64,000 nt of DNA from Streptomyces coffeae (lineage in GTDB: Bacteria; Actinomycetota; Actinomycetes; Streptomycetales; Streptomycetaceae). Below are positions 1-64,000 of this stretch, piece by piece. The position numbers and the translations under genes were made by a program. The stretch is from the NCBI RefSeq assembly GCF_016741875.1, contig NZ_JAERRF010000018.1, forward strand, positions 1 to 64,000. The letters run 5' to 3'. Below the pieces are notes generated by a model. The model did no database searches. It saw only the letters and a program-made list of their open reading frames with translations, and was not told the DNA's origin. Numbering within the stretch: position 1 is the stretch's first letter; the number at the start of each line of letters is the position of its first letter.

Positions 1-3000
1 GCCCAGACCCAGACCCAGACCAAAGGCTGTCCGCCATCCCAGCTCCGCCCTGTGGCAACCGCGCCAAACGTGCAGCCAGCACTTGACCGCCACTCACCAC
101 CAGCTCCGGCTCGGTCACCGCCACCGCCACCGCCTGTGACAGCACAGGCGCCGACACCGCATCGTCAGCAAGGTCCAGCAACGCAATCCGGCCTGGATGC
201 TCCGTCTGCGCCGACCGCAACAGACCCCACACGGACGCCACCGCCAGACCATCAACATCCCGCGCAGCAACCGCACCCCGGCTCACCACCACCAACCGGG
301 AATCAACGAAGCGCTCGTCCGCCAACCACTCCTGCACCAACTCCAAAACCGAAAACACCCCAGCCCGCACACCACCCACCACACCACCAGCCGCCACTTC
401 CACAGCAACATCGACCCCGACCATCACCACATCAGGTACCGCACCACCCGCCGCAGCCAACGCAGCCAGATCCCGATACGCCGCCACCTCCACCCCAACT
501 CCCCGCAACCCCTCAACCACACCAAGATCCACAACCACACCCGAACCAACCACCGCAACACCCGACACACCCGCGCCCGCCCGCTCGACCACAGGCGTCC
601 ACTCCACCCGGAACAACGAATCGCGGCTCAACGTGGGGTCATCGCTGAGTTGGTCAATGGAGACCGGGCGGGTGACGAGAGAGGCGATCGAGGCAACGGG
701 GTTACTCTCCGTGTCCGCGATCGCGATCGCGAGGGCGCCATCCTCGCCGTAAGACAGTCGAGCCCGCACTGCCGCCGCCCCAAAGGCGTGGAAGGAAACT
801 CCCTCCCATGCAAACGGCAGGCCGCGTTCCGTGTTGCTGTCAGCGAATGCTGCGGCATGCAGTACGGCATCCAGCAGTGCCGGGTGAGCACCGAACCTGC
901 CAGTGTCGACGCCTTCCGGCAAAGCCACGTCTACGAAGAGCTCGGAGCCGCGTCGCCATACCGCGCGCAGGCCCTGGAACGCCGGTCCGTACTGGAAGCC
1001 GGACGCGCTCAACTGCTCGTAGCAGTCCCCGAGGTCAACCGACTGCGCGTCCGCCGGCGGCCAGACGGACGAGTCGAAACCTAGGTCGATGTCAATCGGC
1101 TCTTCTGCTACGGCGAGCACGCCCATGGCGTGCTGAGTCCACGGAATGTGGGCCGAGCCATCCGCTCGGGAGAAGACCTTGACGGAGCGGCGCCCGGAGT
1201 CATCGGCAGCGCTGACGAACACCTGGATCTGCACCGCGCCCTGCTCGGGCAGCACCAGCGGTGCCGACAGGGTCAGCTCCTCGATCCGCTCGCACCCCAC
1301 CTCGTCACCGGCCCGGACAGCCAACTCAACGAACGCGGTACCCGGCAGCAGAACGTGCCCCATCACCACGTGATCGGACAGCCACGGATGCGACGCCAAC
1401 GACAAACGACCCGCGAACACCACACCATCGGAATCCGCCAACGACACCGCCGCACCCAACAACGGATGCTCCGCAGACACCAAACCAGCAGCCCGCACAT
1501 CCCCCACACCCACCGAACCAACAGGCCAAAACCGACGCCGCTGAAAGGCATACGTCGGCAGATCCGTCCGACGTGCCCCGCTCCCAGCAAAGAACGCACG
1601 CCACTCCACAGCCACACCACTCACATGCAACTGTGCCAACGCACTAACCGCCGCTGACTCCTCCGGCCGGTCCTTACGCAGCACCGGAACCACCACCGCA
1701 GCATCCGGCGCCGACTCCCCCACGAGCGCCGACAGCACACCATCCGGCCCCAGCTCCACAAACGTCCGCACGCCCTCCGCCCGCAGCGCCTGGACGCCAT
1801 CAGCGAAGCGCACCGTCTCCCGCACATGCCGCACCCAGTACTCCGGCGAACAGATCTCCTCCGTCACAGCCACAGCACCCGACAGATTCGACACCACCGG
1901 AATCGACGGTGCACCGAACTCCAGCCCCTCCACCACCGACCGGAACTCATCCAACATCGAATCCATCAACGGCGAATGGAACGCATGGCTGACAGCCAAC
2001 CGCCTCGTCCTACGCCCCTCAGCCTCCAAACAAGCAGCGACCTCCAGCACCGCCGCTTCCTCACCGGAGATCACCACCGACGACGGCCCATTCACCGCCG
2101 CCACCGACACCCGCCCCGCCGCCTCCGACGCCTCCACCAGCGGCACCACCTCACCCTCACCAGCCTGGATCGCCACCATCACCCCACCCGACGGCAACGC
2201 CTGCATCAACCGAGCCCGCGCCCCCACCAACACACACGCATCAACCAGTGACAACACACCCGCCACATGCGCCGCCACCACCTCACCCACCGAATGCCCC
2301 GCCACGAAGTCCGGCTGCACACCCCACGACTCCACCAGACGGAACAACGCCACCTCAACCGCGAAAAGCGCCTGCTGCGCACAACCCGTGCGGCTCAACG
2401 CCTCCGCGTCCTCACCCCACATCACCTCCCGCACAGAACCGTCCAGCTGCGCAAGCACACTGTCGAGCACCTCGGCAAACACCGGGAACCGGTCATACAG
2501 CTCCCGGCCCATCCCCAACCGCTGCGCGCCCTGCCCCGAGAACAGGAACACCGACTTGTATGCACCCCGCTCTGTGCCCGCTTGGATGAGCCCGGGTGCC
2601 GGTTCCCCCATCGACAGCGCGGTCAGACCTGCGATGAACTCGTCACGGTCGGAGGCGACGAAGGCCGCACGTTGTTCGAAGGACGACCGTGTGGTGGCCA
2701 GGGAGAATGCGGTATCGAGAATGCTCAGCGGCCCGGAATCGGCATCGCCTACACCGTTGCCGTCTCCGTCGCCGTCACCACCCACGTGGGCAAGGAGCCG
2801 CGCCGCCTGCGCGCGTAGCGCCTCCGGCGTGCGACCGGAGAGGAGCACAGGCATCACATGAGGCACCACGTCTCGCGCCCCGTCCCCCACCGCATCCGAT
2901 ACGACCGCCCCTGGCGCATCCGCCGCCTGCTCCGTGTCCGCCCCGCCACTCGCACGCGCGAGGAGCTCGGCATCCGGTGCCTGTTCGATGATCACGTGTG

Positions 3001-4318
3001 TGTTGGTGCCGCTGATACCGAACGACGAGACGGCCGCCCGCCTCCGGTCTCCATTCTTCTCAAGCCAGTCGACGTTCTCCGTGACCAGTCGGACAGCGCC
3101 CTGGCCCCACTCCACATGGGACGAAGGCGTGTCCACATGCAGGGTGCTCGGCACCACTCCGTGCCTCATGGCCATGACCATCTTGATCACACCGGCGACA
3201 CCGGCCGCCGCCTGGGTGTGGCTGAGGTTCGACTTGATCGAGCCCAGCAGAAGCGGCCGGGTCTCCTCCCGGTTCCGGCCGTAGGTTGCGAGCAGTGCCT
3301 GGGCCTCGACCGGGTCACCCAGGGTTGTGCCGGTGCCGTGTGCCTCGACGACATCGACCTGATCGGCCGACAGCCGGGCGTTGATCAGTGCTTGCTGGAT
3401 CACCCGTTGCTGCGAGGGGCCGTTCGGCGCGGTCAGACCGTTGGACGCACCGTCCTGGTTGACCGCGCTGCCGCGGATCACCGCCAGGACCGGATGTCCC
3501 TTGCGCTGTGCGTCCGACAACCGTTCCAGGACAAGGACGCCCACACCCTCCGCCCAGCCGGTGCCATCGGCGGATTCGGCGAACGATCGGCACAGCCCGT
3601 CCGGGGACAACCCGCCCTGGCGGCTGAATTCGACGAAGGTCGCCGGACTCGACATGACCGTGATGCCACCAGCCAGTGCGAGTGAGCACTCACCGCCCCG
3701 CAGTGCCTGGTCGGCGAGGTGCAAGGCGACGAGCGAGGACGAGCAGGCGGTGTCCACGGTCAGAGCGGGCCCGGTCAGGCCGAAGGTGTAGGCGATCCGG
3801 CCGGAGAGCACACTGCCTGTGTTGCCGGTGAGTTGGAATCCGTTCCCCTCGTCGGCACGGTAGTCCTGGGCCATGGCGCCCATGAACACACCGGTCTCGC
3901 TGCCCCGGAGGGACATCGGGTCGAGCCCCGCCTGCTCGAAGGCCTCCCAGGCCGCTTCCAGGAGGACCCGCTGCTGCGGGTCCATGGCGACGGCTTCGCG
4001 AGGTGAGATGCCGAAGAAGTCCGCGTCGAAGTCGGTGGCGCCGTAGAGGAAGCCTCCGGATGTGGTGGAGGACGTGGCGAGCGCCTCGATGTCCCATCCC
4101 CGGTCGTCGGGGAAGCCACCGACACCGTGCTCGCCGCCGGCGACCAGGCGCCACAGGTCCTCGGGGTTCGACACCCCACCCGGATAGCGGCAGGACATAC
4201 CGACGATGGCGATCGGCTCCTGGGCCGCCGCCTCCAGCTCGTGCACCCGCTGTCGGGTCTGCCGAAGATCTGCGGTGGCACGCTTGAGGTAGTCCCTGAG
4301 CTTCTGTTCGTTGTCCAT
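1..4318 (-). CDS. Type I modular polyketide synthase subunit (docking-KS-AT-DH-KR...), 3' end outside window
   Basis: Elongation subunit of an assembly-line polyketide synthase; about 1,439 codons are visible and the gene runs off the left edge. The N-terminus is a short charged helix (residues 1-32, starting [14 protein letters not shown]) typical of a docking domain, so it receives a chain from another subunit and is not a loading module. KS: TACSSS with Cys192, HGTGT with His327, and NLSH with His367. AT: GHSVG with Ser676; HAFH at 778-781 is the malonyl-CoA signature. DH: HxxxGxxxxP with His983 and Asp1150 in LLDAVLH, so it looks active. The KR structural half begins near residue 1225. 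I checked that all these motifs share one frame with the ATG at 4318. The gene lies 307 bp downstream of a LAL regulator. Whether ER is present and the product are unknown. Confidence 0.95.
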
Positions 4319-4625
4319 CTCAGCTCATCTCAACGGCGGTTGCTGGAGCGGATATTCACCCGAGGACGGTTGTCCCTCACACGTCACGCGCGGGCTGGTG
4401 CGCGTGGCGGTGCGGTACGGCAGGGGTACGGCGTTTGCACGGGACCTGGCGCACGCTCGGCGTCCGCCCAGGTTTCGGCACATGTCCCCCGGTCGACGGC
4501 GTCGCAATGCCTGTCCACACCATCGCGGGGGACGGCTCAGCCGACATGGTGACTCCCACAGATCATGCGCTGAGTCTCATCGGACGATCACGGGAAAAAC
4601 CGTAGTCATGGGCAGAAGTTCGGAG
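4319..4625 (-). promoter_or_regulatory. Intergenic region upstream of the PKS gene
   Basis: A 307-bp gap lies between the stop of the upstream LAL regulator and the PKS start. No credible gene is present on either strand. It is long enough to carry a promoter for the PKS subunit and is a likely target of the neighbouring regulators. I saw no copy of the palindromic PAS-LuxR site known from polyene clusters. The promoter role is inferred from position only. Confidence 0.4.
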
Positions 4626-7600
4626 TCAGTCAGCGGTGTTGGTCCCGCCGCCACCGGTGTCGGGTCCGCCACCGTCGTGGCCACCGCCGTCGGCGCTCTC
4701 CCCGCTTTCGGAACTGTCGAGAAGAGCCAGCTCCGTGAGCTGAGCACGGCCGGCGATGCCGAACTTGCGGTACACCTTGGTGAGGTGCTTCTCCACGGCG
4801 CGGAGGCTGATCCCGAGTTCGGCCGCGATCTGCTGGTTTCCGCGACCGGCCGCCGCCAGCACTGCGACCCGGCGCTCGCCGGGGGTGAGTGCGGCGACGG
4901 TCGCGGTGGCCTCCCGTGGGCCGGGGGTCCGGGGAGGCCCAGGGTCGGCCACACCGGGAGGCTCCGGCGGATCGCTCGGTGTGAGGTCCGCGGCGAGAGT
5001 GGCCTGGGCCGAGGCGTCGGCCCGGTCGGTGGCGGCGGCGCGGTGGGGGCCACTGGCACGGTGGGGCACAGTGGCGCGGCGGGAGATCGCGGCATCGTCA
5101 CGAGCCGCAGCGCCCTGTTGAGCCACGGCGCCCTCAAGAGCCGTGGCACCGTCGTAGGCGCCGGTACTGCCCACGAGGCCGGTACCGCCCAAGACACCGG
5201 CACCGTCGTCAGAGACCGCGGCCCGGCCGACGGAGACGTCAGCACCGTCAGGGGCAGCAGTACGGTCGGAGTCAGCCGTGCGGCCGGAGCCGGACAGCTT
5301 GTGTCCGAGCTGCTCCTTCGCCTTGGCCAGTTCCCTCCGGTCGACGGAGTCCTTGAGGATCTCCACCGCGCGCCGCGCCAGCTCGGTCCCCGCCCGGCCT
5401 TCGGTTACCGCGGCCCAGACCCGCAACGAGCGTCCGACGGCACTGGGCGCGCCCCAGGCCGTCGCGAGCTCGTACTCGTGCGCGACGAGGGCCTGCGCGA
5501 GGTCGGGGCGTCCGAGCTGATGGTGCAGTTGGGCGGCCCAGGAACGCCAGGGCATGAGGGCGGGGTTCGTCCAGCCCCGCAGTTGGTGTTCCCGCCCGGC
5601 TTCCAGTAGATGGTCGAGTGCGGTGGCCACAGCCCCCATCCGCAAGGCGAGCATCCCGTCGACGAGGTGTCGGATGGCGGGCACGAGCAGGGCTTTGCCC
5701 TGGGCGCGGAATGCGGCGAGGGCGTGCCATGCGAGATCGGGTTGCCCGCCTTCGGCGATGATCAGGGCCAGCGCCTCGCAGCAGCGTCCCGTGACCTGGG
5801 TGAACTCGGGGTCGGCGTGCGTCAGGGCGTCAGCGGCGAGGAGCGCCGCTTCGCCGTGCCGGCCGCGGCGGGCCAGGAGGAAGGCCCTTTCCGCTCGGAC
5901 GAATTGAGTGCTTGTGCCCCGCTCACCGTGGGTGTGGAGGGCTGCTTCGGCCACCGATGCGAGCCAGGTCTCGGCCTGGTGGGGTTGGTCGGCGGCGAGC
6001 AGGGTGCGGGCCGCCAGGGGGACAGCCGTGCGCAGGTCCTGCACCTCCGGTGGTTGGGCGTGCAGTGCTTGGCCGGCCAGGGCGCCCGCCGCGCCGTGGT
6101 CAACTCCGGCGAGCATGCCGGCGTAGGCGAGCAGGGCGGACCGGTCCCGATCGGCGGCCGTCCGCAGTGGACGGGGCGTACCTTCGCGCCGGAATGTGCC
6201 AACAGTCTCGGTGAACCACCGGCGGTGTCCGAAGTGTGTGAAGCGCATACGCACGTCCAGCGCGAGCGCGGTCTCCCGTTCGGTGCCGTCCAGCAGCGCG
6301 GGATCGCCCGCTGCCGAGGCCGCTTCGGTGAGCTGGGTGGTGAGCCCCACGGGCGGGAGCTCGCAGGCCAGTACGGGGATGCGGGCGAGTTCATGGGTGC
6401 GTCGGGCCGGTGTCGCCAGTCGTGGCAGCGCCTGGGTCAGGCGCCGGATCCCGCTGACCGGGGCCACGGGCAGCTCGGCCTTGGCCAGGTCCACGAGCAG
6501 CTCCGCACGCTCGTGGCCCTGAGCGGCGGAGCCGAGCAGGGCTCGCAGCAGGTATCTCCTCGCCAGACCGAGGTCTCCGCCCGTGTACTCCGCCCACGCG
6601 GCGGTCCGGAGTACGTCGATCTGCCAGCCGCCCGGCGGATCGCCCATGGCCAGGATGTGTTTCGCCACCACCGGGGACGGGCTGCCCGCGTTGTGCAGGG
6701 TGCGGGCGGTTCTTGCGTGCCAGTGCCCCCGGGTCACGGCGTCGAGGGAGCCTTTGACGGCGTCGCCGATGGCGTGGTGGGCCCACCGCGGGTCCGGGCC
6801 GGTGGCGAGCAGACCGGCCGATACCAGCGTGTCCAGTGCGGCCGTGCCCTGCGCCACGGTCAGTCGGGCCAGAGAGTACAGCGTGTCGGTCCTCGGGCCG
6901 AGGAATGCCAGCGCGGTGGCGGTCTGGCGTGCTGCTTCGGGCAGTTCGGCCAGGGCCCGTACAGCGTGCCGGCCAAGTGCGGCGGGCCGTAGCGCCTGTA
7001 GGTGCTCGAGCATGGGCGGGCGTCGGGCTCGGCGGAGCTCGCTCAGCAGCGTGGCAAGGAACAGCGGTCTGCCACCCGACATCTCGACACAGGCGCGGAC
7101 GAGTGCCGGGTCCGGCTTGTCGAGGGCCTGGGAGACCATCGCGGACGCTCCGTCCGGCGACAGGGGCCGGAGTGCCACCTGGTCCGTGGCGCGGGCGAGG
7201 AGGTCTTTCAACGGTGGTGCGTGTGCCGCCGGGTCGCCCGGATGCGGTGACACGGCCACGATCACGACCGGTGCGTCGGAGAGCTTCTCGCCGATCAGCG
7301 TCAGCCAGCGCAGTGAGGCCGCGTCCGCCCAGCGCAGGTCGTCGCAGAGCAGCAGCAGCGGTTGGCGGCGGGCGAGGCCGAGCGTCAGGTCGCGCAGTCG
7401 GAGTGCTTCGTTCTCCTCCGTCGCGCCGACCGGCGGGTCGGCGTACGGATCCCTGCCGAGCAGCATGCGTCGGGCGAGCCCGAACACGGCTCCGCTCTCG
7501 GTACGGTCGCCCCCGGCGCGGAGCACCAGCGCCTCGGACGGCTGCGTCCGCATGGCGAGTTCGCCCAGCAGGGCCGACCGCCCGACTCCGAAGGGGCCCG

Positions 7601-7691
7601 ACACGGTCACGAGCGCGCCCTGCTCGTCGCGGGCGCTGCGATGCAGCGTCCGCTGTAGGAGGGCGAGCTCGCGCTCACGTTCGATCAGCAC
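4626..7691 (-). CDS. LuxR family transcriptional regulator, LAL type (large ATP-binding regulator)
   Basis: Probable pathway-specific regulator of the adjacent PKS, 1,021 aa. An N-terminal AAA/STAND ATPase-like region opens with a P-loop-like GPFGVGRS (32-39), in which Arg38 replaces the catalytic Lys, and has a Walker B-like LLLLCDDLRWAD near 115. A helical TPR-like middle follows. A C-terminal LuxR helix-turn-helix (LTPGERRVAVLAAAGRGNQQ through AVEKHLTKVYRKFGI) sits near 945-1000. Unusually, about 100 residues before the HTH are low complexity (Ala, Gly, Asp, Thr, Pro rich), and the tail after the HTH is Gly/Asp rich. The start is GTG at 7691 with AAAGGA just upstream. It lies 57 bp downstream of the PAS-LuxR gene on the same strand, so the two may be co-transcribed. 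Confidence 0.93.
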   Translation of the reverse strand: MLIERERELALLQRTLHRSARDEQGALVTVSGPFGVGRSALLGELAMRTQPSEALVLRAGGDRTESGAVFGLARRMLLGRDPYADPPVGATEENEALRLRDLTLGLARRQPLLLLCDDLRWADAASLRWLTLIGEKLSDAPVVIVAVSPHPGDPAAHAPPLKDLLARATDQVALRPLSPDGASAMVSQALDKPDPALVRACVEMSGGRPLFLATLLSELRRARRPPMLEHLQALRPAALGRHAVRALAELPEAARQTATALAFLGPRTDTLYSLARLTVAQGTAALDTLVSAGLLATGPDPRWAHHAIGDAVKGSLDAVTRGHWHARTARTLHNAGSPSPVVAKHILAMGDPPGGWQIDVLRTAAWAEYTGGDLGLARRYLLRALLGSAAQGHERAELLVDLAKAELPVAPVSGIRRLTQALPRLATPARRTHELARIPVLACELPPVGLTTQLTEAASAAGDPALLDGTERETALALDVRMRFTHFGHRRWFTETVGTFRREGTPRPLRTAADRDRSALLAYAGMLAGVDHGAAGALAGQALHAQPPEVQDLRTAVPLAARTLLAADQPHQAETWLASVAEAALHTHGERGTSTQFVRAERAFLLARRGRHGEAALLAADALTHADPEFTQVTGRCCEALALIIAEGGQPDLAWHALAAFRAQGKALLVPAIRHLVDGMLALRMGAVATALDHLLEAGREHQLRGWTNPALMPWRSWAAQLHHQLGRPDLAQALVAHEYELATAWGAPSAVGRSLRVWAAVTEGRAGTELARRAVEILKDSVDRRELAKAKEQLGHKLSGSGRTADSDRTAAPDGADVSVGRAAVSDDGAGVLGGTGLVGSTGAYDGATALEGAVAQQGAAARDDAAISRRATVPHRASGPHRAAATDRADASAQATLAADLTPSDPPEPPGVADPGPPRTPGPREATATVAALTPGERRVAVLAAAGRGNQQIAAELGISLRAVEKHLTKVYRKFGIAGRAQLTELALLDSSESGESADGGGHDGGGPDTGGGGTNTAD

Positions 7692-7748
7692 AAGTCCTTT
7701 CCCGGCTCCGGGTTTTCTGGAATCCGGCCCCGCGCAGCGGGCGGTGGA

Positions 7749-8456
7749 TTATGAGGATACGTACTCGGGGCATACGCGCGGCGGCCACTGGCCGACGGAA
7801 AAGACGCCCATGGAGTAGCCCTTCGATATCAGCGCGGGCCGGTTGGTGACCTTGAGTTTCCGTAGCAGGGACGTCACGTGGTATTCGACACCGCCGCGGC
7901 TGAGGAAGAGTTTCGCTGCGAGCTGCACCGTGGACTCGCCCGCGGCCACGCCTTCCAGGATCCGGGCATGCATGGGGCTGAACATCTTCCGGCGGTCAGT
8001 GATCATTTGTGGGCCGCTCTCGGCTTCCTGTGGCTGCACCAACACCATGATCGTGTCGACCCTGCCCACACTGCCGCGCACCGCGATGCCGGTGAGCTCA
8101 CCCTGGAAGATCAGGTCCTCGGCCCCCATCGCGACGATCTGGTCGGCGAAGCGCGCATTCTGCCCGTCGGCCAGGCGAATGAATTCATTTTTGAGCTTGC
8201 CCTGGACACTCGGATGCATGAATTCACATATATCGCGCCCTTGAATATCGCCTGAATGCCAACCGAACTGCTGCAAGAAGAGGTGGTTGGCCTCTTGGAT
8301 CCTCAGTTCGAGATCGAGGTTCGCCATGCAGAGTCCGGACTGCTCGAAGAGCGACCAATAAATGTCGCGATACTGCTCCGAGCAGCGATCCCGAGTTATC
8401 TCCGGGATAATTACTTTTGATGCGAGACTGGTGTTACTCACGAGTTTGTCGACCAT
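7749..8456 (-). CDS. PAS-LuxR family regulator (PimM/NysRIV/AmphRIV/FscRI-like)
   Basis: 235-aa DNA-binding regulator with an N-terminal PAS sensor fold (about 30-140, including EANHLFLQQFGWHSGDIQGR) and a C-terminal LuxR-type HTH (about 165-220, FSPMHARILEGVAAGEST then VEYHVTSLLRKLKV). This two-domain layout and size match the activators of polyene macrolide clusters (PimM, NysRIV, AmphRIV, FscRI). The start is ATG at 8456, with GAGGAA close upstream. The N-terminal third uses more AT-ending codons (AAA, ATT, TTT) than the neighbouring genes. It precedes a LAL gene and then the PKS gene, all in the same direction. Family assignment is strong; the polyene link is inference from family and neighbours. 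Confidence 0.9.
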   Translation of the reverse strand: MVDKLVSNTSLASKVIIPEITRDRCSEQYRDIYWSLFEQSGLCMANLDLELRIQEANHLFLQQFGWHSGDIQGRDICEFMHPSVQGKLKNEFIRLADGQNARFADQIVAMGAEDLIFQGELTGIAVRGSVGRVDTIMVLVQPQEAESGPQMITDRRKMFSPMHARILEGVAAGESTVQLAAKLFLSRGGVEYHVTSLLRKLKVTNRPALISKGYSMGVFSVGQWPPRVCPEYVSS

Positions 8457-8574
8457 TTCCTCGGCTCCCCACAGGCCGATGATCCAGCAGCGACCGACTT
8501 CTTTGCTCCAAGAAGTCCCTCCCCGATTTTCATCGTCTATAGATATCGATCAGAAGTCAAGCTCAGCGGACTGA

Positions 8575-8588
8575 GGGAAACTTTTCCC
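8575..8588. promoter_or_regulatory. Palindrome GGGAAA-CT-TTTCCC upstream of PAS-LuxR gene
   Basis: Perfect 6+2+6 inverted repeat about 120 bp upstream of the PAS-LuxR start, in a 562-bp intergenic region. Its core resembles the GGGA..TCCC half-sites of PAS-LuxR operators but lacks the flanking CT/AG bases and has different spacing. It is a plausible operator for one of the island's regulators; the binding protein is unknown. Confidence 0.45.
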
Positions 8589-8630
8589 GCTTAATACTGC
8601 GGGCTTCGGACCGTACGGTTCGGTGCCGCA

Positions 8631-8668
8631 CGGTACGGTTCCTCGCGGTACGGTTCCTCGCGGTACGG
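8631..8668. repeat. Tandem 15-bp repeat in PAS-LuxR promoter region
   Basis: The unit CGGTACGGTTCCTCG occurs twice exactly (8631-8645, 8646-8660) and begins a third time (8661-8668). A looser related stretch starts near 8611. The rest of the gap (8457-9018) holds no gene I can support. The repeat may be a multi-site binding region or simple slippage. Confidence 0.8.
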
Positions 8669-9018
8669 GCGCCGCTGACGTACGGAAATGCCGACTCGGT
8701 GCGGACGCGACGCCGCCCCCCATGCAGCGGGTGATACCGCAGGTCGACCGCCATCTGACGGCACACGAAACACCGGGCGAATATGCCGCCTTTGACATTT
8801 TCTTTATTGTCTACGCGCATAGCTAGAATTGCTGTGCGACGAAACCCGGTCCTTCCTCATACAGGGAGAGCCGTCCCGCTACCCGAGAGCGAGAGACCCA
8901 TCGTGCGACCAAAGGCCGCCCGGGGCAGAAGGCTGTCCCTTCCTCGCCAGTTCCACGAGGCTTTCTTCCTGCCCCGGAAGGCGCCTGCCGGAAAGGCTGT
9001 GCCTCGGACCGGCGCTGC

Positions 9019-11814
9019 TCATGCGCTACGGCTCTCACCCGCGAGCGCTGCGGCGAGCGCGGACCGGCCCTCGATACCGAGTTTCCGGTAGGAACGCGTC
9101 AGGTGCTTCTCGACCGCACGCTTACTGATCTCCAGCCGGTCGGCAATCTCCTGGTTGCTGTGACCCCGTGCGGCGAATTCCGCAACAGTGGCCTCGCCAG
9201 GGGTGAGCACGGATCTGACCATCGGGGCCGAGGCAGCCGCGGCAGCACCGACCAGTCCTCTGTCCCGAGCGCCCGATCCGGACCTCTGCACCTGCTCGGC
9301 CAGCCGTCGGCCGCGGGTCAGCAGCCGTTCGCCCTCGGCCGGCGCGGTCGTATGCTGCAAGCGTTTCCCGAGCGCGATCAGAGCCCGGGACAGTTCCAGC
9401 GTGGTGCCCACGTCCTGGAGCACCTCGACCGCCTGCCGCATCCATACGGTCCCTTGTGGTCCGTCGGTCACGGTCCCGCGCACCCGCAACGCCCTGCCGA
9501 GCACCGTCGGAGCGCCCCAGGCCTCCGCACGCCGGTGAGTGTCCTCGGCGAGCTCGGCCGCGTCCGCGGTCCTGCCCAGCCGGTGGTGGATCAGCGCCGC
9601 CGAGACCTGCCACGGTGACACGGCCGGGTTGAGCCATCCGGCCCGGTCGAGCAGACGACCGCAGTCGAGGAACTGTGCCCGCGCCGCCGGGAGGTCCCCG
9701 CGCGCCGCCGCCAGTTCGCCCCGCAGATGCCGCCGCAGGGCGAACATCAGCAGGTCGCCGTAGGGGGCCGTCATCTCCACCGCTTGCCCGGCCAGCGTGA
9801 GGTCCCGCTGCTCGACCGCGACCGCGCCCAGCGAGAAAGCCGCCGTCTCCATCGACTCCGGCACATCCCGGTCGGCCAGCGCCACCGCGCGCAGCGCGCT
9901 CTCCCGCGCCGTCGCAACCTGACCGCGGCCGAGAAGCACCAGCCCGCTTTGTGCTTCGGCGATCGCGATGAGTGTCGGGGGGCCCTGTCGCCGGACGTGG
10001 GCCAGCGCCGCATCGAGCCAGGACGCGGCGGCGTCTCCGGCGTCTGCGGCGAACAGCACCCAGGGAAGGGTCAGCAGAGCGGAGCTGAGTTGCAGTGAGT
10101 TGGTCGGTTGATGGTCGAGTACCTGACGTGCCATCCTCACCACGTCCCGGCAGCCGACCTGCCCGCTCAGCACCGCGGAGTGCAGGAGCACCATGCGCAG
10201 TTCCCGCTCTCCGATGCCGACCGGGGTGGTGTCCCCGAGTGCCATCAGCCGTTCTCCGGCCGACGCCAGGACCGCGGGGTCCTGGATCCCCGCGTAGCGC
10301 GAGCGCGCCTCCATTCGCAGGGCCAGCTCCCGGTCGTCACCGTGCAGGGTCTCGGGGGCTCCGTACCGCCCGGAGACCTCGCGGACCAGTTCGGCGAGTT
10401 GCGTGTCGCGGCCCACCACGTGCGGCGGTGCCCAGGAGAGCACCGCGGCGCGTCTGCGGTGGTCCGGCATCAGCCGCGCGGCCTGTGCGAGGTGCCGGAC
10501 CGCCGAGTCCGATTCGGCTTCCAGCTCGGCGACGGCCAGCTCGGCGAGTTGCTCGGCGCGTTTGCGGCCGTCGACGCTCAGGTCCAGCAGGGCCTGGCGC
10601 AGATAGCGAACGGCATCCTCGGGTGCGCCCCGTCTCCGCGCGGCCACCGCCGCCGCCCTGAGCTGAGCGATCTCCCAGCGGTCGGGCAGTTCGGCAACGT
10701 GCACCAACTGCGCCGCGATCTCCTCCGGCTCGGCGCCGCACTCCTCCAGCAGGGCCGCGGCGGACCGGTGCAGACGCGAGTACTCCTCCGCTCCGAGGGA
10801 CTCCGCGATCGCCTGGGTCATGGCTGGGTCGCGGAAGGCGAGTCTGCCGGATCCGCCGCGCACCAGGGCTTTCCGGAGCGCCGCCTGCGCGGCTCGGCTG
10901 TCCTGCCGGCTCACCCCGCTCAGCCGCTCGACCAGCTCTTCGGTCGCCTGGTCCGCCAGCACCACCACCGCCTTGGCGAAGGCTGCGATGGCAGGATCGC
11001 GCCGCAGCCGCAGCAGCATCCGCTCAGCCTGGAGCGACGCCCCGAGGTCACGGACCCGCGCCACCTCCGCCGCTGTTCCGCGCAACCGCTGCCCCACGGC
11101 ACGGTCGAGCAGCACACGGAGCTCTTTCGGGTTGCCGCCGGTCACATCGTGGCAGGCCAGGGCAAACGCGGTGGCGCAGCCGTCACCCAGCCACGAGGAC
11201 AGCAGCTTCGCCGTCGCCTCCTTGGGCAGCGGTTCCGCGCGCAGCCGATGGGTCGCCGCGCCCATGATCTCGAGGAGGTGTGGGTCCCGCGTGCCCTCCC
11301 AGTCGTGCACCACCACACCGATGAGCACGCGCGTACCGTTCAGCCGCGCGGCCAGGAAGGCCAGCGCGCGCAGCGATGGTTCGTCCGCCCAGTGCAGGTC
11401 GTCGATCACGAGCACTACAGTCTGGTTGCCGCTGAGACCGACCATCAGGATGTACAGACCGTAGAGCACCGGGGTGAGCACATCGACGCCGATGACCTCG
11501 TGCACTCCGCTCCCGTCCTCCACGGCGCCGAGCAGGGCCCGCGAAGGGGCGGGCACCACGTCCTCCGGCGAGGTGAGCAGGGGCAGCGCCCATTGGCGTA
11601 CGACGCCCAGCGGCAGGTCACGCTCGCCCTGTGCGCCGCTGGACCGCAGCACGCACGCGCCGGAGTCCTCGGCGAGCTGTGCCAGCTCACGCAGCAAGAC
11701 CGTCGTGCCCGCCCCGGTCTCGCCCTCCAGCAGCAGCAGCGCTCCCTCACCGGACTCGGCCTGCCGCAAGGCCTGGCGCAGGACGGTCAGTTCGGATTCC
11801 CGCTGCACGAGCAT
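9019..11814 (-). CDS. LuxR family transcriptional regulator, LAL type
   Basis: Second LAL regulator, 931 aa. The N-terminal ATPase-like domain has a degenerate P-loop GETGAGTT (31-38), with Thr37 where Lys is expected, and a Walker B-like VLVIDDLHWADE. A long helical repeat middle leads to a C-terminal LuxR HTH (LTPGEATVAEFAARGHSNQE ... AVEKHLTRSYRKLGI) ending at 9019. The open frame extends far upstream (to 13080), but that part is antisense-free shadow of the next gene. ATG at 11814 is the true start: it lies 5 bp after the stop of the preceding LAL gene, with GGAAGG in front, so translation is probably coupled. It forms a three-gene set with the two LAL genes upstream. Confidence 0.92.
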   Translation of the reverse strand: MLVQRESELTVLRQALRQAESGEGALLLLEGETGAGTTVLLRELAQLAEDSGACVLRSSGAQGERDLPLGVVRQWALPLLTSPEDVVPAPSRALLGAVEDGSGVHEVIGVDVLTPVLYGLYILMVGLSGNQTVVLVIDDLHWADEPSLRALAFLAARLNGTRVLIGVVVHDWEGTRDPHLLEIMGAATHRLRAEPLPKEATAKLLSSWLGDGCATAFALACHDVTGGNPKELRVLLDRAVGQRLRGTAAEVARVRDLGASLQAERMLLRLRRDPAIAAFAKAVVVLADQATEELVERLSGVSRQDSRAAQAALRKALVRGGSGRLAFRDPAMTQAIAESLGAEEYSRLHRSAAALLEECGAEPEEIAAQLVHVAELPDRWEIAQLRAAAVAARRRGAPEDAVRYLRQALLDLSVDGRKRAEQLAELAVAELEAESDSAVRHLAQAARLMPDHRRRAAVLSWAPPHVVGRDTQLAELVREVSGRYGAPETLHGDDRELALRMEARSRYAGIQDPAVLASAGERLMALGDTTPVGIGERELRMVLLHSAVLSGQVGCRDVVRMARQVLDHQPTNSLQLSSALLTLPWVLFAADAGDAAASWLDAALAHVRRQGPPTLIAIAEAQSGLVLLGRGQVATARESALRAVALADRDVPESMETAAFSLGAVAVEQRDLTLAGQAVEMTAPYGDLLMFALRRHLRGELAAARGDLPAARAQFLDCGRLLDRAGWLNPAVSPWQVSAALIHHRLGRTADAAELAEDTHRRAEAWGAPTVLGRALRVRGTVTDGPQGTVWMRQAVEVLQDVGTTLELSRALIALGKRLQHTTAPAEGERLLTRGRRLAEQVQRSGSGARDRGLVGAAAAASAPMVRSVLTPGEATVAEFAARGHSNQEIADRLEISKRAVEKHLTRSYRKLGIEGRSALAAALAGESRSA

Positions 11815-11819
11815 GGGTC

Positions 11820-14531
11820 TCACACCTTCCGGACCGCGGGGGCGAAGCGGGCCGCCAGCTCTGTTCTGCCCCGGACGCCGAGCTTGCGGTACACCTTGGT
11901 CAGTCGCAGCTCCACGGTCCGGGTGGCGACGCCGAGTTCGTCGGCGATCTCCCGGTTGGCCAGTCCGCTCAGGGCGAGTTGCAGGACGTCCCACTCGGGT
12001 GGTGCCAGCTCGGCGAGGGGCAGGGGCTCCGGCTCTTCCATCGTCTCCGGTGCGGCGGGGAGCTCGACGCCGAACGCGCTCAGCATGTCCGTGAGCCGTG
12101 CGTGGGCTCGCTCGAGAGCCCCGCCGGTGCCCCATCCGTGCAGCAGCGCACGCTCCTCCGCGAGCAGCCGGGCGGCGCTCTCGGGAGCGCCGAGCATCCG
12201 GTGGGCCAACGCGGCCGTCGACCGCCAGTGCACGAGCATCGGATTGCGCCACCGTCGAGCACGCAGCAGCCTGCCGCACTCGTCCAGGTACACCAGGGCA
12301 CGTTCGGGGTCGCCGGTCACGAGGCAGAGCTCGCCCTTCGCGTAGCACAGCAGTCCCCAGCCGATGCCCTGGTCCGCCCCCGCGGCGAGCGGGCGGGCCG
12401 CGGCCCGTTGCGCGTCGTCCAGCCTCCCGCAACGGAGTTCGGTGACGATCTCGCCGGCCACGAAGCGCGCCAGCAGCATCGGATGCCAGGAGCTCAGGGG
12501 CAGCTCCCGAGCGGCGGCGGCCAGATCCTGCCGTGCCACCTCGGCGCCGTGGACACCCAGCGCGACGCGCGCCCGATGGAGCAGTGCCTGTGCGGCGCTC
12601 GCGCGGGCGTTGCGTCTGCGCGCCTCGACCACGACGGCGTCCAGTCCGGCCAGGGCCGCTTCCTGGTCGTCGGTGCACCGCAGTGCGCTGGATGCCGCGA
12701 TCCGGCACATCAGCGGAAGGTCGGTGTACGCGGTGAGCGCGGCCCTGGCCAGCTTCCGTGCCCGGTCGGGCTCCACGGCCCGGGTGGCCAACTGCCAGGC
12801 GAGCACCGCGGCTTGAGCCGGGTCCGCCGGGCGCTCGATGGGCGGGGGCAACGGGGCCACCGGGCCACGCGGTTCCGGGCCGGACTCTTCCTGTGCGAGC
12901 CGGCCCAGAGCGAGCAGCGGGGAGCGGGTCTCTTCCGCCATGGAGCCGTTCCAAGCCCGGTAGGCGTCCGCGATCGTTCGGTGTGCGGTCGCCGCGTCGC
13001 CGCGGCTCAGCAGCAGGTCGGCCGCCTCGACGACGGACGGCAAGACCTCGCGGTGCGGGTAGCGCACCAGGACTTGGCACAGCCTGCCGTCGCTGGCCTG
13101 CGGCGCCGTCGCGACCTCGACCGAGGCGAGGCGGTTGAGCAGGCGCGCCCGGTCGGCATCGGGCATGGGCTCACGCAGGGCGCGGCGCAGCGCCGCGACC
13201 GCGGAGTCCGGCCTGCCTTGCCGCAGGCGGTACATGGACGCCTCGGCCAGCACCTCGGGGGCCCAGGGCAGGCCGGTCGCGGGTGCGGCGCCGAGAAGGC
13301 CGGCGACGGTGTCGGCGTCGGCACCCACCTTCCAGCCGAGTTCCGCCGCCCGCAGGCACAACGTGTTCCGCTCGACGGCGTCCATGCCCGCGAGCACATC
13401 CTCGGGGAGCGAGGAGCAGGCCGGCCGGGGGGCGTCGGGGCCGGTCACCAGCCCGGCGGCGAGCAGTATGTCGAGTGCGCGCTCCAGGCTGGTCGTACCC
13501 AAGCCGGTGAGGGAACCGACGATCTCGTACTCGAAGGTGGCGCCTCCTCCGAGGCACAGCACGCGCAGCAACGCCAGCGCGTCGGCGGGCAGGCCCCGGA
13601 CGGCCCGGGCGTTGCGCTCGGACCAGGCACTGCGGGCCGCCAGTGTCAGCTCCCCGACCCGTTCGGGGGTCAGCGGCAGGTCCCGGGCGGCGAAGTGTTC
13701 GGCCACGGCGTGCAGCACGGCGGGGCGGCCCATGGTCAGATCGGTCGCCGTGGCGGCCACCGATGCGTCGACCTCCCGTCCCACCACCGCTGTGAGGAGC
13801 CTTTGGGAATCCTGTGGAGTCAGTGGCGGCAGCGGGAGTTCGTGAACGGCGGCGCAGCCCGTGTTCACGATGCAGTCCTCGCCGAGGTGGCCGGAGAGCG
13901 GGCCGTGGGACGCCCCGATGAGGAGCACCGGGGCGTCCTGGACCCGGCGGGTCATGGCGGCGAACCAGTGCAGCGACCACACGTCGGCCCACTGGACGTC
14001 GTCGACGGCGAGGGTCAGGGGGCGGTCCGCGGCGAGTGCGAGGAACTCGTCGCACAGCAGCGCTATCAAGGCCTCGGTGCTGCCGCCGCGGAGGCAGATG
14101 GCCGCCAGTTCGACCACGCGTGGCGGCGGGCGGAGTGCGATGAACAGGTGGCTCATGGCGGCGTACGGGAGCTGCGACTCGACCGGTGAGCAGCGGACGT
14201 GGCCGACGGCGCTTCCGGCGGCCCGCGCCCGGGCCACCGCCCGGGTGATCAGCGCGCTGCGTCCGGCGCCGAGCGGACCGGTCAGGCCGAGGACGCCCGA
14301 CTCGCCGGCGGTGAGCGTCTCGATCACTTCGTCGAGCCGGGTCAGGACGGTGTCGCGGCCCACGAGTTGGGTGTCGCGGGATGCGGGGCTCACCGGGGCA
14401 GCCGCCCGGCACCGGTCCCCGCGGCTCGGTGGGCTTCCGCTTCGGCTCCGAGCCGCCTGTGGCCGTTGCGCGCCGCCACCTCGTACCCCCTTGCCACCGG
14501 TCGCTCCCCGCCGGAAGCGATGCTTTTCCAC
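11820..14531 (-). CDS. LuxR family transcriptional regulator, LAL type
   Basis: Third LAL regulator, up to 903 aa. From the GTG at 14531, residues 1-46 are Arg/Gly/Pro rich and unlike the family. A second GTG at 14393 (VSPASRDTQLVGRD) begins where homology-like sequence starts and may be the real start. The P-loop is GPLGAGRS (85-92) with Arg91 in place of Lys; Walker B-like is LAVDDVQWAD. The HTH near the C-terminus reads LAPPEWDVLQLALSGLANRE ... TVELRLTKVYRKLGV. It follows the next LAL gene by 49 bp (or 187 bp with the later start) and precedes another by 5 bp, so the three appear to form an operon. Confidence 0.9.
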   Translation of the reverse strand: MEKHRFRRGATGGKGVRGGGAQRPQAARSRSGSPPSRGDRCRAAAPVSPASRDTQLVGRDTVLTRLDEVIETLTAGESGVLGLTGPLGAGRSALITRAVARARAAGSAVGHVRCSPVESQLPYAAMSHLFIALRPPPRVVELAAICLRGGSTEALIALLCDEFLALAADRPLTLAVDDVQWADVWSLHWFAAMTRRVQDAPVLLIGASHGPLSGHLGEDCIVNTGCAAVHELPLPPLTPQDSQRLLTAVVGREVDASVAATATDLTMGRPAVLHAVAEHFAARDLPLTPERVGELTLAARSAWSERNARAVRGLPADALALLRVLCLGGGATFEYEIVGSLTGLGTTSLERALDILLAAGLVTGPDAPRPACSSLPEDVLAGMDAVERNTLCLRAAELGWKVGADADTVAGLLGAAPATGLPWAPEVLAEASMYRLRQGRPDSAVAALRRALREPMPDADRARLLNRLASVEVATAPQASDGRLCQVLVRYPHREVLPSVVEAADLLLSRGDAATAHRTIADAYRAWNGSMAEETRSPLLALGRLAQEESGPEPRGPVAPLPPPIERPADPAQAAVLAWQLATRAVEPDRARKLARAALTAYTDLPLMCRIAASSALRCTDDQEAALAGLDAVVVEARRRNARASAAQALLHRARVALGVHGAEVARQDLAAAARELPLSSWHPMLLARFVAGEIVTELRCGRLDDAQRAAARPLAAGADQGIGWGLLCYAKGELCLVTGDPERALVYLDECGRLLRARRWRNPMLVHWRSTAALAHRMLGAPESAARLLAEERALLHGWGTGGALERAHARLTDMLSAFGVELPAAPETMEEPEPLPLAELAPPEWDVLQLALSGLANREIADELGVATRTVELRLTKVYRKLGVRGRTELAARFAPAVRKV

Positions 14532-14580
14532 ACTACAACTCCGCTGGTCACAGCCCGAAGTCGGCGTTGGAACGGTCTCA

Positions 14581-17406
14581 TCAAACTCTCATCAGCGCGG
14601 CAGGCAGCTCCAGGCGGCTCCGGATGCCGAGCTTCCGGTACACGCTGGTGAGGTGGAACTCAACGGTCCGCTGGGTGAGGAACAGTGACTCGGCTATCTC
14701 CCTGTTGGTCGCTCCCGCGGCGGCCTGCTCGGCGACCCGGCGCTCGCTGCCGCTCAGCGCGTCGGCGGGCGAGTCGGTGCCGTGCCACAACCGCCCGCCG
14801 GCTTCGGTCAGCGCGGGCAGGGACTGGTCCAGCTGCTGCTTGTCCCGGCACAGCACGGCCAGGTCGATCGAGCGGCGCAGCCGTTCGCGAGCGCCCTCGG
14901 CGTCGCCCCGGCGGTGCAGTCTGCGGCCGAGCAGGTACTCCGCCCGGGACTGCTGAAGTCTGCCGGGGGAGTCCGCGAGCATGTTCACCGCGTCGATGAG
15001 CAGGTCGATCCCGGAGTCTCCCGCGGTCAGCACACCGCGCGCCATGCGGATCATGCCCAGCGCCCGGCAGGTTCCCCAGCGTCGTACGGGCTCCTCCACC
15101 CGTTCGAGGAGATCCAGCCCTTCGTGGGCGCGGCCGAGTCCGGCGAGCGCCTCCGCCGCATCGAGCCACCAGGGGGCCAGTACGGGGTTGTCGATGCCGG
15201 CCTCGGCCAGGCTGTCGCCGCAGTGGAGAAGGTGGGTGAGCGCGCCCTCCAGGTCTCCCAGCGCAGCCCGGGTCCGTGCCCGCGCCATCGTGAAGTGGTG
15301 GTATTCGATGGCGAACCGGTCCAGTCGTGGCCGGGTGACCAGGTCGAGCAGATCCTGCGCCCGCTTCGGCTCTCCCCGGCGGATCAGCGCCCCCGCCAGG
15401 GCGGTCTGCGGCATCACCACGGTCGGGGCCCAGGCTTCCTGCACCATCACGTCGAAGGCGCTCTGCGCGTCGGACAGCGCCTCTCCCACATTGCCCGCCC
15501 AGAGGTGGACCTCGGCGCGCACGCTGGTGCTGAGGACGTACGTCCACGCCTCACCGCGGCCCTGCGCGTGCTCGATCAGGTCGGTGAGGGCGCGCAGCGG
15601 GAGGTCGATCTCGTCGGCGAGGAAGAGCGAGAGGCTGGAACCCAGCACCGCCCATCCGCCGGGTGCGATCTCGCCGATGTCCAGGACCTTGCGCGCCTGG
15701 GCGGCGACCTCCGGGGCGGGCCTGGCCTTCAGGGTGCCCAGCGAGGACAGCATGGCCAGCAGCTGGCGTTCCTCGGGGGTGTCTCCCGGCGGCGGAACGT
15801 AGTCGGCGAACCGCCGGCTCACCGCTTCCACGGTGGACTTCTCGTCGAGGCCGGAGAGCAGGTACACGGACTCCACGAGCGTGCGCAGGGCGCGGTCCGC
15901 CGGGTCGGGGTTCTCGCCCAGCTCGGCGTCGATGGTGTCGAGCGTCTCCCCCACCAACGCGAAGGCCCGCAGCGAATTCTGCGCCCCCAGCGAGGTCAGG
16001 GCGTACTGCACCACCAACTGGCTTCGGATCCGTGGATCGGATACCAGGCCGAGCGCGCGCTCCAGGTGTTCGAGGCCCTTGGCCGGGTCGCTCTGTGCGA
16101 GCACCTTGCCGGAGGCGGCCAGCAGGCCCACGTCGTCCGGGTCGTGTTTGAGCGCGTGGGAGAGGTAGCGCGCGGCGACACCGGGCGCGCCCCGGTGCTC
16201 CGCGCTCGCGGCTGCCGCGCGCAGCACACCGACCATCCACGGCGTCGGGTCGCCGGGCAGCCGCATCAGCTGGACAGCGATTTCCTCGGCCGGGCGGCCG
16301 GCGTCGTTGAGCAGCCGCGCGGCGCGCCGGCGCAGGGCCACGAGTTCCTCGGCGGGGGTCGCGTCGAGCACCGCCTGCCGGATCAGGTCGTGTGCGTAGT
16401 CGACGCCGTCGCCGAGCAGCAGGTCCTGGGCGCGCAGCGCCTCCACCGCGATTCCCGCCGGGCCCGGTCGGGTGCCGGCGAGGGCCGCGGTCATCTCGAT
16501 GCTCTCGCCGCCCAGCACCGCGATCGCCTTGGCGACGGCGTAGGCGTCCTCGGGGAGCCGGTCGAGCTGAGACCGCGTGACCACGCACCGCCCGAGCTCG
16601 TCGAGCAGGGCCACCTGTTCGACGCCGGGCGGAATCGCCTCGGCGCGCAGCCGGGTGACGACCCGCTGGAGCAGGAACGGGCTTCCGCCGGTGATGTCCG
16701 TGCAGGTGGCGACGAATGCCGGGGCGGTCTCGACGCCGAACGCGGAGTGCAGGACGTCGCCGACGGCATCGGCGGTCAGCGGAGGCAGATCCAGGGTCAG
16801 ACAGCCCAGGGCGTCACTGATCTCGTCGAGCAGTTCGGGCTGATCAGCGCCGGTGCGCTGGGTCATCACCACCAGGAGCGGAAGGTCCTCTGCACGGCGG
16901 AGCAGAAATCCCAGCCAGCGCAGGGAGGTCTCGTCGCACCACTGGATGTCGTCGATGGCGAGCACCACCAGGCCGTCGGCGCTGAGCCCGGCGGTCAGCC
17001 AGTGCAGGCCGTACATGACCGCGTACGCGTCGGCTGGGCCGGTCTCCTCCGTATGCGGCAGGAGCGCGGGGAGGGCGAGGCGGGCGCTGCCGCTGAGCAG
17101 AGGGGAGCTCGCGGGGCCGTCCCCGGTGCGCCACAACGGCTCGAACAAGCCACGGACGGTTTCGTACCCCGTTGAACGGCCTTCCGGACACGTGACGGAC
17201 AGCACCGTCTTCGCGAGGGGTTCGAGTTCGTTGAGCACGGCGGAGAGCAGTCGGGTCTTGCCGATACCGGCCGGGCCGCGGACCAGCACCGCTTGACCCG
17301 CGCCGGGCGACGCCCGGCGGGCGCGTTCGACGAGAAGGGACAATTCCCAGTCCCGGCCGATGAGTTCCGTGGCTGTTTGCGACTGCACGCTGCTATGAGC
17401 GGCCAT
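14581..17406 (-). CDS. LuxR family transcriptional regulator, LAL type
   Basis: Fourth LAL regulator, 941 aa and first gene of the three-LAL operon. It is the only one of the four with a canonical Walker A motif, GPAGIGKT (44-51), plus Walker B VVLAIDDIQWCDE. The helical middle is followed by an HTH (LSGSERRVAEQAAAGATNRE ... TVEFHLTSVYRKLGI). An in-frame ATG exists at 17427, but only the ATG at 17406 has a proper ribosome site (AGGAG five bases upstream), so I take 17406. It probably regulates the PKS cluster and possibly the other LAL genes. Confidence 0.93.
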   Translation of the reverse strand: MAAHSSVQSQTATELIGRDWELSLLVERARRASPGAGQAVLVRGPAGIGKTRLLSAVLNELEPLAKTVLSVTCPEGRSTGYETVRGLFEPLWRTGDGPASSPLLSGSARLALPALLPHTEETGPADAYAVMYGLHWLTAGLSADGLVVLAIDDIQWCDETSLRWLGFLLRRAEDLPLLVVMTQRTGADQPELLDEISDALGCLTLDLPPLTADAVGDVLHSAFGVETAPAFVATCTDITGGSPFLLQRVVTRLRAEAIPPGVEQVALLDELGRCVVTRSQLDRLPEDAYAVAKAIAVLGGESIEMTAALAGTRPGPAGIAVEALRAQDLLLGDGVDYAHDLIRQAVLDATPAEELVALRRRAARLLNDAGRPAEEIAVQLMRLPGDPTPWMVGVLRAAAASAEHRGAPGVAARYLSHALKHDPDDVGLLAASGKVLAQSDPAKGLEHLERALGLVSDPRIRSQLVVQYALTSLGAQNSLRAFALVGETLDTIDAELGENPDPADRALRTLVESVYLLSGLDEKSTVEAVSRRFADYVPPPGDTPEERQLLAMLSSLGTLKARPAPEVAAQARKVLDIGEIAPGGWAVLGSSLSLFLADEIDLPLRALTDLIEHAQGRGEAWTYVLSTSVRAEVHLWAGNVGEALSDAQSAFDVMVQEAWAPTVVMPQTALAGALIRRGEPKRAQDLLDLVTRPRLDRFAIEYHHFTMARARTRAALGDLEGALTHLLHCGDSLAEAGIDNPVLAPWWLDAAEALAGLGRAHEGLDLLERVEEPVRRWGTCRALGMIRMARGVLTAGDSGIDLLIDAVNMLADSPGRLQQSRAEYLLGRRLHRRGDAEGARERLRRSIDLAVLCRDKQQLDQSLPALTEAGGRLWHGTDSPADALSGSERRVAEQAAAGATNREIAESLFLTQRTVEFHLTSVYRKLGIRSRLELPAALMRV

Positions 17407-18185
17407 CGAGACTCCTGTGTGCTGCATTGCGGGGGGACGTCAACTGGCCGTTGATGTTGATGAGTTTGGATGCCGATTCGCTTGCTGGCCGATAATACCG
17501 GCTCGGGTGTCCGGATTACGGACCCCGTGGTGCCCATCGGCCTTCACCTCGGGCGTGCACGGAACTGTCCGTAACACTACTTGCTCGTATGGTGCATGGA
17601 ATCAGGCTCCCCCCGGGGCACTCAGAGGCCAGGTCAGGAGAAGTCAGTCGAGTCCCTTCTCCTGCTGTTCATCCGCAGTTCTTGTATCGCTCGATGGACC
17701 GGTGCGCGGTGCCCGGCGCGGTCCGCTTCTCGATACGGGAGCGATAGGTGTTCCCATCGCCGCGGCATGTGCCCGACATCACCGTGGTGACGTATGCGGG
17801 ACGGCCGAGGCTCCGCGGATCCCGAATCGAGCGGTGAATGCGACGCTGCGGAGAAATCCGCGGGATCTGAATACGGATCTGCAAGACCCAGGTTTCCTGG
17901 AGAATTTCATACCGTCCGCGGATCATCCGCTCCCGCACGTTCGTTGACCGATCGTCCGTCAACAGCGAAAGGGCTTCTCGGGCCAATCGCCACCCATCCT
18001 CCGGGGCCATTGCAGCCGCTTGATCAGTTTCGGCCACGACCGACGCGAGGCACCTCCTCGACCCCGGTGACCACCCGCGACAGCGGTCCATCGCCTGGCG
18101 CGCCCCGCCTCGCGGTGCCGCACGCCGGCAGGGGGCCGGGCGGACGTGCCCGTAGACGGCCCGAGCCGTCGGGGAGGGAGACACA
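17407..18185. other. Intergenic region upstream of LAL operon
   Basis: About 780 bp without a gene I can support. A 5+5+5 inverted repeat, GTCCG-GATTA-CGGAC (17509-17523), lies about 100 bp upstream of the LAL start and is a candidate operator. A minus-strand open frame covers most of the stretch; its last 30 or so codons (ending IERYKNCG at 17669) look somewhat protein-like, but the rest is Arg-rich and unconvincing. It may be a decayed small gene. Confidence 0.35.
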
Positions 18186-18220
18186 GTGATGCCCGGGGCC
18201 CCAAGGCACCCGGGCATCAC
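18186..18220 (-). terminator. Terminator-like hairpin after cold-shock gene
   Basis: Perfect 12-bp inverted repeat: GTGATGCCCGGG at 18186-18197 and CCCGGGCATCAC at 18209-18220, with an 11-nt loop. It lies about 45 bp after the stop of the cold-shock gene. There is no U-tract, as is usual in Streptomyces. Confidence 0.75.
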
Positions 18221-18263
18221 CGCGTCATCCGCCCTGCTTCCGCCCCGTGACCGGGGCGGCGGG

Positions 18264-18710
18264 TCAGGCGTCGATCCAGTTGTGTGCCTGGACCAGTTCC
18301 AGCACGCGCTTGCGTACCTGGACGAGCTGGGCCGCGGTGAGCGACGGCGCCGCTTCGAGCAGCGCCTCGGTCAGCTCGTTCCGGAACTCAGCCTGGGACA
18401 GGACGTCGCACATCAGGTCCTCGTCGGAATCCGCGGCGACCGCCCGTTCCGCCCCCGCGGCAACCGGAGTCGGCCGCCGTACGACGACCGCCCGCGCGGG
18501 CTGCTGCTCCAACATCTGCACATCGCTGGCCTTGAGCCCGCGCTCCCCCACCTCCGCCGTGTACTCCACCCGGAGTCCACTGCGGAACAGATGCTTCTCG
18601 TCCCTCAAGTCATTGGCATGTACGAAGACATCCTCACCGCCGGAATCGGGGGTGATAAAGCCATATCCGCGCACGTCGTCAAAGCGCACCACGGTACCTG
18701 TAGCCACCAC
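18264..18710 (-). CDS. Cold-shock-domain protein with C-terminal extension
   Basis: 148-aa nucleic-acid-binding protein. Residues 1-67 form a cold-shock domain: GTVVRFDDVRGYGFI contains RNP1 (GYGFI) and VFVHANDL contains RNP2. Classical Csp proteins are about 67 aa, so the remaining 80 residues are an extension, acidic then helical (about 95-148). It probably acts as an RNA chaperone or single-strand-binding regulator. The start is one of two adjacent GTG codons at 18710/18707, with GGGGAAGC upstream. It sits between the LAL operon and the phosphopantetheinyl transferase, same strand. A role in the PKS cluster is possible but not shown by the sequence. Confidence 0.85.
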   Translation of the reverse strand: MVATGTVVRFDDVRGYGFITPDSGGEDVFVHANDLRDEKHLFRSGLRVEYTAEVGERGLKASDVQMLEQQPARAVVVRRPTPVAAGAERAVAADSDEDLMCDVLSQAEFRNELTEALLEAAPSLTAAQLVQVRKRVLELVQAHNWIDA

Positions 18711-18907
18711 AGCTTCCCCTCACATCAACCACTACACACTGTCACCAACACACGTCCCGGAGCCGGTCTTTGACACCCCGCACCGGATACCGCTCAAATC
18801 CTCGGGCCGACATTCGACGGGCGGGGCACGGCAGTTGACCGCCGTCCGGCCCCTCGCACGGTGCTTCCTCATGGTGTCGTAAGGCCCATGGGCCGTAGCG
18901 CGCACGG

Positions 18908-19666
18908 TCACCGCGTGTGCCATGAAGAGCCATCCAGACCTGGACCCATGGGAGCGTCGGCGGGATCGGTGCGGGGAACGGCGGCGGGTACCGTGACCGT
19001 GGTCATCACCAGGCCCGACCGTACGGCCCAGCGCCCCTCGAATCCGTTCAGGACGCGGTCACCGAGCTGCCATCCGGGTACCAGAAGCCGTGCGGCGAAG
19101 GTTTCGCCGACCGGGTCGAAGGTGAGGAAGGCATCCTCGAACCCCAGCGGGCGCCCGGTCAGCGGAAACCACGCCTTGTACACCGCCTCTTTGGCGCTGA
19201 ACAGCAGGGTGTCCCAGGGGAGCGGCGGCGATCCGGGGCGGTACAGCGGCAGCCCGGCGCGCTCATCGGGCAGTGCCACGGCCTCCAACACCCCGTCCGG
19301 AAGCGGCTTCGCGGGCTCGGCGTCGATGCCGAGGGCGAGCAGCTCCGTGCTGGGCGCGACGACAGCGGCGGCATACCCCTCGCAGTGGGTGATCGCGCCG
19401 GTGATGCCGGACGGCCATCGGGGCTCGCCGCGCGGCCCGGGAAGGATCGGTACGGGCGGCGAGCCGATACCGGCCAGTGCCCGGCGGGCGCACCAGCGGC
19501 CGGCGGCGAACTCCCGCTTCCGCTTGTCGACCGCATGCGCCACGAGGTCCTCTTCCGGGGGCAGAAGCGCACCGGCCGGTGGTTGGCCGAAGGTCTCGGC
19601 CACCGAGACGGTGTCCGGCAGCAACGCGCCGAGCAACGCCGTCCCGCTTGCGGTTTCCCCTGCCAT
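18908..19666 (-). CDS. 4'-phosphopantetheinyl transferase (EntD/Sfp superfamily)
   Basis: About 252 aa. It transfers the phosphopantetheine arm of CoA to a Ser of carrier proteins, making apo-ACP or PCP active. Diagnostic motifs are present: R-rich CoA-binding KRKREFAAGRWCARRAL, then GEPRWPSGITGAITH, LGIDAEPA with the metal-binding Asp/Glu, and FSAKEAVYKAWFP. GTG at 19684 is possible, but ATG at 19666 has GGAG eight bases upstream and is preferred. With a modular PKS 14 kb away on the same strand it is the obvious candidate for loading that PKS, though such enzymes often serve several pathways. Confidence 0.92.
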   Translation of the reverse strand: MAGETASGTALLGALLPDTVSVAETFGQPPAGALLPPEEDLVAHAVDKRKREFAAGRWCARRALAGIGSPPVPILPGPRGEPRWPSGITGAITHCEGYAAAVVAPSTELLALGIDAEPAKPLPDGVLEAVALPDERAGLPLYRPGSPPLPWDTLLFSAKEAVYKAWFPLTGRPLGFEDAFLTFDPVGETFAARLLVPGWQLGDRVLNGFEGRWAVRSGLVMTTVTVPAAVPRTDPADAPMGPGLDGSSWHTR

Positions 19667-20247
19667 CGCCGCTGCTCCAGCCACTTGCCCTGACCATGTG
19701 CCGAACCCGCACGACCCTCGCTGTCCCGTGCAAGGGCGAGCCTAGGCCCCGTTCGCCGTCCGGCCCACCGAAAGGGGCATGGGACGCCTGGGCCCGAGAA
19801 AATGACCAGACTTCCGTGGAGAACGAGACCGTCGTGCGCTCGACGGACCGGCCGCGCAGCCGATGTGCATGCACCCGCCCGATGCCGTACGGCCGCCTCG
19901 CAGCCCACTGATCACATAGTGGTCCGCCTCGGGCACGGTGAATGTCGGCGCTTGCTCCAGCGAGGTGCCCCCGCCGCCTTGATCGGGACAGACGCAGTAG
20001 CTCGGCCGACGGAACCTTCGGGTAGCGGGCTGCCGGATCGGTCAGGGTGCGCACATCGGACGCGGTCGTGGGCGCGTAGCCATGCTCTCCGATGCCGTGC
20101 AGTCCACGGCTGACAACGTTGAGCGGGTCGTGAACATGGCTGGTGCAGCCCCCGGGCCCCGGCGACACCCCCGGCACGGACACCGCATCGTACGGGACTG
20201 AGGGCGAGCCACCGTGAGGAGGACAGCCGCCCCGCACAGCCCGCCGA

Positions 20248-20340
20248 GATGGCACCCCCGCCCATGTGTTCCTGGCCGCGCAGCAGGCCGGCTACATCAC
20301 CGCGGAGATCGTCCATGCCACCGGGGGCACACCCCTGCCC
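20248..20340 (+). pseudogene. Remnant of a short-chain dehydrogenase (3' end)
   Basis: This frame reads AHVFLAAQQAGYITAEIV then HATGGTPLP, which is the C-terminal end of classical SDR enzymes (loop, YITGE strand, TGGxxLP tail). No SDR core lies upstream and the natural stop is gone. The surrounding stretch 19667-20353 is otherwise without a gene I can support, so this looks like a degraded leftover. Confidence 0.55.
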
Positions 20341-20353
20341 TGGCACGCCTCGC

Positions 20354-20869
20354 CTAGCGCGAGCGGTTCCGCACCGTCAGGCGGTCCTTGCGCGAGCGGC
20401 GCCGGAGCAAGACGGCGGGGACGAACCAGCAGAGGGCGAACCACAGCAGTACTGCGGCCACCAGCCACAAGGCCACACTGTCGGAGGCCACGACGCGCAG
20501 GATCAATAGGAGCGCCGACGCCACGGTGAACAACAGCAGGACAAGCCCGGCCAGTGTGAACCCGGACGCCCAGACCACGGTCTCCGGCTTCAGTCGGCGT
20601 CCCGTGACAAACCGGTGCAAGGAGACCGGGGCGATCAGCGCACCGGTCGCCGCCGCGCCCAGGAGAACGGTCACGATGTAGATGACCTTCTCCGTCGCGC
20701 CCAGTTCCGCGAAACGCGGCGTGAAGGCGACCGTGAGCAGGAAAGCGAAGAGGATCTGCACACCCGTCTGGGTCACTCTCACCTCTTGCAGCAGCTCGGC
20801 CCACTTGCGGTCCGCCCGCTCCTCCGGAGACTCGCTGCGGCCGGTCGAGGGCCGAGGGTCCTCATGCAT
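20354..20869 (-). CDS. DUF6328-like integral membrane protein
   Basis: 171-aa membrane protein of unknown function. After a polar N-terminus (about 30 aa with RADRKWAELLQEVRVTQTGV) come four predicted hydrophobic helices, near 38-55, 68-88, 105-130 and 135-158, and a basic tail RRRSRKDRLTVRNRSR. The LLQEVRVTQTGVQILFAFLL signature is typical of a widespread actinobacterial family. I prefer ATG at 20869, which has GGGAG eight bases upstream, over the longer frame from 20914. No operon partner is evident. Confidence 0.75.
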   Translation of the reverse strand: MHEDPRPSTGRSESPEERADRKWAELLQEVRVTQTGVQILFAFLLTVAFTPRFAELGATEKVIYIVTVLLGAAATGALIAPVSLHRFVTGRRLKPETVVWASGFTLAGLVLLLFTVASALLLILRVVASDSVALWLVAAVLLWFALCWFVPAVLLRRRSRKDRLTVRNRSR

Positions 20870-21139
20870 CGGCGGCTCTCCCTTTCCGCCCACGCGTTCC
20901 TGGGCGGTCGGCACTGCGCGGTCCGGTCGTCACGAGGCGCGCAGACAACGGCCGTTCCAGAGAACCCGGGCTCCCGCCGCGCTCCCCATGCCCGACCGGC
21001 CCAGCAGAGGGAAGTACGGCCGACGCGGGCAGCGGTCGACCTACGCCCCGACGAGCGCTGGAGCGAATACCACGCGTACGCGAGGCGTGGAGCCGGCCGC
21101 CTGGCCGCCCGACCGCCTGCGACCACATGAGCCCCCGTG

Positions 21140-21466
21140 TCAGCGGCCGAGCGCCTTCGCCAGCTGCTCCTTGTTCATCTGGGAGCGGCCCTCGATGCCT
21201 CGCTGCTTCGCCTCGTTGTACAGCTGATCACGGGTGGGGCCCTTCGCCCCGCTGTGCGAGCGCATCCCGCCCCGCTCCGGCGCGGACTTCGGGTCCTTCA
21301 CGGAGGTCCTGCTGGCGGTCTTGGCCTCGCCCGCACGGGCGCGTTCCTTGTTGACGGTCCGGGCGGCGATCTCCTTCGCCCGGGAGGTGGAGGTACCGCG
21401 CTCCTCCTGACCCTTCTTGATGTGCTCGTATTGGCGTTCACGCTTGCGGCTGGATCCGGCAGGCAT
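21140..21466 (-). CDS. Small basic protein, 'plasmid stabilisation' type
   Basis: 108 aa, highly charged (Lys, Arg, Glu rich), no membrane segment. The N-terminal half begins MPAGSSRKRERQYEHIKKGQ and looks disordered. The C-terminal part (TRDQLYNEAKQRGIEGRSQM then NKEQLAKAL) resembles a SAP/Rho-N type helical nucleic-acid-binding motif. Chromosomal Streptomyces homologues are commonly labelled plasmid stabilisation protein, without demonstrated function. The start is ATG at 21466. Confidence 0.75.
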   Translation of the reverse strand: MPAGSSRKRERQYEHIKKGQEERGTSTSRAKEIAARTVNKERARAGEAKTASRTSVKDPKSAPERGGMRSHSGAKGPTRDQLYNEAKQRGIEGRSQMNKEQLAKALGR

Positions 21467-22008
21467 GGCTCAGCCTCTCTTTCCCGTCGGCGCGCCGCCT
21501 TCGCCCGATCGGACCTCCAGATGAAGGGGCAACGCTCCGGGCGATCGCCCCGGGCACCTGATGCTGGTCCGGTGGCGGACACGGCTTGCTTTCTCCGTCT
21601 TCAACCTTAGGACGGGTTCCCCGGGGTCGAAGTCCGGAACCTCCCGGACGGACGACGTCGGCATCGCGGCCGGGAGTGCCCAGCGCCTCGGGCTTCGGTC
21701 GTACGAGTGGGGCCCGGATTGCTGGGAACCCCGGGGTTATGTGTGCTGTACGGCGCCCGGCACCGCACGCCGTTTCCTCAGCCTCCCATCGGCGCGCAGC
21801 TCGCTTCCCCTGGCACGCCCGAGCGGGTGAGACGGTCGGCTCGGGCCATGTCACGCGGCCGACGTTTCTTCGCGGCGCGCGGCCACGAGTCCCGCTTCGG
21901 CCGAATGCGCATGTCGGCGTGGTGCTGGGAGCCCGGACGCGCAATGTGTAGATCTTGGTACCGATATCCGCACCGGTGACGAGCACGACGGAGGACAGGA
22001 AGGCGTCG
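21467..22008. other. Intergenic region without recognised gene
   Basis: About 540 bp between divergent genes. Open frames here are Arg/Pro-rich shadows. It presumably carries the promoters for both flanking genes. No repeat or hairpin stands out. Confidence 0.5.
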
Positions 22009-25000
22009 ATGGCCACCGAAGATCGGCAGACAGCGCCCGGTAGCAGCGGGTCGAGGGGAAACCCTGCCGCACTGGCGAAGGCTCTGCGCGCCCGTGTGGA
22101 CGGTGAAGTGCGCTTTGACGCGGGCAGCCGTGGCGCGTACTCCACCGACGGCTCGAACTACCGGCAGGTGCCGATCGGCGTGGTCGTGCCCAGGAACGTG
22201 GAGGCCGGGGCCGAGGCGGTCGCGGTCTGCGCGGAGTCCGGCGTCCCCGTACTCAGCCGGGGCGGCGGGACCAGCCTGGCGGGCCAGTGCACCAATGAGG
22301 CGGTCGTGATCGACTGGACGAAGTACTGCGACCGTCTGGCGTCGGTCGATGCCGAGCGGCGGACCTGTGTGGTGGAGCCCGGCATCGTGCTGGACGAGCT
22401 GAACCGGTTACTCGAACCCCATCAGCTGAAGTTCGGCCCCAAACCGTCCACGCACAGCCACTGTTCTCTGGGCGGCATGATCGGCAACAACTCCTGCGGG
22501 GCTTCGGCACAGGCGTACGGAAAGACCGTGGACAACGTGCGGCGGCTGGAGGTGCTGACCTACGACGGCACCCGTTGCTGGGTCGGCCGGACCCCGGATG
22601 ACGAGTTCCAGGCAATCATGGCCGCCGGGGGCCGGCGCGCGGAGCTGTACCGGGGGCTGAAGGAGATCATCGATCACTACCTCGCGGACGTCCGGGAGGG
22701 TTACCCGGCGGTTCCGCGCCGGGTGTCGGGATACAACCTGGACTCACTGCTCCCCGAGAACGGCTTCGATGTGGCCCGCGCCCTGGTGGGCAGCGAGGGC
22801 ACCCTCGTGACCGTGCTGCGCGCCGAATTGGAGCTGGTGCCCGTACCGCCGTACGAGGCGGTCCTCGTCCTGGGCTATCCCGACATCTGCTCCGCGGCGG
22901 ACGACGTACCTCGGCTGCTCGAGCACAGCCGCCCCACCCAGCTGGAGGCGCTGGACGGACGGATGGCGCAGCTGATGCGGGAAGAGAGGGCGTTTCTCGA
23001 TTCCCTGGACCAGTTCCCGGCAGGTGAGAGCTGGCTGTTGGTGCAGTTCAGCGGTGACAGTCAGGAGGACGTCGACGGGCAGGGGCGTGATCTGCTGCGT
23101 GCGCTCGGCCGCGGCGAGGATGACGGCACGGTGGCGTTCTCCGACGATCCGCGCCGGGAGGAGAAGGTGCTCCGGGCCCGGGAGGCGGGACTGGGGGTGA
23201 CCGCCCGTCCACCGGACGGGCGGGAGACCTGGGAGGGGTGGGAGGACTCCGCCGTGCCGCCCGATCGGCTCGGGGATTACCTGCGTGACCTCAAGCGGCT
23301 CTTCGACGAGTTCGGGTACGGCCAGTCCTCGCTCTACGGTCACTTCGGGCAGGGGTGTGTCCACACCCGCATCCCCTTCGAGCTGAAGAGCGCCGAGGGG
23401 GTGGCCACCTTCCGCACCTTCCTCGGCCGGGCCGCCGATCTGGTGGTCTCCTACCGTGGGTCGCTCTCCGGTGAGCACGGGGACGGTCAGGCCCGGGGCG
23501 AGCTCTTGCCGCGGATGTTCGGCGACCGCCTGGTTGCCGCGTTCGGTGAGGTGAAGGCCCTCTTCGACCCGGACAACCGGATGAATCCCGGAAAGGTGGT
23601 GGCGCCGGACGGTGTGGACGAGAACCTCCGGCTCGGCCCGCGGTGGCGGCCGCGCTCCCTGCCGGCGCGGTTCGGTTATCCCCATGACCAGGGGTCCTTC
23701 ACCCGAGCGGTGATGCGGTGTGTGGGTGTCGGCAACTGCCGTGCGCACCGGGGTGGTGTCATGTGTCCGTCCTTCCGCGCGACCGGCGAGGAGGAGCACT
23801 CCACCCGGGGCCGGGCTCGGCTGCTGTTCGAGATGCTGGAAGGACACAGCGACTCGCCGGTCAGCGACGGGTGGCGCGCCACCGAGGTCCGTGACGCGTT
23901 GGACCTGTGCCTGGCGTGCAAGGGCTGCAAGTCGGACTGCCCGGTCGGGGTCGACATGGCCACCTACAAGGCGGAGTTCCTCTCCCACCACTACGCGGGG
24001 CGGCCGCGACCGGCCGCACACTATTCGATGGGGTGGCTGCCGTTGTGGGCGCGGGTTTCCCGTCTCTCCCCACGGCTGGTCAACGCGGCGCTGCACGCTC
24101 CGGGGCTGGCCCGGATCGGCAAGCTGGTGGCCGGGGTGGCGGCGGAGCGGGAGGCGCCCGTCTTCGCCGAGGAGTCCTTCCTTCAGTGGTGGCGGGGCAG
24201 GGGCACACCGCAGCCGGAGCCGGGAGACGACAACGCGGTCGTTCTGTGGCCTGACACCTTCAGCACGTTCTTCCACCCGGACATCGCGCGCTCGGCGGTC
24301 CGGGTGCTGGAGGACGCGGGGTTCCGCGTGGCGGTACCGAGTCAGGCGGTGTGCTGCGGGCTGACATGGATCTCCACCGGACAGCTCGGCTTGGCCGAAC
24401 GTGCCCTTCGTCGCACGGTCGAGGTGCTGCGGCCGTGGATCGAGACGGGCGCCCCGATCGTCGGTCTGGAGCCCTCCTGCACCGCCGTCTTCCGGGCCGA
24501 CGCACCCGAGTTGCTGCCACAGGACCAGGACGTCCTGCGGCTCGCACGGCAGTTCCGCACGCTCTCCGAACTGCTCCTCCAGGACGCCGATGGCTGGCAG
24601 CCCCCGGCCATCGGGAGAGCGGCGACGGTGCAGACGCACTGTCATCAGCACGCCGTGATGAAAGCCGATGCCGACCGCGAGCTGATGCGTCGTGCCGGTA
24701 TCGACGCCGATGTCCTGGACGAGGGTTGCTGCGGGCTCGCCGGCAACTTCGGATTCGAGCGCGGACACCACGACCTTTCCATGACCATCGCCGAACTGGG
24801 TGTCCTGCCGGCCGTACGCGACACCGCTCCCGGTGCTCTGGTCCTCGCCGACGGCTTCAGCTGCCGCGTCCAGATCGAGCAGGGCGCCACGGGCCGTCGG
24901 GCGATGCATCTGGCCGAGGTGCTGGCGCTCGGCCTGGACACCGCACACCTGCCCGCGCATCTGCCGGAGAAGCTCGCCCTCCGCCCAGAGCCCTCCCCCC

Positions 25001-25119
25001 GCGATGCGCGTGTGGCCGCGGCCACGGCGCTCATCGCGGCCGTAGCTGCTGCCGGCGGCATTTGCGCCTTCGTCCGCCGCCGCCGTGGACGGTGCACCGC
25101 ATTCCCCCACACGCATTGA
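22009..25119 (+). CDS. FAD-linked and (4Fe-4S) oxidoreductase, GlcD-GlcF/D-lactate dehydrogenase-like fusion
   Basis: 1,036-aa two-part flavoprotein. The N-terminal half is a PCMH-type FAD-binding domain (PRNVEAGAEAVAVCAESGVP, SRGGGTSLAGQ, GGMIGNNSCGA near 160) followed by the FAD-oxidase C-terminal domain (SGEHGDG, FDPDNRMNPGKV). The C-terminal half has 4Fe-4S motifs (CVGVGNC...MCPSF and CLACKGCKSDCP near 630) and two CCG-type domains (AVCCGLT, DEGCCGLAG). Such enzymes oxidise 2-hydroxy acids, passing electrons to the respiratory chain. The ATG at 22009 is preferred because AGGAAGG precedes it; the frame opens earlier at 21955. Codon 134 is TTA (22408-22410), a bldA-dependence marker. It is 15 bp upstream of the TPP enzyme gene. 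Confidence 0.9.
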   Translation: MATEDRQTAPGSSGSRGNPAALAKALRARVDGEVRFDAGSRGAYSTDGSNYRQVPIGVVVPRNVEAGAEAVAVCAESGVPVLSRGGGTSLAGQCTNEAVVIDWTKYCDRLASVDAERRTCVVEPGIVLDELNRLLEPHQLKFGPKPSTHSHCSLGGMIGNNSCGASAQAYGKTVDNVRRLEVLTYDGTRCWVGRTPDDEFQAIMAAGGRRAELYRGLKEIIDHYLADVREGYPAVPRRVSGYNLDSLLPENGFDVARALVGSEGTLVTVLRAELELVPVPPYEAVLVLGYPDICSAADDVPRLLEHSRPTQLEALDGRMAQLMREERAFLDSLDQFPAGESWLLVQFSGDSQEDVDGQGRDLLRALGRGEDDGTVAFSDDPRREEKVLRAREAGLGVTARPPDGRETWEGWEDSAVPPDRLGDYLRDLKRLFDEFGYGQSSLYGHFGQGCVHTRIPFELKSAEGVATFRTFLGRAADLVVSYRGSLSGEHGDGQARGELLPRMFGDRLVAAFGEVKALFDPDNRMNPGKVVAPDGVDENLRLGPRWRPRSLPARFGYPHDQGSFTRAVMRCVGVGNCRAHRGGVMCPSFRATGEEEHSTRGRARLLFEMLEGHSDSPVSDGWRATEVRDALDLCLACKGCKSDCPVGVDMATYKAEFLSHHYAGRPRPAAHYSMGWLPLWARVSRLSPRLVNAALHAPGLARIGKLVAGVAAEREAPVFAEESFLQWWRGRGTPQPEPGDDNAVVLWPDTFSTFFHPDIARSAVRVLEDAGFRVAVPSQAVCCGLTWISTGQLGLAERALRRTVEVLRPWIETGAPIVGLEPSCTAVFRADAPELLPQDQDVLRLARQFRTLSELLLQDADGWQPPAIGRAATVQTHCHQHAVMKADADRELMRRAGIDADVLDEGCCGLAGNFGFERGHHDLSMTIAELGVLPAVRDTAPGALVLADGFSCRVQIEQGATGRRAMHLAEVLALGLDTAHLPAHLPEKLALRPEPSPRDARVAAATALIAAVAAAGGICAFVRRRRGRCTAFPHTH

Positions 25120-25134
25120 CGAGAGGAAGCACCT

Positions 25135-26943
25135 GTGTCACTCAAAGTGTCCGACTACATCCTCCAGCGACTGCGCGCATGGGAGGTCGAGCATGTCTTC
25201 GCCTACGCGGGAGACGGGATCAACGGCCTGCTCGCCGCCTGGGGACGGGCCGACAACAAGCCACGGTTCATCCAGTCCCGACATGAGGAGATGTCGGCCT
25301 TCGAGGCCGTCGGCTACGCCAAGTTCTCCGGGCGGGTCGGTGTGTGCGCGGCGACCTCGGGCCCCGGCGCCATCCACCTGCTCAACGGCCTGTACGACGC
25401 CAAGCTCGACCACGTACCGGTGGTGGCGATCGTCGGCCAGACCAACCGCAGCGCCATGGGCGGTTCCTACCAGCAGGAAGTCGATCTGCTGAGCCTGTAC
25501 AAGGACGTGGCGGCCGACTTCTGTGAGATGGTCACCGTCCCCGAGCAGCTCCCCAACGTCATCGACCGGGCGATGCGCACGGCCCGCGCCAAACGCACGG
25601 TGACCGCCATCATCATCCCCGCCGACGTACAGGAACTCGACTACTCACCGCCGACTCACACGTTCAAGATGGTCCCGTCAAGCCTCGGTATGGCCTCCTA
25701 CGCGCCCCTCCCGGGCGCCACTGATCTGGACCGCGCCGCCGAGGTGCTCAACGCCGGGGAGAAAGTGGCCATCCTCATCGGCCAGGGCGCGCGCGGAGCA
25801 CGCGCCGAGGTCGAGCAACTCGCCGAGCTGATGGGGGCCGGGGTGGCCAAGGCGCTCCTGGGCAAGGACGCGTTCCCCGACGATCTGCCCTATGTCACCG
25901 GTGCCATCGGGTTGCTGGGCACCCGCCCCTCCTATGAACTGATGCAGGAGTGCGACACCCTGCTCGTCATCGGATCCAGCTTCCCCTACACCCAGTTCCT
26001 GCCCGAACTCGACCAGGCCCGGGCCGTGCAGATCGACATCGACCCCTTCATGGTCGGCCTGCGCTACCCCTTCGAAGTCAATCTTGTCGGAGACGCCCGG
26101 GAGACGCTCAAGGCCCTGCTTCCGAAGCTGAAGCGGAAGAAGCACGGCTCATGGCGCAAGAAGATCGAGAAGAACACCGCCCGCTGGTGGAAGGTCATGG
26201 AACGGCGCGCCGCCGTGGACGCCGACCCCATCAACCCCGAGTACGTCGTCCACGCGCTCGACGCCCTCCTCCCCCACGATGTGATCCTGGCCGCCGACTC
26301 CGGCTCCGCCGCCAACTGGTACGCACGTCACCTCCGCATCCGCGGGGCCATGCGCGGCTCGCTCTCCGGCACGCTGGCCACCATGGGGCCGGGCGTCCCG
26401 TATGTCATCGGCGCCAAGTTCGCCCATCCCGACCGGCCCGCACTGGCCCTGGTGGGCGACGGGGCGATGCAGATGAACGGCATGGCCGAGCTCATCACCG
26501 CGGCCAAGTACTGGTCCGAGTGGCAGGACCCCCGGCTGATCGTCGCCGTACTCAACAACCACGACCTCAACCAGGTCACCTGGGAGATGCGCGCGATGTC
26601 CGGCGCTCCGCAGTTCCTCCCCTCCCAGGCCCTCCCCGATGTGCCGTACGCGGACTTCGCCCGCTCCATCGGCCTGGAGGGTGTGCGGGTGGAGACACCG
26701 GAGGGAGTGGAATCCGCCTGGCACAAGGCGCTCGGCGCGGACCGTCCCTTCGTCATCGACTTCCGCACCGACCCCGCCGTACCGCCGATTCCCCCGCACG
26801 CCACCCTCGACCAGATCGAAGCCGCCGCCACGGCCGTCTTCCAGGGCGACAGCGACCGTGCGGACGTGGTCCGGCAGGGCGTCAAGGCCAAGATCCAGGA
26901 GTTCCTGCCGGGCAAGAGCCGCCGTCAGGAACGGAAGGACTGA
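25135..26943 (+). CDS. Thiamine pyrophosphate-requiring enzyme (pyruvate oxidase/acetolactate synthase-like)
   Basis: 602-aa three-domain TPP enzyme. The N-terminal Pyr domain has the activating Glu in RHEEMSAFEAVGYA (49-62) and ATSGPGAIHLLNGLYDAKLD. The central domain is followed by a C-terminal PP domain with the metal/TPP motif GDGAMQMNGMAEL (near 441) ending VAVLNNHDLNQVTWE. It is likely to act on a 2-keto acid (decarboxylation or oxidation); the exact substrate is not readable. The start is GTG at 25135, with GAGAGGAAG upstream. The stop TGA overlaps the ATG of the next gene (TGATG), a translational-coupling signature. Confidence 0.9.
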   Translation: MSLKVSDYILQRLRAWEVEHVFAYAGDGINGLLAAWGRADNKPRFIQSRHEEMSAFEAVGYAKFSGRVGVCAATSGPGAIHLLNGLYDAKLDHVPVVAIVGQTNRSAMGGSYQQEVDLLSLYKDVAADFCEMVTVPEQLPNVIDRAMRTARAKRTVTAIIIPADVQELDYSPPTHTFKMVPSSLGMASYAPLPGATDLDRAAEVLNAGEKVAILIGQGARGARAEVEQLAELMGAGVAKALLGKDAFPDDLPYVTGAIGLLGTRPSYELMQECDTLLVIGSSFPYTQFLPELDQARAVQIDIDPFMVGLRYPFEVNLVGDARETLKALLPKLKRKKHGSWRKKIEKNTARWWKVMERRAAVDADPINPEYVVHALDALLPHDVILAADSGSAANWYARHLRIRGAMRGSLSGTLATMGPGVPYVIGAKFAHPDRPALALVGDGAMQMNGMAELITAAKYWSEWQDPRLIVAVLNNHDLNQVTWEMRAMSGAPQFLPSQALPDVPYADFARSIGLEGVRVETPEGVESAWHKALGADRPFVIDFRTDPAVPPIPPHATLDQIEAAATAVFQGDSDRADVVRQGVKAKIQEFLPGKSRRQERKD

Positions 26944-28064
26944 TGCCCAGCACGGCACCGGACACCCCGACGGTGGAACGGGTGGACGTGTCCGTCTACA
27001 CCGTCCCGACGGACACGTCAGAAGCGGACGGCACACTCGCCTGGAACTCCACCACACTGGTTCTCGTCCAGGCCGTCAGCGGGCCGACGACCGGAACGGG
27101 CTGGACCTACGGCTCCCCCGCCACCGCCGAGGTGGTCAGCAAGGAACTGGCCGACGTCGTGACCGGGCATCCCGTACTCGATGTGCCACGGGCGAACGAG
27201 GCCATGGCCCGCGCGGTGCGCAACGCCGGGCGGCCCGGCCTCGTCGCCGGAGCGATCTCGGCCGTCGACATCGCCCTGTGGGACCTCAAGGCACGGTTGC
27301 TCGGACTGCCCTTGATCCGCCTTCTCGGCGCCACCGTCACCGACGTCCCGGTGTACGGCAGCGGCGGCTTCACTACGTATGACCAGGAGCGACTCACCCG
27401 GCAGTTGCGCGGCTGGACGCAGGAGCGGGGAATTCCGCGCGTCAAGATCAAGATCGGTGAGTCCTGGGGGCGGGAGCCGGAACGGGACCTCGCCCGCGTG
27501 CGCCAGGCGCGCGAGGTCGTCGGAGACTCCTGCGAGCTCTACGTCGACGCCAACGGCGCCTACACCCGCAAACAGGCCGTTCGGATAGTCCATGCCTTCG
27601 CCGACCAGAACGTCAGCTGGTACGAGGAACCGGTCTCCTCCGACGACCTGACCGGGCTGCGGATGGTGCGCGACGCCGTCCGGTCCGATGTCGCCGCGGG
27701 CGAGTACGGCTACGATCTGCCGTACCTGACCCGTATGGCGGCACGTGGCGCCGTGGACTGCCTCCAGGCCGATGTCACCCGCTGCGGGGGCATCACCGTT
27801 TGGCTGCGCGCGGCCGCCGTCGCCGAGGGCCTCGGCCTCCAGATCTCCGGACACTGCGCCCCTCACCTGCACGCCCACGCGGCAGCCACCATCCCCAACC
27901 TCCGCCACCTGGAGTGGTTTCACGACCATGTGCGCATCGAGGAAGAGTTGTTCGAGGGGACACTCGATCCTTCCGGCGGCAGCGTGCGTCCGGGCCTGTC
28001 GGGGAAGCCGGGTCACGGACTCGGCTTCCGGCATACCCGGGCCGCGCGTTTCCGCGTCGGCTGA
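26943..28064 (+). CDS. Enolase-superfamily enzyme (mandelate racemase/muconate lactonizing type)
   Basis: 373 aa. An N-terminal capping domain is followed by a TIM barrel with the KxK catalytic pair (VKIKIG, Lys168 and Lys170), metal ligands Asp202 (YVDANG), Glu near 228 (WYEEP) and Glu near 254 (AGEYG), and a C-terminal ISGHCAPHLHAHAA segment. Typical reactions are racemisation, dehydration or cycloisomerisation of carboxylic acids such as sugar acids. It overlaps the TPP gene by one base and is clearly co-translated. With the FAD/FeS oxidoreductase upstream it suggests a short route for sugar-acid or hydroxy-acid use; the substrate is unknown. Confidence 0.9.
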   Translation: MPSTAPDTPTVERVDVSVYTVPTDTSEADGTLAWNSTTLVLVQAVSGPTTGTGWTYGSPATAEVVSKELADVVTGHPVLDVPRANEAMARAVRNAGRPGLVAGAISAVDIALWDLKARLLGLPLIRLLGATVTDVPVYGSGGFTTYDQERLTRQLRGWTQERGIPRVKIKIGESWGREPERDLARVRQAREVVGDSCELYVDANGAYTRKQAVRIVHAFADQNVSWYEEPVSSDDLTGLRMVRDAVRSDVAAGEYGYDLPYLTRMAARGAVDCLQADVTRCGGITVWLRAAAVAEGLGLQISGHCAPHLHAHAAATIPNLRHLEWFHDHVRIEEELFEGTLDPSGGSVRPGLSGKPGHGLGFRHTRAARFRVG

Positions 28065-28104
28065 GCGGAGCGACGGCCGTGGTGGCTGGAGCCCCGCCCC
28101 CGCC

Positions 28105-28785
28105 TCAGCGGCCGGGTCGCTTCCCGTACTTCGCCGTGTAGGAACGGGCGATCCGCAACTGCTCTCGTTCCATCCACGGGGCCGCCACCAGCACGCTGGG
28201 CAGCGCCTCGCGGTCCGTGGTCACCGCGCGGAAAAGTCGGGAGACGGTCACATCGTGGTCGGGCCGGTACATCACCTCAATCGGATCGCCGACACCCAGC
28301 TCGCCCGGTTCGACGACACGCAGCATGGCCCCGGGCGAGGCGGCTTGGGTGAAGCGCCGCAGCCAGCCCTTCTCTCCGAGCCAGCCCGCGAAGGTGCGGC
28401 ACGGGATACGGCCGCCGGTCACCTCCAGCACCACCTTGGGGCCTATCCGCCAGCGTTCGCCGACCAGCGCCTCGCGCAGGTCGATGCCGAGGGTGGTGAG
28501 GTTCTCGCCGAAGCCACCGTTGGCCAGCGGGCGCCCCAGTTCGGGCTCCCAGCTGTCCAGGTCCTCGCGGGCGAACGCGTAGACGGCCCGGTCGTCCCCG
28601 CCGTGGGAGCGCAGATCGCACACCGCGTCCCCGGCCACACCACTCGCTCCCACCCCGGGGCGGCCTGGCGCACTCACCCGGACCGGCCCTTCGACCGGCT
28701 GCTTGTCGATGCCCGTCATGCCGGAAGCGGCATCGGTGAAGGCCACGGGCTTGGCCGACCCGACGTTCACACTGAGGATCTTCAT
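28105..28785 (-). CDS. MOSC domain protein (YiiM-like)
   Basis: 226 aa. It contains a MOSC (molybdenum cofactor sulfurase C-terminal) beta-barrel: GDAVCDLRSHGGDDRAVYAF, GENLTTLGID and the conserved Cys in GGRIPCRTFAGW. A C-terminal helical part ends with EREQLRIARSYTAKYGKRPG. YiiM-type proteins handle toxic N-hydroxylated compounds using a molybdenum cofactor, or carry the cofactor's sulfur. It is convergent with the enolase gene, 40 bp apart. Confidence 0.9.
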   Translation of the reverse strand: MKILSVNVGSAKPVAFTDAASGMTGIDKQPVEGPVRVSAPGRPGVGASGVAGDAVCDLRSHGGDDRAVYAFAREDLDSWEPELGRPLANGGFGENLTTLGIDLREALVGERWRIGPKVVLEVTGGRIPCRTFAGWLGEKGWLRRFTQAASPGAMLRVVEPGELGVGDPIEVMYRPDHDVTVSRLFRAVTTDREALPSVLVAAPWMEREQLRIARSYTAKYGKRPGR

Positions 28786-29094
28786 GGGAGTGTCAATCGA
28801 TGGAGCGATCCTGGAGACGGACTACAGCCTTGGTTGTCACGGTGACTCCACCGATCCTCTCGTTGAGTCAGGGGACTGCTTGCGGTGGAATGCCACGGGT
28901 TCCCTCTCCCAGCCAGCCGCAAAACACCCTCCTGATGGATGCCTCCGAACTGTCTCGACGTTCAGGCCCCAGAGTGCTCCCCCACCGGAGGCCATGACCA
29001 TGGGCCAGATGCACGGGTCCGTTTCCTCGCGCCAGGCGGAGGGAACTCGTAGTGCCGCAGTCCGACCCCGGAGGGTTACGACCCTGGAGGCACT
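28786..29094. other. Intergenic region, no gene seen
   Basis: 309 bp between divergent genes. It probably holds both promoters. A GGAGG ribosome site at the right end serves the downstream ATG at 29095. No repeats seen. Confidence 0.45.
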
Positions 29095-29739
29095 ATGGCT
29101 CTCGCCCGTAGCCCGGTTGCCCGTGCCTGGCGGCGCTGGAGGCACCCCCGTGACCTGCGGGTGTCACGGAACCCGATGAATGTCGAGGACGCCAACCGGC
29201 GCTTTCTGATGTACGGGGTGCTGCCGCTGTGGTTCGTACCGGCCGTGGCGGACTGGATCATGCACCGCAGAACCCGAATCGAGCACACCTCCGGAACACG
29301 CGAATCGGCCCTTCACGCACTGATGATGACCGAAGCGGGCGTCCCGGTCGCGATGGGGCTGCTGGCGCGGATCAATCCCCTGGTTCTCTCGGTCCTGGGA
29401 GGGGCGGCCGTCGCACACGGCGCCACCGCCCTGTGGGACGTCAGCCTGGCCACCGGCGAACGCGACGTGCGTCCGGTGGAACAGCACATCCACAGCTTCC
29501 TGGAGGTCCTGCCGCTCTCGGCGCTGGCCTTCACATCCTGTCTGCACTGGGACCAGGTCCGCCGCGTTCTGCACGGCGGCGAGGAACCCCAGGACTGGAA
29601 GCTGCTCCCGAAGGAGAACCCGCTTCCCGCCCGCTATCTGACGGGCATCGGGCTGGCTATCGGAGCGTTCGTCGCCCTGCCGTATGCCGAGGAGATGACC
29701 CGCTGCCTCAGAGCGAGCAGGGCACGTACGGCCGGGTGA
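29095..29739 (+). CDS. Integral membrane protein of unknown function
   Basis: 214 aa with three to five hydrophobic segments: about 40-57 (YGVLPLWFVPAVADW), 76-110 (two, including VPVAMGLLARINPLVLSVLGG), 145-162 and 183-200. A conserved-looking His/Arg-rich loop (DWIMHRRTRIEHTSGTRESA) and VRPVEQHIHSFLEVLPL could bind metal, but no known family signature is clear. The start is ATG at 29095, with GGAGG six bases upstream. It stands alone. Confidence 0.7.
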   Translation: MALARSPVARAWRRWRHPRDLRVSRNPMNVEDANRRFLMYGVLPLWFVPAVADWIMHRRTRIEHTSGTRESALHALMMTEAGVPVAMGLLARINPLVLSVLGGAAVAHGATALWDVSLATGERDVRPVEQHIHSFLEVLPLSALAFTSCLHWDQVRRVLHGGEEPQDWKLLPKENPLPARYLTGIGLAIGAFVALPYAEEMTRCLRASRARTAG

Positions 29740-29761
29740 CCGCCGCGGGGCCGCTCACCGT

Positions 29762-29943
29762 TCAGGGCCGCTTGCCCACCCCGCCGGCCACCTCGTGCAC
29801 ACGGCCCGCGGGCGAGTCGGCCGCCGGCGGAGCACCACGTCGAACAGCTCCGGGGAGCCCGCGCGCCGCGCACGTCCCGGGTGACCGCGGCCCGGTACGC
29901 CGCGGCCGCGTCCTCGGTGTGCAGCACCTGGAAACGCAGCCCC
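29762..29943 (-). pseudogene. Remnant of NAD-dependent epimerase/SDR gene
   Basis: In one minus frame the segment reads LRFQVLHTEDAAAAYRAAVT then RDVRGA, matching the late part of atypical-SDR epimerases. In another frame it continues AGSPELFDVVLR, the near-C-terminal motif of the same family, and a third fragment ends GGVGKRP at the stop. The pieces are in family order but in different frames, with the middle missing, so this is a decayed gene with frameshifts and an internal deletion. The rest of 29740-30149 holds nothing else. Confidence 0.5.
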
Positions 29944-30149
29944 GGCCTTCGGGCCTTCTCTGAGCGTCTGAGTCGGCCGGGCGGGGGCTCCGTGTTCGAT
30001 CACGGGGCGGGGGCGGTGTGGCCGCCCAGCAGGTTGCCGGGAGCGACCCCACCGCCCGCCGCCGTGGCCGATCTCCTCGCCTCGCCTTGCGGTTGGGGCC
30101 AGCTAAAGGGAGACCGGTCCGCCCGGTGGGAGAGGCGGGCTCGCCGCTG

Positions 30150-30968
30150 CTACGTCGACTTCCGGTAGGTCCGGAACGCCCGTGTGGCCAGGAAGGCCAT
30201 CACGAGGACCGCCGCCGCGAGCAGTCCCAGATGTGCCCAGACCGTGCTCCAGTCGGGGTGTGCGAGCATCGCCTGCCGCGCCGCGACGACCGCCCATTCC
30301 ATGGGGTTGTACTCGGCGACGTGCCCGACCCAGCTCGGAGCGAGGTGCAGGTCCATCACAGCGGAGCTGAGGAACATCAGCGGCAGCGTGGTGAATTGGG
30401 AAATGGCGATCAGCGTGGCCTGCTGACGGGTCAGCAGTGCGATGGCATTGGACAGTGCCGAGAAGATCAGCGTCAGCAGTACCGCGGCGAGGATGGTGAC
30501 ACCGACGCCTGATGGGCCACCGGGGAAGGGGGCGCCGGCGAGCAGCGCGATGACCACGATGATCAAACTTTGGATGACGGTCTGGATTCCCTGGTAGGCC
30601 ATGGTCGCGCACATCATGGCGCCTCGGCTGGCAGGGGAGGTGAGCAGCCGGTCCATCACACCCCGGTCGATGTCCTGGAGATATGCCGTCCCCGACCAGG
30701 CGCTCGCGAACAGCGCGGTCATCATCACCACACCAGGCGTGAGGAATTGGAGGAATCCGCCGCCACCGTGCGCGAATCCGGGCAGGTTCACGACCGCACG
30801 GAAAAGCTGTCCGAACAACAGCAGCCAGATCACCGGCTGCACGAGCCCCATCACGAGGAAGGTGGGCATCCGCCGCAGTGTGCGCAGCAGGCGGCCGGTG
30901 AGGAACACGGAGTGTGCGAGCACCGTCATCGGACGCGTGCAGAGCGGCTTGGTGTGTACGGTGCTCAT
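30150..30968 (-). CDS. ABC-2 type transporter permease (DrrB-like)
   Basis: 272 aa with six predicted transmembrane segments and the ABC-2 membrane signature (LTPGVVMMTALFASAWSG, then RGVMDRLLTSPASRGAM). It forms the membrane channel of a drug or lipid exporter with the ATPase encoded directly upstream; the two reading frames overlap by four bases (ATGA), so they are co-translated. DrrAB-type exporters often confer self-resistance to an antibiotic; the cargo here is not readable. Confidence 0.92.
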   Translation of the reverse strand: MSTVHTKPLCTRPMTVLAHSVFLTGRLLRTLRRMPTFLVMGLVQPVIWLLLFGQLFRAVVNLPGFAHGGGGFLQFLTPGVVMMTALFASAWSGTAYLQDIDRGVMDRLLTSPASRGAMMCATMAYQGIQTVIQSLIIVVIALLAGAPFPGGPSGVGVTILAAVLLTLIFSALSNAIALLTRQQATLIAISQFTTLPLMFLSSAVMDLHLAPSWVGHVAEYNPMEWAVVAARQAMLAHPDWSTVWAHLGLLAAAVLVMAFLATRAFRTYRKST

Positions 30969-31978
30969 TTCGCCGCCTCCAGGGCCTTCGGGTCCTCGTC
31001 GCCGACGGTCAGAGGGCTGTGGCCGACGTGCCGGAGGTAGACGTCATCGAGTGATGGGCGGGCAAGTGTCGCAGAGGTCACGGCGATGCCTGCTTCTTCG
31101 AGTGCGGCCAGCACGGGCGGCAACGCACGGGCACCGTCGTCGGTGCGGCCGCGGACCGTGCACCCGTCCAGGGTGATCTCGCGTAGCACCGGCACCCGTT
31201 GCAGCACCGCGGGTGCTCTGCTGTCGGTCGCGGCGAGCTCGACCTGTACCGCGTCGCCGCGCAGGTCGCTCTTGAGGTCCTCCGGGGTGCCTTCCGCGAC
31301 GACGGTGCCGTGGTCGACGATCGCGAGCCGGTCGGCGAGGCGGTCGGCCTCGTCGAGGTAGTGCGTCGTGAGCAGGACCGTCATCTGCTCATCCCCGGCC
31401 ATCCTGGCGATCTCGTGCCACATCTCGCTCCGAGCCTGGGGATCCAGACCCGTGGTCGGCTCGTCGAGGAACAGGACCTGCGGGCGGTGCATCAGCCCGA
31501 GTGCGACGTCCAACTTGCGCGCCATGCCGCCGGAGTAGGTGCTGACCGGCCGGTTCGCGGCGTCGGCCAGGCCGAACCTGTCGATGAGCTCCCGCGCCCG
31601 CGCCTTGGCGTCGCGACGGGACATCCCGTGGAGGCGGCCCGCAAGCAGCAGGTTCTCGGTCGCGGTCTCCATCGGGTCCGTGCCGGGCTTCTGAGCCACG
31701 AATCCGATCGCCTGGCGCACCCGGTCCGGCCTTGCCGCAACATCGATGCCGGCGATGCGTGCCGACCCCGAGTCGGCGACCGCCAGCGTGGAAAGAATCT
31801 TCACCGTGGTTGATTTGCCTGCCCCGTTCGGACCGAGCAGCCCGAAGACGGTCCCCTTCGCCGCCCAGAAGCTCAGCCCCTGCAACGCGGTGACCGGGGG
31901 TTTGTTCCTGCCTGTCGAGTAGGTCTTGACCAGATCAACGGCTTCCAGAGCCGCTTCTGATCGCCTCACTGCAACCAT
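30965..31978 (-). CDS. ABC transporter ATP-binding protein (daunorubicin-resistance DrrA type)
   Basis: 337 aa. Walker A GPNGAGKST near 50, Q-loop in FVAQKPG, signature STYSGGMARKLDVAL, Walker B VLFLDEPTTGLDP and H-loop TTHYLDEADRLAD are all intact. The C-terminal domain (about 240-330) matches the DrrA regulatory extension (LARPSLDDVYLRHVG). It powers the permease gene that overlaps its 3' end. The start is the ATG at 31978. No regulator gene is adjacent. Confidence 0.93.
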   Translation of the reverse strand: MVAVRRSEAALEAVDLVKTYSTGRNKPPVTALQGLSFWAAKGTVFGLLGPNGAGKSTTVKILSTLAVADSGSARIAGIDVAARPDRVRQAIGFVAQKPGTDPMETATENLLLAGRLHGMSRRDAKARARELIDRFGLADAANRPVSTYSGGMARKLDVALGLMHRPQVLFLDEPTTGLDPQARSEMWHEIARMAGDEQMTVLLTTHYLDEADRLADRLAIVDHGTVVAEGTPEDLKSDLRGDAVQVELAATDSRAPAVLQRVPVLREITLDGCTVRGRTDDGARALPPVLAALEEAGIAVTSATLARPSLDDVYLRHVGHSPLTVGDEDPKALEAAK

Positions 31979-32069
31979 CGCCGCACACCTTTGTCAGAAT
32001 CTGGTGTGACTCTCACCTTCCTTGCGTCACCGGACACAAGGAGGCTGAATGGCGAGGGCTGGCTGAACC

Positions 32070-32759
32070 CTACGGTGAGATGTCGCAGGTGACGCTAACA
32101 AGGCGCGCGAGCATCCGCAAATGATGTCTCACCCCGCGAAGCCCGTGCCCCGGAGACCGGTGAGCAGCCACCTGGCGAAGGGTGCGCCGCGTACGTACGG
32201 ATCGGGCCCGTGTGGGATCGGGGGTACGGTGCCGGGAGCCGCGGGCGTCGTCCTTCTTCACCAGCAGCCACGCCTCCCGGTCCGTGCCCTGGCGGATACG
32301 GGTGAGCGCGTATCCGCCATGGAGTTTGTGGCCGTGCAGCAGAAACGAGGCATGGCCACGTTCCAGAGCATCCGCGAACGGAACCTCCTTGCCACGGCGG
32401 TCCGCCGAGGTGCTGCGGTACGTCCCCTCGTCCCACAGAATGACGGTGCCCGCTCCGTACTCGCCTTCGGCGATGGTGCCCTCGAAGTCCGCGTAGTCGA
32501 GCGGATGGTCTTCTGTGGGCATCGCGAGCCGCTTTTCCTGGGGATCGCCCGAGGGCCCCTTGGGTACGGCCCAGGACTTGAGGACGCCGTCCACCTCGAG
32601 ACGGAAATCGAAGTGCGTGGTCGTGGCGTCATGGATCTGCACGACGAAGGAGGGTCGCTGACCTGGACGTCCGCCGCGGCTCGCGCCGCCCCTCGGCTCC
32701 GCTGACTTCGCGAAGTCCCGCTTGCGTCGATATTCCTCGAGGCCATCGGTCGTCGGCAT
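32070..32759 (-). CDS. LigD-type DNA 3'-phosphoesterase domain protein
   Basis: Stand-alone phosphoesterase domain as in bacterial LigD, which trims 3' ends during non-homologous end joining. Motifs: FVVQIHDATTTHFDFRLEVD (metal-binding His/Asp), SWAVPKGPS, DHPLDYADFEGTI, GTVILWDEG and HKLHGGYALTRI. The ATG at 32759 has AAGGAGG just upstream; the frame opens much earlier (33053) but that part is not conserved-looking. After WLLVKKDD (near 32290) the frame turns Arg-rich. In the +1 frame the same DNA reads DPYVRGAPFARWLLTG and stops at 32129, a more natural tail, so a one-base frameshift is likely near 32250-32290. The catalytic domain is unaffected. Confidence 0.85.
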   Translation of the reverse strand: MPTTDGLEEYRRKRDFAKSAEPRGGASRGGRPGQRPSFVVQIHDATTTHFDFRLEVDGVLKSWAVPKGPSGDPQEKRLAMPTEDHPLDYADFEGTIAEGEYGAGTVILWDEGTYRSTSADRRGKEVPFADALERGHASFLLHGHKLHGGYALTRIRQGTDREAWLLVKKDDARGSRHRTPDPTRARSVRTRRTLRQVAAHRSPGHGLRGVRHHLRMLARLVSVTCDISP

Positions 32760-33169
32760 GGTTCCCTCCTTCCGGCGCAGTGCCACGCGCACCAGGGTCA
32801 TGTCCGCCCGGCCGGCGACCGGCGCTCGCCGGGACACCGGGACACCACGGGGCCGCCGCGACGCAAACTCGCGGGTAGACGCATTCCCAACCGGGCAGGT
32901 ACCCGGCCGAGGTGCCACTAACCGGGCGCAATGTCGAGGACGAGACGGTCTCCCGGGGCCCACCCGCTCGTGGCACACGGCGACCTCAACACTGAGCGTC
33001 ACGATGCAATACCACGCGTCACAGCCGCAGGTCGGAAGGTCACACCTCAGCAAAATAACCTATAACGCCCACATGGGACATACTCGACAATAGGTTGAGA
33101 GAAAGAGGCAGCTGAGGACGAGGCCCGCGGCGGTGTTCGTGCCGCTGACGGAACCCGCCCCTGGAACAG
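32760..33169 (+). promoter_or_regulatory. Promoter region of gas vesicle operon
   Basis: 410-bp intergenic gap between divergent genes. Near the right end an AT-richer stretch carries a 7-bp inverted repeat, AACCTAT (33057-33063) and ATAGGTT (33090-33096), about 75-110 bp before gvpA. It is the only obvious place for the operon promoter; sigma-factor boxes are not clear enough to call. Confidence 0.4.
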
Positions 33170-33628
33170 GTGAGCGTGGTGACCGTAGTAAGCCAGCAAG
33201 GTCAGTATCTGGACCGGTCCGGCTCCAGCAGCTTGGTCGACGTGGTCGACCTCATCCTGGACAAAGGCCTGGTCATCGATGTGTATGTCCGGGTGTCCCT
33301 GGTGGGGATCGAGCTGTTGACCATCGACGCCCGCGTCGTGGTCGCCAGTGTCGACACGTATCTGCGCTTCGCGGAGGCGACGAATCGTCTCGACCTCGCC
33401 CGCAGCGGCACCGAAACCCACGGTCTGCCCGGTCTGATGGACGAGTTGCGCGAAGGCGGCAGCCGGAAGAAGACCAAGGGAGCGCTGGAAGGCGTCAAGG
33501 AGACGGTCTCCGACCTGATCCAGAGCGACGACGAAGGCACGGAGGACGAGGACGTGGAACGCGCCGAGGAGAAGGAACGGCCCCGGCGCAAGCGGAGTTC
33601 CACGGCCCATAGGGAGCGCGAGCGGTGA
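33170..33628 (+). CDS. gvpA: Gas vesicle structural protein GvpA
   Basis: 152 aa. Residues about 18-75 are the GvpA shell signature ([39 protein letters not shown]), which self-assembles into the ribbed hydrophobic wall. The C-terminal half is a long charged extension ([18 protein letters not shown]) not found in classical 70-aa GvpA but usual in streptomycete versions. GTG at 33179 is an alternative start, with AGGTGAG a few bases before it, and gives the family-like MTVVS beginning. It opens an eight-gene operon; its last codons overlap gvpF (ATGA). Confidence 0.9.
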
Positions 33629-34431
33629 TGGCGGATAACGGACGTGCCTGTTATGTCTACGGTGTCGTGACGGGCGACCGCAGCGACGACAGCGTCAAGG
33701 ATCTGCCCGCGGTCGGCACTCCGGATGCAGCGGTCATGCTGGTACGCCACGAAGGTCAGGCCGCCGTGGTCAGCGAGGTGCCCACCGACAAACCACTGGG
33801 CACCCCCGACGATCTGCGGACGCATGCCCAGGTGCTGGATGCCCTGGCAGCCGACGCCTCGCCCGTTCTCCCCTTCCGCTTCGGCACCGTGGTCCGCGAC
33901 ACCGACGCGGTCGCCGACGAGCTGCTGACCGAGGGGCACGACGACTTCGACCGGGCGCTCGAACGGCTGCGGGGCCGCTCGCAGTTCACCCTGCGGGCGC
34001 GCTATGTGCAGGACGCGGTGCTGCGTGAGGTGCTGGACGAACAGCCGGAGGCCAAACGACTCAGGGAAGAGCTCCAGGGGCTTCCCGAGGAGGCGGGCTA
34101 CAACGAGCGGATCCAGCTCGGGCAGCTGGTGATGGACACCCTCGCCACCAAGCGGGAAGTGGACACGCTCGAAGTGGTCCGGCGGCTGGGGCCGTTGGCA
34201 CTGGCGTCGGTCACCTCGGAACCGTCGTCCGCCGAAGGTCTGGTCAATGCCTCCTTCCTGGTCGAGGACGCGCGGCGGGCGGAGTTCGAGCAGGCTGCCG
34301 AGAAGCTGGCCGGCCACTGGCGCGAGCGGGTGCACCTCCGGCTGCTCGGACCACTGGCCCCCTACGACTTCGTCGCCGACGCGCTCGAAGCAGGGCAGGA
34401 ATCGGCGCCCGGGACGGACGAGGGCGGTTAG
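33625..34431 (+). CDS. gvpF: Gas vesicle protein GvpF/GvpL family
   Basis: 268 aa. GvpL/GvpF fold: [11 protein letters not shown] at the N-terminus, [13 protein letters not shown] near 85-97, a helical middle and the C-terminal GPLAPYDFV motif. These proteins bind GvpA and are minor components needed for nucleation of the vesicle. It overlaps gvpA by four bases and precedes gvpG by two. Confidence 0.92.
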
Positions 34432-34433
34432 CC

Positions 34434-34685
34434 ATGGGACTGTTCACCGGACTGCTCACCCTGCCCCTCGCACCGGTGCGTGGCGTTGCCTGGATCGCCG
34501 AGCAGATCCGCGAGGAAGCCCGTCGACAGCTCTACGACCCCGCCGTCATCCAGCAGCGCCTCGAGGAGGTCGCCCAGGCTCGGGACAGCGGTGAGCTCGG
34601 TGAGGAGGAGGCGGCCGAGCTGGAGAGCGAGCTGGTCCGCCGCCTGATGTCCGGCGGCCCGCCCTCCGGGGGCTTGGAGGGCTGA
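34434..34685 (+). CDS. gvpG: Gas vesicle protein GvpG
   Basis: 83 aa. N-terminal MGLFTGLLTLPLAPVRG followed by VAWIAEQIREEARRQLYDPA and an acidic helix is the GvpG signature. It is a small accessory protein essential for vesicle assembly in other species and probably works with GvpF/L. Start ATG at 34434, two bases after the gvpF stop. Confidence 0.92.
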   Translation: MGLFTGLLTLPLAPVRGVAWIAEQIREEARRQLYDPAVIQQRLEEVAQARDSGELGEEEAAELESELVRRLMSGGPPSGGLEG

Positions 34686-34688
34686 GCC

Positions 34689-35120
34689 GTGCCCCGAGAG
34701 CAACGGCGCGCACGCGAGGAACACGGCCGTGAGGAGAACGCGGAACGCGGCCGCGAGCGGAAACCGGAACGCGCACGCGAGGAACACGGCCGCGAGCGGG
34801 AGCCGGAACGCGCACGTGCACGGAAGCAGGCCCGCCCCCGTCGGGAGCGGAGCAGCCAGGGCATCGGTGCCCGTGACGCGGCCCTGAGCGCCGCTCGCCA
34901 GGTACAAGAGCTCACCGGGCGCGATCCGGAAGGGGTCACATCGCTGGAGCGCCGGGAGGACGGCTGGGTGGTCGGCATCGAGGTGGTGGAGACCCACCGC
35001 GTACCGGACTCCACCGACATCCTCGCCGAGTACCGCGTCGAGGTGGACAACGACGGCGAGCTCCTCACCTACCGGCGCGACCACCGCTACTACCGGGGCA
35101 GGTCGGAGGAGCGGACATGA
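34689..35120 (+). CDS. gvpO: Gas vesicle protein GvpO
   Basis: 143 aa with GTG start. The C-terminal 80 residues (ARQVQELTGRDPEGVTSLER ... DILAEYRVEVDNDGELLTYR) are the GvpO domain. The N-terminal 60 residues are a highly charged Glu/Arg tract with an internal duplication (ERAREEHGRE repeated, DNA about 34707-34816), likely disordered or coiled coil. GvpO is a soluble assembly or regulatory factor. It lies three bases after gvpG and overlaps gvpJ by four. Confidence 0.85.
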   Translation: MPREQRRAREEHGREENAERGRERKPERAREEHGREREPERARARKQARPRRERSSQGIGARDAALSAARQVQELTGRDPEGVTSLERREDGWVVGIEVVETHRVPDSTDILAEYRVEVDNDGELLTYRRDHRYYRGRSEERT

Positions 35121-35476
35121 GCCAGAGCTCGGACTGGAACGTGCCGACCCGGCGCGCGGAGCCCTCACGCGAACCGGTCCGCCGTGGCACCGAGCCGTCG
35201 AGCCTCGCCGACATCCTGGAACGGGTGCTGGACAAGGGCATCGTCATCGCCGGGGACATCCAGATCAATCTGCTGGACATCGAACTGCTGACGATCAAGA
35301 TCCGGCTGCTGGTCGCGTCGGTGGACCGGGCCAAGGAAATGGGCATCGACTGGTGGGAGCACGATCCCACCCTCTCCTCCGGTGCCCGGGACGTCCTGGA
35401 GGAGAACGAACGGCTCCGGCGACGCGTCGGGGAGCTGGAGGCGGGCCGTGACGCGGACGGGGAGGACGAGCGGTGA
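35117..35476 (+). CDS. gvpJ: Gas vesicle protein GvpJ (GvpA-like minor shell protein)
   Basis: 119 aa. The GvpA-like core (SLADILERVLDKGIVIAGDI, then DIELLTIKIRLLVASVDRA) continues into EMGIDWWEHDP and a short coiled coil (VLEENERLRRRVGELEAG). GvpJ-type proteins cap or nucleate the vesicle tip. It overlaps both gvpO and gvpL by four bases. Confidence 0.9.
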   Translation: MSQSSDWNVPTRRAEPSREPVRRGTEPSSLADILERVLDKGIVIAGDIQINLLDIELLTIKIRLLVASVDRAKEMGIDWWEHDPTLSSGARDVLEENERLRRRVGELEAGRDADGEDER

Positions 35477-36264
35477 ACGAATCCCACGCCACCTGGCTGT
35501 ACGCGGTGACCACCGCCCCGCCCGGCAACGGCCCGCCGCAGGCGCTCACCGGTGTGACCGGAGTGGCGCATGAACCGGTGCGCCTGGTCGTGGGCTCGGG
35601 GCTGGCGGCCGTCGTCGGCTCCGTACCGCTCAGCGACTTCGCCGAGGAGGCGTTGCGCGACCACCTGGAGGATCTGCGATGGCTGGAACGGACGGCCCGC
35701 GCACACCACCGCGTGATCAACGAGTCGGCCCACCACGGGCAGGTGGTCCCACTGCGCTTCGCCACGCTCTACCACGACGACGACCGCGTCCGGGCCATGC
35801 TCGACGAGCGCCGGGACGACCTCATGGACACCCTCGGCAGGGTGGAGGGCCGGACCGAGTGGGGCGTCAAGGCGTATGTCGACCCCGGTGCCTTCGCCGC
35901 CGCCCCTGCCGAGGACACAGGCGGTGGTGACCGCCCGGGAACCGCCTATCTGATGCGCCGCCGCGCCCAGCGGCAGGAGCGGGATACCGCGCACGACCGC
36001 GCCGCCGCGCGGGCGGAGGAGATCCACACCGCACTGGCCGCGCCGGCGGTGGCCACGGCCGCGCATCCTCCGCAGGACACCGCGCTGGCCGCGTACGAGG
36101 GGTGGATGGTGCTCAACAACTCCTATCTGGTGCCCGACAACGCCACGGACGACTTCACCGCCATCGTGGACGCCCTCCGGGAGCGCTACCCGGACATCAC
36201 CCTGGAGCTCAGCGGCCCGTGGCCGCCTTATTCGTTCACCGCTCCGCCCGAGGAGTCGCCATGA
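35473..36264 (+). CDS. gvpL: Gas vesicle protein GvpL/GvpF family
   Basis: 263 aa, GTG start. GvpL/F fold: WLYAVTTAPP, VVPLRFATLYHDDDRVRAML, then WGVKAYVDP and the C-terminal GPWPPYSFTAP motif. It is the second member of the family in the operon (see 33625) and is a minor vesicle protein or assembly scaffold. It overlaps gvpS by four bases. Confidence 0.92.
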   Translation: MNESHATWLYAVTTAPPGNGPPQALTGVTGVAHEPVRLVVGSGLAAVVGSVPLSDFAEEALRDHLEDLRWLERTARAHHRVINESAHHGQVVPLRFATLYHDDDRVRAMLDERRDDLMDTLGRVEGRTEWGVKAYVDPGAFAAAPAEDTGGGDRPGTAYLMRRRAQRQERDTAHDRAAARAEEIHTALAAPAVATAAHPPQDTALAAYEGWMVLNNSYLVPDNATDDFTAIVDALRERYPDITLELSGPWPPYSFTAPPEESP

Positions 36265-36449
36265 CACACGCGGTCGAACGGCGGGAAGTGGCGCTCGTGG
36301 ACCTCCTGGACCGGGTTCTGGCAGGGGGCGTGGTGATCGCCGGGGAGATCACCCTGACCATCGCCGATGTGGATCTGGTGCGGATCTCCCTGCGCGCGCT
36401 GATCGCCTCGGTGCGCATGGAGGACCAGGACGGCGACGATGGCCACTGA
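36261..36449 (+). CDS. gvpS: Gas vesicle protein GvpS (GvpA-like)
   Basis: 62 aa. A minimal GvpA-like core: VALVDLLDRVLAGGVVIAGE, ITLTIADVDLVRISLRALIA. The start ATG at 36261 overlaps the gvpL stop (ATGA). It is an accessory shell-like protein seen in actinobacterial and Bacillus gvp clusters. It overlaps gvpK by 11 bases. Confidence 0.88.
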   Translation: MTHAVERREVALVDLLDRVLAGGVVIAGEITLTIADVDLVRISLRALIASVRMEDQDGDDGH

Positions 36450-36795
36450 CCCCACCCCCACCCACGGTGGCCGTCCGGACCTGCCCGGCCGCGCCAACCG
36501 GCTCGGTCCTTCCGGCGAGGTGCCCCGCCGGATCGAGGTCGACAAGGAGTCGGCACGCCAGAGCCTGGCCGGCCTGGTGCTCACCATCGTGGAGCTTCTG
36601 CGCCAGTTGATGGAGCGTCAGGCACTGCGGCGGATCGACCAGGGTGGCCTCAGCGACGAGCAGATCGAGAAGCTCGGACTGACCCTGATGGCTCTGGAGG
36701 AGAACATGACCGAACTGCGCGAGCACTTCGGCCTGACCGAGGAGGACCTCAACCTCGACCTCGGCCCACTGGGCCCCCTCCTCCCTCGCGACTAG
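36439..36795 (+). CDS. gvpK: Gas vesicle protein GvpK
   Basis: 118 aa. The GvpK core (ESARQSLAGLVLTIVELLRQ, LMERQALRRID, LGLTLMALEENMTELREHFG) ends with LNLDLGPLGPLL. It is required for proper vesicle formation in other hosts. It is the last gvp gene; the next gene starts 19 bp later on the same strand and may be co-transcribed. Confidence 0.93.
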   Translation: MATDPTPTHGGRPDLPGRANRLGPSGEVPRRIEVDKESARQSLAGLVLTIVELLRQLMERQALRRIDQGGLSDEQIEKLGLTLMALEENMTELREHFGLTEEDLNLDLGPLGPLLPRD

Positions 36796-36814
36796 CACGA
36801 AGGGGCGATGGTTC

Positions 36815-37621
36815 ATGGCCGTTGACACAGGAACACCATCGGCCCGGCGGGTCATGACACTCCCCGGTGTGTACATGCCCCAGCACGACACCGCTCTCCT
36901 GCTGCACGCACTGCGCCGAGAGCACGTCGACACCGGCACCGACCTGCTGGACATCGGCAGCGGAAGCGGTGTCCTCGCGCTGGAGGCGGCGCGGCACGGG
37001 GCACGGGTCACAGCGGTGGACATCGCCTGGCGGGCCGTGATCGCCACCCGGGTGAACGCGCTGCTGCACCGGCAACGTGTCCACGTGCGCCGGGGCGACC
37101 TGGCGGCCCCGGTGCGAGACCGTTCGTTCGACATCCTGGTCACCAACCCCCCGTACCTGCCGAACCCGCACGGCCGACTGCCCAGGCGTGGCAGGGCCCG
37201 TGCCTGGGACGCGGGCAGCGACGGCCGGGCCGTCGCTGACCGGCTCTGTGACGCCGCACCGTCGGTGCTCCGCACTCACGGTGTGCTCCTCATGGTCCAC
37301 GACTGCCGTGGCTACGGCAGCAAGGCAAGCTCAAGGACACCGACGACAGAGAAGAACTGGTGGTCATCCGTGGCCAACGCCTCTGAACGCCCCCGCCGCA
37401 TCACCATCGACCCCGACGGCCCGCTCGTGATCGAGGGCCCGGTGGAGGTGGTCGATGAGAACGGAACCGTACTCTCCCGCCGATTCGCCGCCGCGATCTG
37501 CACATGCCACCGCAGCGGTATCTACCCCTGGTGCGACACCAGCCACCGCGCCGGCACACCACCGCGCGGGGAGAACCGCCGGACCCGCTCCTGTGCCGAA
37601 CGGAAGGAGGAGAGCGGATGA
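36815..37621 (+). CDS. Methyltransferase fused by deletion to a CDGSH iron-sulfur protein
   Basis: 268-aa chimeric frame. Residues 1-163 are a HemK/PrmC-type SAM methyltransferase: LLDIGSGSGVLALEAA and the NPPY motif (ILVTNPPYLPNP). Residues 186-268 are a CDGSH 2Fe-2S domain: PRRITIDPDGPLVIEGPVEV, then CTCHRSGIYPWCDTSHR with all ligands. The natural methyltransferase C-terminus is present in another frame: a TGG at 37309 starts a tail ending DREELVVIRGQRL and stopping at 37386. So a deletion near 37296-37309 removed the methyltransferase C-terminal part out of frame and joined the two genes. CDGSH may also be translated alone from GTG at 37370. The methyltransferase is probably dead. Confidence 0.8.
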   Translation: MAVDTGTPSARRVMTLPGVYMPQHDTALLLHALRREHVDTGTDLLDIGSGSGVLALEAARHGARVTAVDIAWRAVIATRVNALLHRQRVHVRRGDLAAPVRDRSFDILVTNPPYLPNPHGRLPRRGRARAWDAGSDGRAVADRLCDAAPSVLRTHGVLLMVHDCRGYGSKASSRTPTTEKNWWSSVANASERPRRITIDPDGPLVIEGPVEVVDENGTVLSRRFAAAICTCHRSGIYPWCDTSHRAGTPPRGENRRTRSCAERKEESG

Positions 37622-38658
37622 CCACCGCCCAGGCACCCGGGGCGATGGCTCAGGGCCCCGAACTACCCCCGCCACGCGGCCCGGTGTCAGCAACCCTCGT
37701 GCCACGGCTCCGGACGGGGACGGGCGCCCTTCCCACGGATGCGCAAGCGGAGCGCGCGAACCCCTACGGCGAGGATGTCCAGCTCGCCCTGTATCTGCTG
37801 TACGAACTGCACTACCACGGCTTCCGCTCAGTCGACGACGACCTGGAATGGGACCCCGAGCTGCTGTCGCTGCGCCGCGCCCTGGAGAAGACCTTCCTGC
37901 ACGCTCTGCGTGCCGATGTCCGTGCGAGCGACCCCGATGCGGCCATGGAGTCGCTGCTCGCCGAGCCCTTGGGCGACAGCGGCACCAGTGTCAGCCACTA
38001 CCTGCAACACGAAGGGAACCTCTGGCAGTTGCGCGAGTACGCGGCGCTTCGGTCCCTATACCACCTCAAGGAGGCCGATCCGCACGCCTGGGTCATTCCG
38101 CGGCTCCGCGGCCGCGCGAAGGCCGGGATGGTGGCCGTGGAGTTCGACGAGTTCGGTGGCGGACGTGCCGAGGACATCCACGCCCAGCTGTTCGCCGACC
38201 TGATGGACGATCTGGGGCTGGATACCGCGTACGGCAGGTACGTGGGCAGCGCACCGGCCGAGGCGTTCGCCACCGTCAACCTGATGTCGCTGCTGGGGCT
38301 GCACCGGGCGCTGCGCGGCGCCCTGGTCGGCCACTTCGCCGCGGTGGAAGTCAGCTCCTCCCCCGCTTCCCGGCGGCTGGCCCTTGCGATGCGACGCAAC
38401 GGGGCGGGCCCCGCCGCGGAGCGGTACTACGACGAACACGTCGAGGCCGACGCGGTGCACGAGCAGGTCGTCCGCCGGGAAGTGATCGGCGGCCTTCTGC
38501 GGGACGAGCCCCGCCTGGCACCGGACGTGGCGTTCGGCATCGAAGCCACCAGCTTCCTCGAGGACCGTCTGGGCGCCTGCCTGCTGAGCGCGTGGCGGGA
38601 CGGCAGAAGCGCATTGCGGGCCCCGCTGCCCCCGCGCACAGCGGCACCACCTCCCTGA
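37618..38658 (+). CDS. Iron-containing redox enzyme, haem-oxygenase fold
   Basis: 346 aa, mostly helical. It matches the family of iron-containing redox enzymes with a haem-oxygenase-like di-iron fold: YELHYHGFRSVDDDLEWDPE, HYLQHEGNLWQLREY, EFDEFGGGRAEDIHAQLF and HVEADAVHEQVV supply the Glu/His ligands. The ATG at 37618 has GGAAGGAGG upstream and overlaps the end of the CDGSH frame, so the genes are co-translated. In other actinomycetes CDGSH and haem-oxygenase-fold genes are often adjacent; the substrate is unknown. Confidence 0.85.
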   Translation: MTTAQAPGAMAQGPELPPPRGPVSATLVPRLRTGTGALPTDAQAERANPYGEDVQLALYLLYELHYHGFRSVDDDLEWDPELLSLRRALEKTFLHALRADVRASDPDAAMESLLAEPLGDSGTSVSHYLQHEGNLWQLREYAALRSLYHLKEADPHAWVIPRLRGRAKAGMVAVEFDEFGGGRAEDIHAQLFADLMDDLGLDTAYGRYVGSAPAEAFATVNLMSLLGLHRALRGALVGHFAAVEVSSSPASRRLALAMRRNGAGPAAERYYDEHVEADAVHEQVVRREVIGGLLRDEPRLAPDVAFGIEATSFLEDRLGACLLSAWRDGRSALRAPLPPRTAAPPP

Positions 38659-38854
38659 CCGCCTCTCGGTCTCAGTCAGCGCGACGCCGCCGCAGCGTTG
38701 TCGTCCGTCCACACCGAGCGGTATCGGCGGGGCACCTACTGCTCGGCAGCGTGTCCAACACCTACTGCCCGGGTGAAGCCCGATGAAGCCAATTCTGCCG
38801 AAATCACTAGTCCCTCGCCGCCGAACGAGCCCGAGCCAGCATTGCTGGCGTATG

Positions 38855-38894
38855 AAGGTTCTTGTTCCCAGAGCAAGGTTCTTGTTCCCAGAGC
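38855..38894. repeat. Tandem 20-bp direct repeat
   Basis: AAGGTTCTTGTTCCCAGAGC occurs twice back to back (38855-38874, 38875-38894). It lies in a 484-bp gap (38659-39142) that otherwise holds no gene I can support. Two exact copies suggest recent duplication or a binding site. Confidence 0.85.
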
Positions 38895-39142
38895 ATCGAA
38901 GGAGTTGCTGGCTGATGCCTCGTCATGTTGGTTGGCACGAGGGCTTCTTCAGGCATCACCTGCGGAGCAGAGAGCCGATGGCAGGGGGAATGCAAGCCAC
39001 CAGGTGGCGATAGCGCAATAGCCGCGAACGTCACCTGTCACGGCGGCTGCCGGGATTCCGAACATCCCACTTCCGCCGCCGACCATCCGATGACGCCGAA
39101 TTCTTCGAATTCGGAGCAAGGACGACCAGGAAGGTGAATCTG

Positions 39143-39400
39143 ATGTCCGCAACCAACGAATCCCGCATTGCCCGTTGGGCCCGGAGCAACGCCGCGGAGC
39201 ACACTGACTACCACGTGCCCCACGCCCCGGAGACCGTCCCCGCCCTGGGCGCCACCGATGTGGCCGCCGCCGCGCCCCCGGAGGTCCCGACCGCCTTCTG
39301 GACCGGCTACCAGGGCGGCGACAAGAACCTTCCCCGCACTGGCCTGGAGCCGGGCGGATCCGTTCAGGATCTGCTGCGGGTCCACCCGGGGTGGATCTGA
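39143..39400 (+). CDS. Small conserved-looking hypothetical protein
   Basis: 85 aa, no signal peptide or membrane helix. It starts MSATNESRIARWARSNAAEH and ends VQDLLRVHPGWI, with a Pro/Ala-rich middle (VPALGATDVAAAAPPEVPTA). ATG at 39143 is preferred over GTG at 39134 because AGGAAGG lies eight bases before it. A strong hairpin follows at once, supporting a single transcribed gene. I do not recognise the family. Confidence 0.65.
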   Translation: MSATNESRIARWARSNAAEHTDYHVPHAPETVPALGATDVAAAAPPEVPTAFWTGYQGGDKNLPRTGLEPGGSVQDLLRVHPGWI

Positions 39401-39419
39401 TCGGTAGATCCCGCATCTG

Positions 39420-39471
39420 ACCGCTCGGCGTCCCCCGCGCAACACCGAACCGGCCGGGGGCGCCGAGCGGT
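39420..39471 (+). terminator. Terminator-like hairpin
   Basis: Inverted repeat with arms of 16-17 bases (ACCGCTCGGCGTCCCCC against GGGGGCGCCGAGCGGT) and a loop of about 19 nt. One mismatch. It lies 20 bp after the stop of the small hypothetical gene. Confidence 0.75.
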
Positions 39472-39532
39472 GATCTTCCCGGCACGTCGATGCCGCCCCT
39501 CCCTCACGCCGCGACATTGCCCCGGAGAGCAC

Positions 39533-41398
39533 ATGCATCTCGGAGAGCGCGACGCCGTTGACGCCGTGTTCCGCAAGGTTGAACTCCTCACCTCCATAGG
39601 CCAGACCATCGGCAGTCTCGAACAGCTGGCCACTTCCACCCAGTTCACCGACGACGGCCTCTTCAGCTGGCGTATCGGAAAGCTCCGCATGTCCCAGTCG
39701 TGGCCTGCCGCAGGAGACCGCCTGGACAAGGTCTTCGGCTACCCGAATGTCATGGCGCTGGTGCACACCCGCGGTCTCGCCGGTCTCGGACTGCTCCTGC
39801 CGGGTGCGAGCCGCGCCCGACGAGGTGTTCTCGCCGCCACGATGTGCGCGACGGCCTACGGGGTGCAGACGCGTGTGCGGTACGGGTTCGACGGCTCCGA
39901 CCACTTCGCCTTCGTGAACTACGCCTGCGCGGCCCTGGAGAAGGCCTTCCCCCACGATGAGCGTGCCCGTGAGGCCCTGGTGGCCTTCCTCGCCGCACAG
40001 GCATGCCTGTCCTATTTCACTTCCGGGGCGGCCAAACTGATCTCACCGGTGTGGCGCGACGGAAGCGCCATCCCCCGCATCTTCCGCACCACCACGTACG
40101 GCGACAGCCTCTTCTACCGGACGGTCCGCGACCGGCCGTGGCTGGCCAAGGCGGTGGCCTGGTCCACGATTGCCGGCGAGATGGCCTTCCCCCTGGTCCT
40201 GGTGGCCCCGAAGCCGGTTGCCCGTGGAATCCTGGCCACCGGAGCGGCCTTCCATCTCGGCAATGCGCGCTTCATGGGACTCAACCGGTTCGTGTGGTCG
40301 TTCGGCGCCACCTACCCGGCCGTTGCCCATGTGTCGCGCGCGCTGGGACGCGACAACGCGCCCGCGTCCCAGCCCGCGCGCGGTCGTACTCCGCTGAAGT
40401 CCCTGGTGGCCGCGGCAACCAGGCCCGGTGTGGCGCGTAACGCCGTGCTTGCGGCCGCGGGGGCCACGGCGCTCGCGGGGGCGACGGTCCACCGCGTCGC
40501 CGAACGACGGCGGGAGCGGAGGAGGGCATCGGCACCCGGTCGGCTGGTCCGTGTGAACGGGCGCGATGTACATGTGCTGGCGAACACGGTCGGCGTGGGG
40601 CCGACGGTCGTCTTCGAGAACGGCATGGCCTGCCCGGCCACCGAGTGGGGGTGGGTGTTGGACGAGCTCGGCCCCGGCATCAGCTATGTGGCCTACGACC
40701 GGCCCGGCATCGGCTGGAGCGCGACGGCGTCGGTTCCGCGGGACGCGGAGCGCAGTAGCGCGGGACTGCGCGCATTGCTCACCGCACTCGGTGCGCGACC
40801 GCCGTTCCTGCTCGTCGGCCACTCGGTCGGAGGGGTCCTGATCCGGTGCTTCGCGCGCCGCCACCCCGAACTCGTCGCGGGACTCGTGTTCGTCGACTCC
40901 TCCCATCCGGATCAGCTCAGGCGGTCAACGGGTCAGCGGCAGACGTTGCCGTGGGTCCGGCAGCAGGTGACCACGTCATGGTTCCGGGCCCTGGCCGGAA
41001 CGCCGCGCCGGTCGCAGGAGTACCGGCCGTTCAGCTCCCTGCCCGACGGCATGGCCGAGGCGACCGAGCGATGCATGGCGGCACCGGGCGCCTGGTGGGC
41101 AACCCGGCAGGAAATGCACCACTGGCAACACTCATGGTCACCCGACGCGGCACACCTGCGGGCGGTCTCCCGGCCCGTTGCGGTGCTCACCGCGGGAGAG
41201 ACCGTGCGGGCGGACCCGGCACACGAGGCCCTCCAGCGCGAGCTGGCGGGCCTGTCCACGGTCTCGCGGCACGACTTCGTAGCGGACGCCGGACACAACG
41301 CCCTGGTGATGGCACCGGAGCACGCGCCCGGAGTGGTCGACAGCATCGATTGGGTCCGCGCCCGCGCACGTGGGCTCGCCCACGGCCACGCCGGCTGA
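39533..41398 (+). CDS. Membrane HTTM-like domain fused to alpha/beta hydrolase
   Basis: 621-aa two-domain protein. Residues about 1-300 hold several hydrophobic segments (LVHTRGLAGLGLLLPG, VAFLAAQACLSYFTSGAAKL, AWSTIAGEMAFPLVLVA) and resemble HTTM/vitamin-K-carboxylase-like membrane proteins. After a short Ala helix (about 320-345) and an Arg-rich stretch, residues about 355-620 form an alpha/beta hydrolase: GPTVVFENG, YDRPGIGWS, nucleophile elbow GHSVGG, and His in DAGHNALV. The start is ATG at 39533 with GGAG upstream. Substrate unknown. The last residues are encoded in a tandem DNA duplication. Confidence 0.8.
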   Translation: MHLGERDAVDAVFRKVELLTSIGQTIGSLEQLATSTQFTDDGLFSWRIGKLRMSQSWPAAGDRLDKVFGYPNVMALVHTRGLAGLGLLLPGASRARRGVLAATMCATAYGVQTRVRYGFDGSDHFAFVNYACAALEKAFPHDERAREALVAFLAAQACLSYFTSGAAKLISPVWRDGSAIPRIFRTTTYGDSLFYRTVRDRPWLAKAVAWSTIAGEMAFPLVLVAPKPVARGILATGAAFHLGNARFMGLNRFVWSFGATYPAVAHVSRALGRDNAPASQPARGRTPLKSLVAAATRPGVARNAVLAAAGATALAGATVHRVAERRRERRRASAPGRLVRVNGRDVHVLANTVGVGPTVVFENGMACPATEWGWVLDELGPGISYVAYDRPGIGWSATASVPRDAERSSAGLRALLTALGARPPFLLVGHSVGGVLIRCFARRHPELVAGLVFVDSSHPDQLRRSTGQRQTLPWVRQQVTTSWFRALAGTPRRSQEYRPFSSLPDGMAEATERCMAAPGAWWATRQEMHHWQHSWSPDAAHLRAVSRPVAVLTAGETVRADPAHEALQRELAGLSTVSRHDFVADAGHNALVMAPEHAPGVVDSIDWVRARARGLAHGHAG

Positions 41399-41430
41399 GC
41401 GTGGGCTCGCCCACGGCCACGCCGGCTGAG
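41369..41430. repeat. Tandem 31-bp duplication spanning a stop codon
   Basis: A 31-bp unit beginning CGTGGGCTCGCCCACGG is repeated exactly (41369-41399 and 41400-41430). The first copy carries the stop codon of the hydrolase gene; the second copy is a non-coding echo. The unit also contains a short palindrome (GTGGGCTCGCCCAC) that may form a hairpin. Confidence 0.9.
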
Positions 41431-41468
41431 ACCCGGAACAGACACCGACACCTATGAGGGGAACCATC

Positions 41469-42023
41469 ATGGCCCTCCGCACGCGGCTCCCCCGGTACGG
41501 CCTGTACGGGCTTCTGCTGTCCTGGTTCGGGCTCACCGTCGCCCAGCAGTTCAAGAAGCGGCCGCGATTGCTCGACGCGGTCGATCCCGCCAATGTGACC
41601 CTTCCCATCTCGACGTTCTTCGCACCGAACCCCGGCAGCAACGACACACACCTGCTGACGCGGAACCGGCTTGCCGACGGGAGCATGAGCGAGTGGGCGG
41701 AACACGCGATGACACAGGCCCGATCATCGCGGCACATGGTCTGGCACCCGGGGCGGCGGGGCGAGAAGGCCCTGCTGGACATCGTCACCGACCTCACAGC
41801 GGTACTGCGCGAGGAGCGGCGGGTGGAGTACGTCCAGATGACCGTCCCGTATCTCAGTCTCCTGAACTTTGTCACGCACCAGTGTGCACACGTGCCGAAC
41901 GCCACGCAGGTGCAGTTCCTGCTGGTGTCCTCGGCGGGGTGCGACGAGGACGAAGAACCCACCACGCTCCTGGCTTCCGCGCTCCACGGCATCGGGCCCT
42001 CGGCCGGTACCGCCCGTCGGTGA
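41469..42023 (+). CDS. Hypothetical membrane-anchored protein
   Basis: 184 aa with one N-terminal hydrophobic helix (YGLYGLLLSWFGLTVAQQF, about 10-28), then a soluble domain. No known motif stands out (ISTFFAPNPGSNDTHLLTRN; VEYVQMTVPYLSLLNFVTHQ). ATG at 41469 is chosen over 41454 because GAGGGG precedes it. It follows the hydrolase gene by about 70 bp on the same strand and may be co-transcribed. Function unknown. Confidence 0.65.
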   Translation: MALRTRLPRYGLYGLLLSWFGLTVAQQFKKRPRLLDAVDPANVTLPISTFFAPNPGSNDTHLLTRNRLADGSMSEWAEHAMTQARSSRHMVWHPGRRGEKALLDIVTDLTAVLREERRVEYVQMTVPYLSLLNFVTHQCAHVPNATQVQFLLVSSAGCDEDEEPTTLLASALHGIGPSAGTARR

Positions 42024-42146
42024 GACTGCGTCACGGGCTCCTGCGCGGCGGCCCGAGGCAGCCGCTCCCCGGACCACACACGTCCTCGTTGCACAGCCCG
42101 TCACCCTGATGTGTGGGAGCGCCTCTCCCGGGCGGCACGGGGTTCG

Positions 42147-42746
42147 TCAGTCCGCTTTCGGCTGGGCACGTCGGGCGTAGGCGCGGGCGGCGCGGACGCG
42201 GTCGCCGCAGCGGGTGGAGCACCACTGGCGGCGCCCATGGCGCAGCAGGTAGCGGTGGCAGGGGGTGGCATCGCAGCTGGTGAGGCGTTTGGCGTCGGGG
42301 CCGGTGAGGAGGTCGGCCGCGTTGGCCGCGAGGGTCGCCAGCGCGCGGTCGAGGATCTCGTTGGTGGGGCACGGCGCCGCGCGGTAGGGGCCGTTCTTCT
42401 CGTCCCAGTACAGCAGGGCGGCCGTAGGAGCTTTGCTCAGCGCGTCGTTGACAGCGGACAGAGCCGCGGGCAGGGCGGGCAGCCCGGCCACGCGAGCCGC
42501 GAACAACGATCTGAGGTGTTCGCGCAAGGAGCGCAGTTGCGCCGCGCACATCTCCCGCACCCCGGCGTCAGCGGGCGCAAGGCCGTGCTCGGTGAGCCAC
42601 CGATTTGTTGCTTCGGGGGTGCCGAGGAGATCGATGAAGTGCCCTCCGGGCAGCGCGATGGCGCTGTTGACGAAGTCGAGGGCGAGGTAGTCCTCCGCCC
42701 CCGGCGCGGGCGGTGGCACGGATTCGGCGGTCGGGATCTCGCTCAT
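42147..42746 (-). CDS. CGNR zinc-finger (ABATE domain) transcriptional regulator
   Basis: 199 aa. The N-terminal ABATE domain (AEDYLALDFVNSAIALPGGH ... LLGTPEATNRWL) probably binds a small ligand. The C-terminal zinc finger has CDATPCHRYLLRHGRRQWCS then TRCGDRVRAARAYARR, with CGDR in place of the usual CGNR. The long upstream frame to 42992 overlaps the divergent gene; ATG at 42746 fits the family start. It is transcribed divergently from a metallo-beta-lactamase-fold gene across an 86-bp gap containing a clear palindrome, so it is likely to regulate both. Confidence 0.88.
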   Translation of the reverse strand: MSEIPTAESVPPPAPGAEDYLALDFVNSAIALPGGHFIDLLGTPEATNRWLTEHGLAPADAGVREMCAAQLRSLREHLRSLFAARVAGLPALPAALSAVNDALSKAPTAALLYWDEKNGPYRAAPCPTNEILDRALATLAANAADLLTGPDAKRLTSCDATPCHRYLLRHGRRQWCSTRCGDRVRAARAYARRAQPKAD

Positions 42747-42766
42747 AGACCTCATGTTACGTCTTG

Positions 42767-42825
42767 CGTTTATCCGTGAGACGCCGCTACTGTCCCTCAC
42801 GGATAAACGTCTCTCTATCCGTGAG
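42767..42825. promoter_or_regulatory. Operator: perfect 14-bp inverted repeat plus third half-site
   Basis: CGTTTATCCGTGAG (42767-42780) and its exact complement CTCACGGATAAACG (42796-42809) are separated by 15 bp. A third half-site TATCCGTGAG lies at 42816-42825 and overlaps the ribosome site of the right-hand gene. It sits between the divergent CGNR regulator and the MBL-fold gene, the classic place for an autoregulatory operator. Confidence 0.85.
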
Positions 42826-42832
42826 GTTCTCG

Positions 42833-43621
42833 ATGGCTGGCACCAGCACCACCACTGAGCAGATCCCCATCCGCGTCTTCGGCGGACCGACCGCCCTCTT
42901 CGTATACGGGGGCCTGCGCTTCCTGACCGATCCGACCTTCGACGCACCCCGCGACTACCACGTGCCGGGCGGCCAGTTGACCAAGACAGCACCCTCCGTC
43001 GGCACCCCGGCCGGCCTTGGCCGTATCGACGTGGTCCTGCTCTCCCACGACGAACACCCCGACAACCTCGACGACTCCGGCCGGGCGCTGCTCGCCGACA
43101 TCCCGCTGACCCTGACCACCCCTGGGGGCGGGCAGCGCCTGGGAGCCAGGGCCAGGGGGCTGGCCGACTGGGAGTCGACCGAGCTGGACCGCCCCGGCGG
43201 CGGCACGATCACCGTCACAGGCGTGCCCGCCATCCATGGTCCCGGCCCGCGCGAGGACGTCGAACCGATCACCGGTCAGGTCGTCGGTTTCGTCCTGACC
43301 GGGGAGGGCATGCCCACGCTCTACGTCAGCGGCGACAACGCCTCGCTCGATCTCGTCAAGGAGATCGCCGAACGGTTCGGCCCGGTGCACACCGCCATCC
43401 TCTTCGCCGGAGCTCCCCGCTTCCCCAACCTCTTCGACGGCGCGCTCATCGTCCTCGACAGCGCGCAAACCGCCGCCGCTGCCCAGATCCTCGGCGCACG
43501 CCGAGTCGTTCCCGTCCACTACGACAGCTGGGCCCACTTCACCGAGGGCCGTGACGAACTGGTCACCGCCTTCACCAACGCCGGGCTCCGTGACCGCCTG
43601 GACCTGGGTAACCGGGGCTGA
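42833..43621 (+). CDS. MBL-fold metallohydrolase-like protein (UlaG-type)
   Basis: 262 aa. It has the beta-lactamase fold of UlaG-like hydrolases: FGGPTALFVYGGLRFLTDPT, VVLLSHDEHPDNLD (HxxxH/D-type metal site), AIHGPGPRED, LYVSGDNAS and VVPVHYDSWAHF. ATG at 42833 has GAGG close upstream; the frame opens earlier but through the operator. It is the probable target of the divergent CGNR regulator. The substrate is unknown. Confidence 0.88.
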   Translation: MAGTSTTTEQIPIRVFGGPTALFVYGGLRFLTDPTFDAPRDYHVPGGQLTKTAPSVGTPAGLGRIDVVLLSHDEHPDNLDDSGRALLADIPLTLTTPGGGQRLGARARGLADWESTELDRPGGGTITVTGVPAIHGPGPREDVEPITGQVVGFVLTGEGMPTLYVSGDNASLDLVKEIAERFGPVHTAILFAGAPRFPNLFDGALIVLDSAQTAAAAQILGARRVVPVHYDSWAHFTEGRDELVTAFTNAGLRDRLDLGNRG

Positions 43622-43657
43622 CCCCACAGCCACCTCATTGCACAGCTGTCCTTCTGT

Positions 43658-43706
43658 GCCCAGCCCTGCCCCCGCCTCTCAGGCTCGGCCGGGGGCAGGG
43701 CTGGGC
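43658..43706. terminator. Bidirectional terminator hairpin
   Basis: Perfect 17-bp inverted repeat (GCCCAGCCCTGCCCCCG at 43658-43674; its complement at 43690-43706) with a 15-nt loop, placed between two converging genes. Confidence 0.9.
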
Positions 43707-43713
43707 GTTGGAC

Positions 43714-45501
43714 TCAGCGGGGAATCTGCTCCCAGCTCTCATCCGGTTTGCCGTTGCAGGTGTACTGGATCAGCTGCGTACCCTTCGTGGCGGTGGCGCC
43801 CAGAGCGAGGCACTTACCGGAATACACGTTCCGCAGCGCCTTGGTGCCGCTGTCGTACCACCACTTCTCGTCGACCGCCCCGTTGCAGGTGTACTGGATC
43901 ATCCCGCTGCCGTCATTGAGGTGCGAGGCGGCTCCCATGCACTTGCCCGAGTACTCGTTGCGCACGAAATACGCTGTCTTGCCGTTGGAGTCCGTGGTCT
44001 TCTCGAAGACCCAGCGCTCGTCCCGGGCGTTGTTGCAGCCCCACTGGATGACGGGGGCACCGTTCCCGGTCTTGCCGCCGCCACCCGCGCACAGGGCGCT
44101 ATAGGAGTTGCGCAGGTAGACGCTGTGGTCGGCCGCCCTGGGCTTGAGGGAGAACACGGAGCGTTGACCCTTGACCTCGTTCTGGCCCCAAAGGCGGCCG
44201 GACGAAGGCGAGTAGGAAAGGTTCTGTGTGTACATCGGTGAGCGAGTCAGGACCGTTCCGACCTCGCCGGGCTTCGCCTGATAGATGCACGAGTAGCTGT
44301 CCCATGGGCGGTTTTCACCCATGTACCCCTCGGGGCACTCGGCGGCCATGTAGTAGTAAGTGCCGTCCGTGGCAACGCCCTGCAACTGTCTGACCGGCGC
44401 CTTGAAGCCGCCGCTCGCCGTGGTCGAGCCGATGGTGTCACCGTTGTCCGCCGCGGGCAGGTCGGTTGCCGGGTTCAGGGGCCAGCGTGCCAGATGGGCC
44501 ACCGCCTTGTGGTCGCGCTTGTAGTACTCGCCGGACACAAGATGGTCCACCGAGCCACTGCGGTCCAGGCTCAGGGAGCCGAGGCAGGCGCGTCCCGTGA
44601 CATGGGGTGCTGGGCAGGCGCGCGGGTCGTCCTTAGAGGTGTCGATGGTGTACTTACCCACCATGGGGAGGGCCCACTGGTGATGAGCGGCGGAGGAGAC
44701 ACCGTCCTTGATGCCGACATCTTCGGAGATCGTCTGCATCTTCCACAGGTGCTGGAAGTCGTAGACCTGGAGCGTGTTGCCGTTGGCCACGAACAGCTTG
44801 TTGCCGTACCAGACCGCGCCGTCGGCGTGGTTCTTGGTGAGTTCCTTGAAGTTCCCGTTGTTCTCGTCGCCCGTCGGCTCGACCAGCAGGACGTGGCCGT
44901 AAGTCCATTCCTTGCCGGTGGAGTTGACGATGGAGATCCGGGCGTACGCGTCGTCGTTCTTGTAGTGCCAGGTCGCCACGTACAGGTGGTGACCGGAGTA
45001 GGTGCCGCTGGGATCGGCGTCGTGCGACGCGGTGAGGCCCTGCGGGGTCCAGTCGGGCGATGTGTCGTCGCCTGGGTCCCAGCAGAAGCCGTTGTACTGG
45101 AACGTACCGTTGAGCCCGGTGGTGTGGCACAGCGGGCGACCGGCGTGCTGCCCCGACAGGGCCACGCCGAGTGGCCCGTTCGTGGTGACCTTGCCGCTCT
45201 TCTCCACACCGCGGATCGCGGCACCGTAAGCGTCGTAATTCGATGCGCGGTCGATGTTGAGTCGGAACTGCTTGTACTCGGAGGCGGGCAGAGCGGTTAA
45301 CGGCCCTTCCATGGTGTCGGGTTCGGCCGAAGCCGTTCCTGCGGTCGTGAGGGCGAACGCGACCGCGGCGAGCGAGATGAGTGCCGCCACCAGGGAGCGC
45401 ACCCGGCGGCGGCGATGGCGGCCGCTCCTCCCGCCCGGTGCCGGTGCCGGTGCCGCAGTACCGGTCGCGAGAGCCTTCCTCGCGATCCCTTGAAGACGCA
45501 T
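43714..45501 (-). CDS. Secreted protein with C-terminal ricin-type beta-trefoil lectin domain
   Basis: 595 aa. The start ATG at 45501 has AAAGAGGAA upstream. A basic N-terminus (GRHRRRRVRSL) and a hydrophobic stretch ending ASAEP form a signal peptide. The middle (about 60-450) is a secreted domain with VATWHYKNDDAYARISIVNS and VWYGNKLFVANGNTLQVYDF, beta-propeller-like, enzyme activity not clear. The C-terminal about 130 residues are a ricin B-type trefoil with three repeats (VIQWGCNNARDERW, MIQYTCNGAVDEKW, LIQYTCNGKPDESW), which probably binds a polysaccharide. Codon 68 is TTA (45300-45298), so translation may depend on bldA. Confidence 0.88.
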   Translation of the reverse strand: MRLQGIARKALATGTAAPAPAPGGRSGRHRRRRVRSLVAALISLAAVAFALTTAGTASAEPDTMEGPLTALPASEYKQFRLNIDRASNYDAYGAAIRGVEKSGKVTTNGPLGVALSGQHAGRPLCHTTGLNGTFQYNGFCWDPGDDTSPDWTPQGLTASHDADPSGTYSGHHLYVATWHYKNDDAYARISIVNSTGKEWTYGHVLLVEPTGDENNGNFKELTKNHADGAVWYGNKLFVANGNTLQVYDFQHLWKMQTISEDVGIKDGVSSAAHHQWALPMVGKYTIDTSKDDPRACPAPHVTGRACLGSLSLDRSGSVDHLVSGEYYKRDHKAVAHLARWPLNPATDLPAADNGDTIGSTTASGGFKAPVRQLQGVATDGTYYYMAAECPEGYMGENRPWDSYSCIYQAKPGEVGTVLTRSPMYTQNLSYSPSSGRLWGQNEVKGQRSVFSLKPRAADHSVYLRNSYSALCAGGGGKTGNGAPVIQWGCNNARDERWVFEKTTDSNGKTAYFVRNEYSGKCMGAASHLNDGSGMIQYTCNGAVDEKWWYDSGTKALRNVYSGKCLALGATATKGTQLIQYTCNGKPDESWEQIPR

Positions 45502-45719
45502 GGGTTCCTCTTTCACTGTCCCCGGAGCCTTGTCCGGGCGCACGCAATAGCGCGCGTCCAGTCAGTTTTGTCCCGACTGGAGACACTGGCGATAGCACAG
45601 CGTCCACATTTCAGTTGGCTGTCCGTCTACTCGCCGGATGCGATCGGTTGCCTTGCGTCGGCCTGATCAGATCCAGCGTTCCGCGATCGCGTTCATCCGC
45701 AGCACTCGGACACGCGCTG

Positions 45720-46133
45720 CTACCAACGGTCGCCGCAGTACATGTTCTGGCCGTGCCAGTCCCAGGCCCGGAGGTAGACGGCTCGCGCCCCGTTGTACGT
45801 ATGTGTGGAGCGCGGCTTGACGGGGACGATCTGGTAGCGGCCGGAATTCCAGTAGATCTCAGCCATGACCTGTACGTCTCGGTCGACGGAAGTTGCCCCG
45901 AAGTGCCCTTTGTAACCCCCGCCGCTGTAGTGGTGCCACGTCTTCCAGACGTGGGCGGCCTTGCCGTGAATCCAGACCGTGGTGGAGGGCACCCTGCTCG
46001 TCCCGGCTTGGGCCGCCGCTCCGGACGCCGACCCGGTGGAGCGACTGGCCGCGTCTGCCGGGCCGACGGCAAGCGCTCCGCTGACCAGAGCCACGGCCGC
46101 CGCCGCTGCGGCGAGATGCTTGTGTACGGGCAT
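45720..46133 (-). CDS. Small secreted protein of unknown function
   Basis: 137 aa. ATG at 46133 has AGGGGGG upstream; the preceding frame is not coding-like. Signal peptide: MPVHKHLAAAAAAVALVSG ending near VGPADAA. The mature part carries TTVWIHGKAAHVWKTWHHYS, then VMAEIYWNSGRYQIVPVKPR and a C-terminal WDWHGQNMYCGDRW, aromatic-rich, with a single Cys. No known family recognised; it could be a cell-surface or hydrophobic-interaction protein. Confidence 0.7.
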   Translation of the reverse strand: MPVHKHLAAAAAAVALVSGALAVGPADAASRSTGSASGAAAQAGTSRVPSTTVWIHGKAAHVWKTWHHYSGGGYKGHFGATSVDRDVQVMAEIYWNSGRYQIVPVKPRSTHTYNGARAVYLRAWDWHGQNMYCGDRW

Positions 46134-46269
46134 GGTCGATTCCCCCCTGGTGACGCCGGACGGCTCCGGTGCCGTGCCGCCTCGAGCGTCGGCATGACAG
46201 TGCGGACACGTCGAGCGTGCGGCGGCGTCCTGGAAACCCCACCGTGCCCGGGTCTGGCCGACACTCCCC

Positions 46270-46675
46270 CGACCAGGTGACGGTGGATGCAGCCCTTGAT
46301 CTCCTGCCGAAGTGCCTTCTGTCACGGCAGCGTTGGCCCGGGGCCCTGCAGGTCTGCCACGTTGGTGAGGAAGGCGACCGCCAGGTCGACCGCCGCGCGC
46401 CCCAGCCAGGCCAGCTGCGGCGTCCGAGCGCCGCGGCCTGCCCGGCGAGTCCCTCGACGAAGCGCGCCAGAAACGTACCTGCCCCGGCCTCCGAGGAGAC
46501 GGGCCGGGCCACCAGGGACCGCAGCGCGTCATGGGACACGGGCAACTCAGTGCCCGGCAAGTGCAGGATCATCGCCCGGGACAGCTGCTCTCTGCCGACC
46601 CCCGCCACATCGAAGGGCCCCACGGGGTCCCACAACACCAAGTCGCCGGGCACCAGACGGGTGACCCTTCGGCCC
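46270..46675 (-). pseudogene. Broken AraC-family regulator
   Basis: One minus frame reads VTRLVPGDLVLWDPVGPFDV, then LPVSHDALRSLVARPVSSEA and TFLARFVEGLAGQAAALG, the ligand-binding half of AraC_binding_2 regulators. The continuation LAWLGRAAVDLAVAFLTNVA is in another frame and runs into a stop. After it ALRQEIKGCIHRHL marks the start of the AraC HTH, followed by no usable HTH. Frameshift plus premature stop make this a dead gene. Confidence 0.65.
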
Positions 46676-46858
46676 CGATCCGGCTCCGCGCAGGGGGAGG
46701 TGTCATCCCGACCCAGGTGGCCGAGGCCGACGAGACCGTCGTTGCCATCGCCGGCCCCTGCGGGAGGGGGCCCGCAACGCCTGCACACGGTCCGTGCTGA
46801 AGTAACTCAGCGGCTTGATGATGCTCGCGGCCGGGATTCCACGGATGATACTGGGCAA

Positions 46859-47659
46859 GTGATCCACACTCCGGAAGAACCGCAGTCCCTACCCACCGAG
46901 CTGCATGCCTACCTGGAGGAACTCCTCCGACGCACACGCGCGGTGTGCGGACCGCATCTGGTGAGTGTCTTCGCGGTCGGTTCTCTGGCGCTGGCGGACT
47001 ACCGGCACGGGCGCAGCGATGTCGATGTGACGGTCGTCGTGGAGCCGTCACTGTCCGGATCAGCTCTGCACGACCTGGCCGGGGCCCTCGCCCACCCTCA
47101 TCTGTCCTGTCCCGCAGCGGGGCTGGAGCTGGTGGTCTACGGAAGGGATTTCGTCGGCCGTCCTTCTGGTGAAGCGGGGTATCTTCTGGACCTCAACACC
47201 GGCCCGCTGCTGTCGAACCGGGTCAGCTTCGACGCGGCGCAATCCCCGTCGTTCTGGTATGTCATCGACCGCTCCGTTGGGCACCAGGCCGGACTCTCGC
47301 TGTTCGGTCGGCCCGCACGCGAGGGGGTCGCCGCACCGGATCGCGCGGATGTGCTCGCCGCACTCCGCGCTTCGGTCCTCGAGCACAGCGACGGCGAAGG
47401 TCACCTCGCCGACAACCGTGTACTCAACGGCTGCCGTTCAGTGGTGTTCTGCCGTACGGGTCGCTGGATGGCCAAGCGCGGGGCCGCGCAGGAAATCGCT
47501 ACGACCGAAGAGGATTTCCGGCCGCTCATCGAGAGCGCTGTGCACAGCTTCGAGCGCCCCCGCTCATCCGCGGTCCCCCTGCCCACCGCCGAGGTGCAGG
47601 CGTTCTTGGCCTGGGTCCGCGAACGCGTCGACGAGACCGCCTCGGCGGCCGGGGTCTGA
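46859..47659 (+). CDS. Nucleotidyltransferase-fold protein (aminoglycoside adenylyltransferase-like)
   Basis: 266 aa. Pol-beta-type nucleotidyltransferase motif: VGSLALADYRHGRSDVDVTV with the GS and DxD metal residues near 40-58. The second half resembles the DUF4111/AadA C-terminal domain (LNGCRSVVFCRTGRWMAKRG). Such proteins adenylylate aminoglycosides or small molecules; here the substrate is not clear. GTG at 46859 is the only reasonable start after the upstream pseudogene; its ribosome site is weak. The longer frame to 46169 is not coding. Confidence 0.8.
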   Translation: MIHTPEEPQSLPTELHAYLEELLRRTRAVCGPHLVSVFAVGSLALADYRHGRSDVDVTVVVEPSLSGSALHDLAGALAHPHLSCPAAGLELVVYGRDFVGRPSGEAGYLLDLNTGPLLSNRVSFDAAQSPSFWYVIDRSVGHQAGLSLFGRPAREGVAAPDRADVLAALRASVLEHSDGEGHLADNRVLNGCRSVVFCRTGRWMAKRGAAQEIATTEEDFRPLIESAVHSFERPRSSAVPLPTAEVQAFLAWVRERVDETASAAGV

Positions 47660-47818
47660 GCCTCAGCTCCAGCCGTACTCAGAACGGCTCGCCGCATTCC
47701 GCACCGATGCGGGCAACCGGGCCCGTCGGACCGACTCGACGTCCAGAGCGGTGCTCGGTCGTGCCAATCGACGGCCCAGAACGCGAAGTTGGGCCCCTGC
47801 ATCCGGCCCGTGATCGTG

Positions 47819-49909
47819 TCATGCGGGCTGTATGGCGATGGTGCAGAGTCTCTTGGTGGCGCGGGTGAGGGCGACGTACAGGTCGCGTTCGCCACCGGGG
47901 CGGGCCGCGGCGATCTCCTGCGGGTCGGCGACCACAACCGCGTCGAATTCCAGGCCGCGAACCTGAGACGCCGGCACCACGCGTGCCCACTGGGTGATCC
48001 CTGCCGCTACCAGCTGTTCCGTTCTGGTGTCCGCGCAGATGACTGCCAGCAGGTCGCCGGGGTGCTCCGTGGCCTGTGCCCGTAGGTCCGCGGTCAAGGT
48101 GGCGGTGAGATCCCGCCGGTGGGTGCTGAGGGTGCGCGGCATCTGGCCGTGGCGGATCGCGCGGCTCGGCGTCTGTCCTGGGGCGATGCGGGTGAGCAGA
48201 CTGCGGGTGGCTGCCAGGATCTCGTGGGTGGTGCGGTAGCTGACGGTCAGGGTGTGCAGGGCGTATCGGGTGCCCAGGTGCGGTCCCAGGGCCTCGGTCC
48301 AGTCCTGCGCCGTCGCCGCGGGACCGGCCTGGGCGAAGTCGCCGACCAGTGTCATCGACTGGGTGGGGCAGCGGCGCAGGACCATCCGCCACTGCATGGC
48401 GGTCAGTTCCTGGGCTTCGTCGACGACGACGTGGCCGAAGGTCCGTTCGGGCGGGCCGTCGACCAGGCTCGCCGCCTCGTCCAGCAACGCCACATCGGCG
48501 TCGGTCCAGGAGGCGCCGGGGGCGCGCAGCAGCCGGGATCGCTCGTCAGCGGTCAGCGACGGCAGGTGGATGCCCATCGCGTCGGTGTCTGCCAGCAGGG
48601 CGTGGACAAGGGCTCCGGGGGTCAGGCGCGGCCACAGTGATTCCACCGCCCGGTCGATGTGGGCGTTGTCGAGCAGGTCCGCGCGGACGGTGTCGGCATC
48701 GAACTCGGCGGCCGGTCCCTCGGCCGGCGGGTCGTCGAGACCGAGGGCGCGCAGGTCGGCCTCGACGGTCTGGTCGAGGTCGATACCTGTGCTCGCCAGG
48801 GCCTCGGCGTCGAAGTCCTCGAGGGTGTCGATCGTGGCCCGCTCCATGGCGCTGGTGACCGCATTCACCAGGTGCCGTTTGAACTCCTCTCTGGCGGGGT
48901 TGTGCGCCAGGCCGCTGGAGACGGCGGCGTCCCTCGCCCTCACGACCTCTTCGTTCGGCAGACGGACCAGTTCCCGTCCCACCCACACGGCGAAATCCCC
49001 GCCCGTGGCTTGGGCGGAGCGGAGCAGGCCGGCCAGCGCATCGGCCAGCTCGGCGCGGCCCTTGAGGCGAGCGGTGCCGAACGGCTCCACACGGTCGGGC
49101 ACCACCTGTGCGAGGTCGGCACACTCCGCCAGGACCACGTCGTTCTCCCCGAGCGAGGGCAGCACCTGGGAGACGTAGTCGAGGAATCGCGGATTGGGCC
49201 CGAGTACCAGCACCCCTTGCGCCGCGACGCGTGGAAGCGCATAGAGCGCGAACGCGGCCCGATGCAGCGCGACCACGGTCTTGCCCGTGCCAGGGCCACC
49301 CTGGACCACGGTCACCCCACGACGCGCAGAGCGCACGATGGCGTCCTGCTCCGCCTGGAGCGTCGCCACGGCAGCCCGCATCCGTCCCGTCCGTCCAGCC
49401 TCCAGCGCCTGCGCCAGCGGGTCGTCGCCCACAACATCGTCAGTGGCCGGAGCGGAACCGTCCAGGAGCTCGTCACTCACCGCTCGCACCGTGCGGCCTT
49501 CGACGCGCAGGTGGCGACGGCGTCGTAGGCCCATCGGATGCAGTGGTGTCGCCGTGTAGAACGGCCGCGCCGCCTCCGCGCGCCAGTCCACCAGCAGCGG
49601 CACATCGTGCTCGTCGGCGTGCAGGCCGATCCGCCCGATGTGCAGCAGCGTCCCGTCCGCCCGGTCGATCCGGCCGAAGACCATCCCCGCATCGGCCCTC
49701 TCCAGCCGGCGAATCTGCCCGGCCAGGCGCCCGGCAGCCACCTCGCGCGCATGCACGTCGCCCGCGCTGCCGCCCGAGGACAGCAGCACATCCTTCAACT
49801 GCTTCCGCGCGTCCTCAAGCCGCTGGTCCAACACCCCGTACATGGCGGACACCCGCGTCTGCTCCGCCTCTATCTGGCACGCAGCGACATCGTCGTTGAA
49901 CCCCACCAA
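47819..49909 (-). CDS. HelD-like UvrD/Rep-family helicase
   Basis: About 696 aa. The N-terminal arm (VSAMYGVLDQRLEDARKQLK) is a coiled coil. Helicase motifs: I GGPGTGKTVVALHR near 210, II VVVDEAQELTAMQW, III TLVGDFAQAGP, IV TVSYRTTHEIL, VI YVALTRATKRL. This layout fits HelD, an ATPase that releases RNA polymerase from DNA or RNA; actinobacterial HelD/HelR proteins can protect polymerase from rifampicin. The start is TTG 49909 or GTG 49906, with AAGGG upstream. It is monocistronic; an inverted repeat lies about 55 bp upstream. Confidence 0.88.
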   Translation of the reverse strand: MVGFNDDVAACQIEAEQTRVSAMYGVLDQRLEDARKQLKDVLLSSGGSAGDVHAREVAAGRLAGQIRRLERADAGMVFGRIDRADGTLLHIGRIGLHADEHDVPLLVDWRAEAARPFYTATPLHPMGLRRRRHLRVEGRTVRAVSDELLDGSAPATDDVVGDDPLAQALEAGRTGRMRAAVATLQAEQDAIVRSARRGVTVVQGGPGTGKTVVALHRAAFALYALPRVAAQGVLVLGPNPRFLDYVSQVLPSLGENDVVLAECADLAQVVPDRVEPFGTARLKGRAELADALAGLLRSAQATGGDFAVWVGRELVRLPNEEVVRARDAAVSSGLAHNPAREEFKRHLVNAVTSAMERATIDTLEDFDAEALASTGIDLDQTVEADLRALGLDDPPAEGPAAEFDADTVRADLLDNAHIDRAVESLWPRLTPGALVHALLADTDAMGIHLPSLTADERSRLLRAPGASWTDADVALLDEAASLVDGPPERTFGHVVVDEAQELTAMQWRMVLRRCPTQSMTLVGDFAQAGPAATAQDWTEALGPHLGTRYALHTLTVSYRTTHEILAATRSLLTRIAPGQTPSRAIRHGQMPRTLSTHRRDLTATLTADLRAQATEHPGDLLAVICADTRTEQLVAAGITQWARVVPASQVRGLEFDAVVVADPQEIAAARPGGERDLYVALTRATKRLCTIAIQPA

Positions 49910-50624
49910 CGGTCAGCCCTTCCCTCGACAGGGCCTCCACTATGCGACCGAATTCCCGCAAAAGTAAGGCTTGACTTACCTGCCCCCGTCAGCCGCCCGA
50001 GACGAGAAGCAGCAGCTCAGCGGGGCGCCTGCCCGAACCGATGCGTTGCCCGGCAATCGGCGCTGCCCGCGCAGTGGCCCCGTGTGCGCGGTCGCGCCAT
50101 GCCCACGGCAACACCGCGAGGAGAATCACGACCGCACGAGATGAACATGCGCACCGCGCCGTCGCTCACCGCCGCCCCGGGGTGCAGAGGAAATGCCCGC
50201 AGGGTATCCGTGCGCGCTACGCCGACCGGGTGACCATTCGTCAACCTTCTTGCCGTCCCGTCGCCCCTATGGGTTACTGAAGGCATCCAACCGGTGGGTC
50301 GCCCATCCCTTCCCGGGAGTTCGGCAGTCGACCCGCCCGTTGTTCCGCGTGTGTGTGCGTGCAGCGGTCATGGTCCCTGCCCCGCGGCGAGCTCCCTCTG
50401 GAAGGGGTCACAGGCCCACTTCGGGCCCGACTCCGGTGTCGGCGAGGGTGCACCTACCTCACTTCTCGGGGGCGGAACGAGAACGCGCGTCCCGCCGCAC
50501 CGACAGCGGACTCCACCCCTGCTCCAGGTGCCGGCGTGCACCGGCAGCCGACGAACCCGTGTACTCGGCTGTGCAAACGGCTTGCGCTCGCCGTCACTCC
50601 GGACAGTTCGACAGGAGGACATCC
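49910..50624. other. Intergenic region with inverted repeat
   Basis: About 715 bp between divergent genes, no gene I can support. GTAAG-GCTTGA-CTTAC (49964-49979) is a perfect 5+6+5 inverted repeat about 60 bp before the helicase start and is a candidate operator or promoter element. A clear AGGAGG lies at the right end for the downstream gene. Confidence 0.45.
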
Positions 50625-51521
50625 ATGTCCCTGCAGATGCTTGCGAACGATGGCGGCCGTCTCGGCCAGGGTGGCGACGGCTGGCCCGGTCCGGGTCCCG
50701 GCCCGGGCTGGCCGGGACCGGGCTGGCCGGGCGGGGGCTTCCCGCCGTCGACGCCGCTGTTGCTCGCGGTCGTACCCGCCTCCGGCCCCACGGCCGGTGG
50801 CAACATCGTCCTGGTCGTCGGCCTGGGCCTGAGCAGCGCCACCGGTGTTTCCTTCGGCGGCACGCCGGCGACCATTCTGGCTCGGGACCCCTTCGGCCTG
50901 GCGATCGCCGTCACCGCGCCGGCCCACGCCGCGGGCACCGTACCCGTGACCGTCATCACCCCCAGTGGCCCCAGCAACGCGGTGAACTACACCTACGGGG
51001 CGCTGACCCTCCCGCCGACCGCCGCGTCGATCAACCCGACCACAGGCCCGGTCACCGGTGGCACTCCGTTCACCATCACCGGCACCAACCTGGCCAACGC
51101 GGTGGTCCTCTTCAACGGTCTGCCCGCCACCGGCGTGACCGTCAACCCGGCCGGCACCTCGCTGACCGGCATCACTCCGGCGGGCCTCGCTCCTGGCAAC
51201 GTCACCGTCTCCGTGGTGACCCCGGCCGGTATCACCACCGTGCCCGGCGGCTTCACCTACACCGGGGTGCCCCCGACCGCGGCCAGCATCACGCCCGCCA
51301 CAGGTCCGGCAGCCGGCGGCACCCCGTTCGTGATCATCGGCACCGGCCTGACCGGTGGCTCTGTGACCATCGGCGGCGCCGCGGCCACCGGGGTCAGCGT
51401 CAACGCCACGGGGACCCTGCTGGTCGGCATCACCCCGGCCGGCACCGTGGGTGTCCAGCCGGTCGTGGTCACCACCGCCGGCGGCACGGCGACCGTCCCG
51501 GGCGGGTTCACCTACGTGTGA
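50625..51521 (+). CDS. IPT/TIG-repeat protein
   Basis: 298 aa. After a short N-terminus (MSLQMLANDGGRLGQGGDGW) comes a Pro/Gly/Trp stretch (GPGPGPGWPGPGWPGG), then three IPT/TIG immunoglobulin-like domains of about 80 residues: each begins with a 'P.SGPTAGG' or 'TGPVTGGTPFTITG'-type turn. The last ends VPGGFTYV. No classical signal peptide is visible. Such proteins are often surface or secreted binding proteins. ATG at 50625 has AGGAGG nine bases upstream. A perfect 17-bp hairpin follows. Confidence 0.85.
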   Translation: MSLQMLANDGGRLGQGGDGWPGPGPGPGWPGPGWPGGGFPPSTPLLLAVVPASGPTAGGNIVLVVGLGLSSATGVSFGGTPATILARDPFGLAIAVTAPAHAAGTVPVTVITPSGPSNAVNYTYGALTLPPTAASINPTTGPVTGGTPFTITGTNLANAVVLFNGLPATGVTVNPAGTSLTGITPAGLAPGNVTVSVVTPAGITTVPGGFTYTGVPPTAASITPATGPAAGGTPFVIIGTGLTGGSVTIGGAAATGVSVNATGTLLVGITPAGTVGVQPVVVTTAGGTATVPGGFTYV

Positions 51522-51558
51522 CCCGCTGAACCACTGCCACTGAGCATGTCGGCGGTGG

Positions 51559-51595
51559 GTGCCGGCCTCCGGAAGACCCTTCCGGAGGCCGGCAC
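51559..51595. terminator. Strong terminator hairpin
   Basis: Perfect 17-bp inverted repeat (GTGCCGGCCTCCGGAAG, loop ACC, complement), 37 bp after the IPT gene stop and before the converging SMI1/KNR4 gene. Confidence 0.92.
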
Positions 51596-51660
51596 CGTCA
51601 TGTGTCCACGGCACCCGCGATCGCACACCACGGCGCTGGACCGAAGCCGCGTGTCACCGC

Positions 51661-53250
51661 CTATCTGGGGTCGGGACAGCGAGGCAGATCACCTTTGTGG
51701 TGCTCGGCCTCGGCCCCGAACCGGAGGGTCCATGTGTGCGCCTCGCGCGGTGACGGATCACCCCCGAGAGCGACGGCCGCGAGCGGGGGCACCTTGACGC
51801 GGTATTCCCACAACTCCTGCCACTGCTCGTACCGGAGACAGAGGTGGAGCAGCCCGTCCAGCTCCGCGATCGCCTCGATACCGCGGACCTCCGCACCAGA
51901 GAGGTCAAGGCCACTCAGCCGGGGGAGGGTGCGCAGCACCTGGATCGCGACGGGTTGCTGCGAGCAGAGTGTGAGCGTGCGCAACGTCGGATGGCCTGCC
52001 AGCGGTGCCAGATCCGCCACCTCCTGGTCGGCGGGCTCAAGGACGAGCCGGAGCGCCTCGACCCCGGCCTCGCGCAGGGCCGCGAGGTCGGGGGCATCGC
52101 GGCCGGTCAGCGTCACGCGGCGGCGGTTGTCGCCGCCGACCGCCGGGTGCTGTCCCGGCAGCCCGGTTTCGATGTGCAGACGGAGGTCGATGTCCTCGCG
52201 TTCGAGGTCCTCTTCGTCCAGGTACTGGTTCAGTACCTCGAGGTCGATGTCTTCCGGATCGAGATCGTCGAGGTCTTCGAGAGCGGGATCGTCGGTGCGA
52301 AGGGTGTAGTCCCCGCGCCCCAGCGCCTCAATGTGGCGTCGCAGCAGCGTGGTGACGGAGTCGGCAACGTATACGGCCCCGTAGTCCTTGCCGATACGGA
52401 CAACCTGACCGGGACGCCCGGACGGGCCGGGGTCCAGATCGACGGCAAGGAAGTCACCGCCACTGTTCGTGGCGAACCGGAACCACCCTTCGCGGTGTGC
52501 GGACCGTTTCACCGCCCCCGGCGGATCGGAGTCGGCGACGGCCGACCACAGGGGGTCGTCCGTCCACGTCAGCTTGGGAGACCAGAAGCCGGACCGGTCC
52601 AGGGTGTGCTCCAGCGCGAACCAGGTCTGGTTCTCCCAGAGCATGCCCTCACCACTCTCGCCATCGGCCACGCTGTACAAAGCCATCAGATCGGGCGGCA
52701 TCGTGACGCCGTACCCCTGCGAGAGGCGGGCCCGGACCGCCGCGTCGAGTGGCGGGTGAAGGCCGTCTTCCCGTCCGAGAATCCCGGTGCGACGGCCGAG
52801 GTACTCACGGAACAGCCGGACCGCCTCCTCCGGGTCTCCCGCGAACGTCGGGTCAGCCGGCCCTTCCTCCAGGTCGCCCGGTTCGGGTGGGAGGTTCTCG
52901 GGCTCGAGCACCAGCAGCAGGGTGTCAGGGCTGGGCCAAGGACGTACGGCAGCCGGGCTGGTGAATGCCTCGAAGCGGCCGGATGACTCGACGACGAGTT
53001 CGAGGTCGAGCGGGCCCGGCGCCACCGTGTCGAAGTAGAACGTCCAGTACGGGTCACCGATGATGTCCACGTCCATCTCGGCAGTGCGGCCATGGCGCAC
53101 GTCGTACCAGGCAGCGTGCCGGCAAGACCTGGTTCTGCTCCCTGAGACCCTCACTCGCCCACGCTGCCACCCTCTCGGTGCGGCTTCGGTGACTTTACGA
53201 GCAAGGTGCTCGATGAGCTGAGCGAGGCTGATCTCTCGTCGACGTGCCAT
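51661..53250 (-). CDS. SMI1/KNR4 (SUKH) family protein with LRR-like tail
   Basis: About 529 aa. The middle (about 165-300) has the SMI1/KNR4 core: [77 protein letters not shown]-fold proteins often act as immunity proteins to polymorphic toxins, or in cell-wall assembly in fungi. An acidic linker (DPALEDLDDLDPEDIDLEVL) follows, then a leucine-rich part (APLAGHPTLRTLTLCSQQPV, LSGLDLSGAEVRGIEAIAEL). The start is uncertain: ATG 53250 (MARRREISLAQLIEHLA) or the longer 53316. No toxin gene is evident next door. Confidence 0.75.
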   Translation of the reverse strand: MARRREISLAQLIEHLARKVTEAAPRGWQRGRVRVSGSRTRSCRHAAWYDVRHGRTAEMDVDIIGDPYWTFYFDTVAPGPLDLELVVESSGRFEAFTSPAAVRPWPSPDTLLLVLEPENLPPEPGDLEEGPADPTFAGDPEEAVRLFREYLGRRTGILGREDGLHPPLDAAVRARLSQGYGVTMPPDLMALYSVADGESGEGMLWENQTWFALEHTLDRSGFWSPKLTWTDDPLWSAVADSDPPGAVKRSAHREGWFRFATNSGGDFLAVDLDPGPSGRPGQVVRIGKDYGAVYVADSVTTLLRRHIEALGRGDYTLRTDDPALEDLDDLDPEDIDLEVLNQYLDEEDLEREDIDLRLHIETGLPGQHPAVGGDNRRRVTLTGRDAPDLAALREAGVEALRLVLEPADQEVADLAPLAGHPTLRTLTLCSQQPVAIQVLRTLPRLSGLDLSGAEVRGIEAIAELDGLLHLCLRYEQWQELWEYRVKVPPLAAVALGGDPSPREAHTWTLRFGAEAEHHKGDLPRCPDPR

Positions 53251-53416
53251 GTGCGCATTTGTAGCAGCCTTCGCCGACACCCGAAGCCCTGGGTGTACGG
53301 AGGCAATCAGGGCCATCTACCCTTGTGCGACGGGGGATTGAGGCCGTGAAGGAACCGCTGCCGTCGAAGACATCGGCCCGACTCGGTCGAGCAACGCACC
53401 CGCGACTCTACGGGTA

Positions 53417-54229
53417 TCAGACTGCTGAGGAGCGTTCCGCCGCGTGCTCAAGGGGGCGGCGTCCCCATGCGGCGATGGTGATCTGTGGGATGTCGATGAA
53501 CGCTGAGTCCTCCAGCAGGTCTGAGAACGCGGTCAGGTCCGTTTCGGTGATGAGGCCATCAGTGATGAGCGCCGGGGCTGCCTGCGTGATGAGAGGAAGC
53601 CAGCGGTCCTTGTCGAGGCCGCCCATGCAGCCGAGATTCCCGGAATAGGACACTTCGCTCAGCCCACAGCGGGCGAGGTGGGCGGGAAGGCCACGTGCCC
53701 ACGTCATATCGGCCCCCTGCTCACTGTATTTGCGCTGATAGGCGGCCAGGAGTCGCTGGACCAGAGGGAAGGGCGAGGTCTCGGCCGGTAGGTGATAGGG
53801 CTCTTCGACGACGAGCCGGCCGCCGGGCGAGAGCCAGCCGGCGGCCCGCCTGATCACTTCGTCCCGCGTGGCCAGGTGACAGAACAGGTAGCGGGCGTGG
53901 ATGAGGTCGAAGCTGCCCGGTGCGTAGTCCTCTTCGGAGATGTCGGCTTCCTGGACGCGGAGATTGGCGGCTCGACCGACATCCAGGTGGCGGGTGTCGA
54001 TGTCCGCGGCGACGACGTGGCCGTCCGGGCAACGCTCGGCAAGCCAGTAGGCGATGGAACCGGCACCCGCGCCCAGTTCCAGGCAGTTCCAGGAGGCTTC
54101 GATGCCAAGGTCTTCGATGAGGCCGATGGTGAAAGCGTCCACGTTGCGTTGGATGGACGCCAGACGAGCACGCTCAAGCGCGGCGTCCTCTCCCAATTGG
54201 CCAGTAGTAGCGGGTGGTTTGATGGTCAT
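53417..54229 (-). CDS. SAM-dependent methyltransferase
   Basis: 270 aa, class I Rossmann fold: motif I CLELGAGAGSIAYWLA near 50, GHVVAADIDTRHLD, DLIHARYLFCHLA, and GGRLVVEEPYHLP as motif III. The target could be a small molecule; the C-terminal half (DMTWARGLPAHLARCGLSEV) fits ubiquinone or polyketide-type methylases. Start ATG at 54229 with GAGATG upstream. No clear operon partner. Confidence 0.88.
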   Translation of the reverse strand: MTIKPPATTGQLGEDAALERARLASIQRNVDAFTIGLIEDLGIEASWNCLELGAGAGSIAYWLAERCPDGHVVAADIDTRHLDVGRAANLRVQEADISEEDYAPGSFDLIHARYLFCHLATRDEVIRRAAGWLSPGGRLVVEEPYHLPAETSPFPLVQRLLAAYQRKYSEQGADMTWARGLPAHLARCGLSEVSYSGNLGCMGGLDKDRWLPLITQAAPALITDGLITETDLTAFSDLLEDSAFIDIPQITIAAWGRRPLEHAAERSSAV

Positions 54230-54356
54230 GAGGTCATCTCTGTTCTGTCGTGGCCGGGGATGGTGTTCGCGCTACACCCGCGGCGCCGGTTGTGGTGTGG
54301 CTATATGGCTGAAGCGACGTGGAAGGGGCCACACCGCGCGGGAAAGGCGACGAGCT

Positions 54357-54611
54357 TCAGCGTGCGTACAGTTCCACGGACCGCCCGTCTGGATCTTGTA
54401 CGACATGACGTCCGGGGGCCAGCCGCGGGCTCAGAGTCCGGCCATCCAGGGTGAAGCCCAGACGCAGGCTGGAGGCGGGCCGCTTGGCCGTGGCCGGGTA
54501 GAGCTCCATCACCGTGCGGTCCGGGAGAGTGGCGGCGTAGTGGACCGGGCCGTCCCCGTGCTGCTCCTGGACGAAGGACAGCCCCAGGTCCGTGCAGAAC
54601 GCGCGGCGCGG
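54357..54611 (-). pseudogene. Truncated VOC/glyoxalase-family gene
   Basis: The frame contains TDLGLSFVQEQHGDGPVHYA, ATLPDRTVMELYPA, then jumps to LRLGFTLDGRTLSPRLAPGR and HVVQDPDGRSVELYAR. It fits a VOC fold but lacks the first strand and part of the middle (about 30 residues). The start is unclear. The gene is probably inactive. Its 5' end meets another truncated gene head to head (see 54644). Confidence 0.55.
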
Positions 54612-54643
54612 ATTGGTAAGGCCGTGCGCCCTGCCGCTCGGCA

Positions 54644-54865
54644 TTCTCGTGGCGAGCGCCCGAACAGGAGCACTTCGTCGACTGGATCTACGTCAGCACC
54701 TACAGGAGCCTGTCGGCATGTCAGGCCGACAGGAGAAACTCCGCGTATGAGGACTGGGACTGCAAGCGGGGGGCCAGCGGTAAGTGGCAACTCTGGGTGC
54801 TGGTCCGCCCGGCAGTCCGTGACGGTGCGTGCTCCTATCCCGGGGGCACGCACCGTCCACCGTGA
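54644..54865 (+). pseudogene. 5'-truncated small secreted-protein gene
   Basis: An open frame without start codon reads EQEHFVDWIYVSTYRSLSAC, QADRRNSAYEDWDCKRGASG, KWQLWVLV, ending at TGA 54863. Paired Cys and Trp spacing looks like the tail of a small secreted actinobacterial protein. No signal peptide or start remains. It is the reciprocal partner of the truncated VOC gene, suggesting a deletion between them. Confidence 0.45.
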
Positions 54866-54986
54866 CGCCCTCGGCAGACTCTTCGCGGAGTGTGTGACCG
54901 CTTCGCCAGGTCGTCCCAGCTCGGCAACGAGAGGTAGCCTGCCCTGGCCCATCACCGCGTCTTTCCGCACTGGAGGGTGACCCAGC

Positions 54987-55748
54987 ATGCCCCTTCCGAA
55001 CCTCCTCGCGGTTTTCGCGCACCCGGACGACGAGTCTCTGACGGCGGGAGGTGTGCTCGCTCGCCACGCGGCCCTGGGAGGTCGAACCGCGGTCGTCACG
55101 GCGACCTGGGCTGAAGACACCCAGCGCGCTGAGGAGTTGGCGGATGCCCTCCGCATCCTCGGCGCCGGCGAGCCGCGGATGCTCGGCTATGCCGATGCTC
55201 GTGTACCGCAGTCGGCTCCGGGCAGTGCCCGGTTCTGCGATGCGCCGCTTGATGAGGCGGTGCGAGCGCTCGTCACGCACATCCGGGAGTTTCGCCCGGA
55301 CATCATCGTCACTCATGACGCCCATGGCGGGCTGACCGGCCATCCCGACCATGTCCACACCCACCGGGTGGCCACCCTCGCGGTCCAGGCCGCCGCGTGG
55401 GACCAGCTCTACCCGGATACCGGTACCTCCTGGCAGCCGAGCGCCCTCTACCTCGCCACGCACCCGGACACCGCGGCTCGGGAGCTGGGTGGTCCCCTGC
55501 TCCGGGAAGGCAGGGCGCTGTACAGCGTCCCGGACGACTGGATCACCACAACTGTGGATGTGGGCCCGTGGCTTGAGCAGAAGGTGGGCGCCGTGCTGGC
55601 CCACCGCTCCGAAGTGGAGCGGGGAGCCCTGCCGGGCCGGATAGCCGGGCTCCCCGCCACCGACCGGGTGAGGCTGCTGTCCACGGAGTGGTACATCCGC
55701 CGCAGCCTCGTCTCCACCGCGGCAGCTCAGACGGAACTGACCTCCTGA
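54987..55748 (+). CDS. PIG-L/LmbE family deacetylase
   Basis: 253 aa. Zinc site motifs: AHPDDESLTAGGVLARHAAL near 11-30 and HGGLTGHPDHVHTHR near 112-126 supply His/Asp ligands. The family removes acetyl from GlcNAc-type substrates (MshB in mycothiol synthesis, Mca amidase) or antibiotic intermediates. Here there is no mycothiol gene nearby, so the substrate is unclear. Start ATG at 54987 with GGAGG 12 bases upstream. Confidence 0.9.
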   Translation: MPLPNLLAVFAHPDDESLTAGGVLARHAALGGRTAVVTATWAEDTQRAEELADALRILGAGEPRMLGYADARVPQSAPGSARFCDAPLDEAVRALVTHIREFRPDIIVTHDAHGGLTGHPDHVHTHRVATLAVQAAAWDQLYPDTGTSWQPSALYLATHPDTAARELGGPLLREGRALYSVPDDWITTTVDVGPWLEQKVGAVLAHRSEVERGALPGRIAGLPATDRVRLLSTEWYIRRSLVSTAAAQTELTS

Positions 55749-55771
55749 ACTCCTGCCGGGCGGGTGACCTT

Positions 55772-56245
55772 TCAGGGCGTGCGGCCCGTGTCGGGGCGTG
55801 CGATCGCGTCCGTCAGCCGTTCGAGGCGCGTGGCGAAGGCGGCGGCCTCGCCCGGGGGCCAGGTGGACAGCTCCTCGGCCACGAAGGATTCCATCGCGCC
55901 GCGCAGAGCCAGGACCGCCTGCTCACCGTCCTCGGTCAGGGCCAGTTGCGTGGCGCGGGCGTCGGAGGGGTCGGGGCGGCGGACGATCAGCCCGGCCTCC
56001 TGTAGGCGGGTCGCATAGCGGGTGGTGACGGTGCGGTCCATGCCGATCGCCTCGGCGAGCCTGGTGGCGGTCACGGGTCCGCAGCGGGCGAGCCCGGAAA
56101 GCACCGGGTAGGTCGTGGCGTCCACACCCTCGACTCCCGAGGTCAGCTTGTCGTAGAGCCCGGCACGGGTGGCACGTTGGGCCAGGGCTCCGATGGCTGC
56201 GGCCACGCGGGCGGCGGAGGTGTTGTCAGGGCTCGGTTCGCTCAC
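55772..56245 (-). CDS. MarR-family transcriptional regulator
   Basis: 157 aa winged-helix repressor: LARCGPVTATRLAEAIGMDR (recognition helix), TVTTRYATRLQEAGLIVRRP and wing DPSDARATQLALTEDGEQAV. The frame opens to 56308 but through the palindromes, so I choose GTG at 56245 (VSEPSPDNT). GGAGG abuts that GTG directly, so the exact start is unsure. It is divergent from the small gene at 56337; two palindromes in the gap are the likely operator. Confidence 0.85.
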   Translation of the reverse strand: MSEPSPDNTSAARVAAAIGALAQRATRAGLYDKLTSGVEGVDATTYPVLSGLARCGPVTATRLAEAIGMDRTVTTRYATRLQEAGLIVRRPDPSDARATQLALTEDGEQAVLALRGAMESFVAEELSTWPPGEAAAFATRLERLTDAIARPDTGRTP

Positions 56246-56256
56246 CCTCCGATGAT

Positions 56257-56310
56257 ACGTGCAAAAAACACGGAGCACTGCTACAGTAAATGTACGTGCA
56301 AAAAGCACGT
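56257..56310. promoter_or_regulatory. Two-site palindromic operator for MarR regulator
   Basis: ACGTGC-AAAAA-GCACGT (56294-56310) is perfect. An imperfect copy, ACGTGCAAAAAACACGG, lies at 56257-56273, 37 bp away. Both sit between the divergent MarR gene and the small gene, where autoregulation is expected. Confidence 0.85.
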
Positions 56311-56336
56311 GCTTTCAACACATAGGGAGAACTGTC

Positions 56337-56609
56337 ATGTCGCACCAGACCGCCGTACGGCCCGAAGACGTCCTGCCCGCCGGAGCCGACACGACCGCGA
56401 TCAACGGACAGACTGTGCGTAAGGGTTCGGTGGCCGCGTTCGTCGCCAACGCCATCCAGCTCGACGGCCTCACCGAGGGCACCCCCGAGTACACGACCCT
56501 CATCACACAGATGCAGGAACTCGCCCCGGTCCTGCGCACGATCGGCCTCCTCGACGTTTTCGAGCCCCGATCCCCCGAGGTGAGGCGGATCTTCGCCGAC
56601 GCCGCCTGA
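56337..56609 (+). CDS. Small hypothetical protein under MarR control
   Basis: 90 aa, soluble, no signal or membrane helix. Sequence begins MSHQTAVRPEDVLPAGADTT and contains VAAFVANAIQLDGLTEGTPE. ATG at 56337 has GGGAGA upstream. Located just beyond the MarR operator and divergent from the regulator gene, so it is the likely regulated gene. Function unknown. Confidence 0.7.
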   Translation: MSHQTAVRPEDVLPAGADTTAINGQTVRKGSVAAFVANAIQLDGLTEGTPEYTTLITQMQELAPVLRTIGLLDVFEPRSPEVRRIFADAA

Positions 56610-56684
56610 CGCGGAGCGAACGGGCACCGGTGGTGCACACGGGAATATCCGGTTCTGGCCGTCGGGAGCAGCGATAGCACCTGC

Positions 56685-56831
56685 GTGCCCGGCGGCCAGA
56701 AGCCACCCAAGGGATACACCCGTTACCCCTCGGGCAAGGTTCCCGAGCATGTCGGCGACACGTGGGACACGTACGGGGACACCCACACCGTCGACGAGAA
56801 CGGCGAGATCATCAAGATTCATGACCGGTGA
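56685..56831 (+). pseudogene. Possible short gene or remnant
   Basis: Short frame VPGGQKPPKGYTRYPSGKVP, EHVGDTWDTYGDTHTVDENG, then EIIKIHDR and stop. The composition is protein-like, unlike shadow frames here, but it has no good ribosome site and only 48 codons. It could be the end of a lost larger gene. Confidence 0.3.
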
Positions 56832-56926
56832 CCTCGGCCGGCCGGGCAGAGGCGCAGGGGCTGTGGGGCACATGGGCTCGACACGGCTTGCCCCTCACGT
56901 GGCGTGAGGCCCTACGGTCCCGAGTC

Positions 56927-57814
56927 ATGAAAATCGTTGTTCACGACACCGCGTCCGCCATGCTCGAACTCCTGCGGCGACCGCCGGCCGAGCGGCCCGA
57001 CGCCCTCCGGGACATGCTCGGCCCGCTCCAGAGTGTGATGCCGGCCGTGGGAAACATGGATCTGGTCCAGATGCACCAGATGGGCAGTGGCTTCCGACTC
57101 GACCGTGAGGACCCGCGGTACCTGCCCGCGCTGCGCCGGATGCAGGACGAGGGGGTGTGGAACCGGATCGAGGACTCCCTCGCCGCCGCGTGGAAGCGGA
57201 TCAGCGGGGCGGTGCCCGGCATCAAGCATGCGGAGACCGTGCACGTCGTCACGGTGCTCGGCGATCCCGACGACGACCATCTGACGGTACGCAGCGCCGG
57301 TTACTTCGGTATGGGCGGTATCCCCGGCGCGATCCATCTGACGATGTGGCCCACCGACACAAGCCTCGCAAAGATCGGCCACGCCGCCGCACACGAGCTC
57401 CACCACAACGTGCGCTATGCGAATGTGGTCTGGAATCCGACGACCGTCACGGTCGGCGAACATGTCGTCGCGGAGGGACTGGCCGAGGCGTTCGTCCGCG
57501 AGTTGGCCGGTGAGCAGGCCATGGGCCCATGGTCGCAGGCACTGACCGGCGCCGAGCTGGACAGCGCCTACGAAAGGATCACCGCCGATATCGATGTGGC
57601 AGGGATGCAGAACCTGACCGCGTACGTCCTCGGCGACGGGACCGCGCAGCGCATGGGGCAACAGCCCGTGGGGCTGCCGGACTTCGCTGGGTACGCGGCC
57701 GGACTGCGGATCGTGGACGCCCACCTGGCAGCTTCCGGTCTGACCGCGGCCCAGAGCACCGCCCTGCCCGCGCGCGAGATCCTCGTCAACGCGGGGGTGC
57801 CGACCAGCGCCTGA
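56927..57814 (+). CDS. DUF2268-type putative zinc protease
   Basis: 295 aa. The HExxH motif lies in AAHELHHNVRYAN near 165, and a Glu further on in VAEGLAEAFVREL could be the third ligand, as in zincin metalloproteases of the DUF2268 family. The middle (IHLTMWPTDTSLAKIGHAA) matches the same family. ATG at 56927 (MKIVVHDTASAMLELLRR) is preferred over the longer frame from 56828. No signal peptide, so probably cytoplasmic. Substrate unknown. Confidence 0.82.
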   Translation: MKIVVHDTASAMLELLRRPPAERPDALRDMLGPLQSVMPAVGNMDLVQMHQMGSGFRLDREDPRYLPALRRMQDEGVWNRIEDSLAAAWKRISGAVPGIKHAETVHVVTVLGDPDDDHLTVRSAGYFGMGGIPGAIHLTMWPTDTSLAKIGHAAAHELHHNVRYANVVWNPTTVTVGEHVVAEGLAEAFVRELAGEQAMGPWSQALTGAELDSAYERITADIDVAGMQNLTAYVLGDGTAQRMGQQPVGLPDFAGYAAGLRIVDAHLAASGLTAAQSTALPAREILVNAGVPTSA

Positions 57815-57844
57815 CGGTCGCTGTGCGATCGGGCAGAACGGCCG

Positions 57845-57945
57845 CTACGGGATGGGGGTCCCCACTCGCAGGCGGCTTCCGTCGGGGTCGCGGAGTTCGA
57901 CCTCGCGTGCCCACGGAGCGGTGGTCACGGGCACGGCGAACTCGG
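57845..57945 (-). pseudogene. VOC/glyoxalase-family gene, 3' fragment
   Basis: Minus frame: EFAVPVTTAPWAREVELRDP then DGSRLRVGTPIP and stop at 57845. This is the final strand pair of a VOC-fold enzyme. Everything before it is replaced by the transposase fragment on the other strand, so the gene was cut by the insertion. Confidence 0.6.
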
Positions 57946-57956
57946 TGGCGCGGGAG

Positions 57957-58492
57957 GGCGCGATCTCCTCCACGCTGCTGCTGCGCCGGCTGCGTGCGGG
58001 CTCCAACAAGAACGCCACGTACACCGCCTTTCGCGAGGTCGGCCGCGTCATCCGCACCGTGCAACTTCTGCGGTATCTGACGGACGCGCCGCTGCGCCGG
58101 CGGGTGACCGCCGCGACCAACAAGGTCGAGTCGTTCAACCGGTTCTCCCAGTGGGTCGGCTTCGGCAACGGCGGCGTGATCGCCGACAACGACCCCGTCG
58201 AGCAGGAGAAGACCGCGAAGTTCAACGCGCTGCTGTCCAATGCGGTGATCTTCCATAACGCGCTCGACATCGCCGAGATCGTGCGCCAGCTGCAGGCCGA
58301 GGGGATGGACATCGCCCCGGAGGACCTGGCACAGGTCTCGCCGTACCTGACCGAGCACATCCGGCGCTTCGGCGAGTACTCCACCCACGAGCTCGGCGAC
58401 GAGCCCGACGCGTACGACCCGCGCCTGGACGCGACTTCACCCCTCTGCGCGGCGACGAGCCAGCGACCGAGGGTTTCTCGCAGGCCGCGTGA
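57957..58492 (+). pseudogene. Tn3-family transposase (TnpA), C-terminal fragment with frameshift
   Basis: About 175 codons of the DDE-type Tn3 TnpA catalytic end: LRAGSNKNATYTAFREVGRV, NKVESFNRFSQWVGFGNGG (with the catalytic Glu), NAVIFHNALDIAEIVRQLQA and LAQVSPYLTEHIRRFGEYST. Near 58430 the frame shifts; in the other frame the natural end DFTPLRGDEPATEGFSQAA stops at 58490-58492. The N-terminal 800 or so residues are missing. It is a dead remnant that interrupts a VOC gene. Confidence 0.85.
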
Positions 58493-58550
58493 GCCCGTGT
58501 CCCGAGTCGGCGGCCGTCACATCACCGCTCCACCTGGTCGGGCGTGACCT

Positions 58551-58904
58551 TCACGTCTCCGTGGGCTCCTGATCGTTGTGTTCTTGCTCCTGCGCCCAGG
58601 CGATCGCCCATTCGTCGAGCGGACGAAGGGCATCACGGAGTGCTGTCCCCAGCCGAGTGAGCTCGTAGCCATCGGCCGAGGGCGCGATGATCCCGCTCGA
58701 TGCGAGTTCGCGGAGCCGCTGGTAGAGGACGCTGGATGACAGCCCTTCGCACCGTGCCAGCAGCGCGCGGGCACCGAGCGGACCCGCACGCAGCTCCCAG
58801 AGAATTCGCAGCGCCCACCGACGGCCGAACAGGTCCATCGCGGCCATGAGGGGACGGCCGGTCGTCGATCCACGAACCGGTGTTCCTGGGCGCGGCGTCG
58901 GCAT
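58551..58904 (-). CDS. HxlR-family transcriptional regulator
   Basis: 117 aa winged helix: LFGRRWALRILWELRAGPLG, CEGLSSSVLYQRLRELASSG (recognition helix) and wing ADGYELTRLGTAL. One Cys (in ARCEGLSSS), so no obvious redox pair. Start ATG at 58904 with AAGGAGG upstream. Divergent from the truncated decarboxylase and EthD genes; two identical-core palindromes lie between. Confidence 0.88.
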   Translation of the reverse strand: MPTPRPGTPVRGSTTGRPLMAAMDLFGRRWALRILWELRAGPLGARALLARCEGLSSSVLYQRLRELASSGIIAPSADGYELTRLGTALRDALRPLDEWAIAWAQEQEHNDQEPTET

Positions 58905-58916
58905 GACCCTCCTTGC

Positions 58917-58967
58917 GTTTCTTTATTCGAAACAATAGCATCCATCCGGTGTTTCTGATTTCGAAAC
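58917..58967. promoter_or_regulatory. Paired GTTTC-N7-GAAAC operators
   Basis: GTTTCTTTATTCGAAAC (58917-58933) and GTTTCTGATTTCGAAAC (58951-58967) are two 17-bp sites with perfect 5-bp arms, 34 bp apart (about three helical turns), between the divergent HxlR gene and the 58987 gene. This is a strong candidate for an HxlR-controlled operator. Confidence 0.85.
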
Positions 58968-58986
58968 GAACTCGACGGGAGAGCCG

Positions 58987-59190
58987 ATGTCGCGGATAGC
59001 CCTGCTGGAACCGCCGTGCACCGACCAGGCCGGCGCACTGCTCGCGCGCATGATGCCCGGGGACGCCCCGCCGATCGGGCTGTTCCGCATGTTCGCCAGA
59101 AACCTCCCGATGGCCGACGCCATGCACGGGTGGGGTCGCTACGAGTTGGGCAGCCGGCTGACGTCCCTGGACGGAGGTCGTCATGCATAG
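58987..59190 (+). pseudogene. Carboxymuconolactone decarboxylase-family gene, truncated
   Basis: 67 codons: IALLEPPCTDQAGALLARMM, PGDAPPIGLFRMFARNLPMA, DAMHGWGRYELGSRL, then the frame becomes unrelated and stops. Family members run to about 180 aa and carry a CxxH active site further on, which is missing. It keeps a good ribosome site (GGGAGAG). Probably an inactive leftover that still lies between the HxlR operator and EthD. Confidence 0.7.
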
Positions 59191-59494
59191 GTCGTTGGTC
59201 CTGTATTCCGAGCCCGCCGACCCTGACCACTTCCGCGACTACTACGTGAACAACCACCTTCCACTGGTCAAGAATTGGCCCGGCCCGCTTGCGTGGCGCT
59301 ACAGCTTCGACGTGGCGGCGACCGAGGGAGAAGCGCCGTATTTCGCGGTCTTCGAAGCCGACTTCGCTGACGCCGCCGCCATGGCCGCGGCGCGGGCGTC
59401 GCCGCATGGCCAGCGGGTGGCCGCCGATGTCGTCAACTACGCCACCGGCGGTTTGGTCGTCATCCACTATCCGGTGCAGGACGGCACCGGCTGA
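59183..59494 (+). CDS. EthD-family protein
   Basis: 103 aa alpha+beta barrel of the EthD type: LYSEPADPDHFRDYYVNNHL, PLVKNWPGPLAWRYSFD and VFEADFADAAAMAAARASPH. Such proteins are found in degradation and polyketide cyclase-like roles. ATG at 59183 has GGAGG five bases upstream, overlapping the end of the truncated decarboxylase. Probably under HxlR control. Confidence 0.85.
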   Translation: MHRSLVLYSEPADPDHFRDYYVNNHLPLVKNWPGPLAWRYSFDVAATEGEAPYFAVFEADFADAAAMAAARASPHGQRVAADVVNYATGGLVVIHYPVQDGTG

Positions 59495-59604
59495 GGCAGG
59501 CCGGTACGCTCTGGGACGCGTTCGGTCGGCCGCTTAAGGCCAGGTCCGGCTAGCGGCGGACGCCGTTGGCGGTTGCCGGTTCGTTGAGCGTCAAAGGTGG
59601 GCCG

Positions 59605-60474
59605 ATGTCCTGGCGTGATGTCACGATGGTTGATGCGTGCGTGCGACGCGACGGCCGGGGCGGTAGCCCCACGGCCGTCACCGACGACGACCCGGCGGCG
59701 ACGGACGCGGACCGGCGTGCGGTCGCCGCTGCGGCAGGCACCTCGCACGCGGCGTTCCTCGGCCCGGGGCGGGCGCCGGACGGTGGCTGGCCGGTCCGGT
59801 TCTTCACCGCCACCGCCGAACTGTCCGGGTGCGGGCACGGCACCGTTGCCGCGCAGGCCGTCCGGTTGACCCGCACCGCGCTGGGTGAGCTGAACGACCG
59901 CCAACACACCGGCGGGCGCACGTTCGACACCGTCGCGATCCGCCGCCCCGCCGGCATCGAGGTGTGGTTCGACCAGGGCCTCGTCGCGCTGCGTCACCCG
60001 GCACCGGACGAGCGCGCCGCAATCGTCGCCGCGCTCGGGCTCACCGCGGACGATCCGCATCCGACCGACGCGCCACGGATCGCCGCGCCCGGCGCACCAC
60101 GCATGCTGGTACCGGTCCACGACAGGTCGGCGCTGCTCCGAGTCCGCCCACACCTGGGCAGGCTGACAGCGGCGTGCCAGCGGTACGGGCTCCTCGGCTG
60201 TTTCGTGTACGTACCGCCGGTGGGCGGCCGACCGGGTGCGGCGCGGATGTTCGCGCCGGCGATCGGTGTCGACGAGGACGTCGCCAACGCCAACAGCACC
60301 GGCTGCCTGGCCGCCCACCTGCTCGACACGACAGGGGCGCAGACGGTCGCGATCGAGATGGAGCAGGGCGACACCCTCGGTCGACCGGCCAGCGTGCTCG
60401 CTTCGGCCCGACGCGGGCCGGCGGGCATCACGACCCGGGTCGGCGGGTTAGCGGTGGTCCGCGACGGACACTGA
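59605..60474 (+). CDS. PhzF-family isomerase-like protein
   Basis: 289 aa. PhzF fold (two similar halves): VDACVRRDGRGGSPTAVTDD near the start, RFFTATAELSGCGHGTVAAQ with the GHG motif, and NANSTGCLAAHLL in the second half. The family includes isomerases such as PhzF in phenazine synthesis, though no other phenazine gene is here. ATG at 59605 has AAGGTGGG upstream. Codon 282 is TTA (60448-60450). Function unknown. Confidence 0.85.
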   Translation: MSWRDVTMVDACVRRDGRGGSPTAVTDDDPAATDADRRAVAAAAGTSHAAFLGPGRAPDGGWPVRFFTATAELSGCGHGTVAAQAVRLTRTALGELNDRQHTGGRTFDTVAIRRPAGIEVWFDQGLVALRHPAPDERAAIVAALGLTADDPHPTDAPRIAAPGAPRMLVPVHDRSALLRVRPHLGRLTAACQRYGLLGCFVYVPPVGGRPGAARMFAPAIGVDEDVANANSTGCLAAHLLDTTGAQTVAIEMEQGDTLGRPASVLASARRGPAGITTRVGGLAVVRDGH

Positions 60475-60776
60475 GGCGACGACTAGACCGTCCTCTTCTG
60501 CGATCCGCGCATGGGGCTGGGGCTGTCCGCTGCGGTCAAGCGTTGGCACCCGGTGGCGGCCGCAGCCCCGACCGACGCACCGAGCCAGGGCCGGTCGAGA
60601 CGATGACCGGCTCGCCGGAAGGGCGGCGGCCCGAACAAGAACGAAAAGGAGACGACAAGTAGGTACGAGTCGCACCAGTACGACGTGATCGGCCATCAAC
60701 CCCGAGCCCCTGCCACAGATGTCGCCAGACTTGGCCGAGCTCTTCGAGGACGGACACTGATGTACGAGGTCCGCGA

Positions 60777-60897
60777 CTCTCACAAATGACCATCTGTGAA
60801 AGTTCTGCGAGAGGCCGGTTCGTGATCACGTTCCCGCAGGTCGCCATTGGCAGAAAACCTCTCAAAACTCCGGTGTTCTGCAAGGCAGTTCTGAGAG
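60777..60897. repeat. Two res-like inverted repeats upstream of recombinase
   Basis: Site 1 (60777-60813): CTCTC...GAGAG ends with inner TCACA/TGTGA. Site 2 (60859-60897): CTCTCAAAACT against AGTTCTGAGAG, one mismatch. Both sit just before the recombinase start, the usual layout of Tn3-type res sites bound by a resolvase. The rest of the gap 60475-60906 holds no gene I can support. Confidence 0.7.
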
Positions 60898-60906
60898 ACT
60901 TCCCGC

Positions 60907-61776
60907 GTGGATCTCACGACCGAGCAGGCCGCTAATGCGGTAGAACGACAGGATTGCCCGAAGTGCGAGGCTCCGGCCGGGAGTCCGTGCCGCACCCGCG
61001 GCGGGAAGACCGCGACGAAGTACCACACCGCCCGCTTCATCCTCGTTCCCGCGCTGCGCGAGGAACTCGACGTTGCCGTTCCTGACGACCGCGGCCCCGG
61101 CCGGGTCTGGGTGCCCGGCCCGCGCATCAAGGCCGAGACGCCGGCGCCGGCCGCGGCCGCGATCCGGATCGGGTACGCCCGCTGCTCCACCGCCCAGCAG
61201 GAACTGCAGTCCCAGCTCGACGCGCTCGACCGCGCGAACTGCAAGCGCGTCTTCTCGGAGAAGATCTCCACCCGCGTCAAGGTCCGCCCCGAACTGGAGA
61301 AGACGCTCAAGCTCGCGTACGACATCCGCGAGGCCGCCCCGGACCAGCCGGTCATCCTCACCGTCCACGAGCTCAAGCGCCTCGCGCGCAATGCCGCCGA
61401 GCTAATGGCGCTGTCCGGGCAGTTGCAGGCCGCCGGCGTCCAGCTCGAACTCCTCACCGGCCCGCTCACCGGCATCTACGACCCCAACGGCATGGGCGCG
61501 ATGTTCTTCGCCGTCCTGGCCGCCTCCGCGCAGATCGATCGCAACTACATCCGCGAGAAGACCCTCGAGGGCCAGCAGGCCGCCGCCGCCAAGGGCAACC
61601 ACGGCGGCCGCCCGAAGGTGATTGACGACGACATGCTCACCTTCGCCGTCGCGCTCAAGGCCAAAGGCACCCCGGTCCCCGAGATCGCCAAGAAGCTCAC
61701 CATCAAGACCGGCAAGAACGCCGGCAGGAACCCGTCCGTCGCCTCGCTCTACCGCGCGCTCACCGAGGCCGACTAG
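60907..61776 (+). CDS. Serine recombinase (Tn3 resolvase family) with N-terminal zinc-finger-like domain
   Basis: 289 aa. The first 60 residues carry a Cys-rich CPKCEAPAGSPCRTR ... YHTARF motif, a zinc-finger-like domain seen in actinobacterial Tn3-type recombinases. The catalytic domain starts IRIGYARCSTAQQELQSQLD with Ser near 97, and ends with an HTH (GGRPKVIDDDMLTFAVALKA ... SVASLYRALTE). It probably resolves cointegrates at the adjacent res-like repeats. The start is GTG at 60907. With the TnpA fragment upstream it marks a Tn3-family element, now decayed. Confidence 0.87.
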   Translation: MDLTTEQAANAVERQDCPKCEAPAGSPCRTRGGKTATKYHTARFILVPALREELDVAVPDDRGPGRVWVPGPRIKAETPAPAAAAIRIGYARCSTAQQELQSQLDALDRANCKRVFSEKISTRVKVRPELEKTLKLAYDIREAAPDQPVILTVHELKRLARNAAELMALSGQLQAAGVQLELLTGPLTGIYDPNGMGAMFFAVLAASAQIDRNYIREKTLEGQQAAAAKGNHGGRPKVIDDDMLTFAVALKAKGTPVPEIAKKLTIKTGKNAGRNPSVASLYRALTEAD

Positions 61777-61875
61777 ACCAAGATCATCCCATGGCCCGTT
61801 TGGGCCGTATCTGGGTCACACCCCACCAAGGCGTGTGCGGCCGTGGTTCGTCGGCCCGGCGCACCGGGGGCTTGA

Positions 61876-61894
61876 GTCTCCCGTAGGAGGAGAC
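61876..61894. promoter_or_regulatory. Candidate MerR operator
   Basis: GTCTCC-CGTAGGA-GGAGAC, a 6+7+6 inverted repeat 15 bp before the MerR start, fits an autoregulatory MerR site. The 19-bp total is typical for MerR spacers. Confidence 0.6.
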
Positions 61895-61908
61895 ATCAGG
61901 ATGGGGTC

Positions 61909-62847
61909 ATGGAAAGCGGCACCCTCTACTCGATCGGTGACCTGGCCCGGCGCACCGGGCTGACGGTCAAGACGATCCGGTTCTACTCCGATCGCGGCAT
62001 CGTGGTGCCGGCGGAACGCACCGCCGCCGGATATCGACGCTACGGCCCTGACGCCGTCGCCCGTCTGGCTCTCGTACGGACGCTGCGCCAACTGGGGCTC
62101 GGCCTCGACACCATCCAGCGGGTCGTGGACCGGCACCTCACGCTCGGCGACGTGGCCGCGGAGCACGCGGCCGCGCTGGACGTACAGATCCGGGTGCTGC
62201 GTCTGCGGCGGGCGGTGCTGATGGCCGTGGCCGAGCGCGGACCCGGCCCCGAGGAGATGGAACTCATGCATCAGCTGGCCACACTGTCCGAAGCCGAACG
62301 GCGACGTCTGATCGACGACTTCCTGGACACCGTCTTCAACGGTGTCGATGACGTCTGCGGCCATGCGGCGGTCCGCCGCTCGATGATCCCCGAGCTACCG
62401 GACAGCCCTACGGAGGACCAGATCACGGCATGGGTGGAGCTGGCGGAACTGTCGCTGGACCCGGATTTCCGCAGCAGTGTGCGGCGCCTGGCCGAAGACC
62501 GCGCGGCGGACTCGCTCGACGACTGCCGCAGGCCGCCGCGGCCGGACGTGGTGGCCATCGCCCGCGATCTTGTGAGAGCGGCGGTGGCGTCGGGCATCTC
62601 CCCTGAATCGCCACAGGCGGATCCCGTGGTCGCGGACCTCACCGCGCGGTGTGCGCTCGCCGATGGCCGCCCCGACGACGCCGCACTGAAGCAGCGGCTG
62701 CTCCATCGACTGCGGGCGGCGAACGACCCCCGCCGGGACCGGTACTTCCAGCTGCTCGCACTGATCAACGGCTGGCCGCCACCGGAGCCTCTGGCCCCGG
62801 TGATCGTCTGGTCCATGACGGCACTGCGGATGCGGACGGTCGCCTGA
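61909..62847 (+). CDS. MerR-family transcriptional regulator
   Basis: 312 aa. N-terminal MerR HTH: YSIGDLARRTGLTVKTIRFY and TAAGYRRYGPDAVARLALVR, then a coiled-coil linker (GDVAAEHAAALDVQI) and a long C-terminal effector domain of about 190 residues without known motif. Typical of MerR activators that sense small molecules. Start ATG at 61909, with a candidate operator just upstream. No divergent gene to regulate is evident; the target may be itself. Confidence 0.88.
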   Translation: MESGTLYSIGDLARRTGLTVKTIRFYSDRGIVVPAERTAAGYRRYGPDAVARLALVRTLRQLGLGLDTIQRVVDRHLTLGDVAAEHAAALDVQIRVLRLRRAVLMAVAERGPGPEEMELMHQLATLSEAERRRLIDDFLDTVFNGVDDVCGHAAVRRSMIPELPDSPTEDQITAWVELAELSLDPDFRSSVRRLAEDRAADSLDDCRRPPRPDVVAIARDLVRAAVASGISPESPQADPVVADLTARCALADGRPDDAALKQRLLHRLRAANDPRRDRYFQLLALINGWPPPEPLAPVIVWSMTALRMRTVA

Positions 62848-62873
62848 CGGACATGATCGCCACACGGCTTCGC

Positions 62874-64000
62874 TCACACGGTGCCCTGACAGGCGCCGCG
62901 GCCGGTGAAAGGCCCGCCGACGGTGAAGGCCAGCTCAGCGAAGCGTTCGCCCATCCGCCGGTGGGTGGCGGCGTCGGGGTGGAGCTGGTCGGGCAGTGGC
63001 AGTTCGGCGAAGTCGGCCTGACCGTAGAGCTCACGGCCGTCGAGGTAGTGGAGGTTGGGGTCGTCGGCTGCCCGCTGCTTCACGATCCGGACCAGCTCGT
63101 CCCGGATCACCTCCAGGGTCAGCTTTCCGCTCGTGCGCTCCGCTGGATCGCCCGCGGCCCGGAACCGCAGTTGTCCGGTGCTGAGCGCGCTGAAGTCCGG
63201 GGTGCTGGGGCCGGGGGTGTTCTCGTGAATGGGGCACAGGATCGGTGAGACGACGAGCAGAGGTGTGGTGGGGTGGCCTTCACGGATGGTGTCGAGGAAA
63301 CCGTGGACGGCGGGGGTGAAGGCACGCAGGCGCATCAGGTCGGTGTTGACCAGGTTGATACCGATCTTGATGCTGATCAGGTCGGCGGGGGTGTCGCGCA
63401 GCGTGCGGGCGGTGAACGGGTCGAGCAGAGCGCTGCCGCTCAGGCTCAGGTTGATCAGTTCCGCACCGCCGAGGGAGGCGGCGAGTGCGGGCCAGGTGGT
63501 GGTGGGGCTTGCGGCGTCGGAGCCGTGGCTGATCGAACTGCCGTGGTGCAGCCACACCTTGCGGCCCGAGTCCGGTACGGGCTCGATGGGGGCGTCGCTG
63601 CGCAGGGCGAGGAGTTCGGTGGTCTCGTTGTGCGGCAGCCAGATCTCGACGTTCTTGACGCCGTCGGGCAGGCCGGTGAAACGGAGGGTGCCGCTCGCGC
63701 CGGGCTGGTGGGTGGCGGTTCCGGTGGCCATGTCGAGGGTCAGGGTGTTGCCGCCGGTCACGCTCGCCCGGGCGGTCAGTCGGCCATCGACGAGCAGGTC
63801 GTACACACCGTCCGGGCGGGGCGTGGCGCCCACGTAGACGCGTTTGGTGGGCAGCGTGTCCAGTTCGACGGCGGTGGCCCGGGTCCGGAAGACCAGCCGT
63901 ACGCCGGAGGGCTGGGCCTCCGCCATGGCCAGTTGGGCGTCGGCGTACTGGGCGCGGGCCCGGGCGGGCAGCCGGTGCGGCAGCACGCCGTGTTCGGTGT
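62874..64000 (-). CDS. SGNH/GDSL-family hydrolase, 5' end outside window
   Basis: At least 375 aa; the frame stays open to the right edge (TEHGVLPHRL before the internal GTG at 63986), so the start lies outside. An N-terminal beta-rich domain of about 135 residues is followed by the SGNH core: WLHHGSSISHGSD with the nucleophile Ser, NLSLSGSA, IKIGINLVNTD, and the catalytic LPDQLHPDAATHRRMG with Asp/His. These are esterases or lipases on carbohydrates or lipids. It converges on the MerR gene with a 26-bp gap. Confidence 0.88.
   Translation of the reverse strand, partial: TEHGVLPHRLPARARAQYADAQLAMAEAQPSGVRLVFRTRATAVELDTLPTKRVYVGATPRPDGVYDLLVDGRLTARASVTGGNTLTLDMATGTATHQPGASGTLRFTGLPDGVKNVEIWLPHNETTELLALRSDAPIEPVPDSGRKVWLHHGSSISHGSDAASPTTTWPALAASLGGAELINLSLSGSALLDPFTARTLRDTPADLISIKIGINLVNTDLMRLRAFTPAVHGFLDTIREGHPTTPLLVVSPILCPIHENTPGPSTPDFSALSTGQLRFRAAGDPAERTSGKLTLEVIRDELVRIVKQRAADDPNLHYLDGRELYGQADFAELPLPDQLHPDAATHRRMGERFAELAFTVGGPFTGRGACQGTV

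Follow-up and report, generated by a model that had tools for sequence, protein, structure and literature searches.

A conserved polyene-type regulator set with a rarer fourth LAL beside a modular polyketide synthase gene in Streptomyces coffeae

Four LAL genes and one PAS-LuxR gene of Streptomyces coffeae, arranged on the minus strand next to a modular polyketide synthase (PKS) gene, represent a real, well-conserved regulator set of the polyene type that includes a rarer fourth LAL. The explanation that best accounts for the data, to which we give a probability of about 0.7, is that the genes of this island are cluster-situated regulators belonging to a large polyene-type locus, where they would act in the cascade proposed below; we infer both the product of the locus and the hierarchy of the regulators from sequence. 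The island is found at one border of a locus of unusual size that appears to comprise two separate polyketide assembly lines.

The window, that is, the whole stretch of 64,000 nucleotides analysed, comprises bases 1-64000 of a 185,958-bp contig (C89 of the window genome, G000) in a draft genome of 9.9 Mb. On its minus strand, LAL-D (14581..17406, 941 aa), LAL-C (11820..14393, 857 aa, with a possible alternative upstream start at 14531), LAL-B (9019..11814, 931 aa), the PAS-LuxR gene (7749..8456, 235 aa) and LAL-A (4626..7691, 1021 aa) follow one another and are succeeded by a modular PKS that runs off the contig end. The sequence-only reading of this stretch, four LALs and one PAS-LuxR regulator on one strand upstream of a PKS subunit, was borne out, since the five regulator genes and the PKS are all open frames on the minus strand and Pfam detects AAA_16 and a C-terminal GerE (LuxR) HTH in all four LALs (857-1021 aa), as well as PAS_4 and GerE in the fifth regulator. 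The features that define the LAL class, namely an N-terminal AAA ATPase, a C-terminal LuxR HTH and a length of about 900 aa, are thus present in 4/4 by Pfam. LAL-B, LAL-C and LAL-D were assigned from Pfam, tree and a P-loop reading, and LAL-A from all of these together with an alignment. The PAS-LuxR start was placed at 8456 and not at 8327, which would give a 192-aa protein, because the alignment with six of its seven nearest relatives sets in at residue 4 to 9. Only 5 bp separate LAL-C from LAL-B, 57 bp the PAS-LuxR gene from LAL-A and 187 bp LAL-D from LAL-C; wider gaps precede LAL-D, the PAS-LuxR gene (562 bp) and the PKS (307 bp). Immediately upstream of the island are genes for a cold-shock-domain protein (18264-18710) and for a 4'-phosphopantetheinyl transferase (18908..19684, minus strand; Pfam 4PPT_N and ACPS). 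The latter, a possible PKS-activating enzyme, is a candidate member of the cluster; it is without a match at E 1e-20 in the S. himastatinicus and strain G231 regions compared. A phosphopantetheinyl transferase at 53% identity also occurs near a regulator set in S. celluloflavus L131.

The composition of the island recurs widely. When 392 genomes of the genus were searched for PAS-LuxR (E up to 1e-30), 79 of them had matches, window genome included; seven other genomes constitute a close group with 67-80% identity, and the remainder reach at most 52%. One scan of the contigs of named genomes yielded 279 confirmed PAS-LuxR relatives, and the best 80, from 79 loci, were retained. In these 79 loci, where LAL classes were assigned by best BLAST hit and 10-kb flanks and short contigs conceal some genes, LAL-B, C and D occur without LAL-A in 41, A to D in 3, B and D in 16, B and C in 7, B only in 1 and none in 11. 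All three of B, C and D are therefore present in 44/79, and the exact one-strand order D-C-B-PAS is found in 33 loci and D-C-B-PAS-A in 3. S. himastatinicus carries all five regulators in identical order, with 61-80% protein identity. The arrangement is not a matter of chance, because D-C-B-PAS-A recurs in S. himastatinicus and D-C-B-PAS in 33 of the 79 loci drawn from the best 80 of 279 relatives. For a tree, 97 LALs were taken from the window and from 33 of the 79 loci. Built by a quick method with SH-aLRT support and no bootstrap, it places the C, D and A rows each in one group (SH-aLRT 100); LAL-B is divided into two groups because two Amycolatopsis LALs join LAL-A. Gene order and tree both indicate that D, C and B are three old LAL orthologue groups which, with the PAS-LuxR regulator, form a conserved core.

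The PKS gene at the contig end (2..4318, minus strand) is the 5' part of a modular subunit in which Pfam recognizes a docking region, KS, AT, DH and the start of the KR region; the gene is cut because window base 1, which falls within it, is also where the contig starts. Its AT motif is HAFH, which we take to denote the malonyl type. It is an extension subunit rather than a loading module, and the predicted first module of a polyene-type subunit. The gene product is 72% identical to that of G204:C2:764702-760485 in S. himastatinicus, the first gene after the regulators there, and its best match in strain G231 is the start of an eight-module gene (G231:C1:1169985-1165813, 57%). The proposal that the flanking PKS is of the polyene type is upheld by this orthology to the first gene of a polyene-type line in two strains. 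In G231, the line consists of a Ser-type loading KS-AT-ACP followed by genes of 2, 4, 8, 3 and 3 modules (20 modules), the order of use being our reading of the sequence; it contains one run of four and one of three DH-KR modules, and one gene ends in a thioesterase. The PKS gene that adjoins the island is thus the orthologue of one that opens a line rich in DH-KR modules. Contigs C226, C195, C203, C204 and C89 of the window genome match the G231 line piecewise, and C203 carries both a thioesterase and the loading module, whose KS motif reads DTASSS; the window PKS is probably continuous with these polyene-line contigs, which are joined by orthology alone. The whole genome gives 144 matches to the ketosynthase C-terminal domain family, and such PKS richness may account for the broken assembly. 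About 38 kb of the 240 kb compared in S. himastatinicus reads N.

The polyene-type line is followed first by a tailoring block and then by a second PKS, which has a loading module to itself, in the window genome (contig C204, which joins both PKS lines), in S. himastatinicus and in G231. The block contains two glycosyltransferases, GMC and DAO oxidoreductases, a DegT aminotransferase, a SARP-LAL gene and an ABC transporter. The closest counterpart of the locus is that of S. himastatinicus ATCC 53653, where about 580-778 kb of the main contig hold the five regulators in order, the orthologous polyene-type PKS, the tailoring block and the second PKS; it differs in that the regulators are 61-80% identical, its LAL-A is without the long linker and its record is partly N. 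The second PKS has 14 modules in both G231 and Streptomyces sp. DH24, 7 of them DH-ER-KR; its loading module is KS-AT-ACP in the window genome versus AT-ACP in G231 and DH24, and Pfam confirms a thioesterase both in G231 and on contig C186 of the window genome. In DH24, a single 314-kb contig unites the regulators with P450s, PhyH and the second PKS; it also holds the greater part of the tailoring block and ends inside the SARP-LAL gene. This SARP-LAL, of the PimR type and the sixth regulator of the locus, lies outside the window and between the two lines (G000:C204:17967-20858); its orthologues are 63% identical in S. himastatinicus and 54% in G231, with that of DH24 cut by the contig end. 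The regulators' contig of DH24 also bears another PKS (G416:C86:139500-181564) with KS and ACP matches and an AT match in one separate frame only. An arrangement like that of G231, with the core regulators and a portion of the second PKS together, is seen in S. chartreusis NBC_00851 (NZ_CP108841.1:1121691-1160293), where it occupies the end of a linear plasmid of 1.16 Mb and is cut by the record end. The window genome has, in addition, a second regulator set at about 64281-73008 of G000:C111, with at least two LAL matches and a PAS-LuxR, and a third PAS-LuxR gene at G000:C2:34774-35370.

Since the second PKS line is conserved beside the polyene line, the locus is more than a polyene cluster. 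The two lines might nevertheless be unrelated neighbours, the island serving an ordinary polyene cluster that happens to lie next to another cluster. We regard this as rather doubtful: each line does have its own loading module and thioesterase, and the regulators switch sides between species, but both lines and the tailoring block hold their order in three genomes (that of the window, where C204 joins them, S. himastatinicus and G231), and at 71-78% identity the GMC gene of the block is found in 7/12 of the named genomes with the nearest PAS-LuxR (at least 57%), as well as in the window genome. Counted over the 18 other genomes searched, it is present at this level in 7, all of which have the close PAS-LuxR type. 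Weaker GMC matches (43-47%) occur in four genomes, the window genome among them. The gene is absent at 71-78% from S. minutiscleroticus, S. lanatus, S. bungoensis, Amycolatopsis jejuensis and Saccharopolyspora NFXS83, all with a close PAS-LuxR, and the core set consequently serves several cluster types. No polyene supercluster with two lines and one regulator set was found in the literature searched, mostly below full-text depth, and searches on the polyenes of S. himastatinicus or of the other carriers, which covered few subscription papers, gave no description of the locus.

Candidate control sites lie before both the PKS and the PAS-LuxR gene. A putative operator, ACTACGGTTTTTCCCGT (4590..4606, minus strand), is located 271 bp before the PKS start and is conserved in the orthologous upstream regions. 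With at most one mismatch, CTANGGTTTTTCCCGT occurs at four places in the 2.54 Mb scanned, two of which are the same S. himastatinicus site, and all precede the eight-module PKS gene or its orthologue in the window, S. himastatinicus and G231. The 10-bp core GGTTTTTCCC occurs at 11 places in the 2.54 Mb, some of them elsewhere. The 12-mer GGTTTTTCCCGT is the longest word common to the three PKS upstream regions (lengths 8 to 12 tried); among 300 single-base shuffles, one attained a longest shared word of 10. Given that the promoters sharing the motif are orthologous, common descent without function may account for it. The motif is kept before the G231 eight-module gene though the regulators are about 200 kb away.

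The distribution of this motif bears on a further alternative, in which the main target of the regulators is not the polyene line but the second, reducing one, or else both. This alternative is consistent with the position of the core in G231, DH24 and S. chartreusis NBC_00851, where it neighbours the second line, separated from it by two P450s and a PhyH gene (the P450s adjoining the regulators in G231 and DH24), and with a single copy of the 10-bp core in the second-line region of S. himastatinicus (G204:C2:580242). We consider it unlikely, however, as the island abuts the polyene-type line in the window genome and S. himastatinicus, the motif precedes the eight-module gene of the polyene line in 3/3 genomes where this is readable, and the DH24 region that carries the second line lacks the 10-bp core.

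Before the PAS-LuxR gene, a candidate promoter, CTTGACT...TATAGACGAT (8532..8561, minus strand), shows TTGAC in 11 of 13 aligned upstream regions, and ACCGAACC is unchanged in every one of the 13; the copies of the region from Amycolatopsis and Saccharopolyspora differ. An array of direct repeats, CGTACCG/CGAACCG (8611..8667, minus strand), with four heptamers at a 15-bp period in the window and another spacing in most relatives, is a candidate activator site. The pimaricin pair PimR-PimM offers a possible parallel, in that a PimR-type SARP-LAL is also present in the tailoring block of the window genome and repeats also precede PAS-LuxR, but the repeats here are CGTACCG at 15 bp and the SARP-LAL gene is far from PAS-LuxR. 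PimR has been described to bind CGGCAAG heptamers with 4-bp spacers (PMC3367932), so the repeats found here are at most a relative of the PimR site. A PimM consensus site at the island promoters was rejected: the window shows no excess of CTVGGGAWWTCCCBAG (4 hits, with 2-3 mismatches, versus 3.25 expected), no hit falls in 4319-4625 or 8457-9018 or near any regulator or PKS promoter, and the one intergenic hit, at 38795, is far from the island.

The fourth LAL had been proposed to be possibly new. This needs qualifying, because LAL-A also exists in S. himastatinicus and in two Saccharopolyspora, and a Pseudonocardia plasmid carries five LALs; by these comparisons LAL-A is rare, not unique. Its clade in the tree of 97 LALs has four members, from the window, S. 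himastatinicus, Saccharopolyspora NFXS83 and Saccharopolyspora HNM0986. A recent duplication of LAL-B was rejected as its source, the two types being 29-32% identical and LAL-A forming a separate supported clade common to Pseudonocardiaceae; the tree rather suggests an accessory paralogue from the LAL-B side. LAL-A is probably co-transcribed with PAS-LuxR, as its gene starts 57 bp after the latter. No LAL-A-level match was obtained genome-wide in DH24, S. minutiscleroticus, S. lanatus, S. bungoensis and A. jejuensis, nor in the regions examined of G231 and S. bluensis, and LAL-A would accordingly be dispensable in those relatives. From about residue 800 to 928, the window copy has a low-complexity linker rich in Ala, Gly, Asp and Pro before its HTH, absent from the three other LAL-A; 107 window residues, some in the C-terminal tail, stand opposite gaps in these three proteins. 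In the five-regulator islands of Saccharopolyspora (loci L064 and L074), sugar-PTS-like genes, read by eye, lie between PAS-LuxR and LAL-A; no PKS domain was detected within 180 kb around the island in either strain. The literature, searched mostly below full-text depth, yielded no cluster with four LALs or four LuxR regulators that matches the locus.

These observations also weigh on the idea that LAL-A, as a paralogue that is redundant or in decay, has no separate role, which would make the island in effect an ordinary set of three LALs and PAS-LuxR. The relatives that keep the core and show no LAL-A-level match, the replaced Walker A lysine and the long linker found only in the window copy among four would agree with decay; nonetheless, the 1021-aa frame is intact and retains its HTH, and the order D-C-B-PAS-A is retained in a second family. 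Moreover, LAL-A is about 63-64% identical between the window and S. himastatinicus (64% for the copy), approximately as conserved as LAL-B (63%) and LAL-C (61%) between the same genomes, and we judge a loss of role to be improbable.

Polyene clusters offer the nearest parallels for the set as a whole. NysRI-RIV, AmphRI-RIV, FscRI-RIV and TtmRI-RIV are each described as three LALs and one PAS-LuxR within a polyene cluster (PMC9774167, section 11). Compared by gene content and not by alignment, the island resembles them in LAL-D, LAL-C, LAL-B and PAS-LuxR, to which it adds LAL-A, and it is without the PimM consensus site. Other polyene clusters diverge further: the NPP cluster has six regulators (NppRI-RVI), three LALs and PAS-LuxR among them (as summarized in PMC9774167), and the reedsmycin cluster does without LALs, its five regulators RdmACDEF including PAS-LuxR, an XRE regulator and a two-component set (PMC6006980). 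The D-C-B-PAS genes of A. jejuensis precede an AmphDIII-like gene and a PKS whose six modules read DH-KR, KR, KR (methylmalonyl-type AT), KR, KR, KR, a pattern that agrees with the description of AmphI (PMC8944477, section 2); section 4.1 of the same source names A. jejuensis among related, predicted polyene clusters. An AmphDI-type glycosyltransferase, searched with the selvamicin-plasmid query, is present in 2/11 genomes. As this type is absent from the whole window genome at E 1e-60 and AmphDIII was not found in those of its contigs examined, the locus was not classed as that of a mycosaminylated polyene.

The plasmid pLS2-1 (NZ_CP013855) of the ant symbiont Pseudonocardia sp. HH130630-07, a strain that we take to be a selvamicin producer, carries PAS-LuxR and five LALs. 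It lies outside the 79 loci and was placed by a second tree with a simpler model, in which three of its LALs group with D, C and B and the two extra ones fall outside the LAL-A clade. These orthologues and PAS-LuxR are found beside P450, PhyH, glycosyltransferase and PKS genes; the plasmid differs from the window in its five LALs and in its AmphDI-type glycosyltransferase. It probably carries the selvamicin cluster: one selvamicin cluster is reported to sit on a plasmid (PMC8944477, section 9.2; PMC7793712), and Apterostigma symbionts are reported to encode the cluster (PMC5183585), a source that fits the link between strain and product. The strain number HH130630-07 does not appear in the accessible portions of the papers searched for this link.

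The attribution to a polyene-type set therefore needs a qualification. LAL-B, C, D and PAS-LuxR do recur with polyene-type clusters, and to that extent the attribution stands; such regulators are also met outside polyenes, the salinomycin cluster being described with two LALs and PAS-LuxR (PMC9774167). That the set governs another type of polyketide, as there, is very unlikely, for although the lack of an AmphDI-type transferase in the window genome would fit, the orthologous G231 line contains DH-KR runs of four and then three modules, and a Ser-type loading KS is present in that line and on contig C203.

The four LALs of the window split at the Walker A motif. LAL-D (GPAGIGKT) ends in GKT and is the only one in the window that matches the consensus GX4GK[S/T], LAL-A (GPFGVGRS) and LAL-C (GPLGAGRS) ending in GRS and LAL-B (GETGAGTT) in GTT; many relatives of LAL-B and LAL-C also deviate. 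Among 188 LAL hits in the 79 loci (best 80 of 279 relatives), with 20 partial ones skipped and classes set by best hit, not tree, the lysine is present in 50/51 LAL-D, the 51st reading GARGSGK, one residue short, in 0/48 LAL-C and in 25/64 LAL-B. It is found in 0/3 LAL-A besides the window and in both Amycolatopsis sisters of LAL-A. Because LAL-B retains the lysine in 25 of 64, the split is strict only for C and D. A change of Lys to Arg has been reported to abolish the activity of the LAL MilR (PMC5015266), and LAL-D may be the nucleotide-driven input. In candicidin, two LALs are described to head the network and FscRI to act on the structural genes (PMC9774167, section 11), an outline that agrees with our proposal, whereas the identity of each LAL does not.

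In the cascade that we favour, LAL-D, the sole LAL here with an intact nucleotide-binding lysine, would be the ATP-dependent input. In LAL-A, B and C, Arg or Thr replaces this lysine, and these three would work without a normal ATP cycle, e.g., as partners of LAL-D. LAL-D with C and B, perhaps together with the PimR-like SARP-LAL, would switch on the promoter of PAS-LuxR and LAL-A at the conserved repeats, and PAS-LuxR, possibly aided by LAL-A, would then activate the PKS through the ACTACGGTTTTTCCCGT site. The locus so controlled would comprise the polyene-type line (20 modules in G231) and the second, reducing line (14 modules in G231).

A broader reading, which we advance only tentatively, is that a single co-regulated supercluster, about 200 kb in size, yields both a polyene and a second, largely reduced polyketide of 14 modules, the two acting in synergy or being joined in one conjugate. 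Its control would merge the LAL network of large polyenes with the switch from SARP-LAL to PAS-LuxR of small polyenes, LAL-D being the only nucleotide-driven switch of the four LALs and the others ATP-cycle-deficient partners. The GMC oxidase and the DegT aminotransferase may put an amino group on an already attached sugar, replacing the missing mycosamine pathway.

If true, two assembly lines under one regulator set would amount to a polyene supercluster of a kind not met in the literature searched. What is most interesting goes just beyond the observation first made, namely that the PKS lines come as a pair and that the LALs split at Walker A. Polyene regulators serve to raise yields and to wake silent antifungal clusters, and to the question of which LAL senses and which assists, the split of the Walker A lysine, kept throughout in LAL-D and never seen in LAL-C, would give a direct, testable answer.
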